From NCBI GenBank assembly GCA_019752115.1, contig JAIEMN010000023.1, positions 62,001 to 126,000 on the forward strand: a DNA stretch of 64,000 nt, read 5' to 3'. The notes under the pieces were generated by a model. The model was not told the DNA's origin. It saw nothing but the letters and a program-made list of their open reading frames with translations, and did not search any database. Shown here piece after piece: positions 1 to 64,000 of the stretch. The stretch is from Gemmatimonadaceae bacterium. Its GTDB lineage: Bacteria > Gemmatimonadota > Gemmatimonadetes > Gemmatimonadales > Gemmatimonadaceae. Position 1 is the stretch's first letter; each line of letters opens with the position of its first letter. Made by a program: the position numbers and the translations under genes.

Positions 1-216
1 GCCGGCGGCGTCCTGTGCGACATCGCGGACGTCGGTGAGGTCGCGGGCCACGATCTGGACAGCCATCTCGCTCGCCACTTCCCCCGCGGCGTGCCCGCCC
101 ATGCCATCGGCCACGATGAAGAGCCCGCGCTCCTGATCGGCATCGGCATAAAGACTGTCTTCGTTGCCTGCCCGAATGCGTCCGACATCGGTACCGGCGG
201 CGACAGAAAGCTGCAC
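1..216 (-). CDS. PP2C-family protein phosphatase (N-terminal part, cut by window edge)
   Basis: The minus-strand reading frame from a GTG at 216 stays open to base 1, giving 72 residues with no stop. It carries the two metal-binding N-terminal motifs of PP2C/PPM Ser/Thr phosphatases: [10 protein letters not shown] at about residues 12-21 and [12 protein letters not shown] at about 37-48, whose Asp residues bind Mn/Mg. The family dephosphorylates Ser/Thr on proteins, often opposing Hanks-type kinases. The gene lies 66 bp downstream of the ABC exporter on the same strand, so the two may be co-transcribed. The GTG is the only usable start after the exporter stop codon, and no strong Shine-Dalgarno is seen. 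The C-terminal two thirds lie outside the window. Confidence 0.85.
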
Positions 217-282
217 GTGGGTGGGGTGATTCGTCTCGTGGGGGACTGCGTGCTGCGCGTACGGCGAAAGCCGAGAGCGAAG

Positions 283-2196
283 CTACCCGAAGGTTGCGCC
301 GGTTGGCAAGCGTGGCGACGAGGTCGCTGGCCGCAAATCGCCGGCCTGCAGCCGAAAGAGCCGCTCATAGAGGCCACCGGCGGCCACCAGCGCACGGTGG
401 GTGCCGCGCTCGACGACCTCGCCGTGATGGAGCACCAGGATCTCGTCGGCGTGCACGATGGTGCTCAGGCGGTGGGCAATCGCGAGCGTGGTCCGGCCGG
501 CCATGAGCGCCGACACGGCCTGCTGGATCTCGGCCTCGATGTGCGAATCGACGGCGCTGGTGGCTTCGTCCAGGATGAGGAGCGCGGGATCAGCCGCAAT
601 AGCGCGGGCGAAGGCGAGCAGCTGACGCTCTCCGACGCTGACGCCGCCACCGCGTTCGCCCAGCTCGTGACGCCATCCCTGTGGCAGCCGGTCGATCACC
701 CGGTCGGCACCCACCCGTGCGGCGGCGGCGGCCAAGGCGGTGTCGTCGATGGCGGCAGAGAGCCGGAGATTACTCGCGATATCGCCGGCAAAGAGGAAGA
801 TGTCCTGTTGGACATACCCGACGACCGACCGCAGGACGTCCACGGGCAGCTCCCGAATGTCCGTGCCATTGACCAGAATGCGGCCGCGCTGTGGCTCGTG
901 GAAGCGCAGGAGCAGGTTGACGATGGTCGTCTTGCCGGCCCCGGTATGCCCCACCAGCGCGATGGACTGCCCGGGTGCGGCGGTGAACGACACGCCCCGC
1001 AGCACCCACCGGGGCTCGTCGGACGTCGCGACCGGGGTCGGCGCGGCATCGGTCGCGCTCTCCTCGGTCACGCCCCCCTCCCGGCCATACGCGAACCACA
1101 CGTCGTCGAAGGTGACGGTGACCCCGGTCGCCCGCAGCGCGGCGACGCGCTCCATCCGGTTCGCCGTGGGCGCGAGCCCCGGTGCCTCCGGCGTATCGAG
1201 CAGGCCGAAGATCCGTTCGGCCGCCGCCATGGCGCCCTGCAGGATGTTGTACTTCTCCGAGAGGTCCTGCAGCGGCTGAAAGAAGCGACGCACGAGTTGC
1301 AGGAATGCCGCGACGGTGCCCACGGTGAGAGCACCCGAGCCCACCTGCTCCCCCGCCGTCATCAGCAGGCTCGCGAGGGCAAGCGTGGTCAGAAACTCGA
1401 TGACCGGGAAGTACAGCGCATAGACCGTGATCGAGCGCAGGTGCGCATCCAGATGCTCCTGATTGAGAGTCTGGAAGCGCGCGATCTCGCGTGGTTCGCG
1501 CCCAAAGAGCTGCACGATGCGCAGCCCGGCCAGGCGCTCGCCGAGGAAGGCATTCAGCCGGGCCAGGCGCGCGCGGATCTCCCGGTACGCGTTTCGCACC
1601 CGCTGCTGGAAGAGGCGCGACGCCAGCAGCACGAACGGGATCACGACGAACGCCGCCAGGGCCAGCCGCCAGTTGACGACCAGCATGGCCACGCCGATGG
1701 CAAGCAGCGTGAACAGATCCCCCAGGCCCGAGACGACGCCCGCGGTGAAGAGCTCGTTGAGCGCCTCCACATCGCTGGTCACGCGGGTGACGAGCCGCCC
1801 GACCGGGGTCCGGTCGAAGTAGCTGATGGGCAGCGCCTGCAGTCGGGCAAAGACCGCATCCCGCAGATCGCGCATCACCCGCTGCCCGAGCAGCGAGGTG
1901 AACCAGTTCTCGCCGAAGGCGGCGGCAAACTGGACCACCAGCAACGCGGCGAACGCGAGGGCGACCCGCGTCACCAGCCCACCGTCGCGGGTGGGGAGCG
2001 CCCGGTCGATGACCCAGCGCGTCAGGAAGGGGCCCGCCAGTTGCATGGCCGCCGCGACCGCAATGCAGCTGAGCGCTGCCAGCATGAGCGGCCGGTATGG
2101 ACGCACGTATACCAGAAGACGCCGCACGAGACGCGCGTCGTACGCCTTCCCCAGCGCGTCGTCGTCGGGAGATCCGGATCCAGCTACGGCAGCCAT
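283..2196 (-). CDS. ABC exporter, fused membrane and ATPase domains (MsbA/MdlB type)
   Basis: This 637-residue half-transporter has a six-helix exporter membrane domain (about 25-330) followed by a nucleotide-binding domain. Walker A is GHTGAGKT (416-423), Walker B is LLILDEATS (539-547), and the H-loop His is near 575. The ABC signature is VSVGERQ (519-525) instead of the usual LSGGQ, a tolerated variant. An acidic, proline-rich insertion of about 25 residues (371-395) separates the A-loop Tyr from the rest of the ATPase domain. It would work as a homodimer or heterodimer in the inner membrane, exporting lipids, peptides or drugs; the substrate cannot be told. The gene is divergent from uvrA across 72 bp, and the PP2C gene follows downstream. 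Confidence 0.9.
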   Translation of the reverse strand: MAAVAGSGSPDDDALGKAYDARLVRRLLVYVRPYRPLMLAALSCIAVAAAMQLAGPFLTRWVIDRALPTRDGGLVTRVALAFAALLVVQFAAAFGENWFTSLLGQRVMRDLRDAVFARLQALPISYFDRTPVGRLVTRVTSDVEALNELFTAGVVSGLGDLFTLLAIGVAMLVVNWRLALAAFVVIPFVLLASRLFQQRVRNAYREIRARLARLNAFLGERLAGLRIVQLFGREPREIARFQTLNQEHLDAHLRSITVYALYFPVIEFLTTLALASLLMTAGEQVGSGALTVGTVAAFLQLVRRFFQPLQDLSEKYNILQGAMAAAERIFGLLDTPEAPGLAPTANRMERVAALRATGVTVTFDDVWFAYGREGGVTEESATDAAPTPVATSDEPRWVLRGVSFTAAPGQSIALVGHTGAGKTTIVNLLLRFHEPQRGRILVNGTDIRELPVDVLRSVVGYVQQDIFLFAGDIASNLRLSAAIDDTALAAAAARVGADRVIDRLPQGWRHELGERGGGVSVGERQLLAFARAIAADPALLILDEATSAVDSHIEAEIQQAVSALMAGRTTLAIAHRLSTIVHADEILVLHHGEVVERGTHRALVAAGGLYERLFRLQAGDLRPATSSPRLPTGATFG

Positions 2197-2268
2197 GCCC
2201 GGCGCAATCTAGCGGAGCGGGACCGGAATTCGCGGGACCCGGTTGGCGGTCCCGATAGTTTTCCGGGG

Positions 2269-5103
2269 ATGAAGGACAAGATCCGTATCCGCGGGGCCCG
2301 GCAGCACAATCTCAAAGGCTTCGACCTGGACCTCCCCCGACGGGCCATCACCGTGGTGACCGGCGTGTCGGGGTCGGGGAAATCGTCGCTGGCGTTCGAC
2401 ACGATCTATGCCGAAGGACAGCGGCGCTACGTGGAGTCGCTCTCGGCGTACGCGCGCCAGTTCCTCGAGCGCATGGAGAAGCCGGCGGTCGACTCGGTGG
2501 ACGGCCTCTCGCCAGCCGTGGCGATCGAGCAGAAGAATCCGACGCGCACGTCGCGCTCCACCGTGGGAACCGCGACCGAGATCTACGACTATCTCCGCCT
2601 GCTCTGGGCCCGCGTGGGGCGCACCTACTGCCGGGTCTGCAACCGCGAGCTCAAGCCGGATACGGTGCAGTCGGTCACGGATATCGCGCTGGCGTTGCCG
2701 GAGGGCACGCGCTTCATGGTCGCCTGCCCGTTGGTGCGCTCCACCGAGGTCACGCATGCCGTGATCGCCGAGAATCTGCGCGCCCGCGGATTCGTGCGCG
2801 TGGCCGTGGGGACGACCGTGCATCACCTCGATGAGCTCACGCCGGCGGTGCTGGACCTGGCGAGCGCCGCCGACGTGCTCGTGGTCATCGACCGCTTGCG
2901 CGTGGAGAGCACGAGCCGCGGACGCATCGCCGACGCCGTGCAGACCGCGTTCAACGAGGGGGACGGCGATGCGGTGCTGCTCTTCCCCGAACCGGTGCAG
3001 CCGCCGGCCGGACTCGTGGCCGGCGACCGCCCCACGCCGCGGCTGTCGTTCACCGAACGCTTCGAGTGCCCGAATGACGGGACGCGCGCGCCGCTGCCCA
3101 CGCCGCAGCTGTTCTCGTTCAACAATCCGCGCGGCGCCTGCCCCACCTGCAACGGATTCGGTGCCACGCTCGATTACGACGAAGCGCTGATCGTCCCCAA
3201 TCAGGAGCGCTCGGTGCGCGAGGGCGCCATCGACCCGTGGACGGCGCCGCGCTACGAAAAGCAGCGCCGGCTGGTGGTGGAGTTTGCCCGCACGATCGGG
3301 GTAAGCCCCGATACACCGTGGAAGCAGTTGCCGGCGAAAGCGCGCGAACAGTTCCTGCACGCCAAAACGCGCGCGTATACCGGCATCTATCCCTTCCTCG
3401 ACGCGCTGGAGGAGAAGAAGTACAAGCAGTACATCCGCATCTTCCTGCGGCAGTACCAGAGTGCCCGCGACTGCCGCAGCTGCGGCGGCACCAAGCTGCA
3501 ACCGGATGCGCTGCAGGTCCGCGTGACCGATCGCACCATTGCCGATGTCGCGCGCCTGCCGGTCCGCGACCTGCGCACGTGGCTGGACGACCTGTCGCTC
3601 ACCGGGGCGGATGCGCAGATCGCCGACACGGTGCTGCGGGAGGCCCGCGCGCGCACCCGCTTTCTGAGCGACGTCGGACTCACGTACCTCACGCTCGATC
3701 GCGCGACCCGCACGCTCTCGGGCGGCGAAGCGCAGCGCATCACCTTGGCCAATGCGCTTGGGGCCGCGCTCGTGGACGCGACCTATGTGCTCGACGAGCC
3801 GAGCATCGGCCTGCATCCCCGCGATCTCGATCGCCTGCTCACGCTGCTCGTGCGGCTCCGGGAGCTCGGCAACACCGTCATCATGGTGGAGCATGACCTG
3901 GAGGCGATGCGCATCGCCGACCACATGGTGGAGATGGGCCCGGCCGCAGGCGAGCATGGCGGCCAGGTGGTGTTCAGTGGCCCGATGCGCGACGTCGCGC
4001 AGAGCCCGTTGACCGGTCAGTACCTCACCGGCGCGCGCACGATTCCGGTGCCGGCGCACCGCCGCCCGGTGGGACCACGCTGGCTCGAGCTCACCGGCGC
4101 CCGCGCGCACAACGTGCACGGTGTGGACCTGCGCATTCCGCTCGGGGCGATGACGGTAGTGACGGGGGTGTCAGGCTCGGGCAAGAGCACACTCGTGCAC
4201 GATGTGCTCTTTCACGCGCTGGAGTCGTCGCTGCACGGCGAGCATTCGGCCAAGGAGCATCTGGGGGAGACCGTCGGCAGCTACACCAGCCTCACCGGTG
4301 CCGAGCATCTCGATGATGTGGTGCTCGTGGACCAGAGCCCGATCGGCAAGTCTCCCCGCTCGAATCCGGTGACATACGTGAAGGCGTACGACGAAATCCG
4401 GAAGCTGTTCGCCGAAACGCCGCTGTCGAAGACGCGGGGCTACGGGCCTGGCCACTTTTCCTTCAATGTGGCGGGCGGGCGATGCGAGACCTGCGAGGGG
4501 GCCGGCGCGATCGAAGTGGAGATGGTGTTCATGGCCGACGTCTTCGTGCCCTGCGACGCCTGCGGCGGCAAGCGCTTCAAGCCCGAGGTGCTGGAGGTCC
4601 GCGTCAAGAACAAAACGATCGCCGACGTGCTCGAGCTGACGGTCGACGAAGCCATTCGCTTCTTCCCCCGCGAAGACAAACTCGCGCAGGCGCTCTGGCA
4701 TGTGCAGCAGGTCGGCCTGGGGTATCTGCGCCTGGGCCAACCGGCGACGACGCTCAGCGGCGGCGAGGCGCAGCGCCTCAAGATCGCGCGCGAGCTGGCG
4801 CTCACCGCGAAAGGCGCCGCGCGCAAACTGTACGTCCTGGATGAGCCCACCACCGGCCTCCATCTCGAGGACATCCGCCGGTTGGCCCAGGTGTTTGAGC
4901 GCCTGCTGGATCAGGGCCATACCCTGCTGCTGATCGAGCATCATCTGGATGTGATCAAGCTCGCCGACTGGATCGTGGACCTGGGCCCCGATGGCGGCGA
5001 CGGCGGCGGGCGCGTGGTGGTCGCGGGGCGCCCCGAGGAGATCGTGCGGCACGCGGGTTCGCATACCGGCAAGTGGCTGGCGACGGTGCTGCCCACGTCG
5101 TAA
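2269..5103 (+). CDS. uvrA: Excinuclease ABC subunit A
   Basis: UvrA is the DNA-damage-recognition ATPase of nucleotide excision repair; the dimer loads UvrB. The 944 residues match the normal family length. Two ABC modules are visible: Walker A GVSGSGKS at about 32-39 and again in the second half, and LSGGEAQR signatures at about 483 and in the C-terminal half. The second zinc module (CETC...CDAC) is intact. The first zinc finger before LFSFNNP reads CPND (267-270) then CPTC (291-294), so one of the four Cys is Asp. The ATG at 2269 starts with the conserved [13 protein letters not shown] region. The frame is open far upstream only because it is antisense to the ABC exporter. A divergent UvrA2-type paralogue is an alternative. 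Confidence 0.95.
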
Positions 5104-5212
5104 ACGGCGGTCCCGCAAGCGATTGCCTCGTGCGGCTTGACTCCGGCAATCGGCCCGGTGATAATACGAGGCTCTGGTGCGGCCGGTTGGCATGGCCGAG
5201 CCGGGGTGCTAT

Positions 5213-5285
5213 TCCCGGGTAGCTCAGGTGGTAGAGCAGGTGACTGTTAATCACCCTGTCGGGGGTTCGAGTCCCTCCCCGGGAG
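5213..5285 (+). tRNA. tRNA-Asn (GUU)
   Basis: This 73-nt cloverleaf has acceptor arms TCCCGGG and CCCGGGA that pair fully, with discriminator G. The anticodon loop CTGTTAA carries GTT at 5246-5248, and the T-loop is GGTTCGAGTCC. CCA is not encoded. The tRNA is followed by its own strong terminator. Confidence 0.97.
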
Positions 5286-5311
5286 CTGTCAACACAAGTC
5301 GATACACAGGA

Positions 5312-5345
5312 ACGCCCGTGGCCACATCGGCCGCGGGCGTTTTTG
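5312..5345 (+). terminator. Rho-independent terminator of tRNA-Asn
   Basis: A 12-bp stem (5312-5323 with 5329-5340, one G-U wobble) closes a 5-nt ACATC loop and is followed directly by TTTTTG. It lies 26 bp after the tRNA. Confidence 0.9.
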
Positions 5346-5618
5346 TTGTGCCGGGCGCGACGCGGGCGGCGGATCTGGCGGAGCCCCGATGGCGCGAACG
5401 CGCGCTGAATGAATGCATGTTCATGAACATCTCAACATCTATGCCGCCGCGTGTTTCGCGCGCGGACAACGTCATCACGGTGTTCGTGCAAAGCGAGCAT
5501 CGGTGATGACGTGCTATCGCGTGAGGCGTCGTGTCAGTGAAGCATTGCAGGCGTTGAGCCGCGCGACTCGAACGGAGCCGCGGGTGCTCACGACCGTTGT
5601 TCACTGAGCCCAATCGAT
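5346..5618 (+). promoter_or_regulatory. Non-coding region upstream of the pilin operon, with a palindrome at 5417-5430
   Basis: About 270 bp without a convincing gene. The notable element is a perfect 14-bp palindrome, ATGTTCATGAACAT (5417-5430), which is AT-rich against a GC-rich background and could be an operator for a dimeric regulator. The region should also hold the promoter for the pseudopilin genes that start at 5619. I could not identify clear -35/-10 boxes. Confidence 0.4.
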
Positions 5619-6104
5619 ATGCTCCGATTCACGCGACGCCGACGGCAGGCGGGGTACACCACGATCGAATTGATCATGGTGGTGGTCGTGACGGGCGTGC
5701 TGTTCGCGATCACGCTGCCCCGTTTCTCGACCATCAAGTACGGCACCACGCTGCGCGCCGGCCGACAGCAGCTTTCGAGCGTGGTGGCCAGCGCGCGCGC
5801 GGCGGCACTGCTCAAGGGAAAGTCGGCGGTGCTCGTGACCGGCTCCAACATCGCGACCGTGTGGGCTCAGACCGGCCTCGCCGGCAACTGGGTGCGCGTC
5901 GCCGGGCCGGTTCGCTTTGACGACACGGGGCTGACGCTCACGCCGCTGGGCAATGCGCCGGCGGCGCTGGTTTACGACGCGCGCGGGCTGCTGTCGCCCG
6001 TGCCGGCGGAAATTCTCAAGTACGAGTTGTCCATGCCGGGCTATGCCGACACGCTCTGCGTCAGCCGGGCCGGTGTGATCATGCAGAAGGGGTGCACGCT
6101 ATGA
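5619..6104 (+). CDS. Type IV minor pseudopilin, GspH/FimT type
   Basis: The 161-residue protein begins with a short basic leader and a prepilin-peptidase site, AGYTTIELIMV (cleavage after Gly, Glu at mature position 5), then a roughly 20-residue hydrophobic helix. This is the class III signal of type IV pilins and type II secretion pseudopilins. The size and the C-terminal CVSRAGVIMQKG segment fit the FimT/GspH group, which initiates pilus assembly or binds DNA during uptake. It is the first gene of a four-gene overlapping operon (stop overlaps the next ATG as ATGA). Confidence 0.85.
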   Translation: MLRFTRRRRQAGYTTIELIMVVVVTGVLFAITLPRFSTIKYGTTLRAGRQQLSSVVASARAAALLKGKSAVLVTGSNIATVWAQTGLAGNWVRVAGPVRFDDTGLTLTPLGNAPAALVYDARGLLSPVPAEILKYELSMPGYADTLCVSRAGVIMQKGCTL

Positions 6105-6493
6105 CCACCTGCCCACCGCAGACCGCGGCGCGCGCGCCGCGACGGCGCACCACCCGTGGCGGCTTCACGATCATCGAAGTCCTGGTGTCGTGCGTGATGC
6201 TCCTCGTCGCCGTCTCGGCGCTCCTCGGCTCCTCCGGTGCCGTGGCACGGGAGGTGGGCGGCGGCAATGCGCAGACCCTCGCCGCTACCATGGCACAGGC
6301 GCGTCTGGACTCGCTGACCAGCCTCGCCTGCACGCAGCTGCAGGCCTCCGGCGGCTCGCGCACCTTCCGTGGCGTCCAGGAAGTCTGGACGGTCACCGAT
6401 GGGCGCAACATCAAGACGCTCGACGTGCGCATCACCGTGCCCCGTCGCACGAACCAGCTCCGCTACCGGATGGTGGTCCCATGCCGCGATTGA
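6101..6493 (+). CDS. Type IV minor pseudopilin, PilV type
   Basis: The 130-residue protein carries the prepilin site RGGFTIIEVLVS after a basic leader of about 24 residues, then a hydrophobic helix. The position between a FimT-type and a PilW-type gene, and the short globular domain with two Cys, fit PilV/GspI. The ATG at 6101 overlaps the stop of the preceding gene by 4 bp, which decides the start. Its stop lies just past the next gene's start (13-bp overlap), so translation is probably coupled. Confidence 0.8.
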   Translation: MTTCPPQTAARAPRRRTTRGGFTIIEVLVSCVMLLVAVSALLGSSGAVAREVGGGNAQTLAATMAQARLDSLTSLACTQLQASGGSRTFRGVQEVWTVTDGRNIKTLDVRITVPRRTNQLRYRMVVPCRD

Positions 6494-7413
6494 GGTCGAC
6501 CGCCCTGCCGCGCGGCCGGCGCGGCTTCTCGATCGTGGAGCTGCTCATTGCGCTCGTCATGATGGGCGTCATTGGCCTGGTGGCCTCGCGCCTCATGCTC
6601 GGGCAGCAGCGCTTCTACCAGCGGACCAACGAGCAGATGGGCATGCGCCGCGAATTGCGCACGGCGCTGAGCCTGCTGCCCGCCGAGTTGCGCTCGATCT
6701 CCTCCTCCGGAGGCGACATCCGGACGTTTGACGCGAACTCCATCACCTTCCGCTCGGTGCTGGGGATTGGCGTGGTGTGCGCCCGCACGAACAACTCCAT
6801 CGATATCCCGCCCACGAACATGGCGCGGAACTCGCTGTCCGGGTGGTACTCGCAGCCCGCGATCGGCGACACGATCTGGGCGTTCAACGACAGTCTGTCG
6901 CGCGGTGCCGAAGACGATGTGTGGACGCCGCTTCGCATCACCGCGGTGCAGTCCTCGACCGGGTACTGCGCCGGGTCGCCCTATACCGATGCCGCGCTCG
7001 ATGTGAACAAGGCGCGGTGGCGCTTTACCGTCACGCCCAACGTACCGGACTCGGTGGTGGCCGGTGCCGCGCTTCGCTTCACGCGCTCCACCAAGTACGA
7101 ACTGCAGCAGCAGGGCTCGACCAGTCGCTACTATCTGGCCCGCAGTGAATACGTCAACGGCGCCTGGAGCGCGGCCACCTGGGTCAGCGGGCCGTACGCG
7201 GCGCCGACGAACCTGGGGTCGAGTGGCATCCGCCTCGCGATGTACGACAGTACCGGCGCCGCCGTCACCGATGTCGCGCAAAGCCGACGCATCGCGCGCA
7301 TCGATCTGCGACTGCGCGCCACGGGCCTCAACAGTTCGGGCACCTTCGGGGTGACGAACACGTCGAACACGGATTCCGTCCTCTTCCGCATCGCCCTGAG
7401 GAACCGGCAATGA
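6481..7413 (+). CDS. Type IV minor pseudopilin, PilW type
   Basis: The 310-residue protein has the prepilin site RRGFSIVELLIALVMMGV, then a long C-terminal beta-rich domain, as in PilW/GspJ minor pilins of the pilus-tip complex. The ATG at 6481 lies inside the end of the PilV-type gene. The frame is open further upstream, but only this start puts the leader directly before the prepilin motif. The downstream PilX-type gene starts within its stop codon (ATGA). Confidence 0.8.
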   Translation: MPRLRSTALPRGRRGFSIVELLIALVMMGVIGLVASRLMLGQQRFYQRTNEQMGMRRELRTALSLLPAELRSISSSGGDIRTFDANSITFRSVLGIGVVCARTNNSIDIPPTNMARNSLSGWYSQPAIGDTIWAFNDSLSRGAEDDVWTPLRITAVQSSTGYCAGSPYTDAALDVNKARWRFTVTPNVPDSVVAGAALRFTRSTKYELQQQGSTSRYYLARSEYVNGAWSAATWVSGPYAAPTNLGSSGIRLAMYDSTGAAVTDVAQSRRIARIDLRLRATGLNSSGTFGVTNTSNTDSVLFRIALRNRQ

Positions 7414-8642
7414 TCCAGCGCACCCTTCGTCTCATGTTCACCCGCCGCCGAGCCACCGACGGCGACACCGCGCGACCGGCGTATCCCACCCCAGCGGTTC
7501 GACTGCGGGCCCGACAGGGCATCGCCATGGTGATCGCCCTGATCATCGTCGTGCTCGGTGTGCTTTCGACCGGCGCGATCTTCACCGCGATGCAGGAGTT
7601 CCGCGGCGGTCGCAATTCGCTGGTCGAACAGCGCGCGTTTGCGGTGGCCGAGTTCGGGCTCAACTCCGAAATCTCCAACTGGAACCGCAGCCGCAACCTG
7701 CCGCCGCCGACGGGCATGGCGATTGGCGCGATCGATTCGTCGAACGTGTTCGTCGCCAACCTCGACACCGCCAAGGTGTACATCCAGCGGCTGACGCAGA
7801 ACACGTTCGCCGTGCGCTCGGTGGGCCGTGCCTCGATTGGCATCGACCAGATGGAAGCGCAGCGGCAGACGCAGGTGATCGTGCGTATTGCGTATCCGAC
7901 CATCAATCCGGGCGGGGCCATCACCACCGCCGGCAACATCGACGTCAAGGGATCGGCCGCCATCACGGGGATCAACACCAACCCCGCCGGCTGGACCCAG
8001 TGCGCCAACATCGCCGGGCGCGACACCTTCGCGATCAGCTATGCACCGGGCAAGTCGGTGTCGATTCAGAAGGCCAACATGGTCACCAACGGCATCAACG
8101 CCGATGTGGCGGCCGGTGACTCGAACACGTATGTCCGATACGGCACGGAAAGCTGGAACACGCTCGTCGCCAACGCGGACATCACGCTCCCGGGCGGTAC
8201 GTACGGGCCCGAGCCGGTCGGCACGGCGACGACGTGTGACTATTCGGGCATTGAGAACTGGGGCGAACCGTTGCGCGTCGGCGGCGGCGGCGTGACCTAT
8301 GTCGCTGGCTGCAAGGACTACTTCCCGATCATTTACGCGTCCGGCAGCATTGGGCTCAGCAAGGGCCGCGGCCAGGGCATCCTGCTCGTGAATGGCGACG
8401 TGCGACTGAACGGCAACTTTCAGTGGTACGGCCTGATCATCGCCCGTGACGACATCGTGAAGGGCAATGGCACATTCGACATGTGGGGCTCGGTCATGTC
8501 GCGCAACGCCGACGTGACCGACCCGAACTCCATCACCGGTAACTCGAACTTCCAGTGGTCCAAGTGCGCGGTGGAATCCGCGCTGCGCGGCTCGGCGATC
8601 CTGACCCGCACCCGAGAACGCAGCTGGGCGCAGATCTACTGA
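7410..8642 (+). CDS. Minor pilus-assembly protein, PilX-like
   Basis: The 410-residue protein begins with a basic segment, then RQGIAMVIALIIVVLGVLS, a pilin-like helix without the Glu at mature position 5. This is typical of PilX_N/GspK-type subunits that cap the pilus tip. The rest is a Gly/Asn-rich beta domain with repeated short strands and four Cys that could form disulfides. It is last in the pseudopilin operon. Its TGA overlaps the stop of the convergent MOSC gene by 7 bp, and no terminator is seen between them. Confidence 0.75.
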   Translation: MIQRTLRLMFTRRRATDGDTARPAYPTPAVRLRARQGIAMVIALIIVVLGVLSTGAIFTAMQEFRGGRNSLVEQRAFAVAEFGLNSEISNWNRSRNLPPPTGMAIGAIDSSNVFVANLDTAKVYIQRLTQNTFAVRSVGRASIGIDQMEAQRQTQVIVRIAYPTINPGGAITTAGNIDVKGSAAITGINTNPAGWTQCANIAGRDTFAISYAPGKSVSIQKANMVTNGINADVAAGDSNTYVRYGTESWNTLVANADITLPGGTYGPEPVGTATTCDYSGIENWGEPLRVGGGGVTYVAGCKDYFPIIYASGSIGLSKGRGQGILLVNGDVRLNGNFQWYGLIIARDDIVKGNGTFDMWGSVMSRNADVTDPNSITGNSNFQWSKCAVESALRGSAILTRTRERSWAQIY

Positions 8643-9505
8643 GCGGGTGGTGCGTCCTCACGCATCGCATCCACGGTGACCTCATCACGCACGCGGATCC
8701 ATCCCGGGTCCGCGTGCGTCGTATTGATCCCGAACACCACGCCCCCGCCCTCTCGGCGATAGGTCGCCATGGTGCGCAGCGGTTCGGCGCCGCGTTCAAG
8801 GGTGTCCGGGTCGATCGTGGTCAGCACACAGCGTGGACAGCGTGAGCCGAGGCCCAGCGCCACGTCGCCGATGCGCACGGCGCGCCACGTGTCTTCGGCA
8901 TGCGGCGCCAGGCCGTCGAGCCAGATATTGGCCCGGAAGCGCCGCCGGTCCATCAGGGCGAAGGCCCCCTGCTCCACGAGTCGCGCATTGAGTGCCTCGA
9001 TGCTGGCGAGCCCCAGCACGAGCAGCGGGGCCCCGTCGGTGAACGTGACATGCCGCCCGGCAAACGGGAGCGGGCCGGCAAAGCGCGGCGCCAACGGGCG
9101 CTGGGTCTCGCGGCTCACCCGTACCAGCCGACACGATTGCCCGAGCACATCGGCGCACCACGCACTGGCCTCGTGGCTCGCGGCCCGCGCCACGACGGCA
9201 TCATCCCAGATCTGCACCGGCACGAGCGGCGCGCTCGCCTCCGGCACCGGGACCACCATGGGCGAGCGCCCGGGCGCGGTGAGCGTCATCGTCCCATCGC
9301 GCGCCGTGTCCACGACCTGCGGGGCGATGGTGAGCAGCGCCGGTACGGTGCGGGCGGTGATGGCCTGCCCGGCGTCGTCGACGAGCAGCCACCGACGATC
9401 GCCCACCGCGCCCCACGCGTCGAGCTCCATCGCACTCACCTCGATCCCCGCCGCCGACTTGAGCGGATAGATCGTGAGGGCGGCGACCCGCGGCACGGGC
9501 GTCAT
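8636..9505 (-). CDS. MOSC-domain protein (YcbX-like)
   Basis: The 289-residue protein has an N-terminal MOSC beta-barrel (start VAALTIYPLKSAAGIEV) and a C-terminal MOSC domain with the conserved Cys in SRCPRCVLTTIDPDT. MOSC proteins transfer sulfur or reduce N-hydroxylated substrates using molybdenum cofactor bound through that Cys. The E. coli YcbX C-terminal 2Fe-2S domain is absent. The ATG at 9505 overlaps the stop of the APC transporter gene (ATGA), so both are in one operon. The presence of moaC elsewhere in the window agrees with a cell that makes molybdenum cofactor. Confidence 0.85.
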   Translation of the reverse strand: MTPVPRVAALTIYPLKSAAGIEVSAMELDAWGAVGDRRWLLVDDAGQAITARTVPALLTIAPQVVDTARDGTMTLTAPGRSPMVVPVPEASAPLVPVQIWDDAVVARAASHEASAWCADVLGQSCRLVRVSRETQRPLAPRFAGPLPFAGRHVTFTDGAPLLVLGLASIEALNARLVEQGAFALMDRRRFRANIWLDGLAPHAEDTWRAVRIGDVALGLGSRCPRCVLTTIDPDTLERGAEPLRTMATYRREGGGVVFGINTTHADPGWIRVRDEVTVDAMREDAPPAQ

Positions 9506-10848
9506 GCGCGGCCGGCCGCCGTGCGCTGGCGATTCCAGTACGCGTACACCGGGAGCCCCAGCGCCAGCAGGATGGCGCCGCGCAGCGCATTGCCCGGATT
9601 GGAGACGATCGAGCCAATCACCACGTAGATCGCGGCCGCCACGAAGATGGCCGTACTCACCGGGTGGAGCCACGCCTTCACCGAGGGCTGCTGGCCGGCG
9701 CCATCGCGCGCGCGAAGCACAAAGAGCGACGCCGCCGTGGAGCCAAAGAAGATCCAGTCCGCAAACACCACATAGTCCAGCAGCTGGCCATACGTGCCGG
9801 TGAGGAGCAACGCCAGCGCAACCGCGCCCTGCGCGAGCAGCGCCGCCACCGGCGTCTGCGCGCGGGGGTGCAACGTGGCCATGCTGCGGAAGAAGAGCCC
9901 GTCGGCCGCCATGGCCTGGTACACGCGCGCCGACATGAGAATGACCATCCCCAGAAAGCCCACGGTGGATGTCACGATGCCCGCCGTGATGAGCGTGCGA
10001 CCGGTCGCACCGAGATACACGAACATCGTGTCGGCGGCCGGCGCGCGGCTGGCGGCGAGCCCGTCGAGCCCCAGCGCGCGCAAGTACGCGAGATTCACCA
10101 GCAGGTACGTCGCCGCCACGATCAGCACGCCCAGAATGAGGGCGCGTGGCAGCGTGCGGGCCGGGTCGATCAGTTCCTCGGCCACGGCGTTCGTCTGCTG
10201 CCATCCCCCGAAGGAGAAGAGCACGGGGACGAGCGCGGCGCCCATCGCCACGACCGTGGCCCACGCGCCGGCCGGGGGCTGCGGGACGGCTGCCGGGTCG
10301 ATCACCACCGGCGAGGGGTGTTGCGGCGTGAAGGAGAGGGCGGCCACGACGAGCACCGCGATCGCGGCCAGCTTGAGCACCGTGAGCACATTGCCGGTGG
10401 TGGCCCCGATGCGCACGCCGAGCACGTTGAGCAGGGTGAGCACCGCGATGAGCGTGATCGCGATGGGGCGACCGGCGCCCGCGCCCAGCCCGAGGAGGTC
10501 GGCGAGATAGTTGGCGCCGGTCATGGCCACGGCCGCGATGGCGCCGGTGGCCATGATCAGGAACAGCGCCCACCCGTACAGGAAGGCGGGGAGGGTGCCG
10601 TAGGCGTCACGCAGGTACACGTAGGTGCCGCCGGCCTGCGGGCGGCGCGCCCCCAGCTCGGCGTACACAAAGCCGCCGATGATGGCCACGAGGGCGCCAA
10701 GCCCCCACGCCCCGAGGGTGAGCGGGGCGGTGCCGACCCGCTGGGCCACCACGGCCGGCGACAGGAAAATGCCCGCCCCGATGATGCCACCGACGACCAG
10801 CATGGTGCCTGAAAACGTGCCGAGCTTGGCGGCGTAGTGAACGGACAT
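9502..10848 (-). CDS. APC-family amino acid/polyamine permease
   Basis: The 448-residue protein is very hydrophobic with about 12 predicted membrane helices. The first helix carries the APC substrate motif GGIIGAGIF, followed by FVYAELGARRPQAGGTYVYL, as in LAT/YfnA-like amino acid transporters. It would catalyse amino acid uptake or exchange across the inner membrane; specificity cannot be read. I chose the ATG at 10848. A TTG at 10857 would add three residues. It is divergent from the M16 peptidase operon across about 90 bp and overlaps the MOSC gene by 4 bp. Confidence 0.88.
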   Translation of the reverse strand: MSVHYAAKLGTFSGTMLVVGGIIGAGIFLSPAVVAQRVGTAPLTLGAWGLGALVAIIGGFVYAELGARRPQAGGTYVYLRDAYGTLPAFLYGWALFLIMATGAIAAVAMTGANYLADLLGLGAGAGRPIAITLIAVLTLLNVLGVRIGATTGNVLTVLKLAAIAVLVVAALSFTPQHPSPVVIDPAAVPQPPAGAWATVVAMGAALVPVLFSFGGWQQTNAVAEELIDPARTLPRALILGVLIVAATYLLVNLAYLRALGLDGLAASRAPAADTMFVYLGATGRTLITAGIVTSTVGFLGMVILMSARVYQAMAADGLFFRSMATLHPRAQTPVAALLAQGAVALALLLTGTYGQLLDYVVFADWIFFGSTAASLFVLRARDGAGQQPSVKAWLHPVSTAIFVAAAIYVVIGSIVSNPGNALRGAILLALGLPVYAYWNRQRTAAGRA

Positions 10849-10938
10849 GGGGCCCAAAGTGTCCCATGTACATTTCAGGCGCTACCAGCGGTTTCAGTCG
10901 CCGGTGGCTCCAGCCCGTCCCACTTCTTCCGTTTCCCA

Positions 10939-12363
10939 ATGTCCGTCGACCTGATCCGTCGTCCTGCCCAGCGCCCGCGCCGCCCGCTGGGGCGCGCCGT
11001 CGGCCATACCCTGCTGGCGATCGCGTTGGCCGTGCGCCCCCTCGCGCTGGTCGCGCAGAAAGCGCCGAGCATTCCCCACGAGAAGTACACCCTGCCCAAC
11101 GGCCTCGAGGTCATTCTGCATGTGGATCGCTCGGTCCCGATCGTGGCCGTCGAGCAGTTCTACAAGGTGGGCTCGGGCGACGAGAAGAAGGGGCGGACCG
11201 GCTTCGCCCATCTGTTCGAACACGTGATGTTCATGGGGTCGCAGAACGTGCCTGTCGGCAAGTTCGACGAATGGCTCGAGGCCGCGGGCGCGAGCAACAA
11301 CGGCTCGACCACCGAAGACCGCACCAACTACTACGAGACCGGCCCATCGAATGCCCTGCCCCTCATGCTCTGGCTCGATGCCGATCGCATGGGGTGGCTG
11401 CTCCCCACGATGGATCAGGCCAAGCTCGACCTGCAGCGCGACGTCGTGAAGAACGAACGCCGCCAGAGCTACGACAACGTCCCGTACGGGCGCGCCTTCG
11501 AAACGCTGCTGCCGGTGATGTTCCCCGCCGATCACCCGTACTCGTGGCCGGTGATCGGGTCGATGTCCGATCTGAGCGCCGCCGCGCTCGACGATGTGAA
11601 GGACTTCTTCCGCCGCTACTACGCGCCCAACAACGCCACCATCACCATCGCCGGTGACTTCAACCCCGATTCGGCCAAGGCGTGGGTATCGAAGTACTTC
11701 AGCCGGATTCCGCGCGTCGAGGCGCCGGTGCGCCCCACGGTGCCGGCGGTGCGCCTCACGAAGGACACGGTGCTGGTGATGGAGGACCGCGTGCAGCTGC
11801 CGCGCGTGTACTATGCGTGGCACGGCGTGAAGGCCTTTTCGAAGGATGATGCGGCGCTCGAGGCCCTTGGGGAGATTCTCGCCAACGGCAAGAGCTCGCG
11901 CCTGTACAAGACGCTCGTGTACGAAAAGCAGATCGCGGCGAGTGTGAACTACGGCAACCAGTCGAACAAGCTGGACGGCCTGCTGCTGCTGAGCGCCACC
12001 GCCAAGCCCAATGTGCATCCGCGGGAGCTCGATGCGGAGATCGCGAAGACCATTCGCGACATTGCCACCAACGGCATCACCGATCGGGAGCTGACGCGCG
12101 TCAAGAACGGCGTGCGGGCGTCGATGCTCGATCGCCTGTCCAGTGTGCTCGGCAAGGCGTCGCAGCTCAGCTACTACAACTACTTCACCGGCACGCCGGA
12201 TTACATGGCCCAGGACCTCGCGCGCTACGAGGCGCTCACCGCGGCCGACATTCAGCGCGCGGCCCAGCAGTACCTCGTGCAGCAGCCCAAGATCGTGCTC
12301 ACCGTTGTGCCCGAGGGGAAGAAGGACCTCGCGCTCACCACGCCCGCCGGAGGGGCCAAGTAA
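10939..12363 (+). CDS. Zinc peptidase M16 family, catalytic subunit
   Basis: The 474-residue protein has an N-terminal signal-like segment (about 1-35) and two M16 domains. The inverted zinc motif is HLFEHVMF (HxxEH), with the downstream Glu in NERRQSYD, so it should be an active pitrilysin/MPP-like metallopeptidase, probably periplasmic. Such proteins cleave short peptides in a clamshell chamber formed with a partner. The ATG at 10939 gives the signal peptide. Its TAA overlaps the ATG of the second M16 gene, matching the usual active-plus-inactive pair. Confidence 0.92.
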   Translation: MSVDLIRRPAQRPRRPLGRAVGHTLLAIALAVRPLALVAQKAPSIPHEKYTLPNGLEVILHVDRSVPIVAVEQFYKVGSGDEKKGRTGFAHLFEHVMFMGSQNVPVGKFDEWLEAAGASNNGSTTEDRTNYYETGPSNALPLMLWLDADRMGWLLPTMDQAKLDLQRDVVKNERRQSYDNVPYGRAFETLLPVMFPADHPYSWPVIGSMSDLSAAALDDVKDFFRRYYAPNNATITIAGDFNPDSAKAWVSKYFSRIPRVEAPVRPTVPAVRLTKDTVLVMEDRVQLPRVYYAWHGVKAFSKDDAALEALGEILANGKSSRLYKTLVYEKQIAASVNYGNQSNKLDGLLLLSATAKPNVHPRELDAEIAKTIRDIATNGITDRELTRVKNGVRASMLDRLSSVLGKASQLSYYNYFTGTPDYMAQDLARYEALTAADIQRAAQQYLVQQPKIVLTVVPEGKKDLALTTPAGGAK

Positions 12364-13826
12364 TGACGCGTTCCCAGATCCTCCGCTCGTTCGCGATCGG
12401 CACGATGGTCAGCGCGCCGGTGGCGCTCGCGGCGCAGGCCACCGTGCAGGCGGCGAGCACGACGCCGCCCAAGCTGGCGGCCCCCAAGGCGCTCACGTTG
12501 CCCAAGGCCATGGAGCACACGCTCCCCAACGGGCTCAAGCTGGTGTTCGTGGAGCAGCACGAGATTCCGGTGGTCGATGCGCAGCTCGTGATCCGCACCG
12601 GCTCGGAAGCGGACCCCAAGGGCAAGGAAGGCGTGGCCACGCTGACCGCCGACCTGCTCGACGAAGGAGCCGGGTCGCGTGATGCCTTGGGCCTCGCCGA
12701 CCAGATCGGCTATCTCGCGATTGGCCTCGGGACCACCGCCGGTTTCGAGCAGAGCCAGGTATTCCTCCACGCGGCGCGCGCCACGCTCGACAGCGGCATG
12801 GCGCTGATGGCCGACGTGGTCCTGCGGCCCACCTTCCCGGAGAAGGAGTTCACGCGACTCCGCGACCAGTGGCGCACCTCGCTGCTGCAGGAGCAGGATC
12901 GCGGTCCGGCGCTCGCCGACCGCGCCTTCGCCGCCCTGCTCTACACCGAGCAGCATCCGTACGGCCGCAGCACGCGCGGCACGACCGAGTCGGCGCAGGC
13001 CGTCGCGCTCGACGATGCCAAGGCCTTCTGGAAGGCGTGGTACCGCCCGAACAACGCCACGCTGGTGATTGTGGGCGATCTCTCGTTTGCGGAGGCACAG
13101 GCGCTCGCAACGCGCGCCTTCGGCAGCTGGCAGCAGGCGCCGTTGCCGCCCCGCCCGGTGTATGCGTCGAACAAGATGGCTCCCAAGCCCACGACCATCT
13201 ACATCGTGGACAAGCCCAAGGCCGCGCAGAGCTCGTTCCGCGTGGGGGCGATCGGGGTGGCGCGCAGCACCCCCGACTACTTCCCGCTCACCGTGCTCAA
13301 CACCGCGCTCGGTGGCTCGTTCACGGCGCGCCTCAACAACACGTTGCGGGAAAAGAAGGGCTATACCTACGGGGCGAGCTCGCGCTTCACCATGCGACGT
13401 GAAGCCGGCCCGTTCGTGGCGAGCTCCGAAGTCGTCTCGGCCAAGACCGACTCAGCGATGATCGAGTTCATGAACGAACTCAAGGCCATTCGGAAGCCGC
13501 TGCCGGCGACGGAGCTGGCCAAGACCAAGCGGTACCTGCAGCTCGGGTACGCCGATCGGTTCGAGAGCACGGGCGACATTGCCAACCAGATTGCCTCGCT
13601 CATTCCGTACGGCCTGCCGCTCAGCACGCTCACGGCGTTCAACGGTGGCATCGGCAACGTCACCGCGGCGGACGTGCAGCGGGTGGCGAACAAGTATCTC
13701 GATCCCGATCACCTCACGATCGTCATTGCCGGTGACCGGGCGAGCATCGAAGCGGGTCTCAAGGCCACGAAGATCGCGCCGGTGGAAGTGCGCGATGCCC
13801 GTGGGCGTCCGGTGATCACGCCGTGA
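12363..13826 (+). CDS. M16 peptidase-like protein, non-catalytic partner
   Basis: The 487-residue protein has a signal peptide (about 1-22) and the M16 fold: TLPNGLKLVFVEQHEIPVV, then the later RPNNATLVIVGD and RLNNTLREKKGYTY blocks. At the catalytic position it has LTADLLDEGAG in place of HxxEH, so zinc hydrolysis is not expected. In bacterial M16 pairs this subunit supplies Arg/Tyr residues and completes the chamber. The start ATG overlaps the previous stop, and the next gene's GTG overlaps its own stop. This indicates one translationally coupled operon with the catalytic M16 and the rhodanese. Confidence 0.9.
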   Translation: MTRSQILRSFAIGTMVSAPVALAAQATVQAASTTPPKLAAPKALTLPKAMEHTLPNGLKLVFVEQHEIPVVDAQLVIRTGSEADPKGKEGVATLTADLLDEGAGSRDALGLADQIGYLAIGLGTTAGFEQSQVFLHAARATLDSGMALMADVVLRPTFPEKEFTRLRDQWRTSLLQEQDRGPALADRAFAALLYTEQHPYGRSTRGTTESAQAVALDDAKAFWKAWYRPNNATLVIVGDLSFAEAQALATRAFGSWQQAPLPPRPVYASNKMAPKPTTIYIVDKPKAAQSSFRVGAIGVARSTPDYFPLTVLNTALGGSFTARLNNTLREKKGYTYGASSRFTMRREAGPFVASSEVVSAKTDSAMIEFMNELKAIRKPLPATELAKTKRYLQLGYADRFESTGDIANQIASLIPYGLPLSTLTAFNGGIGNVTAADVQRVANKYLDPDHLTIVIAGDRASIEAGLKATKIAPVEVRDARGRPVITP

Positions 13827-14803
13827 GCGCCGCCATGCCCATGACCCGTCGCGCGATGGTGTGCGCGTCGCTGGCCCTGCTCGGCGCCTGTGCCGGCGGT
13901 ACGAGCGGCACTGGTGCGGCGCCGACGCCGGCGGCGCGGGTCGGTGCGCGCCCGAACGCGCGCGCCGCCAACGCCGCGCCCATGCTGGTGAGCGGCGCGT
14001 GGCTCGCCGAACACCTGAACGACAAGGATGTCGTCGCGCTGCATGTCGGTTCCAAGGCGCAGTACGACAGCGGCCACGTGGCCGGCGCGCGTCATGTGGC
14101 GCTCGATGAGATCTCGCTGCCCACCACGCCAGGCGGCCTCTCGCTGCAGATGGCCGGCGAGGCGCAGCTCAAGGCGTGGGCCGAGAAGAACGGCATTGGC
14201 GACAAGACCCGCATCGTGGTGATCGCGCACGATGCGAACATCCAGTCGGCCACGCGCGTGTTCTTCACGCTGAGTTATCTGGGCGCCGGTGACCGCACGT
14301 CACTGCTCGATGGCGGATTTCTGGGCTGGAAGAGCGACAAGCGGGCCGTGAGCACCGCCGCGCCGGCGCCCGCGGCCGCCGCGACGTTCACGCCGCGCCT
14401 CCGCGCCGATCTCATTGCGTACATCGCCGAGGTCGAGCGCGTCTCGAAGGACGGCTCGCGGGCGCTGGTGGATGCCCGACTGGCCAACTTCTACAACGGT
14501 CAGGGGGGCGGCTATCCGCGTCCGGGGCATATCCCGAATGCGGTGAACATCCCGCTCAACACGGTGAGTGCGGGCGGGTTCGTGAAGCCGGCGGCCGAAC
14601 TCAAGACGCTGTTCGTGAATGCCGGCGTGACCGGCGACAAGCCGGTGATCACGTACTGCCACATCGGGCAGCAGGCCACAGTGCTGTGGTTCGTGGCGAC
14701 TCTGCTGGGGTACGACGCGCGGATGTTTGACGGGTCGTTCCAGGAGTGGAGCGGGCGGGCGGATTTGCCGGTGGTGGGGCCGAAGCCGCCGCCGGGGGGT
14801 TGA
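13823..14803 (+). CDS. Two-domain rhodanese (sulfurtransferase) lipoprotein
   Basis: The 326-residue protein has a lipobox-like SLALLGAC near residue 23, suggesting lipid anchoring, then two rhodanese modules. The first contains ISLPTTPGG and a YDSGHVAGARHV segment but has Asp where the catalytic Cys would be (IAHDAN). The second carries the active loop TYCHIGQQA with Cys at about 279. This matches thiosulfate/3-mercaptopyruvate sulfurtransferases, which move sulfane sulfur to cyanide or thiols. The GTG at 13823 overlaps the M16 partner stop; ATGs at 13835 and 13841 are alternatives. It ends the M16 operon. Confidence 0.88.
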   Translation: MSAAMPMTRRAMVCASLALLGACAGGTSGTGAAPTPAARVGARPNARAANAAPMLVSGAWLAEHLNDKDVVALHVGSKAQYDSGHVAGARHVALDEISLPTTPGGLSLQMAGEAQLKAWAEKNGIGDKTRIVVIAHDANIQSATRVFFTLSYLGAGDRTSLLDGGFLGWKSDKRAVSTAAPAPAAAATFTPRLRADLIAYIAEVERVSKDGSRALVDARLANFYNGQGGGYPRPGHIPNAVNIPLNTVSAGGFVKPAAELKTLFVNAGVTGDKPVITYCHIGQQATVLWFVATLLGYDARMFDGSFQEWSGRADLPVVGPKPPPGG

Positions 14804-14811
14804 TGGCGGGG

Positions 14812-14854
14812 ACGGCGGAAGCCTGAACGGCGGAAGCTGAACGGCGGAAGCTGG
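14812..14854. repeat. Three tandem copies of a 14-15-bp unit
   Basis: The unit ACGGCGGAAGCTGA is repeated three times with small changes (14812-14826, 14827-14840, 14841-14854) directly after the rhodanese stop codon. A related AACGGCGGGC forms the left arm of the following hairpin. No reading frame is implied. Confidence 0.8.
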
Positions 14855-14870
14855 ACGACGAGGAACTACG

Positions 14871-14905
14871 AACGGCGGGCTCGCTTAACGCGGGGCCCGC
14901 CGTTT
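14871..14905 (+). terminator. Terminator-like hairpin after the rhodanese gene
   Basis: AACGGCGGGC (14871-14880) pairs perfectly with GCCCGCCGTT (14895-14904) around a 14-nt loop, followed by a weak T-rich stretch (TCGTCTATT). It separates the M16/rhodanese operon from the next gene. Confidence 0.55.
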
Positions 14906-14918
14906 CGTCTATTGGGGC

Positions 14919-16094
14919 ATGATTGCCATTTCCACTCTCTTTGCGCTGCTGCTGCAGGTGCCGGACTCGGCGGCGTTTGCGCGGGCGGCGAACTATGCGG
15001 CGTCCACCGATGGGCAGGCCGTCCTCGTGATGCATCGGGGGCGCACTGTGTACGAGACCTACATGGCCGGCGGGAGCGCGTCGAAGCGCTCCGGGCTCGC
15101 CAGTGGAAGCAAGAGCTTTGTCGGCGTCGCCGCGCTCGCGGCGGTGGCTGATGGGAAGCTCAATCTGGATCGGCCGGTCGGCGACTATCTCCCCGAATGG
15201 CGGAACGATCCGGCGAAGCAGCGCATCACCGTGCGGCAGGTGCTCTCGCTCGAAAGCGGGATGCAGAGCGGCAACCCCGGCACAGGGTGCGGCGGCCCGG
15301 GCAAGACGTGGACTGATGCGATCAACGCGGGCACGTTTGCCGCGCCGGGGGAACAGTTCCGCTATGGCCCGTATCCGTTCATCGTGGGCGGCGCGGTGAT
15401 CGAGAAGGTCACCGGTGAGCGCTTTGAGGACTACCTCGAGCGGCGCATTCTCAAGCCGCTCGGAATCCGTGTGGACTGGGTGCTCAAGTGCGGCGACGGC
15501 AAGCCGCAGCTGGCGGGTGGCGCCAGCACGACGGCGCGCGACTGGGCGGTGTTCGGCGAGTTCGTCCGGCGCGATGGCGAGTACAACGGACGCCGTATCC
15601 TCCCGCCAGGACTGGTGCGCGAGCTCTATCAGCCATCGGGCGCCAATCCGAACTACGGCATGAGCTGGTGGCTCGTGGGGGCGGCGCTGCAACGCAATCC
15701 GGCCATGGGCATTGAGCAGGCCGATGGCGGCGGAATCGGAGGTGGCCGCATGGGCGGGGCCGGTGGAAAAGGCCGCGCCGGTGGCCGCGCGGGTGGCCTC
15801 GGCGGCCGCCTCGGGGCGTTACGGCGCGCCCGGGCAGCCCGCCGTGGCGGCGGCGGTGGCGGCGAGGAGGGCAGCCGCATTGGCACCGGGCCGGGCGCGC
15901 CAATGCCCGCGTGGATGCCCGCGGACCTCTTCATGGCCGCCGGGATGGGCAAGCAGCGCCTCTACGTGATCCCCTCGATGGAGCTGATCGTGGTGCGGAT
16001 GGGGCCCATCACGGGCGGGCGGCAGTTCACCGATCTCGCGTTCCTCGAGGCCCTCCTCGGGCCGCGGGTTGGAGGGGCGTCCCGGCTCCGGTAA
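14919..16094 (+). CDS. Serine hydrolase, beta-lactamase class C/esterase fold
   Basis: The 391-residue protein has the SxxK nucleophile motif SGSK (62-65) and a Tyr region FRYGPYPF in the place of the YxN motif. These mark the penicillin-binding/class C beta-lactamase/EstB group. Family members hydrolyse esters, D-amino peptides or beta-lactams; the substrate here is unknown. The N-terminus is only weakly signal-like (MIAISTLFALLLQV). A Gly/Arg/Ala-rich low-complexity insert of about 50 residues (roughly 268-318) interrupts the C-terminal half before the last conserved strands (KQRLYVIPSMELIVVRMG). The gene stands alone between two hairpins. Confidence 0.82.
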   Translation: MIAISTLFALLLQVPDSAAFARAANYAASTDGQAVLVMHRGRTVYETYMAGGSASKRSGLASGSKSFVGVAALAAVADGKLNLDRPVGDYLPEWRNDPAKQRITVRQVLSLESGMQSGNPGTGCGGPGKTWTDAINAGTFAAPGEQFRYGPYPFIVGGAVIEKVTGERFEDYLERRILKPLGIRVDWVLKCGDGKPQLAGGASTTARDWAVFGEFVRRDGEYNGRRILPPGLVRELYQPSGANPNYGMSWWLVGAALQRNPAMGIEQADGGGIGGGRMGGAGGKGRAGGRAGGLGGRLGALRRARAARRGGGGGGEEGSRIGTGPGAPMPAWMPADLFMAAGMGKQRLYVIPSMELIVVRMGPITGGRQFTDLAFLEALLGPRVGGASRLR

Positions 16095-16108
16095 CTTGGG
16101 GGACGCGC

Positions 16109-16139
16109 GGGGGCGTTTTCGCACCGGGAAGACGCCCCC
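16109..16139 (+). terminator. Strong hairpin between the hydrolase gene and purE
   Basis: A 12-bp stem (16109-16120 with 16128-16139, one G-U wobble) closes a 7-nt loop. No T-run follows, and purE starts 21 bp later. It could be a terminator for the hydrolase gene or an attenuating structure in the purE leader. Confidence 0.45.
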
Positions 16140-16160
16140 GAACCCTCATCCGGAGCTGCT

Positions 16161-16697
16161 GTGCCCGACGCCCCCGATGCACTCGCCACCGCCACGACGC
16201 CTCTCGTTGGCGTCGTGATGGGCAGTGCGAGCGACTATGACACGCTGGCGCCGGCGTGCGAAATCCTCGCCGAACTCGAGATCCCGTACGAAGCGCGGGT
16301 CGTCTCGGCGCATCGCACGCCGGACTGGCTCTTTGAATACGCCGAGCAGGCGCATGGCCGCGGCATCCGCGCCATCATCGCCGGCGCCGGCGGGGCGGCG
16401 CATCTGCCGGGCATGCTCGCCGCCAAGACGCTGGTGCCGATCCTCGGTGTGCCGGTGGTGGCCACCGCGCTGAACGGGCTCGATGCCCTGCTCTCCATCG
16501 TGCAGATGCCGGCCGGTGTGCCGGTCGCCACCTTCGCGGTGGGCAAGCCGGGCGCCTCCAATGCGGCGCTCTATGCGGCGCAGATGCTCGCGGCGCACGA
16601 TCCGGCGCTGCACGAGCGCCTCACCAACCGCCGCCGCGTGAAGGCCGCCGAAGCGCTCGCCCGCCCGCTGCCGGCGCCCAACGCCATTCAGCCGTGA
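16161..16697 (+). CDS. purE: N5-carboxyaminoimidazole ribonucleotide mutase
   Basis: PurE moves the carboxyl group of N5-CAIR to make CAIR in purine synthesis. The 178 residues carry the class I motifs MGSASDYDT (phosphate binding), VSAHRTP (catalytic His) and AGAGGAAHLPGMLA. The GTG at 16161 leaves a 14-residue extension before the conserved VGVVMGSASD strand. It overlaps purK by 4 bp (GTGA), and the two enzymes act in consecutive steps, as in most bacteria with the N5-CAIR route. Confidence 0.97.
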   Translation: MPDAPDALATATTPLVGVVMGSASDYDTLAPACEILAELEIPYEARVVSAHRTPDWLFEYAEQAHGRGIRAIIAGAGGAAHLPGMLAAKTLVPILGVPVVATALNGLDALLSIVQMPAGVPVATFAVGKPGASNAALYAAQMLAAHDPALHERLTNRRRVKAAEALARPLPAPNAIQP

Positions 16698-17917
16698 GTG
16701 ACGGCGTGACACCACGCACCACCCATACGCCAGGCCTCATCGGACCGGGCGCGACGATTGGCTTTCTGGGCGGTGGCCAGCTGGGGCGCATGACGGCCTA
16801 CGCCGCGCGCTCGATGGGCTACGACATTCAGGTACTCGATCCGGAGGCGCAGTGCGCGAGCCGACCGGTCGCCTCGCGCACCATCACCGCCAAGTTCAGC
16901 GATGTGGAGGCCGCCATTGCGCTGGCCTCCGAATGCGATGTGGTGACGCTCGAGATCGAGCAGATCCATCCGGACGTGCTCGATGCGGTGGCCGCCCGCG
17001 TGCCGCTGCGACCGGGGCGCGATGCCGTCTACGTCATTCAGGACCGCATCCGCCAGAAGCAGTGGCTCGCGCGCGAAGGATTCCCGTTGGGCGCGTTCGT
17101 GGCGGCTGAGAGCGCCGACGATGTGGCCGACGCGGTGCGCACGCACGGCCGGTGCATCGCCAAGAGCACGCACGGTGGCTACGACGGCCGCGGCCAGGTG
17201 CGGCTGCGTGAGCCGGAGCAGGCCGCCGAGGCCTGGGAGGCGCTGGGCGGGCGCACGTGCCTCGTCGAGAAGATGGTGGACATCGCCTTCGAGATCTCGG
17301 TCCTCGTGGCGCGCCGCCCCGGTGGCGAGGTCGTGGTGTATCCGCCGAGTCGCAATCACCACACGAACGGCATCCTCACGTGGGCCGTGATTCCGGCGGT
17401 GATCTCCGACGACCTCACGACCAAGGCGCAGGCGCTGGCGCGCGGGATCGCCGAGCGCATTGGCATTGTGGGACTGCTGGCCGTGGAGTGCTTCGTCACG
17501 ACAAGCGGTGAGCTGCTCGTGAACGAGCTCGCGCCGCGGCCGCACAATACGTATCACCACAGCGAGCGGGGCGTGGGCACGAGCCAGTTCGAGCAGCTGG
17601 TGCGCGCGATCTGCGATCTGCCGCTGGGTGACGCGCAGGTGTACGCCCCGTCGGCCATTGTGAACGTGCTGGGCGATGTGTGGGTGCAGGATGGCGCGCC
17701 ACAGGTCACCGCGGCCCTCGAGGTGCCGGGCTCGCGCCTGCATCTGTATGGCAAGGCCGGGGCGCGCGCCGGTCGCAAGATGGGCCACCTCTCGGCCGTT
17801 GGGGCAACGTCGCAGGAAGCCCTTGGCCGCGTGCTGGAGAGCTATCGCCGCCTGTCGCCCGGTACCGTGAACAGCTTTGACGTGCACGAACCCGTGCTCG
17901 CCAGTCTCACCCGTTAA
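16694..17917 (+). CDS. purK: N5-carboxyaminoimidazole ribonucleotide synthase
   Basis: PurK is an ATP-grasp enzyme that makes N5-CAIR from AIR, bicarbonate and ATP. The 407 residues show IGFLGGGQLGRMTAYAA at the N-terminus, the ATP-binding KSTHGGYDGRGQV region and the metal-binding ELAPRPHNTYHHS motif. The GTG start at 16694 overlaps the purE stop, giving coupled translation. The downstream membrane-protein gene begins 6 bp after its stop, so the operon probably continues. Confidence 0.97.
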   Translation: MSDGVTPRTTHTPGLIGPGATIGFLGGGQLGRMTAYAARSMGYDIQVLDPEAQCASRPVASRTITAKFSDVEAAIALASECDVVTLEIEQIHPDVLDAVAARVPLRPGRDAVYVIQDRIRQKQWLAREGFPLGAFVAAESADDVADAVRTHGRCIAKSTHGGYDGRGQVRLREPEQAAEAWEALGGRTCLVEKMVDIAFEISVLVARRPGGEVVVYPPSRNHHTNGILTWAVIPAVISDDLTTKAQALARGIAERIGIVGLLAVECFVTTSGELLVNELAPRPHNTYHHSERGVGTSQFEQLVRAICDLPLGDAQVYAPSAIVNVLGDVWVQDGAPQVTAALEVPGSRLHLYGKAGARAGRKMGHLSAVGATSQEALGRVLESYRRLSPGTVNSFDVHEPVLASLTR

Positions 17918-17922
17918 TCCGC

Positions 17923-18300
17923 ATGTTTCCACGCGATTTCTACGAAGTGGTCCATCTGATTGGCATTGCCATGCTGTTCGTCGCCATTGGTGGCGTGACG
18001 GTGCATGCCGCCAACGGCGGCACGAAGGCCAGCAGCGACACCCGCAAGCTCGTGACGAGCGTGCATGGCGTGGGTGCCCTGCTCATTCTCGTGGGTGGCT
18101 TTGGCATGCTGGCGCGCATCGGCTTTCAGCACGGCGGCAACTTCCCCGGCTGGCTCTGGACCAAGCTCATCATCTGGGTGATCCTGAGCGGAGTGGTGCT
18201 GCTCCCGTACCGGCGGCCCGCACTCGCGCGTCCGTTGTTTGTGGGGCTGCCGCTCCTGGCCGGCGTGGCCGTCTACATGGCGCTCTACAAGCCCTTCTGA
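17923..18300 (+). CDS. Small integral membrane protein, about four helices
   Basis: The 125-residue protein has four predicted membrane helices (roughly 8-28, 45-64, 72-92, 100-120) with short polar loops, His residues at the first helix (VVHLIG) and after the second (FQHGG). I do not recognise a named family with confidence; SirB-like or DUF-type quinol or haem-associated membrane proteins are possible. It sits between purK (6 bp) and ackA (16 bp), so it is likely co-transcribed with both. Confidence 0.75.
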
Positions 18301-18316
18301 CGCCACCCGCGATCCT

Positions 18317-19561
18317 GTGAACATCCTCGTCCTCAACGCCGGTTCGGCGACGCTCAAGTTTCAGGTCGTGGTCACCGACAGCGACCGCATCGCGCAGGAC
18401 TGCGACGAAAAGCTCGTGCGCGGGCAGATCGAGCGGATTGGCGGGGAGTCGGTCATCACGCTGCGCAACGCCGACGGCACGGTGCGCAAACGCACGGCGA
18501 CGTTGCGTGACCTGCGGACGGCGGTGGATTGGCTCGTGGGCTTTGTCACCTCGCCGGAGGCGGGGACGGGTCTCACCAGCCGCGGCGACCTGCACGCCGT
18601 GGGACATCGCGTGGTGCACGGCGCCGAGCGCTTTCGGTCGAGCGTGCTGATCGACGACGCCGTGATGCACGGCATCGAAGACACCATCGAACTCGCGCCG
18701 CTGCACAACCCGCACAACCTGCGCGGCATCGAGGCGGTGCGGGCGGCGCTTGGCACGGGCGTGCCGCAGGTCGCGGTGTTCGACACGGCGTTCCATCACA
18801 CGCTCCCCGAGCACGCGTTTCTCTACGCCATTCCCTACCCGCTCTACCGCCGGCATCAGGTGCGCCGGTACGGCTTCCACGGCACGTCGCATCGCTCGAT
18901 TGCCTATCGCTTCCGCAAGCTCACCGGCCGCTCGCGTGAGGCGGTGAACATCGTCACGCTGCACCTCGGCAACGGTTGTTCGGCGTGTGCGATCAAGGGG
19001 GGCGAGTCGATCGACACCAGCATGGGCTTCACGCCACTCGAAGGGCTGGTGATGGGCACGCGCGCCGGCGATATCGACGCCGCGCTCCTCGACTATATCG
19101 CCGCCAAGGAAGGGCTGAGCCTGCCGCAGGTGGAAGCCCTGCTCAACAACCAGTCGGGGCTGCTTGGGCTCTCCGGGCTCACCAACGACATGCGCGACCT
19201 GCTGGCGGAAGCGCACGAGCACGACGATCGGCGCGCCCGCCTCGCGATCGAGATCTTCTGCTACCGCGCGCGGAAATACATCGGGGCGTACCTGGCCGCG
19301 ATGGGCGGCGCCGATGCGGTGGTCTTTGCCGGCGGCGTGGGCGAGAACTCGGCGGAGATCCGGGCGCGGATCTGCGACGGGCTTGCGTGGGCCGGGCTTG
19401 AGCTGGATGTTGGCGCCAATGCCGCGTTGGTCGGTGGCAAGGAGGGGCGCTTCTCCACGACGGGCTCGCGGCTCGAGGCGTGGGTGGTGCCCACCGACGA
19501 GGAATTGCTGATTGCCCGGGACACGTACCGCGTGGTGGCGGGGATTCCGCTGCCGATGTGA
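18317..19561 (+). CDS. ackA: Acetate kinase
   Basis: The enzyme interconverts acetate plus ATP with acetyl phosphate plus ADP. The 414 residues contain the ASKHA-fold signatures [13 protein letters not shown] at the N-terminus (the usual Ser is Ala here: GSATLKF rather than GSSSLKF), [32 protein letters not shown] and [13 protein letters not shown] at 18317 is chosen because the conserved [11 protein letters not shown] start follows directly. No phosphotransacetylase gene is adjacent. It follows the small membrane protein gene by 16 bp. Confidence 0.95.
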
Positions 19562-19610
19562 CGAAGCGGCGCGCGCAACGACACGACGTGTCGTCGCCGG
19601 GTTGCGCTCG

Positions 19611-20564
19611 ATGCTCGCGCTCGCGATCGCGCTGTGGGCTGCGCCGATGTTCGCCCAGCGGACACCGGCGGGATTCGGTCGCATCGCCGGCGTCGTCGTG
19701 GACACCACCGGCAACCCCATGGCGAACGCGACGGTCCTCCTGCTCGGCGAACGTCGTCAGGTGCGGACCCGCGACGACGGCACGTTCCTCCTCGATAGCG
19801 TCAAGACGGGCGCCGTCCGCATCACGGCCCGCGCGATCGGCTACGTCTCCGTTGGTATCGATCTCTTCGTGCGCGCCGATTCCACGTCTTCGACACGCCT
19901 CGAATTGCTGCAGTTCGCCGTGGTCCTTCCGGCGATGACCAGCGTGGCCAGCGAGCTCGGCCTGTCCGGCATCGTGGGAGACACCACGTATCGCGCCATT
20001 CTCGGCGCCAAGGTGCAAGTGCTGGGCACCGGATTGGTGGCGTTCACCGATTCGCTCGGGCAGTTTCGCTTGCCGCTGAAGCCCGGCAGCTACATGGTGC
20101 GCATCGAGGCGAAGGGATTCCGCGGACAGGCCGTGGGCGTCAGCATCGCGCCCGACGCGGGTCGCAAGATCACCGCGCTGCTCCCGGAGATGCGCCGCAT
20201 GGACGCGATCGAGATCATGCGTCAGTGGAATCTTGGCAACCTCCATGAGCGCCTGCTCGTGGCCAGCGCCGTGTACAACAAGGTGTTCACGCGCGACGAT
20301 CTTCGCCGCCTGGGCATCGACGATCCGGTGCGCATTCTCGCGCAGCTGACGGCTCAACCGCTCGATCCGGACGTCTGTGTGAAGATCAACGGCGGTCCGG
20401 CCTGGGCGCCGCTCTGGAGCATTCCGATCGATGACATCGAGTTTCTGGAGGCGAACATCGCCCGCCCGGCGCGCAACACGCGCACGTCGCTCAACGGTAT
20501 GACGCCGCGTGGAAACGGGGGCAGTGGCATGACCTGCCCCTATATCGCCTGGCTGCGGCAGTAA
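19611..20564 (+). CDS. Exported protein with two carboxypeptidase-regulatory-like domains
   Basis: The 317-residue protein begins with a signal peptide (MLALAIALWAAPMFAQ) followed by two CarboxypepD_reg/SusC-N-type beta-sandwich modules, at about 23-90 (IAGVVVDTTGNPMANATVLL) and about 118-185 (GDTTYRAILGAKVQVLGTG). Such modules anchor or fold extracellular proteins and often precede TonB-dependent receptors. The last 120 residues (MRRMDAIEIMRQWN onward) are not recognised and contain two Cys. The ATG at 19611 is chosen because it opens the signal peptide. The protein is probably periplasmic or on the outer membrane; its function is unknown. Confidence 0.7.
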   Translation: MLALAIALWAAPMFAQRTPAGFGRIAGVVVDTTGNPMANATVLLLGERRQVRTRDDGTFLLDSVKTGAVRITARAIGYVSVGIDLFVRADSTSSTRLELLQFAVVLPAMTSVASELGLSGIVGDTTYRAILGAKVQVLGTGLVAFTDSLGQFRLPLKPGSYMVRIEAKGFRGQAVGVSIAPDAGRKITALLPEMRRMDAIEIMRQWNLGNLHERLLVASAVYNKVFTRDDLRRLGIDDPVRILAQLTAQPLDPDVCVKINGGPAWAPLWSIPIDDIEFLEANIARPARNTRTSLNGMTPRGNGGSGMTCPYIAWLRQ

Positions 20565-20826
20565 GCGCGCCGACGCCGCGCGGTCGTTGTCCGGCGAACC
20601 CCTACTTGTTTTTCCCACCGGGTCTGCCGATACTCAAGTGTGCGCGGCGATTTCCCCCGATTTGACGGGCCGCGTGCTCAACGCCAACGGCGTTGAACAT
20701 CCGTCTAAGTCGTGGTCCGACGGCCCGCGACGACACAATCGACGCGGGCCGTTGGCGTTTCCGGCCCCCGCGTCGGCGTGATGGGGGAAGCCGCTGTGCA
20801 CAACTGAAGATCGACCCCCTGACGGG
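20565..20826 (+). promoter_or_regulatory. Leader upstream of the riboswitch, with two hairpins
   Basis: This is a non-coding stretch. A 7-bp stem, CAACGCC/GGCGTTG with an AAC loop (20679-20695), and a 9-bp stem, ACGGCCCGC/GCGGGCCGT (20720-20728 with 20744-20752), are visible. The second is followed by TGGCGTTT and may terminate the upstream gene. TTGTTT and GATACT spaced by 17 bp around 20610-20640 could be promoter boxes, but I place little weight on them. No open frame here looks coding. Confidence 0.4.
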
Positions 20827-20876
20827 TCCGTGGTGATTTGCCGCCGATTGCCGCCACGTTAAACAAAGAGCTAAAC
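20827..20876 (+). ncRNA. SAM-II riboswitch
   Basis: The segment matches the S-adenosylmethionine-II aptamer as I know it. CGTGG (20829-20833) pairs with CCACG (20854-20858), and GTGATTTG follows the 5' arm. The 3' strand reads CGTTAAACAAAGAGCTAAACC, whose GAGCTAAA tail closes the H-type pseudoknot with loop 1. Binding of SAM in this class usually sequesters the ribosome binding site and lowers expression. It lies 80 bp upstream of metY, whose product and downstream fusion act in the methionine branch, so the context fits feedback control. Confidence 0.85.
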
Positions 20877-20880
20877 CGCG

Positions 20881-20909
20881 AGCGCCCGGCGGCCTTGTCG
20901 CTGGGCGCT
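20881..20909 (+). promoter_or_regulatory. Hairpin between the SAM-II aptamer and metY
   Basis: AGCGCCC (20881-20887) pairs with GGGCGCT (20903-20909) and is followed by TCGTTGTTG. It starts 4 bp after the aptamer and could be part of the expression platform. The metY Shine-Dalgarno (GGAG near 20944) lies further downstream. Confidence 0.4.
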
Positions 20910-20919
20910 TCGTTGTTGA

Positions 20920-24470
<3,551 letters not shown>

Positions 24471-24477
24471 CGGCCGT

Positions 24478-25650
24478 CTAGCGCCCCGTCCCGATTCCGC
24501 GCGCCCGGAGCAGCAGCCGCACCGAGTCCACCGGCAGCGGCGCGACCCGCTGTGTGCGCGTGCTGACCGGCGTGGCCATGAGCAGGGCGTTGTAGAGTGA
24601 CTCCTCGGTGGCTTCGGTCACCGCCTGAAAGAGCGCCGACATCGCCTCGTTGCCCAGCTCGTCGTTCGTATTGAGCGTGGCGTCGGGATTCCGGCGCACG
24701 CGGGCGTTGGTGCTGAAGGCGAGCACGTAGTCGCCGGACCCATTCGAGGCGCTGGAGCCGGTGCGCGCGAGCCCCATCACCGCGCGCGCCGCCACGCGTT
24801 CGAGGTTGCGCGAGAGGAGCGGCGCGTCGGTGGCGATGACGATCATGCACGAGCCGTCGCCGCGTTCGGCGTTGGGATCACCGGGCGGGCGACGGGCACC
24901 GGTGGCCGGCTCCACGTCGCGCTGGAAGCTGTAGCGCCCCAGCAGCTGGCCAATGGGCACGCCGGCCATCTGCAGGACGCCGCCATAGTTGCCCTGCACC
25001 AGGACGCCCACGGTGTAGCCACCGAGCGACGCCGGCAGGCGGCGGGAGCTCGTCCCGATGCCGCCCTTCCAGCCAAACATGATGGTGCCATGCGCGGCCC
25101 CGACACTCCCCTCAGCCACCGCGCCCGTGTCCGCGGCGGCGAGCGCCTGCTGCACCGCAGCGGCGATGCCGGGCCGGGCCCGCGTGGCGTTCAGCCCGCC
25201 ATCGTTGGTCTCGCCAACCACCGGGTTGATCGAACGGACCTGGGCGTTCTCCGGCCGGGCGAGCATCCACTGCGCGAGCGCATCGCCCGCCTGCCAGATG
25301 CACAGCGTGCACGTGAGCAGAATGGGGGTTTCGATTTCCCCCAGTTCGCGGAGCTGCGTGACGCCCAGCAGCTTGCCGAACCCGTTGCCCACGTGGAGCG
25401 CCGCCGGGACACGGTCGCGGAAGAGGTCCCCGCCATGAGGAATGATCGCGGTGACCCCGGTGCGGATGGAGTCACCCATCGAGACGGTCGCGTGCCCGAC
25501 GCGCACCCCGGCGACATCCGTAATGGCGTTCTTGGGGCCGGGCACGAAGATCCCAGGGGCGAGGCCGAGGGTACGGGCGCGGACCTGAGCCGGCAACGCG
25601 GCCGGAAGGGCCAGCGGCGAGAGGAGGAGGAGCACGAGGAGGAGGCGCAT
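24478..25650 (-). CDS. P1-family (DmpA/BapA-like) aminopeptidase
   Basis: The 390-residue protein has a signal peptide (1-22). It then follows the Ntn-hydrolase-related DmpA fold: ITDVAGVRVGHATV, VVGETNDGG, GTIMFGWKGGIGTSSR and the self-cleavage region GDGSCMIVIATDAPL, with the likely catalytic Ser at 267 and a Cys just after it. The family removes N-terminal L-, D- or beta-amino acids from peptides after autoproteolysis into alpha and beta chains. It is probably periplasmic. It converges with metX-hom (7 bp gap) and is divergent from holB. Confidence 0.9.
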   Translation of the reverse strand: MRLLLVLLLLSPLALPAALPAQVRARTLGLAPGIFVPGPKNAITDVAGVRVGHATVSMGDSIRTGVTAIIPHGGDLFRDRVPAALHVGNGFGKLLGVTQLRELGEIETPILLTCTLCIWQAGDALAQWMLARPENAQVRSINPVVGETNDGGLNATRARPGIAAAVQQALAAADTGAVAEGSVGAAHGTIMFGWKGGIGTSSRRLPASLGGYTVGVLVQGNYGGVLQMAGVPIGQLLGRYSFQRDVEPATGARRPPGDPNAERGDGSCMIVIATDAPLLSRNLERVAARAVMGLARTGSSASNGSGDYVLAFSTNARVRRNPDATLNTNDELGNEAMSALFQAVTEATEESLYNALLMATPVSTRTQRVAPLPVDSVRLLLRARGIGTGR

Positions 25651-25688
25651 GCCGCCTAAGATACTGCCCGACGCTTTACATTCCCCGC

Positions 25689-26780
25689 ATGGCGCATCGC
25701 CCTCTCTATGGACATCACGCTCTGCGCGCGCGGCTGACCTCGGCGGCAGCCGACGGGCGCCTGCCGGCGAGTCTGCTCTTTCAGGGGCGGCGTGGCGTGG
25801 GCAAGCAACGGTTTGCGCTGTGGCTCGGGCAGTATCTCCTCTGTGAGCGCGCGGTCGCCGAACACCTGCCCGAACCGTGCGGGGCCTGCCAGCACTGCCG
25901 GTACGCCGAACGCGGGATGCATCCCGACCTGCACTGGTTCTTTCCGCGCCCGCGGCTCAAGGACGGTGACGCCAGCGCTGACGAGGTGAAGGGCGATCTT
26001 GGCGAAGCCATCACCGAACGCATGGAAGCGGAGGGGCTGTGGGCGCCGCCCCCCGGGACCGAGGGGCTCTACGTCGCGACCGTGCGGGCGCTGGTGCACC
26101 TCGCGTCGCTCCGGCCGGCGATGGCCAAGCGGGCGGTATTCGTGGTTGGCGACGCCGAGCGGATGGTGAGCCAGGAAGGCGCCGATCAGGCGGCCAATGC
26201 CTTTCTCAAGCTGCTCGAGGAGCCACCTCCGGGGACGACGCTGATCCTGACCACGAGCGAACCGGGCGCCCTGCTCCCGACGATCAAGTCGCGGGTGGTG
26301 TCGGTGCGGGTGCCGCCGCTGGGGCGGGCGGATATGGAGGCATTCCTCGCCGATGCGGTGGTGGCGCGGAAGCTCGCGCGCGTCCCCGCCGAGGAAGCCC
26401 TGGCCCGCGCGAACGGCGCCCCGGGCGAGCTGTTTGCCGGCGAGTCGATGTCCGCCGCGTTTGCCGCGGCGCGCAAACTGCTCGAAGCCGCCCTCGCCCC
26501 GTCGACCCCCGATGGCACCGTGGAGCGCGTGAAGGCGGCGGCCCGACAGGGCGTGGCCGGCGCGCGCGGCTCCTTCAGCGATACACTTGATGCCCTCACG
26601 CATCTGCTGCACGCGCGCACCACGCAGTTGGTGCATGCGGGTCGTGAGGCGGATGCGCGTCGCACCGCGGCGGCGCTCATTCATATCGAGACCGCCAAAG
26701 CCAAGGCGCAAGGCAACGTGAGCCCGCAACTCCTCAGCGCCCATCTGCTCACGACGCTGCATCGCACCCTGCATCCCTGA
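25689..26780 (+). CDS. holB: DNA polymerase III delta' subunit
   Basis: The 363-residue AAA+ clamp-loader subunit has QGRRGVGKQRFA as its Walker A-like segment (about 32-43), a zinc-type CGACQHC (about 65-71), NAFLKLLEEPP (about 175-185) and TIKSRVVSVRVPPL near the sensor region. The delta' subunit is the stator of the clamp loader. The FLKLLEEPP block and the zinc module are the most diagnostic features. A longer than usual insertion (about 85-130, rich in charged residues) follows the zinc module. moaC starts 6 bp downstream. Confidence 0.9.
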   Translation: MAHRPLYGHHALRARLTSAAADGRLPASLLFQGRRGVGKQRFALWLGQYLLCERAVAEHLPEPCGACQHCRYAERGMHPDLHWFFPRPRLKDGDASADEVKGDLGEAITERMEAEGLWAPPPGTEGLYVATVRALVHLASLRPAMAKRAVFVVGDAERMVSQEGADQAANAFLKLLEEPPPGTTLILTTSEPGALLPTIKSRVVSVRVPPLGRADMEAFLADAVVARKLARVPAEEALARANGAPGELFAGESMSAAFAAARKLLEAALAPSTPDGTVERVKAAARQGVAGARGSFSDTLDALTHLLHARTTQLVHAGREADARRTAAALIHIETAKAKAQGNVSPQLLSAHLLTTLHRTLHP

Positions 26781-26785
26781 CGGAC

Positions 26786-27310
26786 ATGACCGAGCCGCTT
26801 GCCTCGACTCCCGAGCCCGAATCGGGAGTCGCGCGTGACTTTTCTCACATCGATGGCCAGGGAATTTTCCGCATGGTCGACGTCAGCGAGAAGCCGATTT
26901 CCGTACGATCGGCAGTCGCGACGGGGAATATTTCCATGAAGATGGAAACATTCAACGCCATACGGGACAACAGTTTGAAGAAAGGCGATGTCATTCCAGT
27001 CGCCAGACTGGCCGGAATTCAGGCAGCCAAGAAAACGGCTGAGCTCGTTCCGCTGTGCCACCCGCTCCCGTTGTCCGGGGTCGAGGTCACGGTTAGTCTC
27101 GATGAGTCGCTACCTGGTTGTCGGGTAGAGGCATTCGCCAGAACCACCGCCCAAACCGGGGTGGAGATGGAAGCGTTGACCGCGGCGTCTGTGTCGTTGC
27201 TGACGATTTATGACATGGCCAAAGCGGTCGATCGGACGATGGAGATTTCCGGCATCGTGCTGCGCGAAAAGCGCGGCGGCACGACGGGGGATTTCACCCG
27301 GAGTCCTTGA
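26786..27310 (+). CDS. moaC: Cyclic pyranopterin monophosphate synthase
   Basis: MoaC completes the first stage of molybdenum cofactor synthesis, converting the MoaA product to cPMP. The 174 residues contain [10 protein letters not shown], the substrate-binding [16 protein letters not shown] and the catalytic-region [11 protein letters not shown] and third-position GC are clearly lower than in the neighbours for most of the gene (about 26850-27250). The ATG at 26786 follows holB by 6 bp without a clear Shine-Dalgarno. It is one of two molybdenum-cofactor-related genes in the window. Confidence 0.95.
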
Positions 27311-27334
27311 CTGACCTGCAGTAAGCGAGGGCCC

Positions 27335-28156
27335 ATGTACGACCCAAGCGATCGAAGTGATAGAGTACCCAGCCGCGATGCGGTGGCTCGCCGGAAGCGG
27401 ATGCATCGCCGCCATGCGCGCCGTCGGCTGTCGCGGGTCGCGGTAACCGCCGCGATTGTTTTTGCCGCCGCGTCGCTGGTGCGCCCCGACCGGGTCGCCA
27501 CGACGGGGATCATGAGCGACACCACGACCACCACGGCGCCAAGCCGCTGGCTCGGTCGCCCCCTGGCCCGCCAGTCCGCCACGCCGCTGGCCGTGCAGCC
27601 GATCTGGAAGCCGGCCGGGGAAGTGCTCCGCCGCAAGACCGTGGCCCCGAACGGCATCGCCGCCATCGGCTTCAGCGAGTCACACGACACGGTCCATCGT
27701 GAGTCGCTCTCCCGCTGGCACCGCATCTATACGTTCAGCACGCAGTATCGCATCAAGGCCGACCTGGCCCGCCGCATCTACGATGCGTCGGTCACCGCCG
27801 GCATCGAACCGGAGCTGGGCTTCCGCCTCGTCCGGGTCGAGAGTGTCTTCAACCCGCGTGCCCAGAGCCCGGTGGGCGCCGTGGGGCTCACCCAGCTCAT
27901 GCTCGGCACCGCCCGCGAGTTCGAGCCCGGCGTGACCCGCGAGCAGCTGATGGACCCGGATGTGAACCTGCGGATCGGCTTCAAGTACCTGCGGACGCTG
28001 ATCCGGGAGTACAAGGGCGACCTCAAGCTCGCCCTGCTGGTCTACAACCGCGGCCCCGCCGCGGTGCAGAGCGCCCTCAGCATGGGGGTCAGCCCGGCCA
28101 ACGGGTACGAAAGCCTGATGCTCCGCGGCTATCGCGGCCGGGGCACGCTGGACTGA
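27335..28156 (+). CDS. Lytic transglycosylase (SLT type)
   Basis: The 273-residue protein has a basic N-terminus and one membrane segment (about 35-50). A C-terminal goose-lysozyme-like SLT domain follows, with the catalytic Glu169 in RVESVFNPRAQSPVG, then GLTQLM and LALLVYNRGP. It would cleave peptidoglycan to 1,6-anhydro-MurNAc products in the periplasm, anchored in the membrane. The ATG at 27335 lies 24 bp after moaC. It converges with a second transglycosylase across a shared terminator. Confidence 0.88.
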   Translation: MYDPSDRSDRVPSRDAVARRKRMHRRHARRRLSRVAVTAAIVFAAASLVRPDRVATTGIMSDTTTTTAPSRWLGRPLARQSATPLAVQPIWKPAGEVLRRKTVAPNGIAAIGFSESHDTVHRESLSRWHRIYTFSTQYRIKADLARRIYDASVTAGIEPELGFRLVRVESVFNPRAQSPVGAVGLTQLMLGTAREFEPGVTREQLMDPDVNLRIGFKYLRTLIREYKGDLKLALLVYNRGPAAVQSALSMGVSPANGYESLMLRGYRGRGTLD

Positions 28157-28184
28157 GCGCCAATCACAATTCTGCGCTGTAAAC

Positions 28185-28216
28185 AAAAGCGGTGAGCCAG
28201 TGGCTCACCGCTTTTT
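28185..28216. terminator. Bidirectional terminator between two convergent transglycosylase genes
   Basis: AAAAGCGGTGAGCC pairs with GGCTCACCGCTTTT around a short loop, with an A-run on the left and a T-run on the right, so it can act on both strands. The minus-strand transglycosylase stop codon (28205-28207) lies inside the right arm. Confidence 0.95.
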
Positions 28217-29872
28217 CTTGGTCGGCGCTTTCTTCGAGGTCGCCTTGGATTTGGACGTCGAATTGGCTTTAGACTTGGACGTCGCCGACCTCGATGATGA
28301 CTTCGCGCCAGACTTCGAACTCTTTTTCTTGGAAGCACTTGCCTTAGCTGACTTCGTGTTCATTGTGACCTTGCTGGCGGGCCGCTTGCCGCTGCGAATT
28401 ACCAGCGTCTGACCGGCCAGCACACGGCTCCCCTTGAGGCCATTGAGCGACCGGAGCCGCGCCTCCGTCAGCCCATACTTTCGGGCAATGCTCCCCAGAC
28501 TCTCGCCCCGGCGTACCACGTGCACCCCGCGCGCCGAGAGCGATGCGCCGCCATTCGGACCATATCGCTCGATCGACGGATCGGGGAGTTCACGGGCCAG
28601 CGCGATCGACTCGCGATTAGGCACCCGCACCGTCTGGCCGGCGACCAGCCGCCCCTTCTTCGTGGTCTTGAGCGCGGGGTTGTACCACCGGAGTTGCTTG
28701 AGCGTGACGCCATGACGCTCCGCGAAGCCCGCGGCGGTAGTCGTGCTGCCGGCCACTTCGACGGTCTCCCAGCCGCGCAGGCTTCGCGCGTCGGCGGCGG
28801 TCATCGCCGTCTGTACCGCCTCGGCGTGACCGGTGGGCACCCGCAGCCAGACGCGGCCCTCGGGGGGCGTCACCCCGCGCAGGATCGCCGGGTTGAGCTC
28901 CTTGAGATCGCTCCCCGCCAGCCCGGATGCCGCCGCCAGCGCCTGAAGCGACGTCCCCGGCGCGACCTCGACCGAGTCGTAGGCATATAGCGGCAAGGAA
29001 TCGAGCTGGATCCCGTACTTGCCCGGCATCTTGGCCACGAGGGCGGCCGCGATGAGCTGCGGGACGTAGTTCTTGGTTTCGGCACGCAGATAGTCCTGCT
29101 CGGCCAGGGCGAAGAACCGGTCCTCTCCCTCCTTCCCCTCCAGCTCGTCGGCGAAGCGGGTCAGCCCGCGGGAGACCCGCCCCGGGCCGCCGTTGTATGC
29201 CGCCGCGGCGAGGTAGTACGAACCGAACTGCTTCTGCAGGAACCCGATGAAACGGATGGCGCCGTCGGTGGCGCGAGCCGGATCGCGGCGCTCGTCCATC
29301 CACCAGTCCACCCGGAGCCCGACGTCGCGCGCGGTGCTGCTCATGAACTGCCACATCCCGACCGCCGCGGCGCGGGAGTAGGCGTGCGGATCGTAGCCGC
29401 TTTCAATGAGCGCCAGATAGGTGAGGTCCTCCGGCATCCCGCTCGCGCGCAGCTTGGCGCGGATCATGGGCTCGTACCGCGTCCCACGCGACAGGCGCTG
29501 TACGAAGCGTTCGCGCGCCCGGTTGGTGAACAGGTCGACGTAGTACTCCACCCGATCATGCGTCTCGTAGGAGCGCACATCGAGGTCCCAGACCGGCTCC
29601 TCGGGGTTCATGGAATCGGCGACCGCCACCACGGCGGAATCGCCAAAGACGGACACCGCCGTCTTGACCACCTCGTCGCGCGTCGCTGGATCCTGACGCG
29701 GCGCCGATGCAGGCGTGGTGACTGGCTTCGTCGGGGCCGGCGCCGACGACGCCGGTGTTGGGGCTGGCGCCGCGACCGGCGTGGGGTGCGAGCGGCAGGC
29801 CGATACGATCGCGACGACCGCCGTCAGCAGCGAAGCGCGAGGCACGCGCACGGGAGGCAGGGTGAAGCGCAC
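28205..29872 (-). CDS. MltD-like lytic transglycosylase with LysM repeats
   Basis: The 555-residue protein begins with a lipobox-like VAIVSAC (Cys26) and a Pro/Ala-rich spacer. An SLT domain follows (Glu157 in ALIESGYDPHAYSR, then GMWQFM and AAAYNGGPGR). Three LysM-like modules lie at about 302-334, 372-410 and 456-500. The last 55 residues are almost all Lys, Ser, Ala and Thr, an unusual highly basic tail. It would cut peptidoglycan from the outer membrane, with LysM binding glycan. Its stop codon is inside the shared terminator. Confidence 0.9.
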   Translation of the reverse strand: MRFTLPPVRVPRASLLTAVVAIVSACRSHPTPVAAPAPTPASSAPAPTKPVTTPASAPRQDPATRDEVVKTAVSVFGDSAVVAVADSMNPEEPVWDLDVRSYETHDRVEYYVDLFTNRARERFVQRLSRGTRYEPMIRAKLRASGMPEDLTYLALIESGYDPHAYSRAAAVGMWQFMSSTARDVGLRVDWWMDERRDPARATDGAIRFIGFLQKQFGSYYLAAAAYNGGPGRVSRGLTRFADELEGKEGEDRFFALAEQDYLRAETKNYVPQLIAAALVAKMPGKYGIQLDSLPLYAYDSVEVAPGTSLQALAAASGLAGSDLKELNPAILRGVTPPEGRVWLRVPTGHAEAVQTAMTAADARSLRGWETVEVAGSTTTAAGFAERHGVTLKQLRWYNPALKTTKKGRLVAGQTVRVPNRESIALARELPDPSIERYGPNGGASLSARGVHVVRRGESLGSIARKYGLTEARLRSLNGLKGSRVLAGQTLVIRSGKRPASKVTMNTKSAKASASKKKSSKSGAKSSSRSATSKSKANSTSKSKATSKKAPTKKKR

Positions 29873-29974
29873 GGGGACAACCTACCGATGCCGTGCGGCG
29901 CGCGCGACCCGAAGTGCAGTGTACATCACGTCGGGTGCATCAGGGTGTGCGCACCGCCGGTGCACCGCGCGTGC

Positions 29975-30457
29975 TCAGTCGCGAACTGGGAGCGGGCCCA
30001 GGAGCGGCGACACCAGCCGATTCACCGCGTGCAGCGACGCGCGAACGGTCGCCTCGATCTCGCTGCCGTCGGCAATGGCGGCGCCCACCACGCGCGTCGC
30101 GGTGCCGTCCTGACGGACCACCGCGGCCACCATCATGACCGTCGTATCGAAGGCGCGCACCGGCTTCACGCCGATCAGGTCGAAGGCGATCGCGCCGTCG
30201 GCGGCCCGGGTGAGCGCTTCAAACGTCGCCAGCGCCGCCAGGCGCAGATCACCGCCGGGGCACGCCGTGCCTTCCTGCCGCCCGACGACCACGTCGTCGC
30301 TGCGCACGTGCGCGAACTCAACCACGACCCGGGAGACCCCTGCCGGCGCCCGTTCGAGACGCGACGCCAACAACCGCAGGCGCGCGCCACCGGTCGGATC
30401 ACCGACCGTGGAGGCGTCGGACGAGAAGTCGCCGAAGTGCGGGGTGGGCAGGATCAT
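29975..30457 (-). CDS. Conserved-looking protein, possible 2-isopropylmalate synthase regulatory-like domain
   Basis: The 160-residue protein has no signal peptide and no membrane segment. The pattern VVGRQEGT, LAALATFEALTRA, then VVGAAIADGSEIEATVRASLHAVNRL resembles the C-terminal dimer/regulatory domain of LeuA-type enzymes (variant strands ending in an alanine-rich helix with a closing NRL), but no catalytic domain is present. The identification is tentative. The ATG at 30457 is the first in-frame start. About 100 bp separate it from the transglycosylase gene and about 135 bp from the response regulator gene; nothing else is seen in those gaps. Confidence 0.6.
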   Translation of the reverse strand: MILPTPHFGDFSSDASTVGDPTGGARLRLLASRLERAPAGVSRVVVEFAHVRSDDVVVGRQEGTACPGGDLRLAALATFEALTRAADGAIAFDLIGVKPVRAFDTTVMMVAAVVRQDGTATRVVGAAIADGSEIEATVRASLHAVNRLVSPLLGPLPVRD

Positions 30458-30592
30458 GCGGGAAGCGCGACCGGAAAGAGGACCCGACAGTGCGGATCAA
30501 CCGCTACACCCCGCGGACGAGCGGTAACACGCGCCGGTCACGGGTTCTGCGCACCAGCGCGTGACGAACCGCACAGTGGCCAGGCCAATCGG

Positions 30593-31264
30593 CTAGGCGT
30601 CGGCGACGACGCCCGTCTCGAGCGCGAAACGCGTCAGCCCGGCCACCGAGTGGATCGACAGCTTTCGCATGAGGCTTTCGCGGTGCGCCTCCACCGTCCG
30701 GCGGCTGATCCCAAGCTCGGCGGCGATGGCCTTGTTCGTGAGCCCTCGGGCCACGCCGGCCAGCACATCGCGCTCGCGAGGCGTCAGCAGCTCGAGCTGC
30801 TGGGCCGTGGGTTCGGCCTCGGCCGCCGGCTCGACCGAGGTGAGCTTGCGTACCACCGCCGGCGAGAAGAAGGTGCCCCCCGCCTGCACCGCCCGGATGG
30901 CGGCGCGCAGCTCCTCACCCGCCGAGTCCTTGAGCAGGTAGCCGTTCGTCCCGATGCGCATCCCTTCGCGCACGTACTCGCCCTGATCATGCATCGACAA
31001 CAGCAGGATCTTGGCGGTGGGGAGCAGCTCCCGGAGCCGCTCGGCCGCCTTGAGCCCCGTCTCCTCGGGCATGGTGATGTCGAGCACGATGACATCGGGG
31101 CGATGCTGCACCGCGAGGTCCACGGCGGCCCGTCCGTTCGATGCTTCCGCCACCACCTCGATGTTCGGATCGGCATCGAGGACGTACCGCAGCCCCTCGC
31201 GCACGAGGGCGTGGTCGTCGGCGATCAGGACACGAATGCGGGCTGGGCCCTCGGCGCTGGTCAT
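30593..31264 (-). CDS. NarL/FixJ-family response regulator
   Basis: The 223-residue protein has a receiver domain with the acidic pair in ADDH (15-18), phospho-acceptor Asp62 in VLDITMP and Lys in LLKDSAG. A LuxR-type helix-turn-helix follows (LTPRERDVLAGVARGLTNK then ISRRTVEAHRESLMRKL). It is the transcription factor of a two-component system. Its start overlaps the stop of the histidine kinase gene (ATGA), so the pair is coupled. Target genes are unknown. Confidence 0.95.
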   Translation of the reverse strand: MTSAEGPARIRVLIADDHALVREGLRYVLDADPNIEVVAEASNGRAAVDLAVQHRPDVIVLDITMPEETGLKAAERLRELLPTAKILLLSMHDQGEYVREGMRIGTNGYLLKDSAGEELRAAIRAVQAGGTFFSPAVVRKLTSVEPAAEAEPTAQQLELLTPRERDVLAGVARGLTNKAIAAELGISRRTVEAHRESLMRKLSIHSVAGLTRFALETGVVADA

Positions 31265-33162
31265 GCCGGGACGCTCACTGGGATGGGGACGGAAATCCGC
31301 ACTTCGGCACCCGGAGTGCGATTGGACAATTGAATATCGCCCCCCACCGCAAGGAGGCGCTCGCGCATGCCGGCGACCCCCATCCGATGTTCGGCGCCCA
31401 CCACGCGACCGTTCCGGAGGGCGGCGAAGCCCTTGCCGTCATCGCGCACGAGGAGCACGAGCTGCTCCGCCTGGACCTGCACCCAGACCTGCACCGCCTT
31501 CGCGTCGGCATGACGGGCCACGTTCGACAGCGCCTCCTGCAGGGCGCGGAAGATGGCCAGCTCGGCATCGCTGCTGAGCGCTGGCAAGGTGGCCGGGCAA
31601 TCGAAGGCGGTCTGCAGGCCGCTGCGTTCAGCAAAATCGGTGACCAGCGAGTGCAGCGCTGGGCGCAGCCCCAGATCATCGAGCAGCGTGGGGCGCAACG
31701 CACTCGTGACCTGCCGGATGCTGGCGATGCCGGTGTCCACGAGCGTCAGCAGGCGATCGATGCGCGGACCGGCGCCCTCCACCAGCTGTGCGCGCAGTGC
31801 CCCGATCTGCATCTTCACCGCCGAAAACACCTGGGCCGTTTCGTCGTGCAATTCGCGCGACAGACGGCGACGCTCTTCCTCGTGATGCCGCACCATGCGC
31901 ACCGAGAGCTGCTCGAGGTCGCGCGTGCGGTCGGCGAGCTGTCGATCAAGCGCCCACTGCTCGAGCGCGGCGCCCACCTGCTGACCGAGCGCCATGAGGA
32001 AGTCATCGTCGAGCGCGGTGAACGGATTGCGCACCTCACCGGCCATCACGAGGGCACCCACGAGGTGCGTGCCCGACCCCACCGGGAGCGCCGCGATGAA
32101 TGGCTGGCGGCCACTGGCGGCCACGACCTGCGGCTGCCGTGTCTGTCGCACCCGTCGCAACGCGGCGAGCACCGCCGGCGTGGGTTCTTCACCCACCCAC
32201 GACGCCGCCACGCCCGCGCCGCGCACGAAGTGCCCGGGCGCACCGAGATCGATCGGCTCGGCCGCCGCCCGCGCGGCACGCCCCGCCTGGAGCACGCGCT
32301 CGAGCGCATCGCCGGCTTCGTCATCCGGTTCGGCGGTGCCAGCGGGCACGTCGTACAGATACATGGCCGTGCCATTCACGCCCGGCAGACCAAGCGGACG
32401 CGTCAGCAGCACATCGAGCGGATCGGCGCCGCGCTCACGCCGCTGCAAGTCACCGGAGAGCGCCGAGAGCGCGCGCACGCCGCGCCCGAGGTCGTCGAGC
32501 ACGAGGAGCATCAACCCCGCCGCGACGAGCAGCTCGAAGGCGATATCGAGATAGTAGCCCCAGGGCGTCCACGCGCCCTGCGCGCGCAGGAAGGGGTAGT
32601 CGAGGTGGTGCAGTCCCCAGAGCCCAAAGGAAAACGCGAGCAGCTTGGCGCCACTCGAGCCGACGAGACGATGGTGCCGCCAGAAGACCCACCCGGTCCA
32701 GATCGTGGCCGCGCTCAAGAAGAGCACGGCCGGCAGCGCGGCCCAGATGAACTGCTGCAGCACATAGATCGCGAGATACGACCAGAGTGGCGGGAAGAGC
32801 GCCACCGCCAGGTAGATCGCGCGCGGGCGCGGCTGGCGCAGAAAGACCAGCGCCGCCCATAGCAACGCCAGTGCCGTCCAGCCGGTCGTGACCTGATGCC
32901 AGTACAGCCACACGCGCTGCCCCGACAGCAGGAACGACAGAATGCAGAACAACCGCGCGACGTACACACTCCACGCCACGGCGAACAGCCCGAACCACGG
33001 GCGTCGGTAGCGCACCCACAAGTGCGCACACAACGCTGCCACGCCGCTCGTCACCGCTCCCTGCAGCAGCGTGGCCGAGAGGTCGGGATTGATGAGACTG
33101 GGCGCGCGCAGCTCGGTATCGATCTGCAGCAGCGCCGGGAGCAGCGAACTGAGAACGCTCAC
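31261..33162 (-). CDS. Membrane sensor histidine kinase (HisKA_3)
   Basis: The 633-residue protein has about seven N-terminal membrane helices (roughly 30-225), a GAF-like middle (about 240-410) and a HisKA_3 domain whose phosphorylated His is in LSRELHDETAQ. A HATPase_c domain follows (EALSNVARHADAK, RDDGKGF, GVAGMRERL). This is the NarX/DesK-type architecture that pairs with NarL-type regulators, and the regulator gene follows with a 4-bp overlap. The stimulus is unknown; the multi-helix sensor suggests a membrane or lipophilic signal. Confidence 0.93.
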   Translation of the reverse strand: MSVLSSLLPALLQIDTELRAPSLINPDLSATLLQGAVTSGVAALCAHLWVRYRRPWFGLFAVAWSVYVARLFCILSFLLSGQRVWLYWHQVTTGWTALALLWAALVFLRQPRPRAIYLAVALFPPLWSYLAIYVLQQFIWAALPAVLFLSAATIWTGWVFWRHHRLVGSSGAKLLAFSFGLWGLHHLDYPFLRAQGAWTPWGYYLDIAFELLVAAGLMLLVLDDLGRGVRALSALSGDLQRRERGADPLDVLLTRPLGLPGVNGTAMYLYDVPAGTAEPDDEAGDALERVLQAGRAARAAAEPIDLGAPGHFVRGAGVAASWVGEEPTPAVLAALRRVRQTRQPQVVAASGRQPFIAALPVGSGTHLVGALVMAGEVRNPFTALDDDFLMALGQQVGAALEQWALDRQLADRTRDLEQLSVRMVRHHEEERRRLSRELHDETAQVFSAVKMQIGALRAQLVEGAGPRIDRLLTLVDTGIASIRQVTSALRPTLLDDLGLRPALHSLVTDFAERSGLQTAFDCPATLPALSSDAELAIFRALQEALSNVARHADAKAVQVWVQVQAEQLVLLVRDDGKGFAALRNGRVVGAEHRMGVAGMRERLLAVGGDIQLSNRTPGAEVRISVPIPVSVPA

Positions 33163-33164
33163 CG

Positions 33165-34778
33165 CTAGCCGTCCACCGGCGAGACGCTGGGCACGCGACC
33201 ATCGCCATCCTTGCCGGTCACGTGGTAGACCACGCGCGATGGGAAGGCGAAGGTGGTACCGCGCCCGCGGACAATCCGCATGAACTCCAGAAACAGGTCA
33301 TGGCGGATGCGGAGGAACTGGTTCCATTCGGTGGTGCGGAACCAGCTCACGATATTGAAGCGCACGGCCGAATCGGTGAACGCCACGATGTGCACGCGCA
33401 CGGTGTCCGGCCAGATGAGCGGCTGAGCGCGCAGCGCCGCTTCAATGTCATCGCGAATCTGCGCGAGCTGCTCCGGCGTCGTATCGTAGGGCACGTCGAG
33501 ATCGGTACGGAACAGAATGCGGTCGCGTTCACCAAACGTCTCGATGCGTTCGTCGGCGAGTCGCCCATTCGGGACGCGCACGACGGTGCGATCGATCGTC
33601 CGAATGCTCGTGCTGCGCAACCCGATGCGTTGCACTTCGCCTTCGGTGGTGCCGGCGCGCACCCAGTCCCCCACGCGGAAGGCGTGGTCGGCGGCGAGGC
33701 TTACGCTGCCAAAGAGGTGCTCGACGGTCTTCTGCGCGGCGAGGGCCACGGCGATACCGCCGATCCCGAGACCGGCGAGTAGCGTACCCACGGGATACCC
33801 GAACTGCGCGAGCGCCACGAGCAGCGCGATGACGGCGACCGTCACGCGCAGGATGTTGCCGAACAGCGGCACCAGCGTGCGGGCCTGCGCCCCCTGCCCG
33901 CTCGCATCGGCCGCGCGTTCGATGCGCAGCTGCGCGAGCCGGATGATCCGGAGCAGGGCCCAGAAGAGCGCGATGAGCAGCAGGCCGCGCGTGGACGCCG
34001 ACACAAAGGCGGCGACGCGCGGATTGAGCTGCAAGAGCGAGAGGAGCGGCTCGGCGACCAGCGCCGCGGCCCACAACCGGAAGGGCCCGCGCAGATTCTC
34101 GAGCAGCAGATCATCCCAATCGGTGACCGTGCGGGCCGCGAGGCGCCCGAGCACGTTGCGCAGCACCGCCCCCAGCAGCCACGCGAGCAACACCAGCGTG
34201 GGGATGATGATGGCCAGCCCGAGCCACTGCCAGTAATACACGTTGAGCGGCCCTTCGCGCTGCAGCGAGCGCGGGAGCCGATCGCGCAGCCACGGCGCGC
34301 CAAGCGATTCGTACCAGGCGTCGATGTTGCCCACACTGGTGCTGGCGAGCACCCAGCGCGAGGGATCTGCCCCGATGCGCACGAGGCGCAGGACATCCTC
34401 GCGGCCATTGGGGCTGAGGATCACGCCGAGACGGTCGCCGGTAAGATCGCCGTCGGTGGTATCACCCGCCGCGAGCGGCGAGAGGGTGCGCACATCGAGC
34501 GCGAGGCGCTGATCGATGACGGATTTGAGGCGCTTGGCGAGCGCGGGGGCCCGCTCGCGCTCCGACGCCGGAACCGCCAGGAAATCCGCGGCGCCGGTCC
34601 AGTCATTGGCCTCGGCGAGGCGCAGGTACGCCTGCACGGCCGCGCGCGGGGAGGCGGGCGACACCGCCACGGCAGCGGTGTCGGCGATGGGGCGGCGCGG
34701 GGCGAGCCCGAGCTGTGCCTGAGCCGTCGCCGCGGTGAGCCCCACGGCGAGGGCGGCAGTCCACATGTGTCTCCACAT
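33165..34778 (-). CDS. MscS-family mechanosensitive channel with N-terminal exported domain
   Basis: The 537-residue protein has a signal peptide (about 1-22), a periplasmic helical domain (about 35-150), about five membrane helices (165-370) and a cytoplasmic MscS beta and alpha/beta domain. The pore helix region reads LAGLGIGGIAVALAAQKTVE, followed by LFGSVSLAADHAFRVGDWV, both typical of MscS-like proteins. It would release solutes on membrane tension. I chose the ATG at 34778; another is at 34766. Its start lies 15 bp from the tRNA-Lys remnant. The HisKA_3 kinase gene follows after 2 bp, so co-transcription is possible. Confidence 0.9.
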   Translation of the reverse strand: MWRHMWTAALAVGLTAATAQAQLGLAPRRPIADTAAVAVSPASPRAAVQAYLRLAEANDWTGAADFLAVPASERERAPALAKRLKSVIDQRLALDVRTLSPLAAGDTTDGDLTGDRLGVILSPNGREDVLRLVRIGADPSRWVLASTSVGNIDAWYESLGAPWLRDRLPRSLQREGPLNVYYWQWLGLAIIIPTLVLLAWLLGAVLRNVLGRLAARTVTDWDDLLLENLRGPFRLWAAALVAEPLLSLLQLNPRVAAFVSASTRGLLLIALFWALLRIIRLAQLRIERAADASGQGAQARTLVPLFGNILRVTVAVIALLVALAQFGYPVGTLLAGLGIGGIAVALAAQKTVEHLFGSVSLAADHAFRVGDWVRAGTTEGEVQRIGLRSTSIRTIDRTVVRVPNGRLADERIETFGERDRILFRTDLDVPYDTTPEQLAQIRDDIEAALRAQPLIWPDTVRVHIVAFTDSAVRFNIVSWFRTTEWNQFLRIRHDLFLEFMRIVRGRGTTFAFPSRVVYHVTGKDGDGRVPSVSPVDG

Positions 34779-34792
34779 GCGCCACAATCTAA

Positions 34793-34834
34793 TGACCGGG
34801 GTGGGGATCGAACCCACGACCTACGGATTAAAAG
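34793..34834 (-). other. Prophage attachment site: truncated 3' half of tRNA-Lys (UUU)
   Basis: Read on the minus strand, the segment starts at anticodon loop CTTTTAA (anticodon TTT), then has the 3' anticodon-stem strand, a perfect T-arm (GTGGG/CCCAC around TTCGATC) and a 3' acceptor strand CCCGGTC with discriminator A. The 5' half of a tRNA does not follow; sequence beyond 34834 is unrelated. This is what remains when a phage integrates into a tRNA 3' half and rebuilds the full gene at the other end. The intact tRNA-Lys should be past the right edge of the window. Confidence 0.85.
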
Positions 34835-35003
34835 AGAGGAGGCAGGCGGGCGCGCCGTCGGACGCGACGGGCCGCGCTAAGGGGACGGCGCCCGCCACCC
34901 CTCGGGGCCGACCGGCCGCGCCCGCGGGGGTGCGTGCCACGGTGTGTCCACCCGAACTCCTCGCCGCGTTCGCCCTCGCCGCCTGGGCGCGGAGGCTCCA
35001 GCC

Positions 35004-35261
35004 ATGGGGCTGACCGCGACGCCGGCGCCGCCGACGTTCACCGTCCGGCGGGACTCCTACAAGGCGCGGGTGCTGTTCGCGATGAGCGCGGACGCCGACG
35101 CGCCCACGCCGTTGACGGCGCTCCACGCGGCGGTGCCGGACATCTCGCGCGCGCACCTGGGCGTGCTGCTGGCGCAGCTCTTGGGGCTCGGGGCCATTCA
35201 ACGGACGGGCCGCGCGCAGTACGTGCGCCTCGTCGGCGAAACGCGGGAGTTCCGCGGATGA
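35004..35261 (+). CDS. Small winged-helix-like phage protein
   Basis: 85 residues. The central part (SYKARVLFAMSADADAPTPL, then ISRAHLGVLLAQLLGLGAIQ) reads like a short winged-helix DNA-binding domain, ending with a beta-hairpin (RAQYVRLVGE). The ATG at 35004 follows a GGAGG site at the right distance. An upstream GTG at 34944 would add an unconvincing Arg-rich extension. It is the first gene inside the prophage boundary and starts the overlapping early operon. Confidence 0.6.
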   Translation: MGLTATPAPPTFTVRRDSYKARVLFAMSADADAPTPLTALHAAVPDISRAHLGVLLAQLLGLGAIQRTGRAQYVRLVGETREFRG

Positions 35262-35476
35262 GCCGCCTGTCCAAGCCCGTGACCATCGCACTGACCTCAC
35301 GCGCGATCCTCGCCTTCCTGCTCGAGGCGCTGCGCCTGCGCTCCACCCGCTATCGCGCCACGCGGTATGTCGCGTCTACGAGCCGTCGTCCTCGGGTGCG
35401 CATCGACTCTGCCGCTGCGCGGCGCGGGGCAGCAGAAGTACGCGCGGCGCTCCGTGCCATGGAGCGTACACGATGA
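35258..35476 (+). CDS. Small basic phage protein, unknown
   Basis: 72 residues, very rich in Arg and Ala (about one residue in four is Arg), suggesting a nucleic-acid-binding protein. The start overlaps the previous stop (ATGA), and the next gene's ATG overlaps its own stop. No family is recognised. Confidence 0.5.
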   Translation: MSRLSKPVTIALTSRAILAFLLEALRLRSTRYRATRYVASTSRRPRVRIDSAAARRGAAEVRAALRAMERTR

Positions 35477-35676
35477 ACCGAATCGATGTCATGCGGTTAC
35501 TCGATCAGGCGTCCCTGATCCTGCTCGTGGCGACGTCCGTGCGCTTTGGGAAGGCGTACGCGGCGAGTGACTTCAACCTCGCGGCCATCTGCATGGTGGT
35601 CGCCATCGGGTGCGGCTTTGCGTGCGAAAAGATCAGCACACACCGCGACAAGCTCGTGCGGGAGGGTGCCCGATGA
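35473..35676 (+). CDS. Small phage membrane protein
   Basis: 67 residues. It has a hydrophobic N-terminal stretch (ASLILLVATSV) and a second helix NLAAICMVVAIGCGFAC, then a basic tail. It is probably a one- or two-helix inner-membrane protein. It overlaps both neighbours by 4 bp. Function unknown; holin-like, superinfection-exclusion or host-takeover roles are all possible. Confidence 0.5.
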   Translation: MNRIDVMRLLDQASLILLVATSVRFGKAYAASDFNLAAICMVVAIGCGFACEKISTHRDKLVREGAR

Positions 35677-35810
35677 TGTGGCGCAATCCCTTGCAGCCGT
35701 ATTCCCCGGCGGTGCTGGCGTTGTGCTACGCCTGCCTCTTCGTGGCCTTCTACGCGTTCGCGTTGGCCATCTCGACACCCGTCGCGACCTGGGAGGACGA
35801 GCATGAATAA
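35673..35810 (+). CDS. Very small phage membrane protein
   Basis: 45 residues with a single strong membrane helix (VLALCYACLFVAFYAFALAI) and an acidic tail (WEDEHE). A GGAGGG site lies 7 bp before the ATG at 35673. The frame is open further upstream but lacks a ribosome binding site there. It overlaps the preceding gene by 4 bp and the next by 8 bp. Function unknown. Confidence 0.5.
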   Translation: MMWRNPLQPYSPAVLALCYACLFVAFYAFALAISTPVATWEDEHE

Positions 35811-36066
35811 GCCCATCTCCCAGCGCGAGGCGCGCGCGCTGAAGCGGCGTGTGCGCGAGCTCGAGGAGCGCGAGGCGGCGCTGCGGCGTTCGCTCGGAAC
35901 CGACTACTTGGGCACGTGGGTATGTCGCACCGTCCCAAACGATGCGCTCCGAGACATTCTCCGCACGAGCGCGCGCCTCGGATTCGTGACCGTTGCTCGC
36001 CTGAACTATGAAGGCGATGGACTGAACTTCTACGCGGTGCCGACGGAGGTGCGTCGTGCGCCCTGA
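35803..36066 (+). CDS. Phage protein with N-terminal coiled coil
   Basis: 87 residues. Positions about 6-32 form a charged helix (REARALKRRVRELEEREAAL) likely to be a coiled coil, followed by a small mixed domain ending in GLNFYAVPTEVRRAP. No family recognised. It overlaps the following small membrane-protein gene by 11 bp. Confidence 0.55.
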   Translation: MNKPISQREARALKRRVRELEEREAALRRSLGTDYLGTWVCRTVPNDALRDILRTSARLGFVTVARLNYEGDGLNFYAVPTEVRRAP

Positions 36067-36223
36067 CGAAGCCCGAGACATCGACGCGCTCGCGCGCGCC
36101 AGGAACCGCGAGGACGGCAACGCCACGCCAGAAGGCTGCATCGTCGCGTCGCTGCTTGCCGTCGGCTGCTGGGTCGCGATCGCCGTACTCGCCGCTCGAT
36201 TCTTTCGGATGGTGGCGTCATGA
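36056..36223 (+). CDS. Very small phage membrane protein, GTG start
   Basis: 55 residues. After a charged N-terminus, one membrane helix spans about 28-48 (IVASLLAVGCWVAIAVLAAR). The GTG at 36056 follows GGAGGT by 5 bp, a strong site, and the stop overlaps the next ATG (ATGA). It is the third single-helix small protein in this operon. Confidence 0.5.
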   Translation: MRPDEARDIDALARARNREDGNATPEGCIVASLLAVGCWVAIAVLAARFFRMVAS

Positions 36224-36780
36224 CCGCGCCCGAGCCAGATGACCTCGACCGTCTCGTCGAGGATCTCACCGACGCCGAAATCCTCGCCTCGATTGGCGTC
36301 CCGAACGCGACGGCTGATCGGGTGACCATCGCGCCGCCGTACGGTCTGACCGCGCCCGAGCCGGAAGTGATCGCGAGGTTGACCGACGATGCACTATGCG
36401 ACGAATCGGTTACTGAGGTTCTGACGAGCGACTTGCGCGAGTTGTTGTTGTCGCATCGCGCCCTCGCCACGCGCTGCGCGGCGGCGGAAACGCTTGCCAA
36501 GGAGAACGCCGGAATCGTTAGCGGTCTGTTGGCTATGCTCCACAACACAAAAGCCGACCTCACCGCCGCGCGGGCGCAGGTGGCGGCGATGGAGGTGGAT
36601 GCGAAGCGGTTGGACTTTCTCGAATCCGCCAAGGTTTTTCAGGCGGCGTTCTACCCGTTGGAGAACCCGCCGCGTTGGGAACTCGACGCATGGGATACCA
36701 CCACTGGTGCGACGTTGCGCGAAGCCATCGACGCCGCCCTCCCCACCCCCACCCCGCAGCCGGAGCAGGATGATGCCTAG
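36220..36780 (+). CDS. Phage hypothetical protein with helical middle
   Basis: 186 residues. The acidic N-terminus has two copies of a TAPEPD/TAPEPE-type phrase (about 2-7 and 47-52). Positions about 80-130 are helical and probably coiled. The C-terminus ends with a Pro-rich PTPTPQPEQDDA tail. That tail recurs in neighbouring genes, and its DNA supplies the GGAG used by the next gene. The ATG at 36220 overlaps the previous stop. Function unknown. Confidence 0.6.
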   Translation: MTAPEPDDLDRLVEDLTDAEILASIGVPNATADRVTIAPPYGLTAPEPEVIARLTDDALCDESVTEVLTSDLRELLLSHRALATRCAAAETLAKENAGIVSGLLAMLHNTKADLTAARAQVAAMEVDAKRLDFLESAKVFQAAFYPLENPPRWELDAWDTTTGATLREAIDAALPTPTPQPEQDDA

Positions 36781-36952
36781 AACGCGCATGTGTCGCATCG
36801 ACCTGTCGTTTCCCGATGCTCGCGTGGAATACAAGTGGCCAGAGCGAACAGCCGACGAAGAACAGAATAAGCGCATTTCCGAGATCATGGTGGACGCGCT
36901 CAAGCAAGTGATCGCCATTCACAAGAGAACCACCACCCCGCAGCCGGAGTAA
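36770..36952 (+). CDS. Small phage hypothetical protein
   Basis: 60 residues, starting MMPRTRMCRIDLSFPD and ending in TTTPQPE. The ATG at 36770 (or 36773) follows CCGGAGCAGG and overlaps the previous gene by 11 bp. The middle is an amphipathic helix (RISEIMVDALKQVIAIH). The terminal TTPQPE is the same tail as in the flanking genes. Function unknown. Confidence 0.5.
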   Translation: MMPRTRMCRIDLSFPDARVEYKWPERTADEEQNKRISEIMVDALKQVIAIHKRTTTPQPE

Positions 36953-36957
36953 CCACC

Positions 36958-37695
36958 ATGACGATGATTCTGCCCGAGCGCGCGGCGCTCCTTGAGACGG
37001 TGACGTTTGACAGCGGCGCACACAAGGCCGACGATGGCGCGATGTGCGTAATGGAAGCCGCCGCGTACATCGCGGGCGAACCGTGGAGCGATCACCCGCA
37101 GTGCGTATCGCCCGTGATCTCGGCGTTCCTGCGGAACTGGAATGATTCACTGCCGGAACCGCCGCGCACGGAGTTGTTGCGCCCGTTGCTGCCGCTGGTG
37201 ATCGGCACGCGCACCACCGCAGCCGATGAGGAAACGCGCGCGTGGATGGCGACCGATTGGTTGGTGCGCGTGCAGGCGCCCGCATGGATGGACCTTACCG
37301 ACCGGCTCAAGCCGCACGCTGACGCACTGCGCGCGTTGCCACCGCTGACGAGTGCCGAGATCGCAACGGCGTGTGCGTCGGTGTTGGATGCCGCCCGCAA
37401 GGAATCGGCCGCTGCGGGGGCCGCTGCGTGGGCCGCTGCGGTGGCCGCTGCGAGGGCCGCTGCGAGGGCCGCTGCGAGGGCCGCTGCGTGGGACGCTGCG
37501 GGGGACGCTGCGTGGGACGCTGCGGTGGCCGCTGCGAGGGCCGCTGCGAGGGCCGCTGCGTGGGACGCTGCGGGGGACGCTGCGGACAAGGCTCTTGCCC
37601 CTACCGTTGCCACGTTGCAATCGTCTGCCGTTGAACTGGTGCAGCGCATGTGTGCCGTTGGACGTGCCACCCCGCAGCCGGAGCAGGAAGGATGA
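36958..37695 (+). CDS. Phage protein with tandem Ala-rich tetrapeptide repeats
   Basis: 245 residues. The first 140 residues (MCVMEAAAYIAGEPWSDHP, then ISAFLRNWNDSLP and AADEETRAWMATDWLVR) resemble a conserved hypothetical family I recall from actinophages and bacterial genomes. Residues about 150-210 are a run of AAAx/DAAx tetrapeptides (x = R, W, G, V), probably a long helix, encoded by 12-bp DNA repeats. The protein ends in ATPQPEQEG, the tail shared with neighbours. An upstream GGAG 8 bp before the ATG sets the start. Function unknown. Confidence 0.65.
   Translation: MTMILPERAALLETVTFDSGAHKADDGAMCVMEAAAYIAGEPWSDHPQCVSPVISAFLRNWNDSLPEPPRTELLRPLLPLVIGTRTTAADEETRAWMATDWLVRVQAPAWMDLTDRLKPHADALRALPPLTSAEIATACASVLDAARKESAAAGAAAWAAAVAAARAAARAAARAAAWDAAGDAAWDAAVAAARAAARAAAWDAAGDAADKALAPTVATLQSSAVELVQRMCAVGRATPQPEQEG
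37408..37586. repeat. 12-bp minisatellite inside a coding sequence
   Basis: About 15 tandem copies of (G)CCGCTGCG plus a variable triplet, in steps of exactly 12 bp. The order of variable triplets (gtg, agg, agg, tgg, then ggg) occurs twice, suggesting a larger unit was duplicated. The period keeps the reading frame, so copy-number change would only lengthen or shorten the helix. Confidence 0.9.
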
Positions 37696-38357
37696 AACTC
37701 TATCTATTCGACAAGTGGGAAGGCGCGCGGTCGTTCAGCCGTGACGAGCGTGGTCTTGTGACGACCACCTGCGAGGACGACTCGCTCCCCGAGGCAATGG
37801 CCAGTGATTCGCCAGTCGGGGCGCTGTGTGTATGGGAAGGGACTATCTACGATCCGCGCAAGCTGACAGACGACGAGCTAGACGAGCTTGGTATTTCACC
37901 AGAGGCGGCGCGTGAGTGTGACGAGTGGTGGCAAGGCAAGATGCGCCCTGCTACCGACGCCGAGATTCTTGCTGTCCTGTCGTTTGCACCAAACACTCAC
38001 ACCCCCGCCCCGTCCGTCGCCACCCCCGACGTGGTGTTGCCGTGTTCACAGTGCGGCGGGCGTGGATACGTGAAGGTTATCGACCGGAGCGGCGGCTACG
38101 CGCTGCCGACCAGCATGGCGTGTATGTGCGAAGCGGGTCAGGCCATCGTTGGCCGTTTGCCTGACACTGCCACCCCCGACGCGCGGCGGGTGGTGGAGCT
38201 GAACGAGTGGCGCGTGACCTACGCGAACGGCAATCAGGGATTCCCGCGAACGACTCGGGAAGAAGCGCAGCAAATCGCCGACGACGACAACGCCAATTTC
38301 CCCGGCTGTGGTGCGCGTGTTGTGCGCGTGGCGCTGATTGAGGAGGCCAGCGCATGA
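37692..38357 (+). CDS. Phage hypothetical protein with a Cys-rich module
   Basis: 221 residues. A segment PCSQCGGRGYVKV followed by CMCEAGQ (about 117-155) looks like a DnaJ-type or single zinc-binding CxxCxGxG module. The N-terminal half is acidic with WEG repeats (KWEGARSF, VWEGTIYDP). Near its C-terminus ARRVVELNEWRVTYANG begins a short domain. The ATG at 37692 overlaps the previous stop, with GGAAGG just upstream. Function unknown. Confidence 0.6.
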   Translation: MKLYLFDKWEGARSFSRDERGLVTTTCEDDSLPEAMASDSPVGALCVWEGTIYDPRKLTDDELDELGISPEAARECDEWWQGKMRPATDAEILAVLSFAPNTHTPAPSVATPDVVLPCSQCGGRGYVKVIDRSGGYALPTSMACMCEAGQAIVGRLPDTATPDARRVVELNEWRVTYANGNQGFPRTTREEAQQIADDDNANFPGCGARVVRVALIEEASA

Positions 38358-38713
38358 GCTTTCGCATTACGGCGCTCGTCATCAACGGGCGCACCTACGA
38401 ACGGCGCAAAGGGCGCAGCGTCAACCGCTGGTCGTACATGCCGAACAACGGGCACCCCCGTGTGTGGGTGCATCGCGAGAGCCGGTTGCATCATGCGCTG
38501 GAACGCATGGCGCTGACCGAAGAACAGATTCAGGACATGCAGGCGCGCATCGGCCCTGTCGTGGCCGCTGCGGTGGAGTTCACGCGCTTGCACGATGAGT
38601 TGAGCGCACGGAGCGACCTAGCGCTCGGACTGGCTGCGAAAGTCAACGACGCTGAGGGAGAGCTACACGCCGCCGTCCGCGCCCTCGCCGCCACGACGCA
38701 GGGGGACGGGTGA
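38354..38713 (+). CDS. Phage hypothetical protein
   Basis: 119 residues. The basic N-terminus (VINGRTYERRKGRSVNRW) is followed by helices and an ATTQGDG tail whose DNA contains the Shine-Dalgarno of the next gene. The start overlaps the previous stop (ATGA). No family recognised. Confidence 0.55.
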   Translation: MSFRITALVINGRTYERRKGRSVNRWSYMPNNGHPRVWVHRESRLHHALERMALTEEQIQDMQARIGPVVAAAVEFTRLHDELSARSDLALGLAAKVNDAEGELHAAVRALAATTQGDG

Positions 38714-38979
38714 GCGTGGATCTTTCTCCGGACGAACTCGGAACACTGGCGCTGTGCAGCGTGCGGTACGCTTGCGGTCGCCGCACCTATATGCCGTCGC
38801 TGGTTGCGCGCATCGTGCGTCGTATCTGGCCGATGTTGGAGCCGCGCGACCGTCAGACGATTCGGCTTGACATCGCCGAACAGATCGCCCGTGGTGACGC
38901 GGGCGACGATTGCGACGTGCGGGAGTGGCAACAGCTGCTCGCCGCCACGACGCCCGACGCGCAGGGGGGTGGGGCGTGA
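38710..38979 (+). CDS. Phage hypothetical protein, GTG start
   Basis: 89 residues. A helical protein with RRTYMPSLVARIVRRIW in the middle. It resembles small phage proteins that begin with a 'LALCSVRYACGRRTYM' segment, which I recall as recurrent in phage genomes without a known role. The tail ATTPDAQGGGA is encoded by G-rich DNA that serves the following gene as ribosome binding site. The GTG overlaps the previous stop. Confidence 0.55.
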   Translation: MSVDLSPDELGTLALCSVRYACGRRTYMPSLVARIVRRIWPMLEPRDRQTIRLDIAEQIARGDAGDDCDVREWQQLLAATTPDAQGGGA

Positions 38980-39311
38980 GCGACATCTACGCATGGACGC
39001 AGGACGGGTTCATTCCCGATCCAGACGGCGAGTATGTACCGCTTGAGGAGTACGAAGCGATAGAGGCGAAGCTGTCCAAGGTTCGTCTGTTGACGCTGCA
39101 ACACAGCGCGCTCAACCGTGGGAAGCTGACCGATGTTGTGTTCCGCTCGGAAACGTGGGATGCTCTGCTCGCAGAACTGGCCACGCTGGAGCCCCGTGAC
39201 CCATGCACATGCGCTGGTGACAACGGCGACGGGTCGCGTTTGGTCTGCGCGCATTGCGGGGGATTGCGCACTCCCTCCACCCCGCCCGCGCGCGACGGGG
39301 GGAACGGGTGA
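38976..39311 (+). CDS. Phage hypothetical protein with CTC/CAHC motif
   Basis: 111 residues. The acidic N-terminus (DGFIPDPDGEYVPLEEYEA) is followed by a helix. A C-terminal CTCAGDNGDGS and LVCAHCGG pair could form a small zinc ribbon. The tail STPPARDGGNG again overlaps the next gene's Shine-Dalgarno. GTG start at 38976 overlapping the previous stop. Function unknown. Confidence 0.55.
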   Translation: MSDIYAWTQDGFIPDPDGEYVPLEEYEAIEAKLSKVRLLTLQHSALNRGKLTDVVFRSETWDALLAELATLEPRDPCTCAGDNGDGSRLVCAHCGGLRTPSTPPARDGGNG

Positions 39312-39643
39312 TGAACAGCGACGTCTTCCGCGCCCGCATTCGGACGCTGCACACGCTGCTCGACGCGATCCTCGCGGGCACCACCACGGCGCCCGCGCTC
39401 GAGCAGCAGCTTGGGATCCCGCAGCGCACGCTGGTCGACCATCTCCACCTGCTGGAAGCGCTCGTTGCGATCCAGCGCTGGCGCGTACCCGGCCAGCCGA
39501 CGACGACGCGCACGATCAGGCCCACCAGCCGAGCCGTCGCCTTGCGCGATGCGTTCGGGGCGATCGTGCGCACGGTGGAACCGCAACCGGACGCCCCCTG
39601 GGCCCCCGCCCCATGGCGGCATCCCTACCGGCGGTCGGCATGA
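39311..39643 (+). CDS. Helix-turn-helix phage protein
   Basis: 110 residues. Positions about 10-55 (RTLHTLLDAILAGTTTAPAL, then LGIPQRTLVDHLHLLEALVA) form a winged-helix/ArsR- or IclR-like DNA-binding fold, followed by a beta-wing (WRVPGQPTTTRTIRP). The ATG at 39311 overlaps the previous stop; a GTG at 39308 is an alternative. It precedes the helicase gene and overlaps its start (ATGA), so it may regulate or assist the replication genes. Confidence 0.65.
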   Translation: MNSDVFRARIRTLHTLLDAILAGTTTAPALEQQLGIPQRTLVDHLHLLEALVAIQRWRVPGQPTTTRTIRPTSRAVALRDAFGAIVRTVEPQPDAPWAPAPWRHPYRRSA

Positions 39644-42207
39644 GCGCGCCACTGTTGCTCGACGCGGACGCGCCGACGCGCCCCCGGCTCGCCCTGCGAC
39701 CGTACCAGCGCTTGGCCATCGACGCCGCCTACCAGTGGCACGCCACCAACGAGGGCAACTGTCTCCTCGTGGTCCCCACCGGCGGCGGCAAGTCGCTCAT
39801 CATGGGCACGCTCGCGGCCGAAGCCGTGAGCGGCGGCGCGCGCGTCTGTGTCATCGCGCACCGCAAGGAACTCATCGAGCAGAACTGGAAGGCGCTGCAG
39901 CACGCCGGCCTGAAGGCGCTCGACTGCGGGATCATTTCCGGCCAGCTCGGCCGGAAAGATCGCGCCACGCCGGCGACCGTCGCGTCGATCCAGACCCTCG
40001 CGCGCGCGCCGTTCAACTACGGCCCGTTTGACCTACTGCTGATCGATGAGGCGCATCTCGTGCCCCGCTCCGAGGACACCGCGTACCGCAAGGTGCTCGA
40101 GGCCTTCCGCACGAAGAACCCGAACGTCCGCACCATCGGGCTCACCGCCACGCCGTACCGCTTGGATAGCGGGCGGTTGGACACCGGCGAGGGCCGCGTC
40201 TTCCACGAGGTCGCGTACGAGATCAGCATCCAGACCCTGCTCGATGGCGGGTATCTGGCGCCGCTGATCTCCAAGGCCACGCTCACCCGCTACGACGTCA
40301 CCGGCGTCGCGATGCGCGGCGGGGAGTACGTGGCGGAGGCGTTGCAGTCGGCCGTCGACGATCCCGCGACGACGGCCGCCATCGTCGAGGAGCTCGCGCG
40401 CCTGGGCGCGGATCGCCGCCGCTGGCTCGTGTTCTGTGTCGGCGTCGCGCATGCCGAGCACATGGCGGAGGCGCTTACCGCGGCGGGCTTCCCCGCGGCC
40501 GCCGTCCACGGCGGGCTCTCGGCGCACGAGCGCAGTGCCCGGCTCGGGGCGCTGCGCAACGGCACGCTCCGCGTGCTCACGAACTGCGACGTGCTCACCA
40601 CGGGGTATGATGAACCCAGCATCGACCTCCTCGCCCTCTGCCGGCCAACGGCGTCGACGGGCCTGCACGTGCAGATGCTCGGCCGCGGATTTCGCACCGC
40701 GCCGGGGAAGACGGACTGCATTGCAGAAGGCCAGCTCATCCTCACGGACAGCGGCCTTGTACCCATCGAACAGGTGACGCCGCAGATGCGGGTGTGGGAT
40801 GGCGTCGAATTTGTCACCCATGCGGGCGTTATCGCTCGCGGCGAACAGGAGGTCATCGAGTATGCCGGACTTACCGCAACCCCGGATCACCGCGTCTGGA
40901 CGACGGAAGGCTGGAAGAGCCTTGGGCAGTGTGCCATCGAACAAGTTGCCATCGCTGTTACCGGAATTGGTCGGACGCCAGTTCGGGAAGTTGATCGTGT
41001 CTTCCGGAGAGGTGTTGCGCGAGTCGACGAAGGCACGCTTGCACACTCGATGTGCCGTATGCGGCACGGAAGCGACGAAGGAGTACACGAGCCTGATGCG
41101 TGGAACCGCGGGATGTCGGTCGTGCGCGAAGCCCCGAGTCGTTCCGAAGTGGCTTCTCATGCGAGCGATCGCCGCAAAGCAGCGGTGCACCAATCCAAAG
41201 GATCGGCGGTTCGCGGACTATGGGGGACGTGGGATTCGATTCGAGTTTGCGTCGCCGACGGCGATGGGTCGATGGGTGATGGATCACCTTGGCTTGCATC
41301 CGGATTTGCAGCTGGATCGGATCAACAACGAAGGGCCATACGGTCCAGGCAATCTCCGGTGGGCGACGCCAGAACAGAATCAGCGGAACACACGCAAGCA
41401 GTCGCGGGCCGCTACGCGCGCGTCTACGACATCCTGAACTGTGGACCGCGCCGTCGCTTCACTGCGGCGGGGCTGCTCGTGCACAACTGCTTGGTTTTGG
41501 ACTTTAGCGGCAACTGCCTCACGCACGGGCCGGTCGATGCCGTGCGTGTCCGCGATCCCAAGAAACGCGGCAAGCAGGAGGCGCCGGCCAAGGAATGCCC
41601 GACGTGCCAGGAGATCGTTGGCACCGCGACGCGGACGTGTCCCCGGTGTGGCCACGCGTTTCCGCCCCCGGCGCCCCCCCAGCTCGCGCCGGCGGCGTTA
41701 CTCGCGCCGGTGATGTCGACGGAGAAGCTCCCGCCGCGCTGGGTCGACGTCACGCGCGTCGAGTATGCGTTGCACCGCTCCAAGGATCCCGCGAAGACGA
41801 TCCCGACGCTCCGGGTGGACTACTTCTTCCACTTCCAGCTCGTCGCGTCCGAGTACATCTGCGTCGAGCACGTCGGCTTCGCGCGCGACAAGGCTGCGGC
41901 ATGGTGGGCCGACCATCTGGGCGGCCCGTGCCCGCGCACGGTGGCGGAGGCCCTTGAGGCCGCGCCGGGGTTGGAAGTCCCGATCGCGATCGCGCTGGAG
42001 CGCGATGGGCGCTACGAGCGCGTGGTGAATTGGCGCTACGTCGAGGCGCCCGCCGCGCCGTCTGCGGATCGGAACTGTGTGTTTTGCGCGCGCTGGGATG
42101 ACCTGCTGCAGACCTGTGCCCACTGGAATGCCACGCCGCCGGACGATGTCCGGGCGGTCGGGTGTGAGGCGTTCCAGTCCCTTGCTGACGAACCCCTCCC
42201 CTTCTGA
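39640..42207 (+). CDS. DEAH-box superfamily II helicase precursor, interrupted by an intein
   Basis: The precursor has 855 residues; removal of the 257-residue intein (360-616) would leave about 598. Helicase motif I is PTGGGKS (46-52), motif II is DEAH (136-139) and motif III is TATPYR. Motif VI (MLGRGFRTAPGKTD) ends exactly at the intein junction and resumes with CLVLDFSGN. After the helicase core come a zinc ribbon (CPTC...CPRC, about 652-672) and a Cys-rich C-terminal domain (FCARW, TCAHW, GCEAF). Such COG1061-like helicases open replication origins or assist phage recombination. The ATG at 39640 overlaps the previous stop. Function requires splicing, since the intein splits the ATP-hydrolysis motif region. 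Confidence 0.9.
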   Translation: MSAPLLLDADAPTRPRLALRPYQRLAIDAAYQWHATNEGNCLLVVPTGGGKSLIMGTLAAEAVSGGARVCVIAHRKELIEQNWKALQHAGLKALDCGIISGQLGRKDRATPATVASIQTLARAPFNYGPFDLLLIDEAHLVPRSEDTAYRKVLEAFRTKNPNVRTIGLTATPYRLDSGRLDTGEGRVFHEVAYEISIQTLLDGGYLAPLISKATLTRYDVTGVAMRGGEYVAEALQSAVDDPATTAAIVEELARLGADRRRWLVFCVGVAHAEHMAEALTAAGFPAAAVHGGLSAHERSARLGALRNGTLRVLTNCDVLTTGYDEPSIDLLALCRPTASTGLHVQMLGRGFRTAPGKTDCIAEGQLILTDSGLVPIEQVTPQMRVWDGVEFVTHAGVIARGEQEVIEYAGLTATPDHRVWTTEGWKSLGQCAIEQVAIAVTGIGRTPVREVDRVFRRGVARVDEGTLAHSMCRMRHGSDEGVHEPDAWNRGMSVVREAPSRSEVASHASDRRKAAVHQSKGSAVRGLWGTWDSIRVCVADGDGSMGDGSPWLASGFAAGSDQQRRAIRSRQSPVGDARTESAEHTQAVAGRYARVYDILNCGPRRRFTAAGLLVHNCLVLDFSGNCLTHGPVDAVRVRDPKKRGKQEAPAKECPTCQEIVGTATRTCPRCGHAFPPPAPPQLAPAALLAPVMSTEKLPPRWVDVTRVEYALHRSKDPAKTIPTLRVDYFFHFQLVASEYICVEHVGFARDKAAAWWADHLGGPCPRTVAEALEAAPGLEVPIAIALERDGRYERVVNWRYVEAPAAPSADRNCVFCARWDDLLQTCAHWNATPPDDVRAVGCEAFQSLADEPLPF
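40847..40853 (+). promoter_or_regulatory. Internal Shine-Dalgarno AGGAGGT for the nested endonuclease
   Basis: A perfect AGGAGGT at 40847-40853 lies 8 nt before the ATG at 40862, inside the intein-coding sequence. In the intein frame the same bases encode part of EQEVIE. It decides the start of the nested gene. Confidence 0.8.
40862..41437 (+). CDS. HNH homing-type endonuclease nested out of frame in the intein
   Basis: This 191-residue protein is read in the +1 frame relative to the intein. It has the layout of phage HNH homing endonucleases: VGRQFGKLIVSS (about 37-48), a zinc-type pair RCAVC and CRSC (Cys 64, 67, 85, 88), KQRCTNP and YGGRGIRF (106-127), and LDRINNEGPYGPGNLRWAT (151-169) as the HNH core. 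The ATG at 40862 is preceded by AGGAGGT at 8 nt; an earlier in-frame ATG at 40799 lacks such a site. The stop lies in intein block F. It would cut the intein-free helicase allele and so spread the element. Normally such a domain is in frame with the splicing domains; here it is not. Confidence 0.85.
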   Translation: MPDLPQPRITASGRRKAGRALGSVPSNKLPSLLPELVGRQFGKLIVSSGEVLRESTKARLHTRCAVCGTEATKEYTSLMRGTAGCRSCAKPRVVPKWLLMRAIAAKQRCTNPKDRRFADYGGRGIRFEFASPTAMGRWVMDHLGLHPDLQLDRINNEGPYGPGNLRWATPEQNQRNTRKQSRAATRASTTS

Positions 42208-42209
42208 CG

Positions 42210-42824
42210 ATGGCGCGGAGTTCACAGGAGCCGCAGCGCACGCGAGCGAAGAAGGGCGACGGCAGCGTTGTGTTTCGCGACGGAAAGTATGTCGCCCGTC
42301 GGTCGTGGGTTGAGGATGGGAAACGCGTGCAGAAGCAGAAGTCGTTTTTGGATAGAGCGTCTGCAGAAGCGTGGATTCGTGGTGATCAAGCAGAGCAGAG
42401 TACGGTTAATCGCCTCCCGTGGCACATCATGATCAACGGAGGCGGTTGGCGGGAGACCGCAGAGTACTACCAATCACTGCATCAGCAGGCAGTAGCGCAG
42501 ATCGAGCTGCTTCGGCGCCAGTACGCAGAGTTGCAAGCGATGCGCTTCGACAGGTGGGTACGGCAGTACATCGGAGACGAAGACTTCTCCATGCCCACCA
42601 CGGTGCTTCGAGATCCGATCGCGGGCAAGCAGCGAAACAGCGATCGCCTATGCCTGTTACGCGAGGCAGTGAGAACACACAAACGAATTCGGACGCGCGA
42701 CCTGATCACGCTGACTGGTCTCAGCAAAGGCGGGTCGACGCAATCTCTACTGACCAAGCTACGTGAGGATCCCTCGATCCACTACGAGGAGCCCGCGTGG
42801 TACTCATGGAAACCAGCCGACTAA
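42210..42824 (+). CDS. Integrase-arm-like DNA-binding protein without a catalytic domain
   Basis: 204 residues. The N-terminus (KKGDGSVVFRDGKYVARRSW, then QKQKSFLDRASAEAWIRG) matches the AP2-like/arm-binding domain found at the start of tyrosine integrases. No core-binding or catalytic Arg/Tyr domain follows. The middle is helical, and the C-terminus (RTRDLITLTGLSKGGSTQSL then LREDPSIHYEE) looks like a winged helix. The base composition is clearly more AT-rich than its neighbours, suggesting later arrival. It starts 2 bp after the helicase stop. A regulator or recombination directionality role is a guess. Confidence 0.65.
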   Translation: MARSSQEPQRTRAKKGDGSVVFRDGKYVARRSWVEDGKRVQKQKSFLDRASAEAWIRGDQAEQSTVNRLPWHIMINGGGWRETAEYYQSLHQQAVAQIELLRRQYAELQAMRFDRWVRQYIGDEDFSMPTTVLRDPIAGKQRNSDRLCLLREAVRTHKRIRTRDLITLTGLSKGGSTQSLLTKLREDPSIHYEEPAWYSWKPAD

Positions 42825-43285
42825 TCATGCCACGCCCCTACACCATCAAGGCTCATCCTACGACCTACGCCGGCGTGCGCTTCCGCTCTCGACTGGAGGC
42901 GCGCTGGGCCGCGTTCTTCGACCTCGCGCAGTGGAAGTGGCAGTACGAACCGATCGACCTCGCCGGTTGGTCACCGGACTTCTTGGTGCAGATCCCGTGC
43001 GGGCATTCCGAATGCCCGCCGACGCACGATCTCTACGTCGAGGTGAAGCCGTACACGAGCCTCGAGGAGTTTCGTGACCATGTCGCCGCCTCGATGATGA
43101 CCGGCTTGGCCGTCATCTACGATCCGGCGCCCGCGCTGTTCGGCGTGTCGCCCGTCGTCACGGAGTTCGAGCTCGTGCACGGCTCCGGCGGCGGCATCGA
43201 GTCCGTCATGGGCTGGGTGCACAACTGGGACGCGCTGTGGAAGGAAGCCGGCAACATCACGCAATGGAGGAAGCCGCGTGGCTGA
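42797..43285 (+). CDS. PD-(D/E)XK-like nuclease-fold phage protein
   Basis: 162 residues. RFRSRLEARWAAFFD, then YEPIDLAGWSPDFLV and LYVEVKPY give the Glu, Asp and E-x-K pattern of PD-(D/E)XK nucleases in the right order. This family is common in phage replication or recombination modules. The GTG at 42797 follows GAGGAG by 5 nt. ATGs at 42806 and 42827 are alternatives; the last avoids a 28-bp overlap but has no Shine-Dalgarno. Its end overlaps the start of the primase gene by 8 bp. Confidence 0.75.
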   Translation: MVLMETSRLIMPRPYTIKAHPTTYAGVRFRSRLEARWAAFFDLAQWKWQYEPIDLAGWSPDFLVQIPCGHSECPPTHDLYVEVKPYTSLEEFRDHVAASMMTGLAVIYDPAPALFGVSPVVTEFELVHGSGGGIESVMGWVHNWDALWKEAGNITQWRKPRG

Positions 43286-45437
43286 CATGCTCGCCGCAGC
43301 GTTGGGGTGGGTGGCGAAGGGCTGGGCGGTCTTTCCCTGTCATCATCCGATCGTGGAGCCGGGTCGCCCGGTGCGCTGTTCGTGCGTGAAGAAGGACGAA
43401 TGCCCCGCGATCGGGAAGCATCCGATTGTGAAGAACGGCAAGGACGACGCCAGCACGAACCCGGAGCAGATCCGCGCGTGGTGGAAGGTTTTCCCCGATG
43501 CCAACATCGGCGGCGTGCCGGCGTCAGCCGGGCTGCTCGCGTTCGACATCGACTCGGAGGACGCCGTCGCGGCGGCCCGCGGGCTCGGTCTGTTCGCGGA
43601 GCCCACCTTCGAAGTGCGCACCGGCAAGGGCGTGCACCGGTACTACACGCACCCGCCGCTGCCCTCGGGCGCGTCGGTGCACGGGATCGTTGTGCGCTCG
43701 GCGCTCGGCCATGTCATGCTGCCGCCATCGCTCCACGCGTTGGGTAGCCGGTATGAGGTGTCCGACGACGCACCCGCAATCCCGTTGCCACCAATCGCCC
43801 TGGCGGCCGTCGCGGCAGCGAACGAGCGACCAGCCAGCCGCGCGCGTGTGCGGCTGTCGGTCACGCAGGACCGGATTGGCCCCGGGGAACGCCATGGCGC
43901 CCTGCTCGCGCTCGCCGGCAGTCTTGCGTCGTCGCAGGTCGACCCGGAGATGGCGCTGCGGATGGTGTTGAACACCAACGCCGTGCAGTGCGATCCGCCA
44001 AAGGACCCCGACGAGGTCAAGCGGCTCGTTGAGTACGCGTACCAGGAAGAGAAAGGCAAGCACGCCGAGATCGCGCGCCATCTCATGATCGCCCAGGTGA
44101 CGCCCCGCGTGATCCGACCAACGCGGCCGGTGCCACTCGCCAATCCCTTCGAGCAGCCGCTCCCCGGCATCCTCGAGGAGATGGTCGCGTGGTCAATGCG
44201 CACGGCCCCGCACCCGGTGCGCATGTATTCCGTCGCGGCGGCCCTGGGCGTCGCGTCAACGGTCTGCGCCCGGCGGTACACGACGTCGCGGCAGAACTAC
44301 AGCACGCTCTATCTGCTGGTGATCGGCAAGTCGGGCACCGGGAAGGAACACGTCCGCCGCTCGGCGCATGCGCTGCTGCGCGCTGGAGATGCGGCAACGC
44401 TCATCGGCCCGAACGAGTGGACGTCCCGCTCGGCCGTCTGGTCGTCGCTGTATTCCCAGCCGCAGTCGCTCGCCATCGTCGACGAGTTCGGGCAGTTCCT
44501 GGGCGCGGCGTCAGGCGGGAGCGATGGGGCCACGATGAAGAACGGCGTGCTCACCGCGCTGATGGAGCTCTTCTCCCGTGTGGACGACGTCGCGATCACC
44601 CCGCAGTTCTCGACGTTGACGCTGTCGGCGAAGCAGCGGAAGAACGCCGAGCGGAAGGCAATCGAGCGGCCGGGGAAGAGCGTGATCGGGCTGACCACGC
44701 CGAACGAGTGGTATGAGTCGCTGAAGGGGAACCGCATCAGCAGCGGGTTTCTCAATCGCTTCCTCGTGCTCGAGGCGACCGTGCCGCGCGGCGATTTGGC
44801 CGATGGGAGCGACGAAGAGCCGCCCGCCCAGGTCGTGGGCTGGATCCGGCGCGTGCTCGCGCCTCGGGGCAATCTGGACGTCATTGGACGAGTGACGGAG
44901 CTGCCGCCGGCGCAGCGGCTGGCGATCACCGATCCGGCGATGGCGGCGTTTCGCGCCTTCAAGCGCGAGTGCAACGCGCGCGCCGACGTGTTGGAAGCCG
45001 AGAAGCTCGGCGAACTGCCGATGCGCGCTGGGGAGCAGGCCATGCGCTTGGCGTTGCTGGCGGCGCTCGCGGAAGATCCCGACGCGGTCACGGTCGACGA
45101 GCCGCATGCGCGCTGGGGCATCGCCGTCGCGGGCTACCAGCTGCAGCAGCTGATCCCCGCCGTGCAAGAGCGTCTGTCCGACAGCCCGGTCCACGCGCTC
45201 CGCAATCGCTTCCTCGAGGCGCTGCGCGAGGCCGGCGAACGGGGCCTCACAATCAAGGAGATCACGCGGCATCGCGTGTTCCGCGGCGTGGTCAAGCGCG
45301 ATCGCGAAGAGACCGTGCAGTGGGTGCAGGAGGCAGGATTTGCCGGGTGGCTCGAGCTCGGCAGCAGTCCGACGGGCGGGAGACCCCGTCACGCGCTGGT
45401 AGTAACGACCATTCAGCCTGCCGAGGAGGCCGCGTAA
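43278..45437 (+). CDS. Bifunctional Prim-Pol primase/polymerase with C-terminal ATPase domain
   Basis: 719 residues. Residues about 5-180 are an archaeo-eukaryotic-type Prim-Pol domain: GWAVFPCHHP, NIGGVPASAGLLAFDIDSED with the metal-binding DxD, and EVRTGKGVHRYYT. A Cys pair (CSCVKKDEC) lies near the N-terminus. From about 290 onward a P-loop ATPase follows (LLVIGKSGTGKEHVRRSA, then LAIVDEFGQFLG), similar to DUF3987/primase-linked helicases. The C-terminal part (EAGERGLTIKEITRHRV) looks like a winged helix. It would start and unwind DNA at the phage origin. GTG start at 43278; overlaps the nuclease gene. Confidence 0.88.
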   Translation: MADMLAAALGWVAKGWAVFPCHHPIVEPGRPVRCSCVKKDECPAIGKHPIVKNGKDDASTNPEQIRAWWKVFPDANIGGVPASAGLLAFDIDSEDAVAAARGLGLFAEPTFEVRTGKGVHRYYTHPPLPSGASVHGIVVRSALGHVMLPPSLHALGSRYEVSDDAPAIPLPPIALAAVAAANERPASRARVRLSVTQDRIGPGERHGALLALAGSLASSQVDPEMALRMVLNTNAVQCDPPKDPDEVKRLVEYAYQEEKGKHAEIARHLMIAQVTPRVIRPTRPVPLANPFEQPLPGILEEMVAWSMRTAPHPVRMYSVAAALGVASTVCARRYTTSRQNYSTLYLLVIGKSGTGKEHVRRSAHALLRAGDAATLIGPNEWTSRSAVWSSLYSQPQSLAIVDEFGQFLGAASGGSDGATMKNGVLTALMELFSRVDDVAITPQFSTLTLSAKQRKNAERKAIERPGKSVIGLTTPNEWYESLKGNRISSGFLNRFLVLEATVPRGDLADGSDEEPPAQVVGWIRRVLAPRGNLDVIGRVTELPPAQRLAITDPAMAAFRAFKRECNARADVLEAEKLGELPMRAGEQAMRLALLAALAEDPDAVTVDEPHARWGIAVAGYQLQQLIPAVQERLSDSPVHALRNRFLEALREAGERGLTIKEITRHRVFRGVVKRDREETVQWVQEAGFAGWLELGSSPTGGRPRHALVVTTIQPAEEAA

Positions 45438-45611
45438 CCCCATGCCTTACAGAGTTATAGCAGTAAAGACAAAGAATCTATCCATACACATTACTGCACA
45501 CACATCACCCGCGTACGCGTGCGGGGGGGAAAAGGGGCTGGAGAAGGCCTATGTTTTTTCTGCCCGAACTGCCACTACCGCGCAGCACAACGACTTGCGG
45601 CGGACTTACCC
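45438..45611 (+). promoter_or_regulatory. AT-rich gap after the primase gene, with a possible 57-codon frame
   Basis: This is the only sizeable break in the early operon. The first 70 bp (45442-45510) are strikingly AT-rich, followed by GTACGCGTGCGGGGGGG. A frame from ATG 45442 to TGA 45615 is open for 57 codons and would overlap the next ATG as ATGA, but its codon use is unlike the neighbours and it has no good ribosome binding site. A promoter or replication-origin segment is as likely as a small gene. Confidence 0.4.
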
Positions 45612-45989
45612 ATGAACCGCCGCCTGCATGCGAAGTGGCCGGTGATCACCACCGGCAAGAACGGCCGCCCGCTCACGCACCCGCGGGCGGAGTGGATCGC
45701 TGATCCGTCGGCGTTCGATGTCCCCGCCTTTGAGCGGGAACACTGCTTTGCCCCGCCGCGCCGGTGGCGCTTCGACTATGCGTGGCCCCGGTGCAAAGTG
45801 GCGTTGGAAGTCGACGGCGCGTCGGGGTCGTACGGTCGCCACTCCCGCCCGGGCGGCATGCGCGCCGATCACGAGAAGCTCAACACCGCCGCGGTGCTGG
45901 GGTGGTGTGTGCTCCGTGTGCTCGCCGGCGAAGAGACGCGCCTCGCGACGCTTGATCTGCTGCACCGCGCGCTCCGGAGGCCGCAATGA
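45612..45989 (+). CDS. Endonuclease-fold phage protein (Vsr/DUF559-like)
   Basis: 125 residues. The block FEREHCFAPPRRWRFDYAWP, then KVALEVDG, then HEKLNTAAVLGWCVLRVLAG matches a recurrent phage nuclease family of PD-(D/E)XK type, with Asp in RRWRFDYAWP and Glu in ALEVDG. It may resolve branched DNA or cut at specific sites during replication. The ATG at 45612 opens a clear basic N-terminus (MNRRLHAKWP). The frame is open further upstream, but without a convincing start. It overlaps the next gene by 4 bp. Confidence 0.75.
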   Translation: MNRRLHAKWPVITTGKNGRPLTHPRAEWIADPSAFDVPAFEREHCFAPPRRWRFDYAWPRCKVALEVDGASGSYGRHSRPGGMRADHEKLNTAAVLGWCVLRVLAGEETRLATLDLLHRALRRPQ

Positions 45990-46333
45990 GTTCCCCGTTG
46001 ATTCATCCGCTGCTCCGGGCGGGCATCGCGGATCCGCGCCTCCGCCATCATCACGCGTTTCACGTGCTCGTGCAGCTGGTGGAGCTATTGCCCGCCGATC
46101 GCACGTACCGGCCGGTCTATCAGGCCTCGATCGCGCTGACGCTGCATCTGGATCGCAAGACCGTACGCCGGGCGATGCGGGCCCTGGTGAAGTGGGGCTA
46201 TGTCCTCGAGGGCGACGCGGACCTCAAGGGCGTGCGGGCGATGGCGTTGGCGACGCCGGTGGGCGCTGATGTGGGGACATGGGCACCACATTCCCACGCG
46301 CGCGGAGTGTCGGCGATGCCGTCGGTGGCCTAG
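45986..46333 (+). CDS. Winged-helix phage regulator or replication accessory protein
   Basis: 115 residues. The segment YQASIALTLHLDRKTVRRAM then RALVKWGYVLEG is a typical winged helix with the recognition helix RKTVRRAMRAL. It sits last in the early operon, immediately before the terminase genes, a place where late-gene regulators or replication proteins are often encoded. Starts at ATG 45986 overlapping the nuclease stop. Function otherwise unknown. Confidence 0.65.
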   Translation: MSSPLIHPLLRAGIADPRLRHHHAFHVLVQLVELLPADRTYRPVYQASIALTLHLDRKTVRRAMRALVKWGYVLEGDADLKGVRAMALATPVGADVGTWAPHSHARGVSAMPSVA

Positions 46334-46342
46334 GGTCGGACT

Positions 46343-46726
46343 ATGCCCATCACGCCGTTGTCGCCTGTGGAAAAGTCTGTGCGCAAGTCCGCAAGCGGTC
46401 GCCCGTTGCGCGGGGCGGCCGCGGATCCGGCGAAGCGTGGGCGCGGCCCGAAAAAGGGCGCGCCGAATGCCGGTCGGCCGCCTAACGAGTTTCGCGAGCA
46501 CATGCGCGCGTTGGTGTCGCGCGCGGACGTGACCAAGGCGTTGGAGGCCGTGCTCAAGTCGCCCACGCATCCGCACTTCATGGCGGCCTACAAGATGGCG
46601 TGCGAGTTCGGCTACGGCCGCGCAGTGCAGGCGGTGGAGCATGCGGGGCACGGCGGCGGACCGATGGAGCTGCGCATCGTGCATGAGGTGATCGACCCCA
46701 GTGAGGCCGATGGCGACGACGCGTGA
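46343..46726 (+). CDS. Putative terminase small subunit
   Basis: 127 residues. A basic, Gly/Pro-rich N-terminus (RGRGPKKGAPNAGRPPNEF) is followed by helices (FREHMRALVSRADVTKALEAV) and an acidic tail. The position directly before and overlapping the large terminase gene, and the layout (DNA-binding N-terminus, oligomerising middle), fit TerS, which recognises pac or cos DNA. Sequence similarity is weak, so the call rests mainly on context. Confidence 0.7.
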   Translation: MPITPLSPVEKSVRKSASGRPLRGAAADPAKRGRGPKKGAPNAGRPPNEFREHMRALVSRADVTKALEAVLKSPTHPHFMAAYKMACEFGYGRAVQAVEHAGHGGGPMELRIVHEVIDPSEADGDDA

Positions 46727-47978
46727 GATCCGCCGGCGGATCCCGCGCTGGGCGCGTCCGCTGCAGCGGCCATGCCGCTTCAAGGGCGCCAGCGGTGGCC
46801 GCGGGTCGGGGAAGTCGCACTTCTTCGCCGAGGAGATCGTCGAGCACATGGTGCGGCGACCCTCGGCGCGCGTGGTGTGCATCCGCGAGGTGCAGCGCTC
46901 GCTCAAGTTCTCGGCCAAGGCGCTGATCGAATCGAAGATCGAGGAACTTGGCGTCGCTGGGCTGTTCGACCCCACGGCGACGGAAATCCGACGGCTCGGC
47001 GGATCGGGCATCTGCATCTTCGAAGGGATGCAGGACCACACGGCCGACTCGATCAAGTCGCTGGAAGGGTTCGAGCTGGCGTGGGTCGAGGAGGCGCAAA
47101 GCATCTCGCAGCGCTCGCTTGACCTGCTCACGCCAACCATCCGCGTCGAAGGCTCCGAGCTTTGGTTCAGCTGGAACCCGCAGAAGCGCACCGATCCGGT
47201 CGACGTGATGTTCTCGACGCCAGACGACGACCGCATCCGGGTGCATTCGACTTACCGCGACAACCCGTTCCTGCCGTCCACGCTTCGGCGCGAAGCGGAG
47301 AAGCTGCGGCGCGCCGACCCGGACAAGTACGCGCACGTGTGGGAGGGCGCCTACGATCTCGGCGGGAAGGGGCGGGTCTATCCGAAGTTCCTTGAGAAGC
47401 CGTTCCCCGAGGGCAACGTCGATCCGAGCGTGAAGGACCTGGGCGGCGAGATCCTCATCGGGCAGGACTTCAACATCAACCCGATGGCGACGGTCATCGC
47501 GGTGCGCGCCGTGGACGAGTGCCATGTGCTCGACTGCCTGCTGGTCCCGACCTCGAACACCGAGGAGGTCTGCCAGGAGGTGCGGCGCCGCTACCCAAAC
47601 CGGCGCGTGGTCTTCTGCCCCGATCCGGCGGGCAACGCGCGACACACCAACGCGCGCGCGGGACAGACCGACTTCACCATCATCCGCTCGTTCGGCTTCG
47701 AAGTGCGCGCGCCCTCGGCGCATCCGCCGGTGGTGGATCGCGTCAACAACGTGAACGCCATGCTGCACGACGGCGACCGCCGACGGCTCCGCATTCACCC
47801 GCGCGCCAAGCACCTCATCGAGGCGCTCGGGGGCCAGACCTACAAGCCGGACACGAACATTCCGGACAAGACGGACGGCTACGACCACCCGAACGACGCG
47901 CTGGGCTACCTGCTCTGGCAGGAGTTCAACCGGCTCGGGCACGGCGCCATGCGCGTCTCCACCTTTGCGATTGGGTAA
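46710..47978 (+). CDS. terL: Terminase large subunit (PBSX/Terminase_3 type)
   Basis: 422 residues. The ATPase half has Walker A GGRGSGKS (29-36) and Walker B with catalytic Glu in LAWVEEAQ (about 123-130), then the coupling motif region WFSWNPQ. The nuclease half has acidic residues in IGQDFNINPMA, VFCPDPAGN and GYDHPNDALGYL. TerL packages DNA into proheads and cuts the concatemer. The ATG at 46710 is preferred; a GTG at 46701 is possible. It overlaps TerS by 17 bp and precedes the portal gene by 6 bp. Confidence 0.95.
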   Translation: MATTREIRRRIPRWARPLQRPCRFKGASGGRGSGKSHFFAEEIVEHMVRRPSARVVCIREVQRSLKFSAKALIESKIEELGVAGLFDPTATEIRRLGGSGICIFEGMQDHTADSIKSLEGFELAWVEEAQSISQRSLDLLTPTIRVEGSELWFSWNPQKRTDPVDVMFSTPDDDRIRVHSTYRDNPFLPSTLRREAEKLRRADPDKYAHVWEGAYDLGGKGRVYPKFLEKPFPEGNVDPSVKDLGGEILIGQDFNINPMATVIAVRAVDECHVLDCLLVPTSNTEEVCQEVRRRYPNRRVVFCPDPAGNARHTNARAGQTDFTIIRSFGFEVRAPSAHPPVVDRVNNVNAMLHDGDRRRLRIHPRAKHLIEALGGQTYKPDTNIPDKTDGYDHPNDALGYLLWQEFNRLGHGAMRVSTFAIG

Positions 47979-47984
47979 CCCGGC

Positions 47985-49613
47985 ATGGCCGACTCTGTCT
48001 CGCAGACCATTCCGGGCAAGGCCCCGGCTGACCAGCGCCCCGACTTCAAGCGCCCGGAGTACAAAGCGGGTGAGTGGGCTCGCGCCCTCTCCCGCGCCTT
48101 CATGGCCGGCACGCGCGGCGTGCGCTCCCTGGGTGAGACGGCGCTGCCGCGCTGGCCCGCCGAACGACCCGCGTTTTACAAGCTGCGCTCGACGATCGCG
48201 CAGGTCACGCGCTACTACGCGCGCACGGTCGAGGCGACGGTCGGCATGATCGCCGGCACGCCACCGACGTTGTCGGACACGGTCGATCCGGTGATCGAGC
48301 AGGACTGGGAGGACATCGACGGGCGCGGCACGCACGGCGAGGTGTTCGCGCGCCAGCTCACCGAGGAGCTGCTCGTCGGCGGCTTCGTCGGGATCCTCGT
48401 CGACGCGCCACCGGTGCCCGACGGCGTCCGGCTCACGCTCGCGAGCGAGCAGGCGCTCGGTCTGCGTCCGTACTGGGTGCTCGTCACGGCGGACCAGATC
48501 CTGAGCTGGGTGGTCGAGGCGCCGCAGTGGCCGGAGCTGATCCAAGCCTACGCGGCGGGGACGCTCACGGCCGACCAGGTGAAGGCGCTCGCCAAGCAGG
48601 CGATCGTGCGGCAGGTCGTGATTCACGAGCCGACCGATGTCGCCGCCGGCACGTTCGGAATGCGCACGGCAGATCGCTATCGCGTGCTGCAGCTCACCGC
48701 CGCCGGCGTCACCTTCGCGGTGTGGGAGCATCGGGAGGCCGAAGGCGCGTCGGGCGAGCACTTCGCACTGATCAGCACCGGCGCGATGCGCGGCGCGAAG
48801 AACGCGCCGCTCACCGCGATCCCGCTCGCCATCGGCTATCCCGGGCGGCCGTCGGCGCCGTTCGTGTCGGAGCCCAAGCTGCTCGCGATCGCCGAGCTCA
48901 ACCTCGACCACTACGTGCTCACGGCGGACCGCCGCTACCTCATGCGCCTCACGCACGCGCCGACGCTCTTCCTCGCCGGCGTGGGCGTGGACCGCGACGA
49001 CGACGGCAACGAGCGGCCGCTCGAGGTGGGCCCCAATTCGGTGGTCCGCGCCACGGACGCTCAGGCGAAGATGTCGTGGGTTGCGGCCGATCCGAACGCG
49101 CTCGCCGAGAGCCGCCAGGAACGCGACGAGATCGTCCGCCAGATCGCCGCGCTCGGCCTCTCGTTCCTCGCCAAGGACCGACGCACGAGCACCGAGACGG
49201 CGAAGGGGAGGTCGCTCGACATGGCAGCCGAGAACCAGTCGCACGCGAGCGTTGCGCGTGGGCTGCAGGACCTGCTCGAGCAGGCGTTCACGTTCCACGC
49301 GGCCTACCGCGGCGTCCAGCCACCGGAGATCGAGATGCACACCGCCTACGCCTCGCCGGACGTCGACCCGCAGCTCGCCGCGCTTGTGTGGCAGGCGGTG
49401 CTCAAGGGCGTGCTCGAGGTGTCGGACTGGGTCGCGTATCTCCGCACCGGCAAGCTGCCCGACAGCGCCTCGATGGCGATGACCTCGAGCGCCCTGCTGG
49501 CAGCGGCAGAAGCCGATGCCGCGGCCGCGGCCGAGCAGGCTGCGCAGACGGGGAACGCAGGCCAGTTGGCCGCCGATGGGGCGGACAGCGTACCGACGGC
49601 GGCGGCCGCGTGA
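47985..49613 (+). CDS. Portal protein (DUF4055-type)
   Basis: 542 residues. The gene directly follows terL. The protein has the long helical portal layout: an N-terminal clip/wing region, SEPKLLAIAELNLDHYVLTA, MSWVAADPNALAESRQERDE and a C-terminal crown-like helix rich in Ala (AEADAAAAAEQAAQ). Portals form the dodecameric vertex through which DNA enters and to which the connector binds. The DUF4055 assignment is from memory of the family pattern. The Shine-Dalgarno is weak, but the start is well separated from the terL stop (6 bp). Confidence 0.85.
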   Translation: MADSVSQTIPGKAPADQRPDFKRPEYKAGEWARALSRAFMAGTRGVRSLGETALPRWPAERPAFYKLRSTIAQVTRYYARTVEATVGMIAGTPPTLSDTVDPVIEQDWEDIDGRGTHGEVFARQLTEELLVGGFVGILVDAPPVPDGVRLTLASEQALGLRPYWVLVTADQILSWVVEAPQWPELIQAYAAGTLTADQVKALAKQAIVRQVVIHEPTDVAAGTFGMRTADRYRVLQLTAAGVTFAVWEHREAEGASGEHFALISTGAMRGAKNAPLTAIPLAIGYPGRPSAPFVSEPKLLAIAELNLDHYVLTADRRYLMRLTHAPTLFLAGVGVDRDDDGNERPLEVGPNSVVRATDAQAKMSWVAADPNALAESRQERDEIVRQIAALGLSFLAKDRRTSTETAKGRSLDMAAENQSHASVARGLQDLLEQAFTFHAAYRGVQPPEIEMHTAYASPDVDPQLAALVWQAVLKGVLEVSDWVAYLRTGKLPDSASMAMTSSALLAAAEADAAAAAEQAAQTGNAGQLAADGADSVPTAAAA

Positions 49614-49667
49614 AACGCCGCGGTCCGCGTGGTTGCGCATTCGGGCGGGGCGTGACACCGTGAACCC

Positions 49668-49874
49668 ATGCCCCGTCCCATCGGCCCCAATGAGGGCCAG
49701 CGCCGGAACGCCGTCGAGATCCTTGGCGGCGTCGCGCGCAGTGCCGCCCATCCGGCGGCCACCTTCTACCGCGCCCTGCGCGAAGAAGGCCTCACGCCCG
49801 ACGAGGCGCGGGGCCTCACCGGCGAGTTCCTCCGGGTCCTCTTGGGCGACATCCGGGCCACGTTGGGCGAATAG
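49668..49874 (+). CDS. Small phage protein between portal and head-morphogenesis genes
   Basis: 68 residues. MPRPIGPNEGQRRNAVEILG begins a helical protein with GLTPDEARGLTGEFLRVLLG. No family recognised. It sits 54 bp after the portal gene and 18 bp before the next gene, so it is probably part of the head module. Confidence 0.5.
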   Translation: MPRPIGPNEGQRRNAVEILGGVARSAAHPAATFYRALREEGLTPDEARGLTGEFLRVLLGDIRATLGE

Positions 49875-49892
49875 GGCCCGCGTGGGGGCCTC

Positions 49893-50909
49893 GTGACCTC
49901 CGCCGAGCTGGCCCAAGCCCGTCTGGACGCGCTCGCGGCGCGCCTTGAGCCCCGCCTGCGGGCGGCCTTCCTCGCGGCCGTGGCCGCCCTCGGCGCGGCG
50001 GACGCCGCCGAGCTCGTGCGCCGGCTCACCAGCGGGTCGCCCGAGGAGGTCGCGGGCTGGCTGATGGCCCAACCCGCCGTGACCGCGGCGCTGGCCGCCG
50101 TCCGCGGACTATATGCCGAGGGAGTGGTACGGCTGGCGGCCTCCGAGGCGGCAAGCCTCAGCGCGACCCTCCGCATCCGCGTGGCCGCCCCGGTGGTCTC
50201 GCCGCCGCTGATCGAGGCCGTGCGCCGGTGGGAGAACGGCGCCTTCGCGCGCGTGAAGCTCGACGTGCAAGGGGGCCTGCGCGACATCGTGGCCGAGGAG
50301 CTCACGCGGGGCGTCGGCCCGCGACAGGTCGCCGTACGCCTCAAGGCCGGCGTGGCGGGTGGTGGGCTCACGCCCTACGACCTCAAGATCATCCGCAGCT
50401 TTCGCGCGGCGCTTGAGGAGGGTCGCTTCCGCGACGCGCTGGGCCGCACCCTCCGCGATCTGCGCTCGGACCGCACGCTCGAGCGGCTGCTGCGCGATGG
50501 CGGCACGCTGACGCCGGCGCAGATCGAGAAGATGGTGCAAGCGTATCAGCGGAAGCTCGCCGCGTGGCGCGCCGAGACCTTCGCGCGCACCAACGCCATC
50601 CAAGCGGTCAACGAGGCGACGAAGGCCAGCTGGCGCGCCGCGATCGAGCAAGGCACGGTGCCCGCCACCGAGCTGCGCCAGTTCTGGGTGGTCGCGCGCG
50701 ACGAGCGACTCTGCCCGATTTGCGCGCCGGTGCCGGACCTCAACCGCGATGGGATCGAGCTCGATGGCGAGTTCATCACGCCGCTCGGGGCGGTCCCCTC
50801 GCCCCCGCTTCACCCGAACTGCCGATGCGTGACGTTCATCCGTCACGTGCGCCCCGGCGTTCGCCAGCGTCCGGCACCCGGCCAGGACGTGTTGCTCCTT
50901 CCCGCGTAA
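49893..50909 (+). CDS. Head morphogenesis protein (Mu F / SPP1 gp7 family)
   Basis: 338 residues. The C-terminal part has the family pattern ETFARTNAIQAVNEATKASW, FWVVARDERLCPICAPV and HPNCRCVTFIR, with four Cys and a His suited to bind a metal. The first 200 residues are helical and Ala-rich. These minor head proteins bind the portal and help DNA ejection. GTG start at 49893, 18 bp after the small upstream gene. A Gly-rich patch GVAGGGL sits in the middle. Confidence 0.9.
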   Translation: MTSAELAQARLDALAARLEPRLRAAFLAAVAALGAADAAELVRRLTSGSPEEVAGWLMAQPAVTAALAAVRGLYAEGVVRLAASEAASLSATLRIRVAAPVVSPPLIEAVRRWENGAFARVKLDVQGGLRDIVAEELTRGVGPRQVAVRLKAGVAGGGLTPYDLKIIRSFRAALEEGRFRDALGRTLRDLRSDRTLERLLRDGGTLTPAQIEKMVQAYQRKLAAWRAETFARTNAIQAVNEATKASWRAAIEQGTVPATELRQFWVVARDERLCPICAPVPDLNRDGIELDGEFITPLGAVPSPPLHPNCRCVTFIRHVRPGVRQRPAPGQDVLLLPA

Positions 50910-50927
50910 CCATCTCCGGAGACCACG

Positions 50928-51131
50928 ATGCGCATCACCCAGGGCGACCACGCCGCCACGTTCACGCCCGGCGAGGGCTACACCAGCGAGAACGACAGCT
51001 TTGCGCTGTGGCTGTCCACCGCGTTCCCCGAGCCGACCGCGGAGGATCTGCGCGAGCACGGCCTGACGGTCGACGGCATCGGACCGGTGAGCGATGAACC
51101 CGCGCTCGTGATCACGCACGACGACGCCTGA
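50928..51131 (+). CDS. Small phage protein after the head-morphogenesis gene
   Basis: 67 residues, acidic, with MRITQGDHAATFTPGEGYTS at the start. No family recognised. The ATG at 50928 follows CTCCGGAGACC (GGAG at 8 nt). It is followed by a short non-coding gap with an inverted repeat. Confidence 0.5.
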   Translation: MRITQGDHAATFTPGEGYTSENDSFALWLSTAFPEPTAEDLREHGLTVDGIGPVSDEPALVITHDDA

Positions 51132-51152
51132 CCACACGCGCCGTGCTTGCTA

Positions 51153-51169
51153 TGGGGACACTGTCCCCA
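51153..51169. repeat. Perfect 17-bp dyad TGGGGACA-C-TGTCCCCA
   Basis: An inverted repeat of two 8-bp arms around one base (51153-51160 and 51162-51169) lies in the 119-bp gap before the scaffold gene. As RNA it folds to a 6-bp stem with a 5-nt loop and no T-run. An operator, pause or processing site are all possible. Confidence 0.6.
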
Positions 51170-51250
51170 CATCGCGACGTGTGGCGATGGCGTCATCAGG
51201 CGAAGACAACGCACTCTGCGGCATCAACCATCCGCCCCTGAGGGGAACTG

Positions 51251-51982
51251 ATGTCGCTGAAGATGTTCGACACGAAGGACGCGATCCCGGAAGCGCTGCG
51301 CGAGTCCGCGATCGAAACGAAGGACGGCAAGTGGGCCGTCTCCGACACCGAAGGGCTCCGCAGCTCGCAGCAGCGCATCCTCGACGAGAAGAAGCGCCTG
51401 CAGGACGAGTTTGAGCAGATGAAGCAGTCGCTCGGCGGGCTGAGCCCGGAGCAGATCAAGAAGTTCCGCGAAGACATGACGCGCCTCGAAGACGAACAGG
51501 CCCGCAAGGCCGGCGACTTCGACAAGATCCTTGAGAAGCGCATCGGCGAGACGAAGGCCGAATACGAGAAGCGCCTGGCTGAGCTGGCGCCGTACAAGCA
51601 GAAGTATCAGGACCGGGAACTCGAGATCGCGATCCGCGATGCCGCGAGCAAGGCGGGCGTCATCGCCACGGACCTGCCCTTCGTGCTGGACATCGTGAAG
51701 GGCCGCCGCGTCGCGTACGACGAAAAGACCGGCAAGCCGGTGGTGCTCGACAAGGATGGCGATCCGACGGGGCTCACCGTCGAGAAGTTCTTCGCCGACA
51801 CGTTCAAGACGGAAGCGCCGAAGTTCTACGAACCGGCCGGCGGATCCGGCGGTGGCGCGGGTGGCGGCAACAGCGGTGGCAAGCCCACCGGCACGGCTGG
51901 CGCGGTGTCCATCACCGACAACGCGGGGTTCATCGCGAACCTCGACAAGATCGCGGCTGGTCAGGTCAAGGTCGCGTCGTAA
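51251..51982 (+). CDS. Phage scaffold-like protein
   Basis: 243 residues. After a short N-terminus, residues about 35-120 form a long charged coiled coil (LDEKKRLQDEFEQMKQSLGG, LEDEQARKAGDFDKILEKR), followed by a globular part and a Gly-rich linker (GGSGGGAGGGNSGG). A C-terminal helix (NAGFIANLDKIAAGQVKV) is the usual coat-binding end. The position immediately before the major coat gene and the length fit GP20/P22-like scaffolding proteins, which guide capsid assembly and are then released or cut. Confidence 0.85.
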   Translation: MSLKMFDTKDAIPEALRESAIETKDGKWAVSDTEGLRSSQQRILDEKKRLQDEFEQMKQSLGGLSPEQIKKFREDMTRLEDEQARKAGDFDKILEKRIGETKAEYEKRLAELAPYKQKYQDRELEIAIRDAASKAGVIATDLPFVLDIVKGRRVAYDEKTGKPVVLDKDGDPTGLTVEKFFADTFKTEAPKFYEPAGGSGGGAGGGNSGGKPTGTAGAVSITDNAGFIANLDKIAAGQVKVAS

Positions 51983-52144
51983 CGCAGGACCGGTCGCGCG
52001 GAGCGCGATCTACAGCAGGACCGTGCACACCAGCGTCGCGCTGAGCGCGTGCTGATTCGCTCCCATGTGGGGGCGTTCGGTGCGCGCGCAGCGCGATCGC
52101 ATATCCGCGATCGGGGCGCGCGCGAACTCAACAGGAGCTGACTG
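51983..52144 (+). promoter_or_regulatory. Leader of the coat gene with hairpin at 52094-52113
   Basis: 162 bp without a gene. CGATCGC (52094-52100) pairs perfectly with GCGATCG (52107-52113) around ATATCC, inside a GCGC-rich stretch. CAGGACCG occurs twice (about 51986 and 52015). AGGAG at 52132 serves as the coat-gene Shine-Dalgarno. A structured leader before a coat gene may raise its translation or stabilise the message. Confidence 0.45.
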
Positions 52145-53305
52145 ATGGCCAACACACTCACGGACATTGTCCCGATCCTCGTCGCCCAGGGGCTGCAGAC
52201 GCTGCGCAATGCGTGCGTCATGCCGCGTCTGGTCAACACCGACTACTCGAACGAGCCGGCGAATCAGGGCGACGTCGTCAACCTCTGGATCCCCTCGGCG
52301 CAGTCGGTGGCCGACGTGTCCCCGAGCGCGGCGCCGATTCAGGCGGCCGACTCGCAGCCGGTGAAGGCGCAGATCCCGCTCAACAAGTGGCGCCGCTCGG
52401 GCTTCTATCTGACCGACAAGCAGATGGAAGAGATCGTGAGCGTGCCGGGCTTCAAGTCGAAGCAGACGGGCGAAGCGGTGAAGGCGCTCGCCGAGGACAT
52501 CAACGCGTTCATCTTCCAGCAGTACAAGAAGGTGTACGGCTACCAGGGCACGGCGGGCACCACGCCGTTCGCCACGGACGTCTCGGCCGCGACCGGCGCC
52601 CGCAAGCAGCTCAACCTGCAGCGTGCCCCGCTCGCTGATCGCCGCTTCGTCCTCGACGTGAACGCCGAAGCCAACGCGCTCGGCCTCGCGGCCTTCAACG
52701 CGCAGTACTCGTCGGGCACGACCTCGGCCATCATCGATGGCACGCTCGGTCGTCGCCTCGGCTTCGACTTCGCGATGGACCAGCAGGTCCCGACGCACAC
52801 GTCGACGGCCCTCTCGGCCGGCGCGGCGACGGTGAACGGCGCGCAGACGGTCAACCAGGGCAGCACGGACGCCGGTCGCACGGGCACCGTCTCGATCGCC
52901 AAGGCGACCAACGCGTCCAACCTCGTGGCGGGCGACATCATCAGCTTCGCGGGTGATAACCAGACGTACGTGGTCCTCGCGGACGTCACGCTCGCCGTCG
53001 GCAACACGACGGTCAGCATCGCGCCGGCCCTGCAGACCGCCAAGTCGGGCGGTGAAGCCATGACGCTCCGGGCCACGCACGTGGTGAACCTCGCGTTCCA
53101 CCGCGACGCGTTCGGCTTCGTCTCGCGCCCGCTGGTGACGGCGTCGCAGAACATCGCCGAGATGATGAGCGTGGTCGACCCGGTCTCGGGTGTCGCGCTC
53201 CGCCTCGAGGTAGTGCGCCAGAACAAGCAGTGGCTGTTCGACTTCGACGTGCTCTACGGCGCCGCCTGCGTGCGCCCGGAGCTCGCGACGCGCTACGCCG
53301 GCTGA
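52145..53305 (+). CDS. Major coat protein, P22 gp5-like
   Basis: 386 residues. The start TDIVPILVAQGLQTLRNACV, then MPRLVNTDYSNEPANQGDVV and WRRSGFYLTDKQMEEIV, match the P22-type coat family with the HK97 fold. Residues about 220-325 (from about AGAATVNGAQTVNQG to GEAMTLRA) form an extra Gly/Ala/Thr-rich domain like the P22 insertion domain. The C-terminus returns to the core (VVDPVSGVALRLEVVRQNKQ). It builds the capsid shell. It is preceded by the scaffold gene, as in P22-like modules. Confidence 0.92.
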   Translation: MANTLTDIVPILVAQGLQTLRNACVMPRLVNTDYSNEPANQGDVVNLWIPSAQSVADVSPSAAPIQAADSQPVKAQIPLNKWRRSGFYLTDKQMEEIVSVPGFKSKQTGEAVKALAEDINAFIFQQYKKVYGYQGTAGTTPFATDVSAATGARKQLNLQRAPLADRRFVLDVNAEANALGLAAFNAQYSSGTTSAIIDGTLGRRLGFDFAMDQQVPTHTSTALSAGAATVNGAQTVNQGSTDAGRTGTVSIAKATNASNLVAGDIISFAGDNQTYVVLADVTLAVGNTTVSIAPALQTAKSGGEAMTLRATHVVNLAFHRDAFGFVSRPLVTASQNIAEMMSVVDPVSGVALRLEVVRQNKQWLFDFDVLYGAACVRPELATRYAG

Positions 53306-53405
53306 TTCGCCCGGGGAGGGGGTCCGGCGTCGGTGCTACTGCGGTGGCCCGGCGTCGTGACCCCCGACCCGTTCGTACTTCTCCTCCTCTCGCCCTGCCC
53401 CGACT

Positions 53406-53579
53406 ATGTCCGACACCTTCGTTCCGCTCTCGGTCCCGCAGCCCCAGCCGCCGACGATGAAGATCGTCTCCGAGGACACCGAGGACGGGTTCATTGTCAT
53501 CAACGTGGCCGACTTCGATGCGGCCACGATGAAGCCGTTCGACGCCCCGAAGCGCGGCCGCGCCGCGTCGGCCGAGTAA
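53406..53579 (+). CDS. Small phage protein after the coat gene
   Basis: 57 residues (MSDTFVPLSVPQPQPPTMKI ... KRGRAASAE). It has a Pro-rich start, an acidic EDTEDG turn and a basic tail. Codon use is like its neighbours, and the next gene starts 6 bp after its stop. No clear Shine-Dalgarno is seen. No family recognised; it may be a head-stabilising or connector-associated peptide. Confidence 0.5.
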   Translation: MSDTFVPLSVPQPQPPTMKIVSEDTEDGFIVINVADFDAATMKPFDAPKRGRAASAE

Positions 53580-53585
53580 GCCGCC

Positions 53586-54080
53586 GTGGCGCTCGCGCTC
53601 GTCCTCGAAGACGGCAGCGGCCGTGCGGACGCCAACACGTTCCTGCTCTATGCGGACGCGACGGCGATCCTTGAGGCCTCGCCGTTCGCGAGTGCCTGGA
53701 CGAGCGTGACGCAGGGGATCGCCGAGCAGTGCTTGGCCGAGGCCACCGCGTGGCTGTCGCGGGCGCCGTGGGACGGCGTCGCGACGACGACGACGCAGGC
53801 GCTTGCCTTCCCCCGCGCGTGGCTTGAGACGCGCGATGGCTACGCCGTCGCGTCGAACCTCATCCCGCTCTGGCTCAAGCAGGCCACGGCGCGTCTCGCC
53901 TTCTGGCTGTCGCAGCAAAGCGCCACGCCCTGGAGTAAGACCGGCCTTGAGCCGGGCACCGAGCTGCAGCTGCCCGGTGGGCTCAAGCTCACGCCCGCGA
54001 GCGGCGCCGTGATGCCGCCCGATGTGCGCGCCCTGATCTGTCCGTTTCTGCGGCCCGGCACCATGGTGGTGCGCGCGTAA
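53586..54080 (+). CDS. Head-tail connector protein (gp6/gp15-like adaptor)
   Basis: 164 residues. The all-helical pattern with ADANTFLLYADATAILEAS, then AEQCLAEATAWLSRAPW and the closing PLWLKQATARLAFWL helix, is typical of the phage adaptor family annotated as DnaT-like or gp6-like connector. The order after coat and before the stopper and tail terminator genes fits. GTG start at 53586. It overlaps the next gene by one base. Confidence 0.8.
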   Translation: MALALVLEDGSGRADANTFLLYADATAILEASPFASAWTSVTQGIAEQCLAEATAWLSRAPWDGVATTTTQALAFPRAWLETRDGYAVASNLIPLWLKQATARLAFWLSQQSATPWSKTGLEPGTELQLPGGLKLTPASGAVMPPDVRALICPFLRPGTMVVRA

Positions 54081-54448
54081 TGGCGCTCGATCTCGTCGCC
54101 CTCACCACGCGCGCGGTCCGCACCGCGACCGGCGTCGGTGTGACGGGGCCCGTGACGATCACGCGGCCGGCGCCCGCGCCGAACCCGCTCACCGGGGTCG
54201 CCAGCGGCTCCTCGGTGTCGCAGACGGCCGATGCCGTGGCCGGGTCGCCGCGGAAGTTTGGCCGGCGCGGCGACTCCCGCTGGGCGCAAGCCTCGCAGGG
54301 CCTCTTCATCGCCGCCGGGGCGCTCACCTTCGCGCCGGCGATCGGGCACGTGTGCCAGTTCGGAGGATCGACATTCCGCGTTGTCGCGGTCGACGACTAC
54401 AACCCCACGGGCGCGACGCTCGGCTACTTCGTGGGGCTCGCGCTGTGA
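54080..54448 (+). CDS. Head closure (stopper-like) protein
   Basis: 122 residues. A beta-rich small protein (GVTGPVTITRPAP, FIAAGALTFAPAIGHVCQFG, VVAVDDYNPTG) in the usual stopper/head-closure position between adaptor and tail-completion genes. Similarity is low at sequence level, so the call is from order and fold pattern. It overlaps the next gene's GTG by 4 bp. Confidence 0.65.
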   Translation: MALDLVALTTRAVRTATGVGVTGPVTITRPAPAPNPLTGVASGSSVSQTADAVAGSPRKFGRRGDSRWAQASQGLFIAAGALTFAPAIGHVCQFGGSTFRVVAVDDYNPTGATLGYFVGLAL

Positions 54449-54939
54449 GCGATCCGCTCGCGCTCGTCTACGACTTCGAGGCCGATCTCTCGCGCTTCGG
54501 CGACGCCGTGGAGAACGGCGCCACGCTCGTGCTGCGCGAAGCCGGCGACACGACCGCCGAGGCGATCGTAATCGGCAACCAGTACGGGCCCGGCGTGCCA
54601 ATCGATACCGGCTGGGCGCGGGCCAGCTTCGTGGCGGCCCTGAACGAGCCGGCGGAAGGGCGCGGCGAGCGTCCCTTCATCTCGCGGAAGGTGAACCCCG
54701 CCGGGCGGGTCCTCTTCCCCGAGACAATCGACCTGGCGCCGATCGGCCGCGCCCAGCTCGGCGACGCGATCTACATCACCACCGTCGTTGAGTACGCGCA
54801 GGTCCTCGAGTTCCAGCCGAAGACGCGACGGTATGGCCCGAACGCCGGGCGCTCGACCGTGTTCATCGAACCGGTCCATGCGCGCTTCGGCGCGATCGTG
54901 GACGATGCCGCCGACCGCGTCGGCTACGGGCGGGCCTGA
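54445..54939 (+). CDS. Neck/tail-completion protein (HK97 gp10-like)
   Basis: 164 residues. A helix with GDAVENGATLVLREAGDTTA, then VPIDTGWARASFVAALN (the PVDTGRLR-like motif of the gp10 family) and EYAQVLEFQPKTRRYGPNAG. These proteins help to close the head and join the tail. The GTG at 54445 overlaps the preceding stop, and the ATG of the next gene overlaps its own stop by one base. Confidence 0.8.
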   Translation: MSDPLALVYDFEADLSRFGDAVENGATLVLREAGDTTAEAIVIGNQYGPGVPIDTGWARASFVAALNEPAEGRGERPFISRKVNPAGRVLFPETIDLAPIGRAQLGDAIYITTVVEYAQVLEFQPKTRRYGPNAGRSTVFIEPVHARFGAIVDDAADRVGYGRA

Positions 54940-55367
54940 TGGCGACCAACTGGGGCGATGCGCTGATCGTCGCCTTGCGGGCCGTGCTCGTCACGGTGAG
55001 CGGGCTGCCGGCGACGCGCGCCTGGCAGAACACGTCCGTCACCCCCGGCGCGACCACGCCGCACGTCGCGGATCGGTTCGTCGCCTTTGACTCCAACGAC
55101 CGCGAATGCGGCCCCACCGCGTGGCAGCGCACCGTCGCCACGTATCGCGTGGACGTGCGCCAGCCCATCGGGATCGACGCCTTCGATGCGATGAGTCTCG
55201 CGGCCGCGATCTCCGACGCCTTCAAGACGGCGTGCGGCGCGGCATCGCTCAAGGTGTCCGGGACCTACCCGGTGGAGATGCTGGCATCCCGCATCGGGCC
55301 AGCGCAGGACCTCGACGCGTGGCTGGTCGTGCCCGTGTCGCTCACGCTCACGTTCGACCACCCCTGA
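54939..55367 (+). CDS. Tail terminator-like protein
   Basis: 142 residues. An alpha/beta protein (DALIVALRAVLVTVSGLPAT ... DAWLVVPVSLTLTF) in the usual position of the tail terminator just before the major tail tube gene. Terminators stop tube growth and connect to the neck. No signature motif is conserved in this family at the sequence level, so context is the main evidence. Confidence 0.7.
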   Translation: MATNWGDALIVALRAVLVTVSGLPATRAWQNTSVTPGATTPHVADRFVAFDSNDRECGPTAWQRTVATYRVDVRQPIGIDAFDAMSLAAAISDAFKTACGAASLKVSGTYPVEMLASRIGPAQDLDAWLVVPVSLTLTFDHP

Positions 55368-55390
55368 CGAACTCACCGGAGTAACAGCCC

Positions 55391-56323
55391 ATGCCCAACG
55401 CAACCGCCAGAGGCTATCAGGTCGGCGTGCTGAAGGAGACGACCTTCGGAACCACGCCGGCGAGCCCGCTGCAGCTCATGCGCACGACGAGCGCCGCGAT
55501 CAAAGTCGCGAGCTCGTTCGTCGAGTCGGAAGAAATCCAGCTGTACGAAGTCCCGGATCTGATCCGCGTCTCCGCCGACGGCACCTTCGAAATCAACGGC
55601 GAGTACTCCTACGGCGCGTTCCACACGCTGCTGGAAGGCATCTTCGCGAACACGTGGACGACGAACGTACTCTCGGTCGGCTCGACGAAGACCTCGTTCA
55701 CGATTGAGGATCAGTACACCGACGCCACGAAGTTCCTGCCCGGCAAGGGCTGCCTCGTGGAGTCGATCGCCGTGTCGCTGCAGCAGGGCTCGAAGATCAC
55801 GTTCAAGATCACGGGCCGTATCGGCGTCGTGCCGACGGCGTACGCGGGCGCCACGGCCGGCACCGGCGCGGCCACGGCGGCCGGCACGAACGCGATCCTC
55901 AGCCCGATCGCCTCGATCCAGCTGCTGCAGGAAGGCGGCTCCCTCGACCTCAAGGGCGTGGGCGTCACGCAGTTCAACTTCGAGTTCAGCCGCCCGGGCA
56001 TCGCGCAGCCGCAGCTCGGCAGCCTCTCGCTCTCGGGGCTCGACCCGTCGACGTTCGTCGCGAAGGGCTCGGCCTCGCTGTACGTGCCGACCACGGGCGC
56101 GTCGGCGCTCCTCGACAAGTACCTCGGCGACACGGCCACCTCGCTCGCGGCCACGCTCGGCGGCGCGTCGAACCTGAAGGACGCCTACCTCTGGAACCAG
56201 GTGAAGTTCACCGACGGCGGCATCGCGCCGGTGGGCCGTGGGCAGGCCTGCATCCAGTCGTTCCAGTGGCAGGCGCGCTACGACGCCACGAACACGACCT
56301 GCAAGATCACGCGCACGCCGTAA
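55391..56323 (+). CDS. Major tail tube protein
   Basis: 310 residues. GYQVGVLKETTFGTTPASPL at the start and beta-rich repeats (FEINGEYSYGAFHTLLEGIF, TIEDQYTDATKFLPGKGC, DSTRLY-like strands) match the phage tail tube family found in long-tailed phages and tailocins. It is preceded by a strong CACCGGAGTAAC site. The tube is one protein ring stacked along the tail. It lies before the chaperone and tape measure genes, as in lambda-like modules. Confidence 0.88.
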   Translation: MPNATARGYQVGVLKETTFGTTPASPLQLMRTTSAAIKVASSFVESEEIQLYEVPDLIRVSADGTFEINGEYSYGAFHTLLEGIFANTWTTNVLSVGSTKTSFTIEDQYTDATKFLPGKGCLVESIAVSLQQGSKITFKITGRIGVVPTAYAGATAGTGAATAAGTNAILSPIASIQLLQEGGSLDLKGVGVTQFNFEFSRPGIAQPQLGSLSLSGLDPSTFVAKGSASLYVPTTGASALLDKYLGDTATSLAATLGGASNLKDAYLWNQVKFTDGGIAPVGRGQACIQSFQWQARYDATNTTCKITRTP

Positions 56324-56389
56324 GGCGGCGGTTGTCCCCGGTGGGCGTCGCACGGCGCCCGCCGGTTTCCCTCTCTCACGAGAATTGGC

Positions 56390-56890
56390 ATGGCCAAGAT
56401 CAGCACGCTCCAGTTCACGCGCCGCGCCGAGGCGGGCGCCGAGTGCCCGCTCATGGACCCGCTGGCCCCCGAGCAGCCGCTGCTCGGCGCCGACGGCGTG
56501 CAAGCGAACCTCATTCTCCTCGGCACCGATTCGGCGGTCGCGAAGCGCCACCAGCAGGCGCGCGCGGCCCTCATGCAGTCGCGCCTCTACGCGTCGGCGT
56601 TCAGCCAGAAGACGGACAAGACCGAGGTGGCGCCCGAGGTGACGGCCGAGGATGTCGCGGAGCAGGAAGCCGCCGAGCTCGACCTGCTCGTCGCGCTCAC
56701 GGTCGGCTGGCGGGGCTTCGAGGATGACGAGGGGGCGCCGGTGCCGTGCACGTCGGCAACCGTCCGCGCGCTGTACGAGCAATGCCCGCCGATCCGTGCG
56801 CAAGCGCTGACCTTCGTGACGGACCGCGCGCGTTTTTTCGCCGCGTCGGCGACGCCGTCCGCGCCGTCGCTGCCCATCGCCTCGGCCTGA
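56390..56890 (+). CDS. Tail assembly chaperone (G-like)
   Basis: 166 residues when no frameshift occurs. A mostly helical acidic protein (EVTAEDVAEQEAAELDLLVA, then VGWRGFEDDEG) that would coat and fold the tape measure protein during tail assembly, as lambda gpG does. The slippery heptamer near its end (56833-56839) would divert part of the ribosomes into the -1 frame to make the longer GT protein. The ATG at 56390 lies 67 bp after the tail tube stop. Confidence 0.85.
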   Translation: MAKISTLQFTRRAEAGAECPLMDPLAPEQPLLGADGVQANLILLGTDSAVAKRHQQARAALMQSRLYASAFSQKTDKTEVAPEVTAEDVAEQEAAELDLLVALTVGWRGFEDDEGAPVPCTSATVRALYEQCPPIRAQALTFVTDRARFFAASATPSAPSLPIASA

Positions 56891-57225
56891 ACCGTCGCGT
56901 GCAGGGGCTCACGGTCCGAGAACATCTCGAGCGCGCCGCGGCGGTGGATCCCGCGGCCGCGCGCGAGCTCGTCGGACCGCCGATGCCGCCGGTCGGCCTC
57001 ACCGCCTGGCACACGTTTGATGCCCTGCACCGGGCCCGCCCGATGTCCGCGCAGGGCGTGACGCCGATCAGCTATACCGAACTCGACGCCTTCCGTCGCC
57101 TCACCGGCACGCCGCTCACCCCGCTCGACGTGCAGCTCGTGCGCATCATCGACGAGGTCTACCTCGACGAGTATGCCCGAGCGATGGCGCCTGAGCCCAC
57201 GGACGTTCCCCCGCTGGAGGCCTGA
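56390..57225 (+). CDS. Tail assembly chaperone GT fusion made by -1 frameshift
   Basis: If ribosomes slip at 56833-56839, the first 150 residues of the G-like protein are joined to a 128-residue C-terminal extension in the -1 frame, about 278 residues in all. The extension (RRVGDAVRAVAAHRLGLNR, LTVREHLERAAAVDPAAARE, ISYTELDAFRRLTG) has no usable start of its own that would make a conserved protein and is open to TGA 57223-57225. Its stop overlaps the tape measure ATG. This is the standard G/GT arrangement of long-tailed phages. Confidence 0.85.
56833..56839 (+). promoter_or_regulatory. Programmed -1 frameshift site T TTT TTC
   Basis: The heptamer T TTT TTC is in the correct phase (zero-frame codons CGT TTT TTC) for X XXY YYZ tandem slippage, ending the G frame with TTT TTT in the -1 frame. 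It lies 18 codons before the G stop codon. GC-rich sequence downstream could form a stimulatory structure. Confidence 0.88.
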
Positions 57226-60200
57226 TGGCCAGTCTCGCACAGCTCGGGGTCGTCATTGACAGCGGTGGCGCCAAGAAGGGCGCCGGCGAAATCCGGCAGG
57301 AGCTTGCGGCCGTCGGCACCGCGGCGAAGAGCACGGCGGCCGCGGTCGCGTCGGCGAGCAACACGGTCACGCAGAGCTTCGAAGAGCAGGTTCGGGCGCA
57401 GCAGAAGGCGCAGGCCGAAGCCAACCGGCTGGCCAACGAGCAGCGCCGGCTGACGAACGTGCAGCGCGAGCATGCGGCCATCGCCCAGCAGGCGGCCGAG
57501 CAGCAGGCTGCGGCAGCGGCCAAGGTCGCCGAGGCGGAAGAAAAGAAAGCGCGGGCAATCGCACTTGCCGAAGTGCAAGCGTACAAAATGGCGGCATCTA
57601 TGCAGAAAGCCGCCGAAGATTTGGGGTTAGGGCATCATCAGGCGATGATGTTGCGCGGCAGCGTTACATCGCTCGCGACGTCGCTGACGGGTACTCTCGG
57701 ACCAGCGAACACCCTCGCGTCAACGCTTGCTAGCTTCGCACTAGGGAATGCCGCGACCGTGGGCGTGATTGCCGGCATCGCCGCGATCGCCGCTGGATAT
57801 GACGCGATCACCGCCGGCGCGCGTGAGGCGACGAAGGCGACGCAGGAGGCCATCAAGGCCTCCGACGAGCTACGCAAGAAGCAGCGGCAAGGCGCCACCG
57901 GCGACCTCCCAGAGCAGACGCGCACGTTGTTGCGCGAGCAGGCCAAGGCGACGCGCGAGCTGGCCGACGCCCAGCGGAACCTCAACGAGCTACGCAACGT
58001 CGGCTCCGCCACCGGTGCGAAGACCGGCGTGAGCGGGGCCGACCAGCAGGCGGCGGCCCTCGCGACCACCGCCGCGAAGATCAAGGACCTGCAGGATCGT
58101 ATCGCGACGAACCAGCGCGAGATCAACCGCGTCCTCGGTGAAGCGAACGCGGACTACTCGCGCGCGACGACTGAGCAGCTGGCGACGCTCGTCCGCAACA
58201 ACGCGGCCACCGTCAGCGAGCAGCAGCAGCTGCGGGATCGCCTGAAGAACCTGCAGGAGGACCTGCGGCAGAATGTCTCGATCGGCGGTGATCCTGCGGC
58301 CCGCGCGCGCCTCGTGTCGGACATCCAGACGATCAAGTCCGTCTACGATGCGCAGGGCAAGGCGGCTGCGAAGGCGGCGTCAGAGGAGGAGAAGTGGGGC
58401 GCCAAGGTCACCGCGATCTTTGCCGACGTGCAGCGGGTCGTCGACGAGTCGGAGGCGAAGCAGCGTGATGCGGTCAAGCGCACCCAGGAGCAGCGCGACA
58501 AGGCCTACGCGAGCATCGCCGAGTCCATCGTTGGGCGCCAGCGCGACATCGATGTCACGCGCGAGCAGATCGAGCAGCTGCAGGGCAACGCGAACGCCTA
58601 CGACGCCCTCGCCGAAGCACGGGCCGAGGAGAAGGCGGTCGCGGAAGCGCGCGCCAAGCTGCCGAAGGATGACACCCTTGATCCCGAGGTCGAGGCGCGC
58701 ATCCGGTCGCAGGTCAAGGAGTGGTACGAGCTCTCCCAGGCGCTGGCCGAGGCGAAGAAGCGGCGCGATGCGCTCTCGAGCTGGGACGGCTCCGATCCGT
58801 TCAAGATCCCCGACAAGACGAAGGACACGCGCGCGTGGAACGACGCGCTGAGCGAGGTCACGACGACGCTGCGGAAAATGTCCGGCGTGCTCAACGGCAC
58901 GGGGAGCGATGCGGTGAAGATGCTGGGCGCCATCACGGTGGCGGTCGAAGGGCTGATGAAGGCCCAGAAGCGCGCCGACGAGATGCGGAAGAACAACCAG
59001 AGCCTCTCGGGCGGTGAGCAGGTCGCGACGGCCGCCGGTGGCGTGGTGGGGGCGTTCGGTGGCGGCTACGCCGTCGGGTCGATGACGACGAGCAAGACCG
59101 GCGGCGCGCTGGCGGGCGCAGCCACGGGCGCACTGACCGGCGCCGCGGCGGGCTCGGTCATCCCGGTCATCGGCACGGCGGTTGGCGCCATCATCGGTGG
59201 GATCGTGGGCGGCATTGGTGGGCTCCTCGGGGCGGCCAACTCCGGGAAGCAGGCGGCCGCGCAGATGGCGATCGCGCAGCAGCAGCTGCAGAAGTCGCTC
59301 GAGGGGATCCGTGCCACCTTCGCCGGCGATTCGCTCTCGGCTGCCATCGCACAGGCCCGCTCGCAGTTTGACGACCTGCGCAAGGCGACCGAGGCCGCGT
59401 ACTCTGGCAAGAAGAACGAGGCCGAGCGGAACAAGGTCCTCGCCGAGCTGAACACCCTCGAAGCGCAGCGCATCGAGATCCTCAAGGCGCAGTATGCCGA
59501 AGCGCTCCGCCTGGCGAACCTCGACCTCGACGCGCGTCTTGCGGCCGCGCAGGGTCGCAGCGGTGAAGCGGACCGGATCCGCGAGCAGATCGCCGCGCAG
59601 AAGGAGCTCAACGCGGCCATCGACCAGTACGGCAAGGATTCCGCCTACGTCGAGAAGCTGCGCGAGGTGCAGGCGGCCGAGCAGGCGGCCGCTGATGCGG
59701 CGCGTCAGGCCGCCGAGGCCGAGAAGAAGCGGCAGCGCGAGGCCTTCGGGCTCGACCTCACGGCCCGCCGGCAGACCCTGAACGGCGACGATCGCGGGGC
59801 GTTCATCACGCGCCAGACGATCGCCAACAACTCGGCGCTCGCGCAGGCGCAGGAACTGGTTGCGGCCGGCACGATCACGGCCGAGATGTTCGAGCAGCTC
59901 AAGACGCTCCTCGGCGACGAGTTTACCAAGGCCCTGCAGGACTTCGACGCGGCGGCCGAGAAGGCCAAGCAGCAGGTGCAGGACGACCTCGCCGTGCGGG
60001 CGCTGGTGGCGCAGGGGCGCGACAAAGAGGCGGCCCAGCTGCGGCGCGACATCGCCAACCGCAACGAGCTGGCGAACATCACCGACGAGGCGGTGCGGGC
60101 GCAGATCCTGTACGTGCAGGGGCTGGAAGCGCAGGCGATTGCCACGGCGGAGGCCGCGGCGGCCGCCCAGGCGTATGCCGACAAGATCGCCGACATCGAC

Positions 60201-60974
60201 CGGCGGAAGATCGACGCCCTCAAGGTGGTGAATCCCGAGCTCGCCAAGGAGCTCGAGGCCAAGCAGGTCGAGATCGACCGCGCCAAGGAGCTGGCCGGCG
60301 CGACCGACGACGCGATGCGCGCGCGCCTCGAGGAGCTCTACGCGTTGCAGGATCAGGCCGCGGCCATGCAGGCGCTCGCCGAAAACATGGACAAGGCGAC
60401 CAAGGCCGCGCAGGACTTGGCCAACTTCAGCTCCGACCTTGAGACGCAGTGGCTACAGGCCACGGGTAAGACGTTCGAGGCGTCGGTGAAGGAGCTGAAC
60501 GACTGGCGCGAGACGATGCGGAAGAACGCGGCTGCCAACGGGCTCGCGAACGACCCGGTTACGCAGCAGAAGATCGACGACATCTACAACGCCAAGTACA
60601 ACAAGCTCGTCGCGGACACGATGAACGCTGCGACCCCGGCGGGCAGCAGTGCGGCGGGCGGGCCGCTCGACCCGTCGGTGCGGTACTCGAACGACCTCGC
60701 CTTCAACGCGACCAGCGAGTCCACCTCGCTCCGCCTGATCGACGTCGCGCTCTCGCAGCTCACCGTCCTGCGCAGCATCGACGGCAAGGTGGGGGGCGCG
60801 AACGGGGGCGGCGTCACGGTGCAGATCACGATCACGGGCACACCGCTCGTTGCGCAGACCCCACAGGAGCTGGCAAACAACCTCGCCACCCAGCTCGTGC
60901 CCGTGCTCGACGAGTATAGCGGGCGGAAGATCGGGGTCGAGAACCGCCGGCTCGGCACCACGGCGCTGACGTAA
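57225..60974 (+). CDS. Tape measure protein
   Basis: 1249 residues. Long, Ala/Gln/Glu-rich helical regions with probable coiled coils over most of the length surround a hydrophobic Gly-rich patch at about 605-672 (GGVVGAFGGGYAVGSM, then AVGAIIGGIVGGIGGLLGAA) that could cross membranes. This is the usual tape measure layout, which sets tail length and helps DNA delivery. A stretch of lower GC at about 57540-57760 contrasts with its flanks. The start ATG overlaps the GT stop codon (ATGA-type overlap). Confidence 0.92.
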   Translation: MASLAQLGVVIDSGGAKKGAGEIRQELAAVGTAAKSTAAAVASASNTVTQSFEEQVRAQQKAQAEANRLANEQRRLTNVQREHAAIAQQAAEQQAAAAAKVAEAEEKKARAIALAEVQAYKMAASMQKAAEDLGLGHHQAMMLRGSVTSLATSLTGTLGPANTLASTLASFALGNAATVGVIAGIAAIAAGYDAITAGAREATKATQEAIKASDELRKKQRQGATGDLPEQTRTLLREQAKATRELADAQRNLNELRNVGSATGAKTGVSGADQQAAALATTAAKIKDLQDRIATNQREINRVLGEANADYSRATTEQLATLVRNNAATVSEQQQLRDRLKNLQEDLRQNVSIGGDPAARARLVSDIQTIKSVYDAQGKAAAKAASEEEKWGAKVTAIFADVQRVVDESEAKQRDAVKRTQEQRDKAYASIAESIVGRQRDIDVTREQIEQLQGNANAYDALAEARAEEKAVAEARAKLPKDDTLDPEVEARIRSQVKEWYELSQALAEAKKRRDALSSWDGSDPFKIPDKTKDTRAWNDALSEVTTTLRKMSGVLNGTGSDAVKMLGAITVAVEGLMKAQKRADEMRKNNQSLSGGEQVATAAGGVVGAFGGGYAVGSMTTSKTGGALAGAATGALTGAAAGSVIPVIGTAVGAIIGGIVGGIGGLLGAANSGKQAAAQMAIAQQQLQKSLEGIRATFAGDSLSAAIAQARSQFDDLRKATEAAYSGKKNEAERNKVLAELNTLEAQRIEILKAQYAEALRLANLDLDARLAAAQGRSGEADRIREQIAAQKELNAAIDQYGKDSAYVEKLREVQAAEQAAADAARQAAEAEKKRQREAFGLDLTARRQTLNGDDRGAFITRQTIANNSALAQAQELVAAGTITAEMFEQLKTLLGDEFTKALQDFDAAAEKAKQQVQDDLAVRALVAQGRDKEAAQLRRDIANRNELANITDEAVRAQILYVQGLEAQAIATAEAAAAAQAYADKIADIDRRKIDALKVVNPELAKELEAKQVEIDRAKELAGATDDAMRARLEELYALQDQAAAMQALAENMDKATKAAQDLANFSSDLETQWLQATGKTFEASVKELNDWRETMRKNAAANGLANDPVTQQKIDDIYNAKYNKLVADTMNAATPAGSSAAGGPLDPSVRYSNDLAFNATSESTSLRLIDVALSQLTVLRSIDGKVGGANGGGVTVQITITGTPLVAQTPQELANNLATQLVPVLDEYSGRKIGVENRRLGTTALT

Positions 60975-60975
60975 C

Positions 60976-63234
60976 ATGGCCCTCGCCGAGCTGGAGTACT
61001 GGTCGAACTACCCGCAGGCCGGGGGCGTCCGCTTGGGCGCCCTCTACCCACTCGCGTCGTGCACGATGACCGAGGCGATCGACGGCTCGGACGAGTGCCA
61101 GCTCTCGGGCCCGGACAGTGTCCTCCGCGTCGTCACGCGCGGCATGGTCATTCGTGCCACCGATGCCGTCGGCCGTCTCCGGGAGCATCGCATTCGCTCC
61201 CGCAAGCGGACGCTCGGGGACGGAATGCGCACGCTGATCGGCATCTCGCCGCGCGATGAACTCGGACGGGTCGGGCCGATTACGCAAACCGTGGGCGGCG
61301 TGACCTCGATCGATATCGCGGGCTCGCGCACGATCACGGGCTGGTGGACCGATATCGTGCAGCCCTTCCTCGCGGCCAAAGGCTACAGCTGGTTCATCCT
61401 GGGCACGGTGAGCTACACCGCGCCGGTCATCATCCCGGCAAGCACCACGGGCTATTCCCCGCTCTCTTGGCTGCGCCAGGTGGAGACCCTGACCGGCATA
61501 GAGACGCGCGTACGCCGCGTCTCGGACACGCAGTACGCCATTGACTTCCTCACGGCCATCGGCAGCACCGCGCCGATCATCGGCGTGGCGACGTCGCGGA
61601 ATCTCGTGGAGCTGGCGGAGACTGAGGAGGACGACGGGCAGGTCTCGGCCGTGATGCCGCTCGGTGACACCGTGGATGGCAAGCGTGCCACCCTGGGCGA
61701 GAATGCGTGGAAGCTTGGCACCATCCCCGGGAGTGCCCCGTATTGGGTGCCGCTCACGGATCCGGACGGCGGCGCTGGGCCGATCGCGTTCGATAGCCAG
61801 TTCGGCACTGGCTCGACCTCGCAGGGCGCGTACCTGCTCCTCAAGGACGCCACGGTCCTTCAGGTGCAGGACAGTCGCGCGAGCGACAACGCGGTGCTCC
61901 TCAGCGCGACCACCGGCCTCACGGCTGGCGATCTCGTCCAGTTCGTGAAGGACAGCAGCGCCACGCGTCTGCTCGAGCTCACCAATCCAGCGCTCACGGT
62001 CCGCAATGCCAAGGTCGGCGACTTCACGGGGCGCGGCGAGCGAAACCTTGTCCGTGACGGCGTCTTCTCCGCGTGGACTGACATTCAGACGCCAACCTTC
62101 TGGACCGCACGTAGCTCGGCGTGGCTGCAGCGGTATCCACGCACCAACCCGACGACGCTCTCGTGCAGTGCGACGCGCCTCGGAACGCCGGACAGTGGCG
62201 TGACGTGGAACTCGATCACGATCACGGGGGCCCCGGCCAACTTCATCTTCTATCGCGACGACTACTTGGTGCTCGGCGCGACGCAGGCCCGGGTGCGCGC
62301 GGCAGCGCAGATGAATGGGAGTGGCACCGGGACGGTCTTGATCGACGCGGCTTCCCTGGCATCGGGCACCCTCGCGTGCAGCCTGTGGTCCACCATCCTG
62401 ACGCGCCCCACGGCCTTTCCGAATGACGGGACCACCAATGACCTGCTGCGCTTTGGTGAGTTCAGCACCATCGGCTCCGCTGGCTTTGGCGGATCTGGAT
62501 TCGGCATGGGCACGCCTTCCGGACAGCTGGATGCCAATCTCCTGCACGCGGAGGCCTTGATCTACAAGGTGAAATACGTAGCGGGTTTGTCAGCGGTCTA
62601 TGCTGCGGCGGCCTTCACGTGCATCTCGAACAGTGCCTCGGTATCCAACCTCGACAGCGGTGGATCGCCCACAGACGACCCGTCGCTGATCTATACGCGC
62701 AAGCTGCCGGGCATTGTCATTCACAAGAACGGTGTGAACACCGCGACCGGCTACGCGATCGCGAGCACAACGTTGCCGGCAAACTCGACCGCCCATTACT
62801 CGCTGGCCTGTAGCACCACGATCAGCGCCGACACCCAGATCATGCTGCGCTGCTTCCCCGCGGCATCGACGGGCAACGGCGTAACGACCTATCTGCGCTG
62901 GGCCACGGTCTGGCTCGCGTCCTCGACCAACCCGGGGCCGATCAGCGACAGCGCCAAGGGCAACCTGCTCTGGCAGCGCGCCAATCGGGAACTCGTGGCC
63001 CGCGTGCTGAGCGTGCGCTCGCTCACCGTCACCCTGCGGGAGCTCGCCACGGTGGTCGGCTACGTCCCCGCTGCCGAATCGATCACGCTTGGCGGGACGC
63101 TCACGCTCGACGACCTCGGCATCAGCGTGCGCGTCGTGGCCGTGACCTTCGATCTCCTCGACCCGCAGAACACGCGGGTAACGCTCGACTCGCGCCCGCC
63201 CTCGCTGGTGCGCTACCTCGCCGAACGGGTGTGA
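60976..63234 (+). CDS. Tail-tip (Tal/hub-like) protein
   Basis: 752 residues. The gene follows the tape measure gene by one base. The N-terminal part (LGALYPLASCTMTEAIDG, GMVIRATDAVGRLREHRIRS) has the double-beta-barrel hub look of tail-associated proteins. TTGYSPLSWLRQVETLTGIE occurs in the middle, and the C-terminus ends with ISVRVVAVTFDLLDPQNTRV, typical of the last domain of prophage tail endopeptidase-like proteins. The middle region (about 350-640) is a serine/threonine-rich beta domain that could contact the host surface. Enzymatic activity cannot be seen. Confidence 0.8.
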   Translation: MALAELEYWSNYPQAGGVRLGALYPLASCTMTEAIDGSDECQLSGPDSVLRVVTRGMVIRATDAVGRLREHRIRSRKRTLGDGMRTLIGISPRDELGRVGPITQTVGGVTSIDIAGSRTITGWWTDIVQPFLAAKGYSWFILGTVSYTAPVIIPASTTGYSPLSWLRQVETLTGIETRVRRVSDTQYAIDFLTAIGSTAPIIGVATSRNLVELAETEEDDGQVSAVMPLGDTVDGKRATLGENAWKLGTIPGSAPYWVPLTDPDGGAGPIAFDSQFGTGSTSQGAYLLLKDATVLQVQDSRASDNAVLLSATTGLTAGDLVQFVKDSSATRLLELTNPALTVRNAKVGDFTGRGERNLVRDGVFSAWTDIQTPTFWTARSSAWLQRYPRTNPTTLSCSATRLGTPDSGVTWNSITITGAPANFIFYRDDYLVLGATQARVRAAAQMNGSGTGTVLIDAASLASGTLACSLWSTILTRPTAFPNDGTTNDLLRFGEFSTIGSAGFGGSGFGMGTPSGQLDANLLHAEALIYKVKYVAGLSAVYAAAAFTCISNSASVSNLDSGGSPTDDPSLIYTRKLPGIVIHKNGVNTATGYAIASTTLPANSTAHYSLACSTTISADTQIMLRCFPAASTGNGVTTYLRWATVWLASSTNPGPISDSAKGNLLWQRANRELVARVLSVRSLTVTLRELATVVGYVPAAESITLGGTLTLDDLGISVRVVAVTFDLLDPQNTRVTLDSRPPSLVRYLAERV

Positions 63235-63235
63235 C

Positions 63236-64000
63236 ATGAAGATCAACGGACAGACGGACACGAACCTCGGGCTCAAGCTCGTGAGCCTCTCCGGGTGGAT
63301 GGAGGGGCCGATGATGAATCGCAGCCTCACCGCCCTGCCGCAGGTGCTCGGCAGCGTCCCCGCCGGCTTTGCGACGGCGTCGCCGCGCCAGATCGAATGC
63401 ACGTTCCGCATCGACGCGGCGGGGCTGAGCGAGCGCGAGGCCAAAATGGCGACCGTGCAGGATGCCCTCGCCGGGCTCCTGCTGTTGTCGTTCGACGATC
63501 ACCCCACGCGGCTCATCCGGGCCGTCGCGACGAGCATTGTGGCCACCGGCATCACCGAGCGGGCCATCCTCATCGTGCCCTCGTTCACGGTGACGATCCG
63601 CTTCGTGGCGTGGGATCCCGCGTCGTACGACGAGGAGCCGTCGGTGATCAGCTTCGGCAGTGCGCCGAAGCCGATCCCCATGGGCACGCTGCCCTCCCCT
63701 GGCGTCGTGTTCATCACCGGGGCGCTGTCCGCCGGCAGCTCGCGCACCCTCACCTATCGCTCGTTCAACGGGATCGCGTACGGGTCGCTCACCCTCACGC
63801 CCCCGAGCTCGCCGGCGGAATCGCTCGGCGCGAACGACTGGCTCGAGGTGAACCTCCTCCGGCGCACGATCATCAAGTGCACCTCCGGCGGGACGCGCGC
63901 CTCGGTCTATCACTGGAAGACGGCGGGCGCGTGGTTCACGCTGGAGCCGGCCGACAGCTTCCGCACGAGCAGCATCTACCCGACGCTCGCGATCGATTCG
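63236..64000 (+). CDS. Distal tail (Dit-like) protein, cut by the right edge
   Basis: 255 codons from ATG 63236 to the window end without a stop. The start LGLKLVSLSGWMEGPMMN, with PRQIECTFRID and SFDDHPTRLIRAVATSIVAT further on, matches the Sipho_tail/Dit family, which forms a ring at the tail tip and holds the receptor-binding parts. It starts one base after the previous stop. Here it comes after the hub-like gene rather than before it. The C-terminus is missing. Confidence 0.8.
   Translation, partial: MKINGQTDTNLGLKLVSLSGWMEGPMMNRSLTALPQVLGSVPAGFATASPRQIECTFRIDAAGLSEREAKMATVQDALAGLLLLSFDDHPTRLIRAVATSIVATGITERAILIVPSFTVTIRFVAWDPASYDEEPSVISFGSAPKPIPMGTLPSPGVVFITGALSAGSSRTLTYRSFNGIAYGSLTLTPPSSPAESLGANDWLEVNLLRRTIIKCTSGGTRASVYHWKTAGAWFTLEPADSFRTSSIYPTLAIDS

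Follow-up and report, generated by a model that had tools for sequence, protein, structure and literature searches.

The intein described here interrupts a helicase gene of a Gemmatimonadaceae bacterium. The window, i.e. the whole stretch of DNA that was analysed, comprises 64,000 nucleotides and corresponds to positions 62001-126000 of its contig, in an assembly of 5.17 Mb. Helicase and intein are encoded in a single uninterrupted open reading frame on the plus strand (39133-42207), not in the two precursor genes of a split intein. The gene is part of a prophage, with a primase at 43278, a large terminase at 46701, a portal at 47985, a scaffold at 51251 and a major head protein at 52145. The locus has the following features, where the start codon of the N-extein is tentative and the reading frame itself opens at 39133.

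39625-40716, plus strand: N-extein, a RadD/YejH-type DEAD/DEAH helicase up to motif VI, ending in QMLGRGFRTAPGKTD (Pfam ResIII 3e-22, Helicase_C 2e-12; NCBIfam RadD_YejH 1.6e-74)
40717-41487, plus strand: class-1-like intein of 257 amino acids, from Cys1 to the terminal His-Asn (sequence motifs, Hint model)
40717-40956, plus strand: Hint N part with blocks A and B, TPDH at 40879-40890 (AF2 pLDDT 93-97 for residues 1-80; C1, T55 and H58 invariant)
40847-40853, plus strand: Shine-Dalgarno sequence AGGAGGT, within the codons of the intein motif EQEVIEY (sequence; duplex -11.0 kcal/mol)
40862-41437, plus strand: HNH endonuclease gene, 191 codons and TGA, in the +1 frame relative to the intein (PHROG_374 HNH endonuclease 4.9e-22, PHROG_3377 2.3e-20; AF2 mean pLDDT 87)
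40862-40951, plus strand: overlap at the edge, where the intein frame encodes Hint block B and the other frame the first 30 HNH residues, predicted disordered (AF2 models; the homologous region of a 930-nt family is constrained in both frames)
40969-41400, plus strand: HNH core with the zinc Cys pairs C64, C67, C85 and C88, YGGRGI and LDRINNEGPYGPGNLRW; the intein frame is predicted to be a disordered, stop-free linker (alignment, AF2)
41411-41487, plus strand: Hint C part, block F RVYDILNCG at about 41419-41445, terminal LVHN at 41476-41487 (AF2 pLDDT 94-95)
41488-42204, plus strand: C-extein, beginning with C+1 LVLDFSGN... and ending in a zinc-ribbon tail (joined exteins align gap-free with phage helicases)

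A 386-codon antisense open reading frame (40033-41193, minus strand) also spans helicase and intein, and is most likely a by-product of the high G+C content.

Once the insert is taken out, the exteins are continuous. Phage helicases match a joined-extein query of 305 residues in one piece over the junction (residues 7-291), with identities of up to 46%. The insert itself, open throughout 40717-41487, has the residues of a class 1 intein: an invariant Cys1, TPDH at residues 55-58 with T55 and H58 invariant, VYDILNCG, and LVHN directly before the Cys at 41488-41490. The search of both frames with Hint and HNH models, proposed in the preliminary description, was successful only in part. Neither frame reached a Hint or HNH model of Pfam or NCBIfam, so profiles were built from the loci instead; PHROG HNH families were matched, and the Hint fold was recovered by structure. 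The AF2 model of the intein is confident at residues 1-80 and 230-258 (pLDDT 93-97) and disordered at 85-229. Its folded part superimposes on the Mtu RecA mini-intein with a Z score of 17.5 (1.9 Å, 119 residues), and 83 chains match the Hint model at Z 8 or more. Splice residues and modelled fold confirm that the insert is an intein, and the same motifs and fold suggest that it splices.

All 191 HNH codons lie within the bounds of the intein, and the Hint C part overlaps the 3′ end of the HNH gene together with its stop codon (41435-41437). The endonuclease is found in the +1 frame instead of the Hint frame. A complete intein in the helicase frame and an out-of-frame HNH gene were the two central claims of the preliminary description, and both were borne out, including coordinates and frames. 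The PHROG_374 and PHROG_3377 matches relate the nuclease to phage HNH families, while its resemblance to solved structures is weak (PacI, Z 4.3 over 80 residues; profile E values of 0.079 for PacI and 0.44 for I-HmuI). PacI is the nuclease that turned up in both solved-structure comparisons. Among the aligned members, the zinc Cys pairs are invariant and the Asn residues N164 and N176 are conserved. All of them have Arg in place of the first His of the canonical HNH motif (D152-R153; R153 at 41318-41320 in the window), and catalysis is therefore not assured by the motif. In the AF2 model of the HNH protein, residues 31-175 are confidently predicted, and residues 1-30, the part overlapping Hint block B, are disordered. 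Intein and HNH proteins are thus each predicted to be disordered where the partner is folded.

Related inteins were collected from phage and bacterial sequences. In tblastn searches of phage records, performed with each frame separately, the same records were found by both frames, with a +1 offset: Gardnerella phage vB_Gva_AB1, several Streptococcus phages and APSE-7. Caulobacter phage RW was added by three-frame translation. Further loci were retrieved by four viral scans and one genome scan; Hint N, Hint C and HNH profiles were then run in six frames, and redundancy was removed. These later scans were free of bias with respect to the HNH frame, because their search patterns were Hint motifs. 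The 247 non-redundant related inteins include 153 continuous ones with the HNH in +1 and 61 continuous ones with the HNH in +2; an HNH in frame with its intein was found in none of these 214 continuous, HNH-bearing, non-redundant inteins. Another 23 are short (21 without HNH, two with an HNH remnant), and ten have stops, most of them (about eight) being split. Family A DNA polymerases contain at least three of the insertion sites. Another is helicase motif VI, where the intein in the window lies, and which is also used in L118, L173, L175, L188, L098 and L121. The preliminary description had proposed to gather homologues of the helicase; distant homologues share the two-frame layout. Judged from sequence, this layout recurs in over 200 further copies of viral and bacterial origin, and therefore represents a class of mobile elements that has been overlooked, not an accident.

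The annotated polymerase records that were inspected show only DNA polymerase at the two-frame intein. In APSE-7 (L004) and related APSE records, the P45-type DNA polymerase carries an intein with a nested +1 HNH, and the annotation reads polymerase only. Slips in the intein frame occur in L158 (929 nt, Eubacterium plexicaudatum, one base missing) and L013 (Ns), and represent either broken host genes or sequencing errors. A free-standing HNH beside the polymerase of Salmonella phage MET_P1_122_58 resembled a member, and was rejected since it lies outside any intein.

Over the HNH gene of the window, the intein frame has no stops. With the HNH protein kept fixed and synonymous codons shuffled, 3.8 would be expected (P = 0.006), and with codons weighted by base composition, 5.9 (P = 0.0015), in line with an earlier rough estimate of four to five. 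The third frame has three stops in the same stretch. Across 186 loci, the intein frame is free of stops in 39,580 HNH codons, compared with about 1,367 expected from synonymous shuffling, and in 96% of the loci the lack of stops is individually significant (P<0.05). The continuous class is by definition stop-free, yet only about ten HNH-bearing loci fall outside it. Copies of 39-46% G+C are included among those with an open intein frame. In the HNH frame, a core stop was found in three of the 214 copies, and the core motif pattern was missed in eleven, those inspected looking like intact variants.

The rates of constraint come from a polymerase-site family of 930 nt, not from the helicase site. 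In 61 equal-length inteins of this family, changes by codon position were counted by parsimony. The third position of the intein codons is fast at nt 0-180 (17 vs 5 and 2), and that of the HNH codons at nt 270-855 (15 vs 7 and 5), with the pattern flipping back after nt 900. At nt 225-269 and 855-899 all codon positions are constrained and none is free. Two-frame dN/dS ratios were computed from 19 close pairs of the same family. In the Hint N region they are 0.32 for the intein and 1.04 for the +1 frame; at nt 147-224, 0.31 for the intein and 0.54 (0.34-0.80) for the HNH; at nt 225-284, 0.68 (0.45-1.17) and 0.27; in the core, 1.20 (1.00-1.39) and 0.24 (0.20-0.29); and at nt 855-914, 0.35 and 0.42 (0.23-0.67). 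Codon positions and dN/dS therefore indicate two dual-coding edges, and a core in which the intein frame only avoids stops. In the 930-nt family, the initial proposal that the same bases are selected in two frames is fully valid only for the edges (about nt 147-284 and 855-914); over the core, the intein is just stop-free. Selection on intein-frame amino acids along the whole HNH was rejected on account of the core dN/dS of 1.2.

The HNH gene appears to have its own translation start. In the 61 polymerase-site copies, stops are common in the +1 frame up to nt 139, while nt 145-870 are clear in all copies except one. An ATG stands at nt 145 in 58 of these copies, with ACG or ATC in the other three. 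The Shine-Dalgarno energy of these copies has a mean of -8.6 kcal/mol, compared with -4.75 (sd 0.53) after synonymous recoding, and none of 200 recodings was as strong. At the same place, the Shine-Dalgarno sequence of the window reaches -11.0 kcal/mol, with a gap of 8 nt between AGGAGGT and the HNH ATG. From the positions of Shine-Dalgarno sequence and ATG, the intein motif KEVIEY(D/E/A)G would double as ribosome-binding site and start codon, a feature absent from the preliminary description. Other subfamilies have HNH starts further downstream, and Shine-Dalgarno candidates there too. Altogether, this argues for an HNH that is made separately, and not as a frameshifted fusion. Mini-inteins without HNH retain both Shine-Dalgarno sequence and ATG (mean -8.8), so that this element also occurs outside the HNH-bearing copies; its retention is consistent with a recent loss of the HNH.

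Such losses can be seen in closely related pairs. L108 and L059 are 99.3% identical over nt 1-295 and 97.8% identical over the final 89 nt; what sets them apart is an in-frame loss of 555 nt of the HNH. A similar in-frame HNH loss separates L165 from L043, at 92-93% identity. The inteins are also more similar than their surroundings: 98.9% nucleotide identity in L059/L108, compared with 85-91% in the flanking exteins, and 96% in L064/L074, compared with 82.5% in the downstream flank. Among 61 genomes of the window's relatives, the intein is present in one. L108 and L165 are natural mini-inteins that arose by clean in-frame deletion of the nested HNH, and the pair of L108 and L059, 98-99% identical outside the deletion, represents a recent loss.

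In the split relatives, a Hint N of 105-127 residues is followed by a stop, the HNH gene, and a Hint C preceded by a start codon, which overlaps the HNH 3′ end in several of them.

Family A DNA polymerases with a split intein and the same HNH gene between its halves: L028 1790-2821, L032 2998-4013, L034 2911-3920, L037 2026-3053, L014 695-1692, L329, L346, L026 1125-1906

In L014, a single contig carries a split intein and a continuous +2-nested intein, and the exteins of both belong to the same polymerase. L026 also has both a split and a continuous +2 HNH intein, probably in one polymerase gene.

We consider it very likely that the element is a mobile intein of two overlapping genes, a self-splicing Hint domain and a separately translated, out-of-frame homing HNH. 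The helicase-frame gene would give rise to one precursor, in which a long disordered linker joins the Hint halves. The Hint domain, as its motifs and fold suggest, would then splice out and leave an intact helicase. A second gene, inside the linker-coding DNA and in the +1 frame, would use its own Shine-Dalgarno sequence and the ATG in KEVIEY to produce a free HNH nuclease. This nuclease may cut intein-free helicase genes, and repair would copy the whole intein in. The occurrence of out-of-frame nesting or splitting only (214 vs 0) could be explained by the stop codon of an in-frame HNH, which would truncate the host protein.

Other explanations can be considered. Ribosomal frameshifting is common in phages, and an HNH without a start of its own could be fused to the N-part of the intein by programmed +1 frameshifting, as the constant +1 relation across the main family would allow. 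However, the +1 frame has stops up to nt 136-139 and then opens at the ATG at 145, the Shine-Dalgarno sequence before this ATG is selected above the synonymous expectation, and a single slip site would not suffice for the members in +2, all of which makes frameshifting quite improbable. Slightly less far-fetched, though still unlikely, is a nuclease that is translated for another use, such as phage packaging or the exclusion of rival phages, with the intein as a safe harbour only. HNH proteins have other roles in phages, and the cutting of intein-free sites can also exclude competitors. Against this stand the nesting of the HNH at the usual place of intein endonucleases, its patchy distribution, the higher similarity of the inteins compared with their flanks, and the repeated clean loss of the HNH while the intein was kept.

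Two further explanations had been named in the preliminary description as ways in which it could be wrong, and neither survived the comparison with homologues. Two compensating indels, i.e. a one-base sequencing or assembly slip at each side of an ordinary in-frame HNH, could give the observed layout in one genome. Yet the frame relation is repeated at several sites, the phages, prophages and isolates that show it number in the hundreds and were sequenced independently, the HNH is out of frame in 214 open inteins and in frame in none, and only L158 and L013 resemble slips. Because distant homologues have the same layout, a sequencing slip is scarcely credible. It is also highly improbable that the HNH frame is a relic in decay and that the intein frame is open as a mere consequence of base composition. 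Mini-inteins that lost the HNH in frame exist (L108 vs L059), and HNH stops occur in a few copies (L156, L189), but the core is interrupted in so few of the copies, and the HNH dN/dS of the one measurable family is so low, that decay does not describe the class. Similarly, a by-product of composition is contradicted by the complete lack of intein-frame stops, significant in nearly all loci, those of 39-46% G+C included. A mobile intein with a nested, separately translated HNH is the reading that we retain.

Parts of this arrangement are familiar from other systems. Split inteins, also called fractured genes, with a homing endonuclease gene between their halves were reportedly described by Dassa et al. 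in 2009, the endonuclease being Vsr-like. The locus of the window resembles them by its free endonuclease gene between Hint N and Hint C, and true split relatives carry this HNH (L028, L032, L034, L037, L014, L329, L346); however, the window intein is continuous and the endonuclease family is a different one. With canonical full-length inteins, such as PI-SceI and TliVMA, it shares the Hint fold, an endonuclease between the Hint N and Hint C halves, and the logic of a mobile element. Their endonuclease, though, is encoded in frame and belongs to the spliced intein protein, whereas that of the window is a separate protein in another frame. Intein endonuclease domains sit at one conserved place (PMC6801210); the nested HNH also lies between Hint N and Hint C, yet out of frame. 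Group I introns with HNH endonucleases (I-HmuI; I-PfoP3I, PMC3428280) are similar in that the HNH is expressed independently inside a self-removing element of phage genes. They differ in that the window element would be removed at the protein level, and its host frame stays open, as that of an intron need not.

The closest described case is the out-of-frame HNH of ShiLan. The ShiLan domain and the Pacc40 insertion have an out-of-frame HNH in an open insertion, without a splicing domain (Arsenault, Gosselin and Gogarten 2025, PMC11855218). ShiLan occurs in mycobacteriophage methylases and is assumed to remain in the protein; its HNH has a GTG start and no Shine-Dalgarno sequence, and leaderless translation has been proposed (PMC11855218). 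Both systems have an HNH of about 190 codons in an insertion through which the host frame stays open, a mobile-looking distribution, and a poorly structured host-frame product over the HNH. The locus in the window differs from ShiLan in that its host frame encodes an intein, recognisable by splice residues and Hint fold, and in that the Shine-Dalgarno sequence and start of the HNH lie inside an intein motif. In agreement with the preliminary description, which knew of no functional intein of this kind, the literature searched yielded no intein whose endonuclease is encoded in a different frame; the search covered open-licence papers only and is no proof of absence.

Mobile inteins are usually described with an in-frame endonuclease. 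Here two proteins share the same DNA, and the arrangement is widespread. The long same-strand overlaps, in which each frame is folded where the other is predicted to be disordered, provide a natural system in which the tolerance of overlapping genes can be tested cleanly. The disordered linkers mark points at which these inteins could be shortened or split for protein engineering, and the phage HNH family, with Arg for the first His, deserves attention as regards its catalytic residues. Nested, HNH-less and split forms occur side by side with the same nuclease family, which offers a testable route from a mini-intein with a free nuclease gene to a split intein. The inteins described here probably represent a large and old class of dual-coding mobile inteins in phages and prophages, with +1 and +2 versions, in polymerases and helicases, and with an internal Shine-Dalgarno sequence in an intein motif. 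This class may feed both mini-inteins, through in-frame loss of the HNH, and split inteins, through opening of the host frame.
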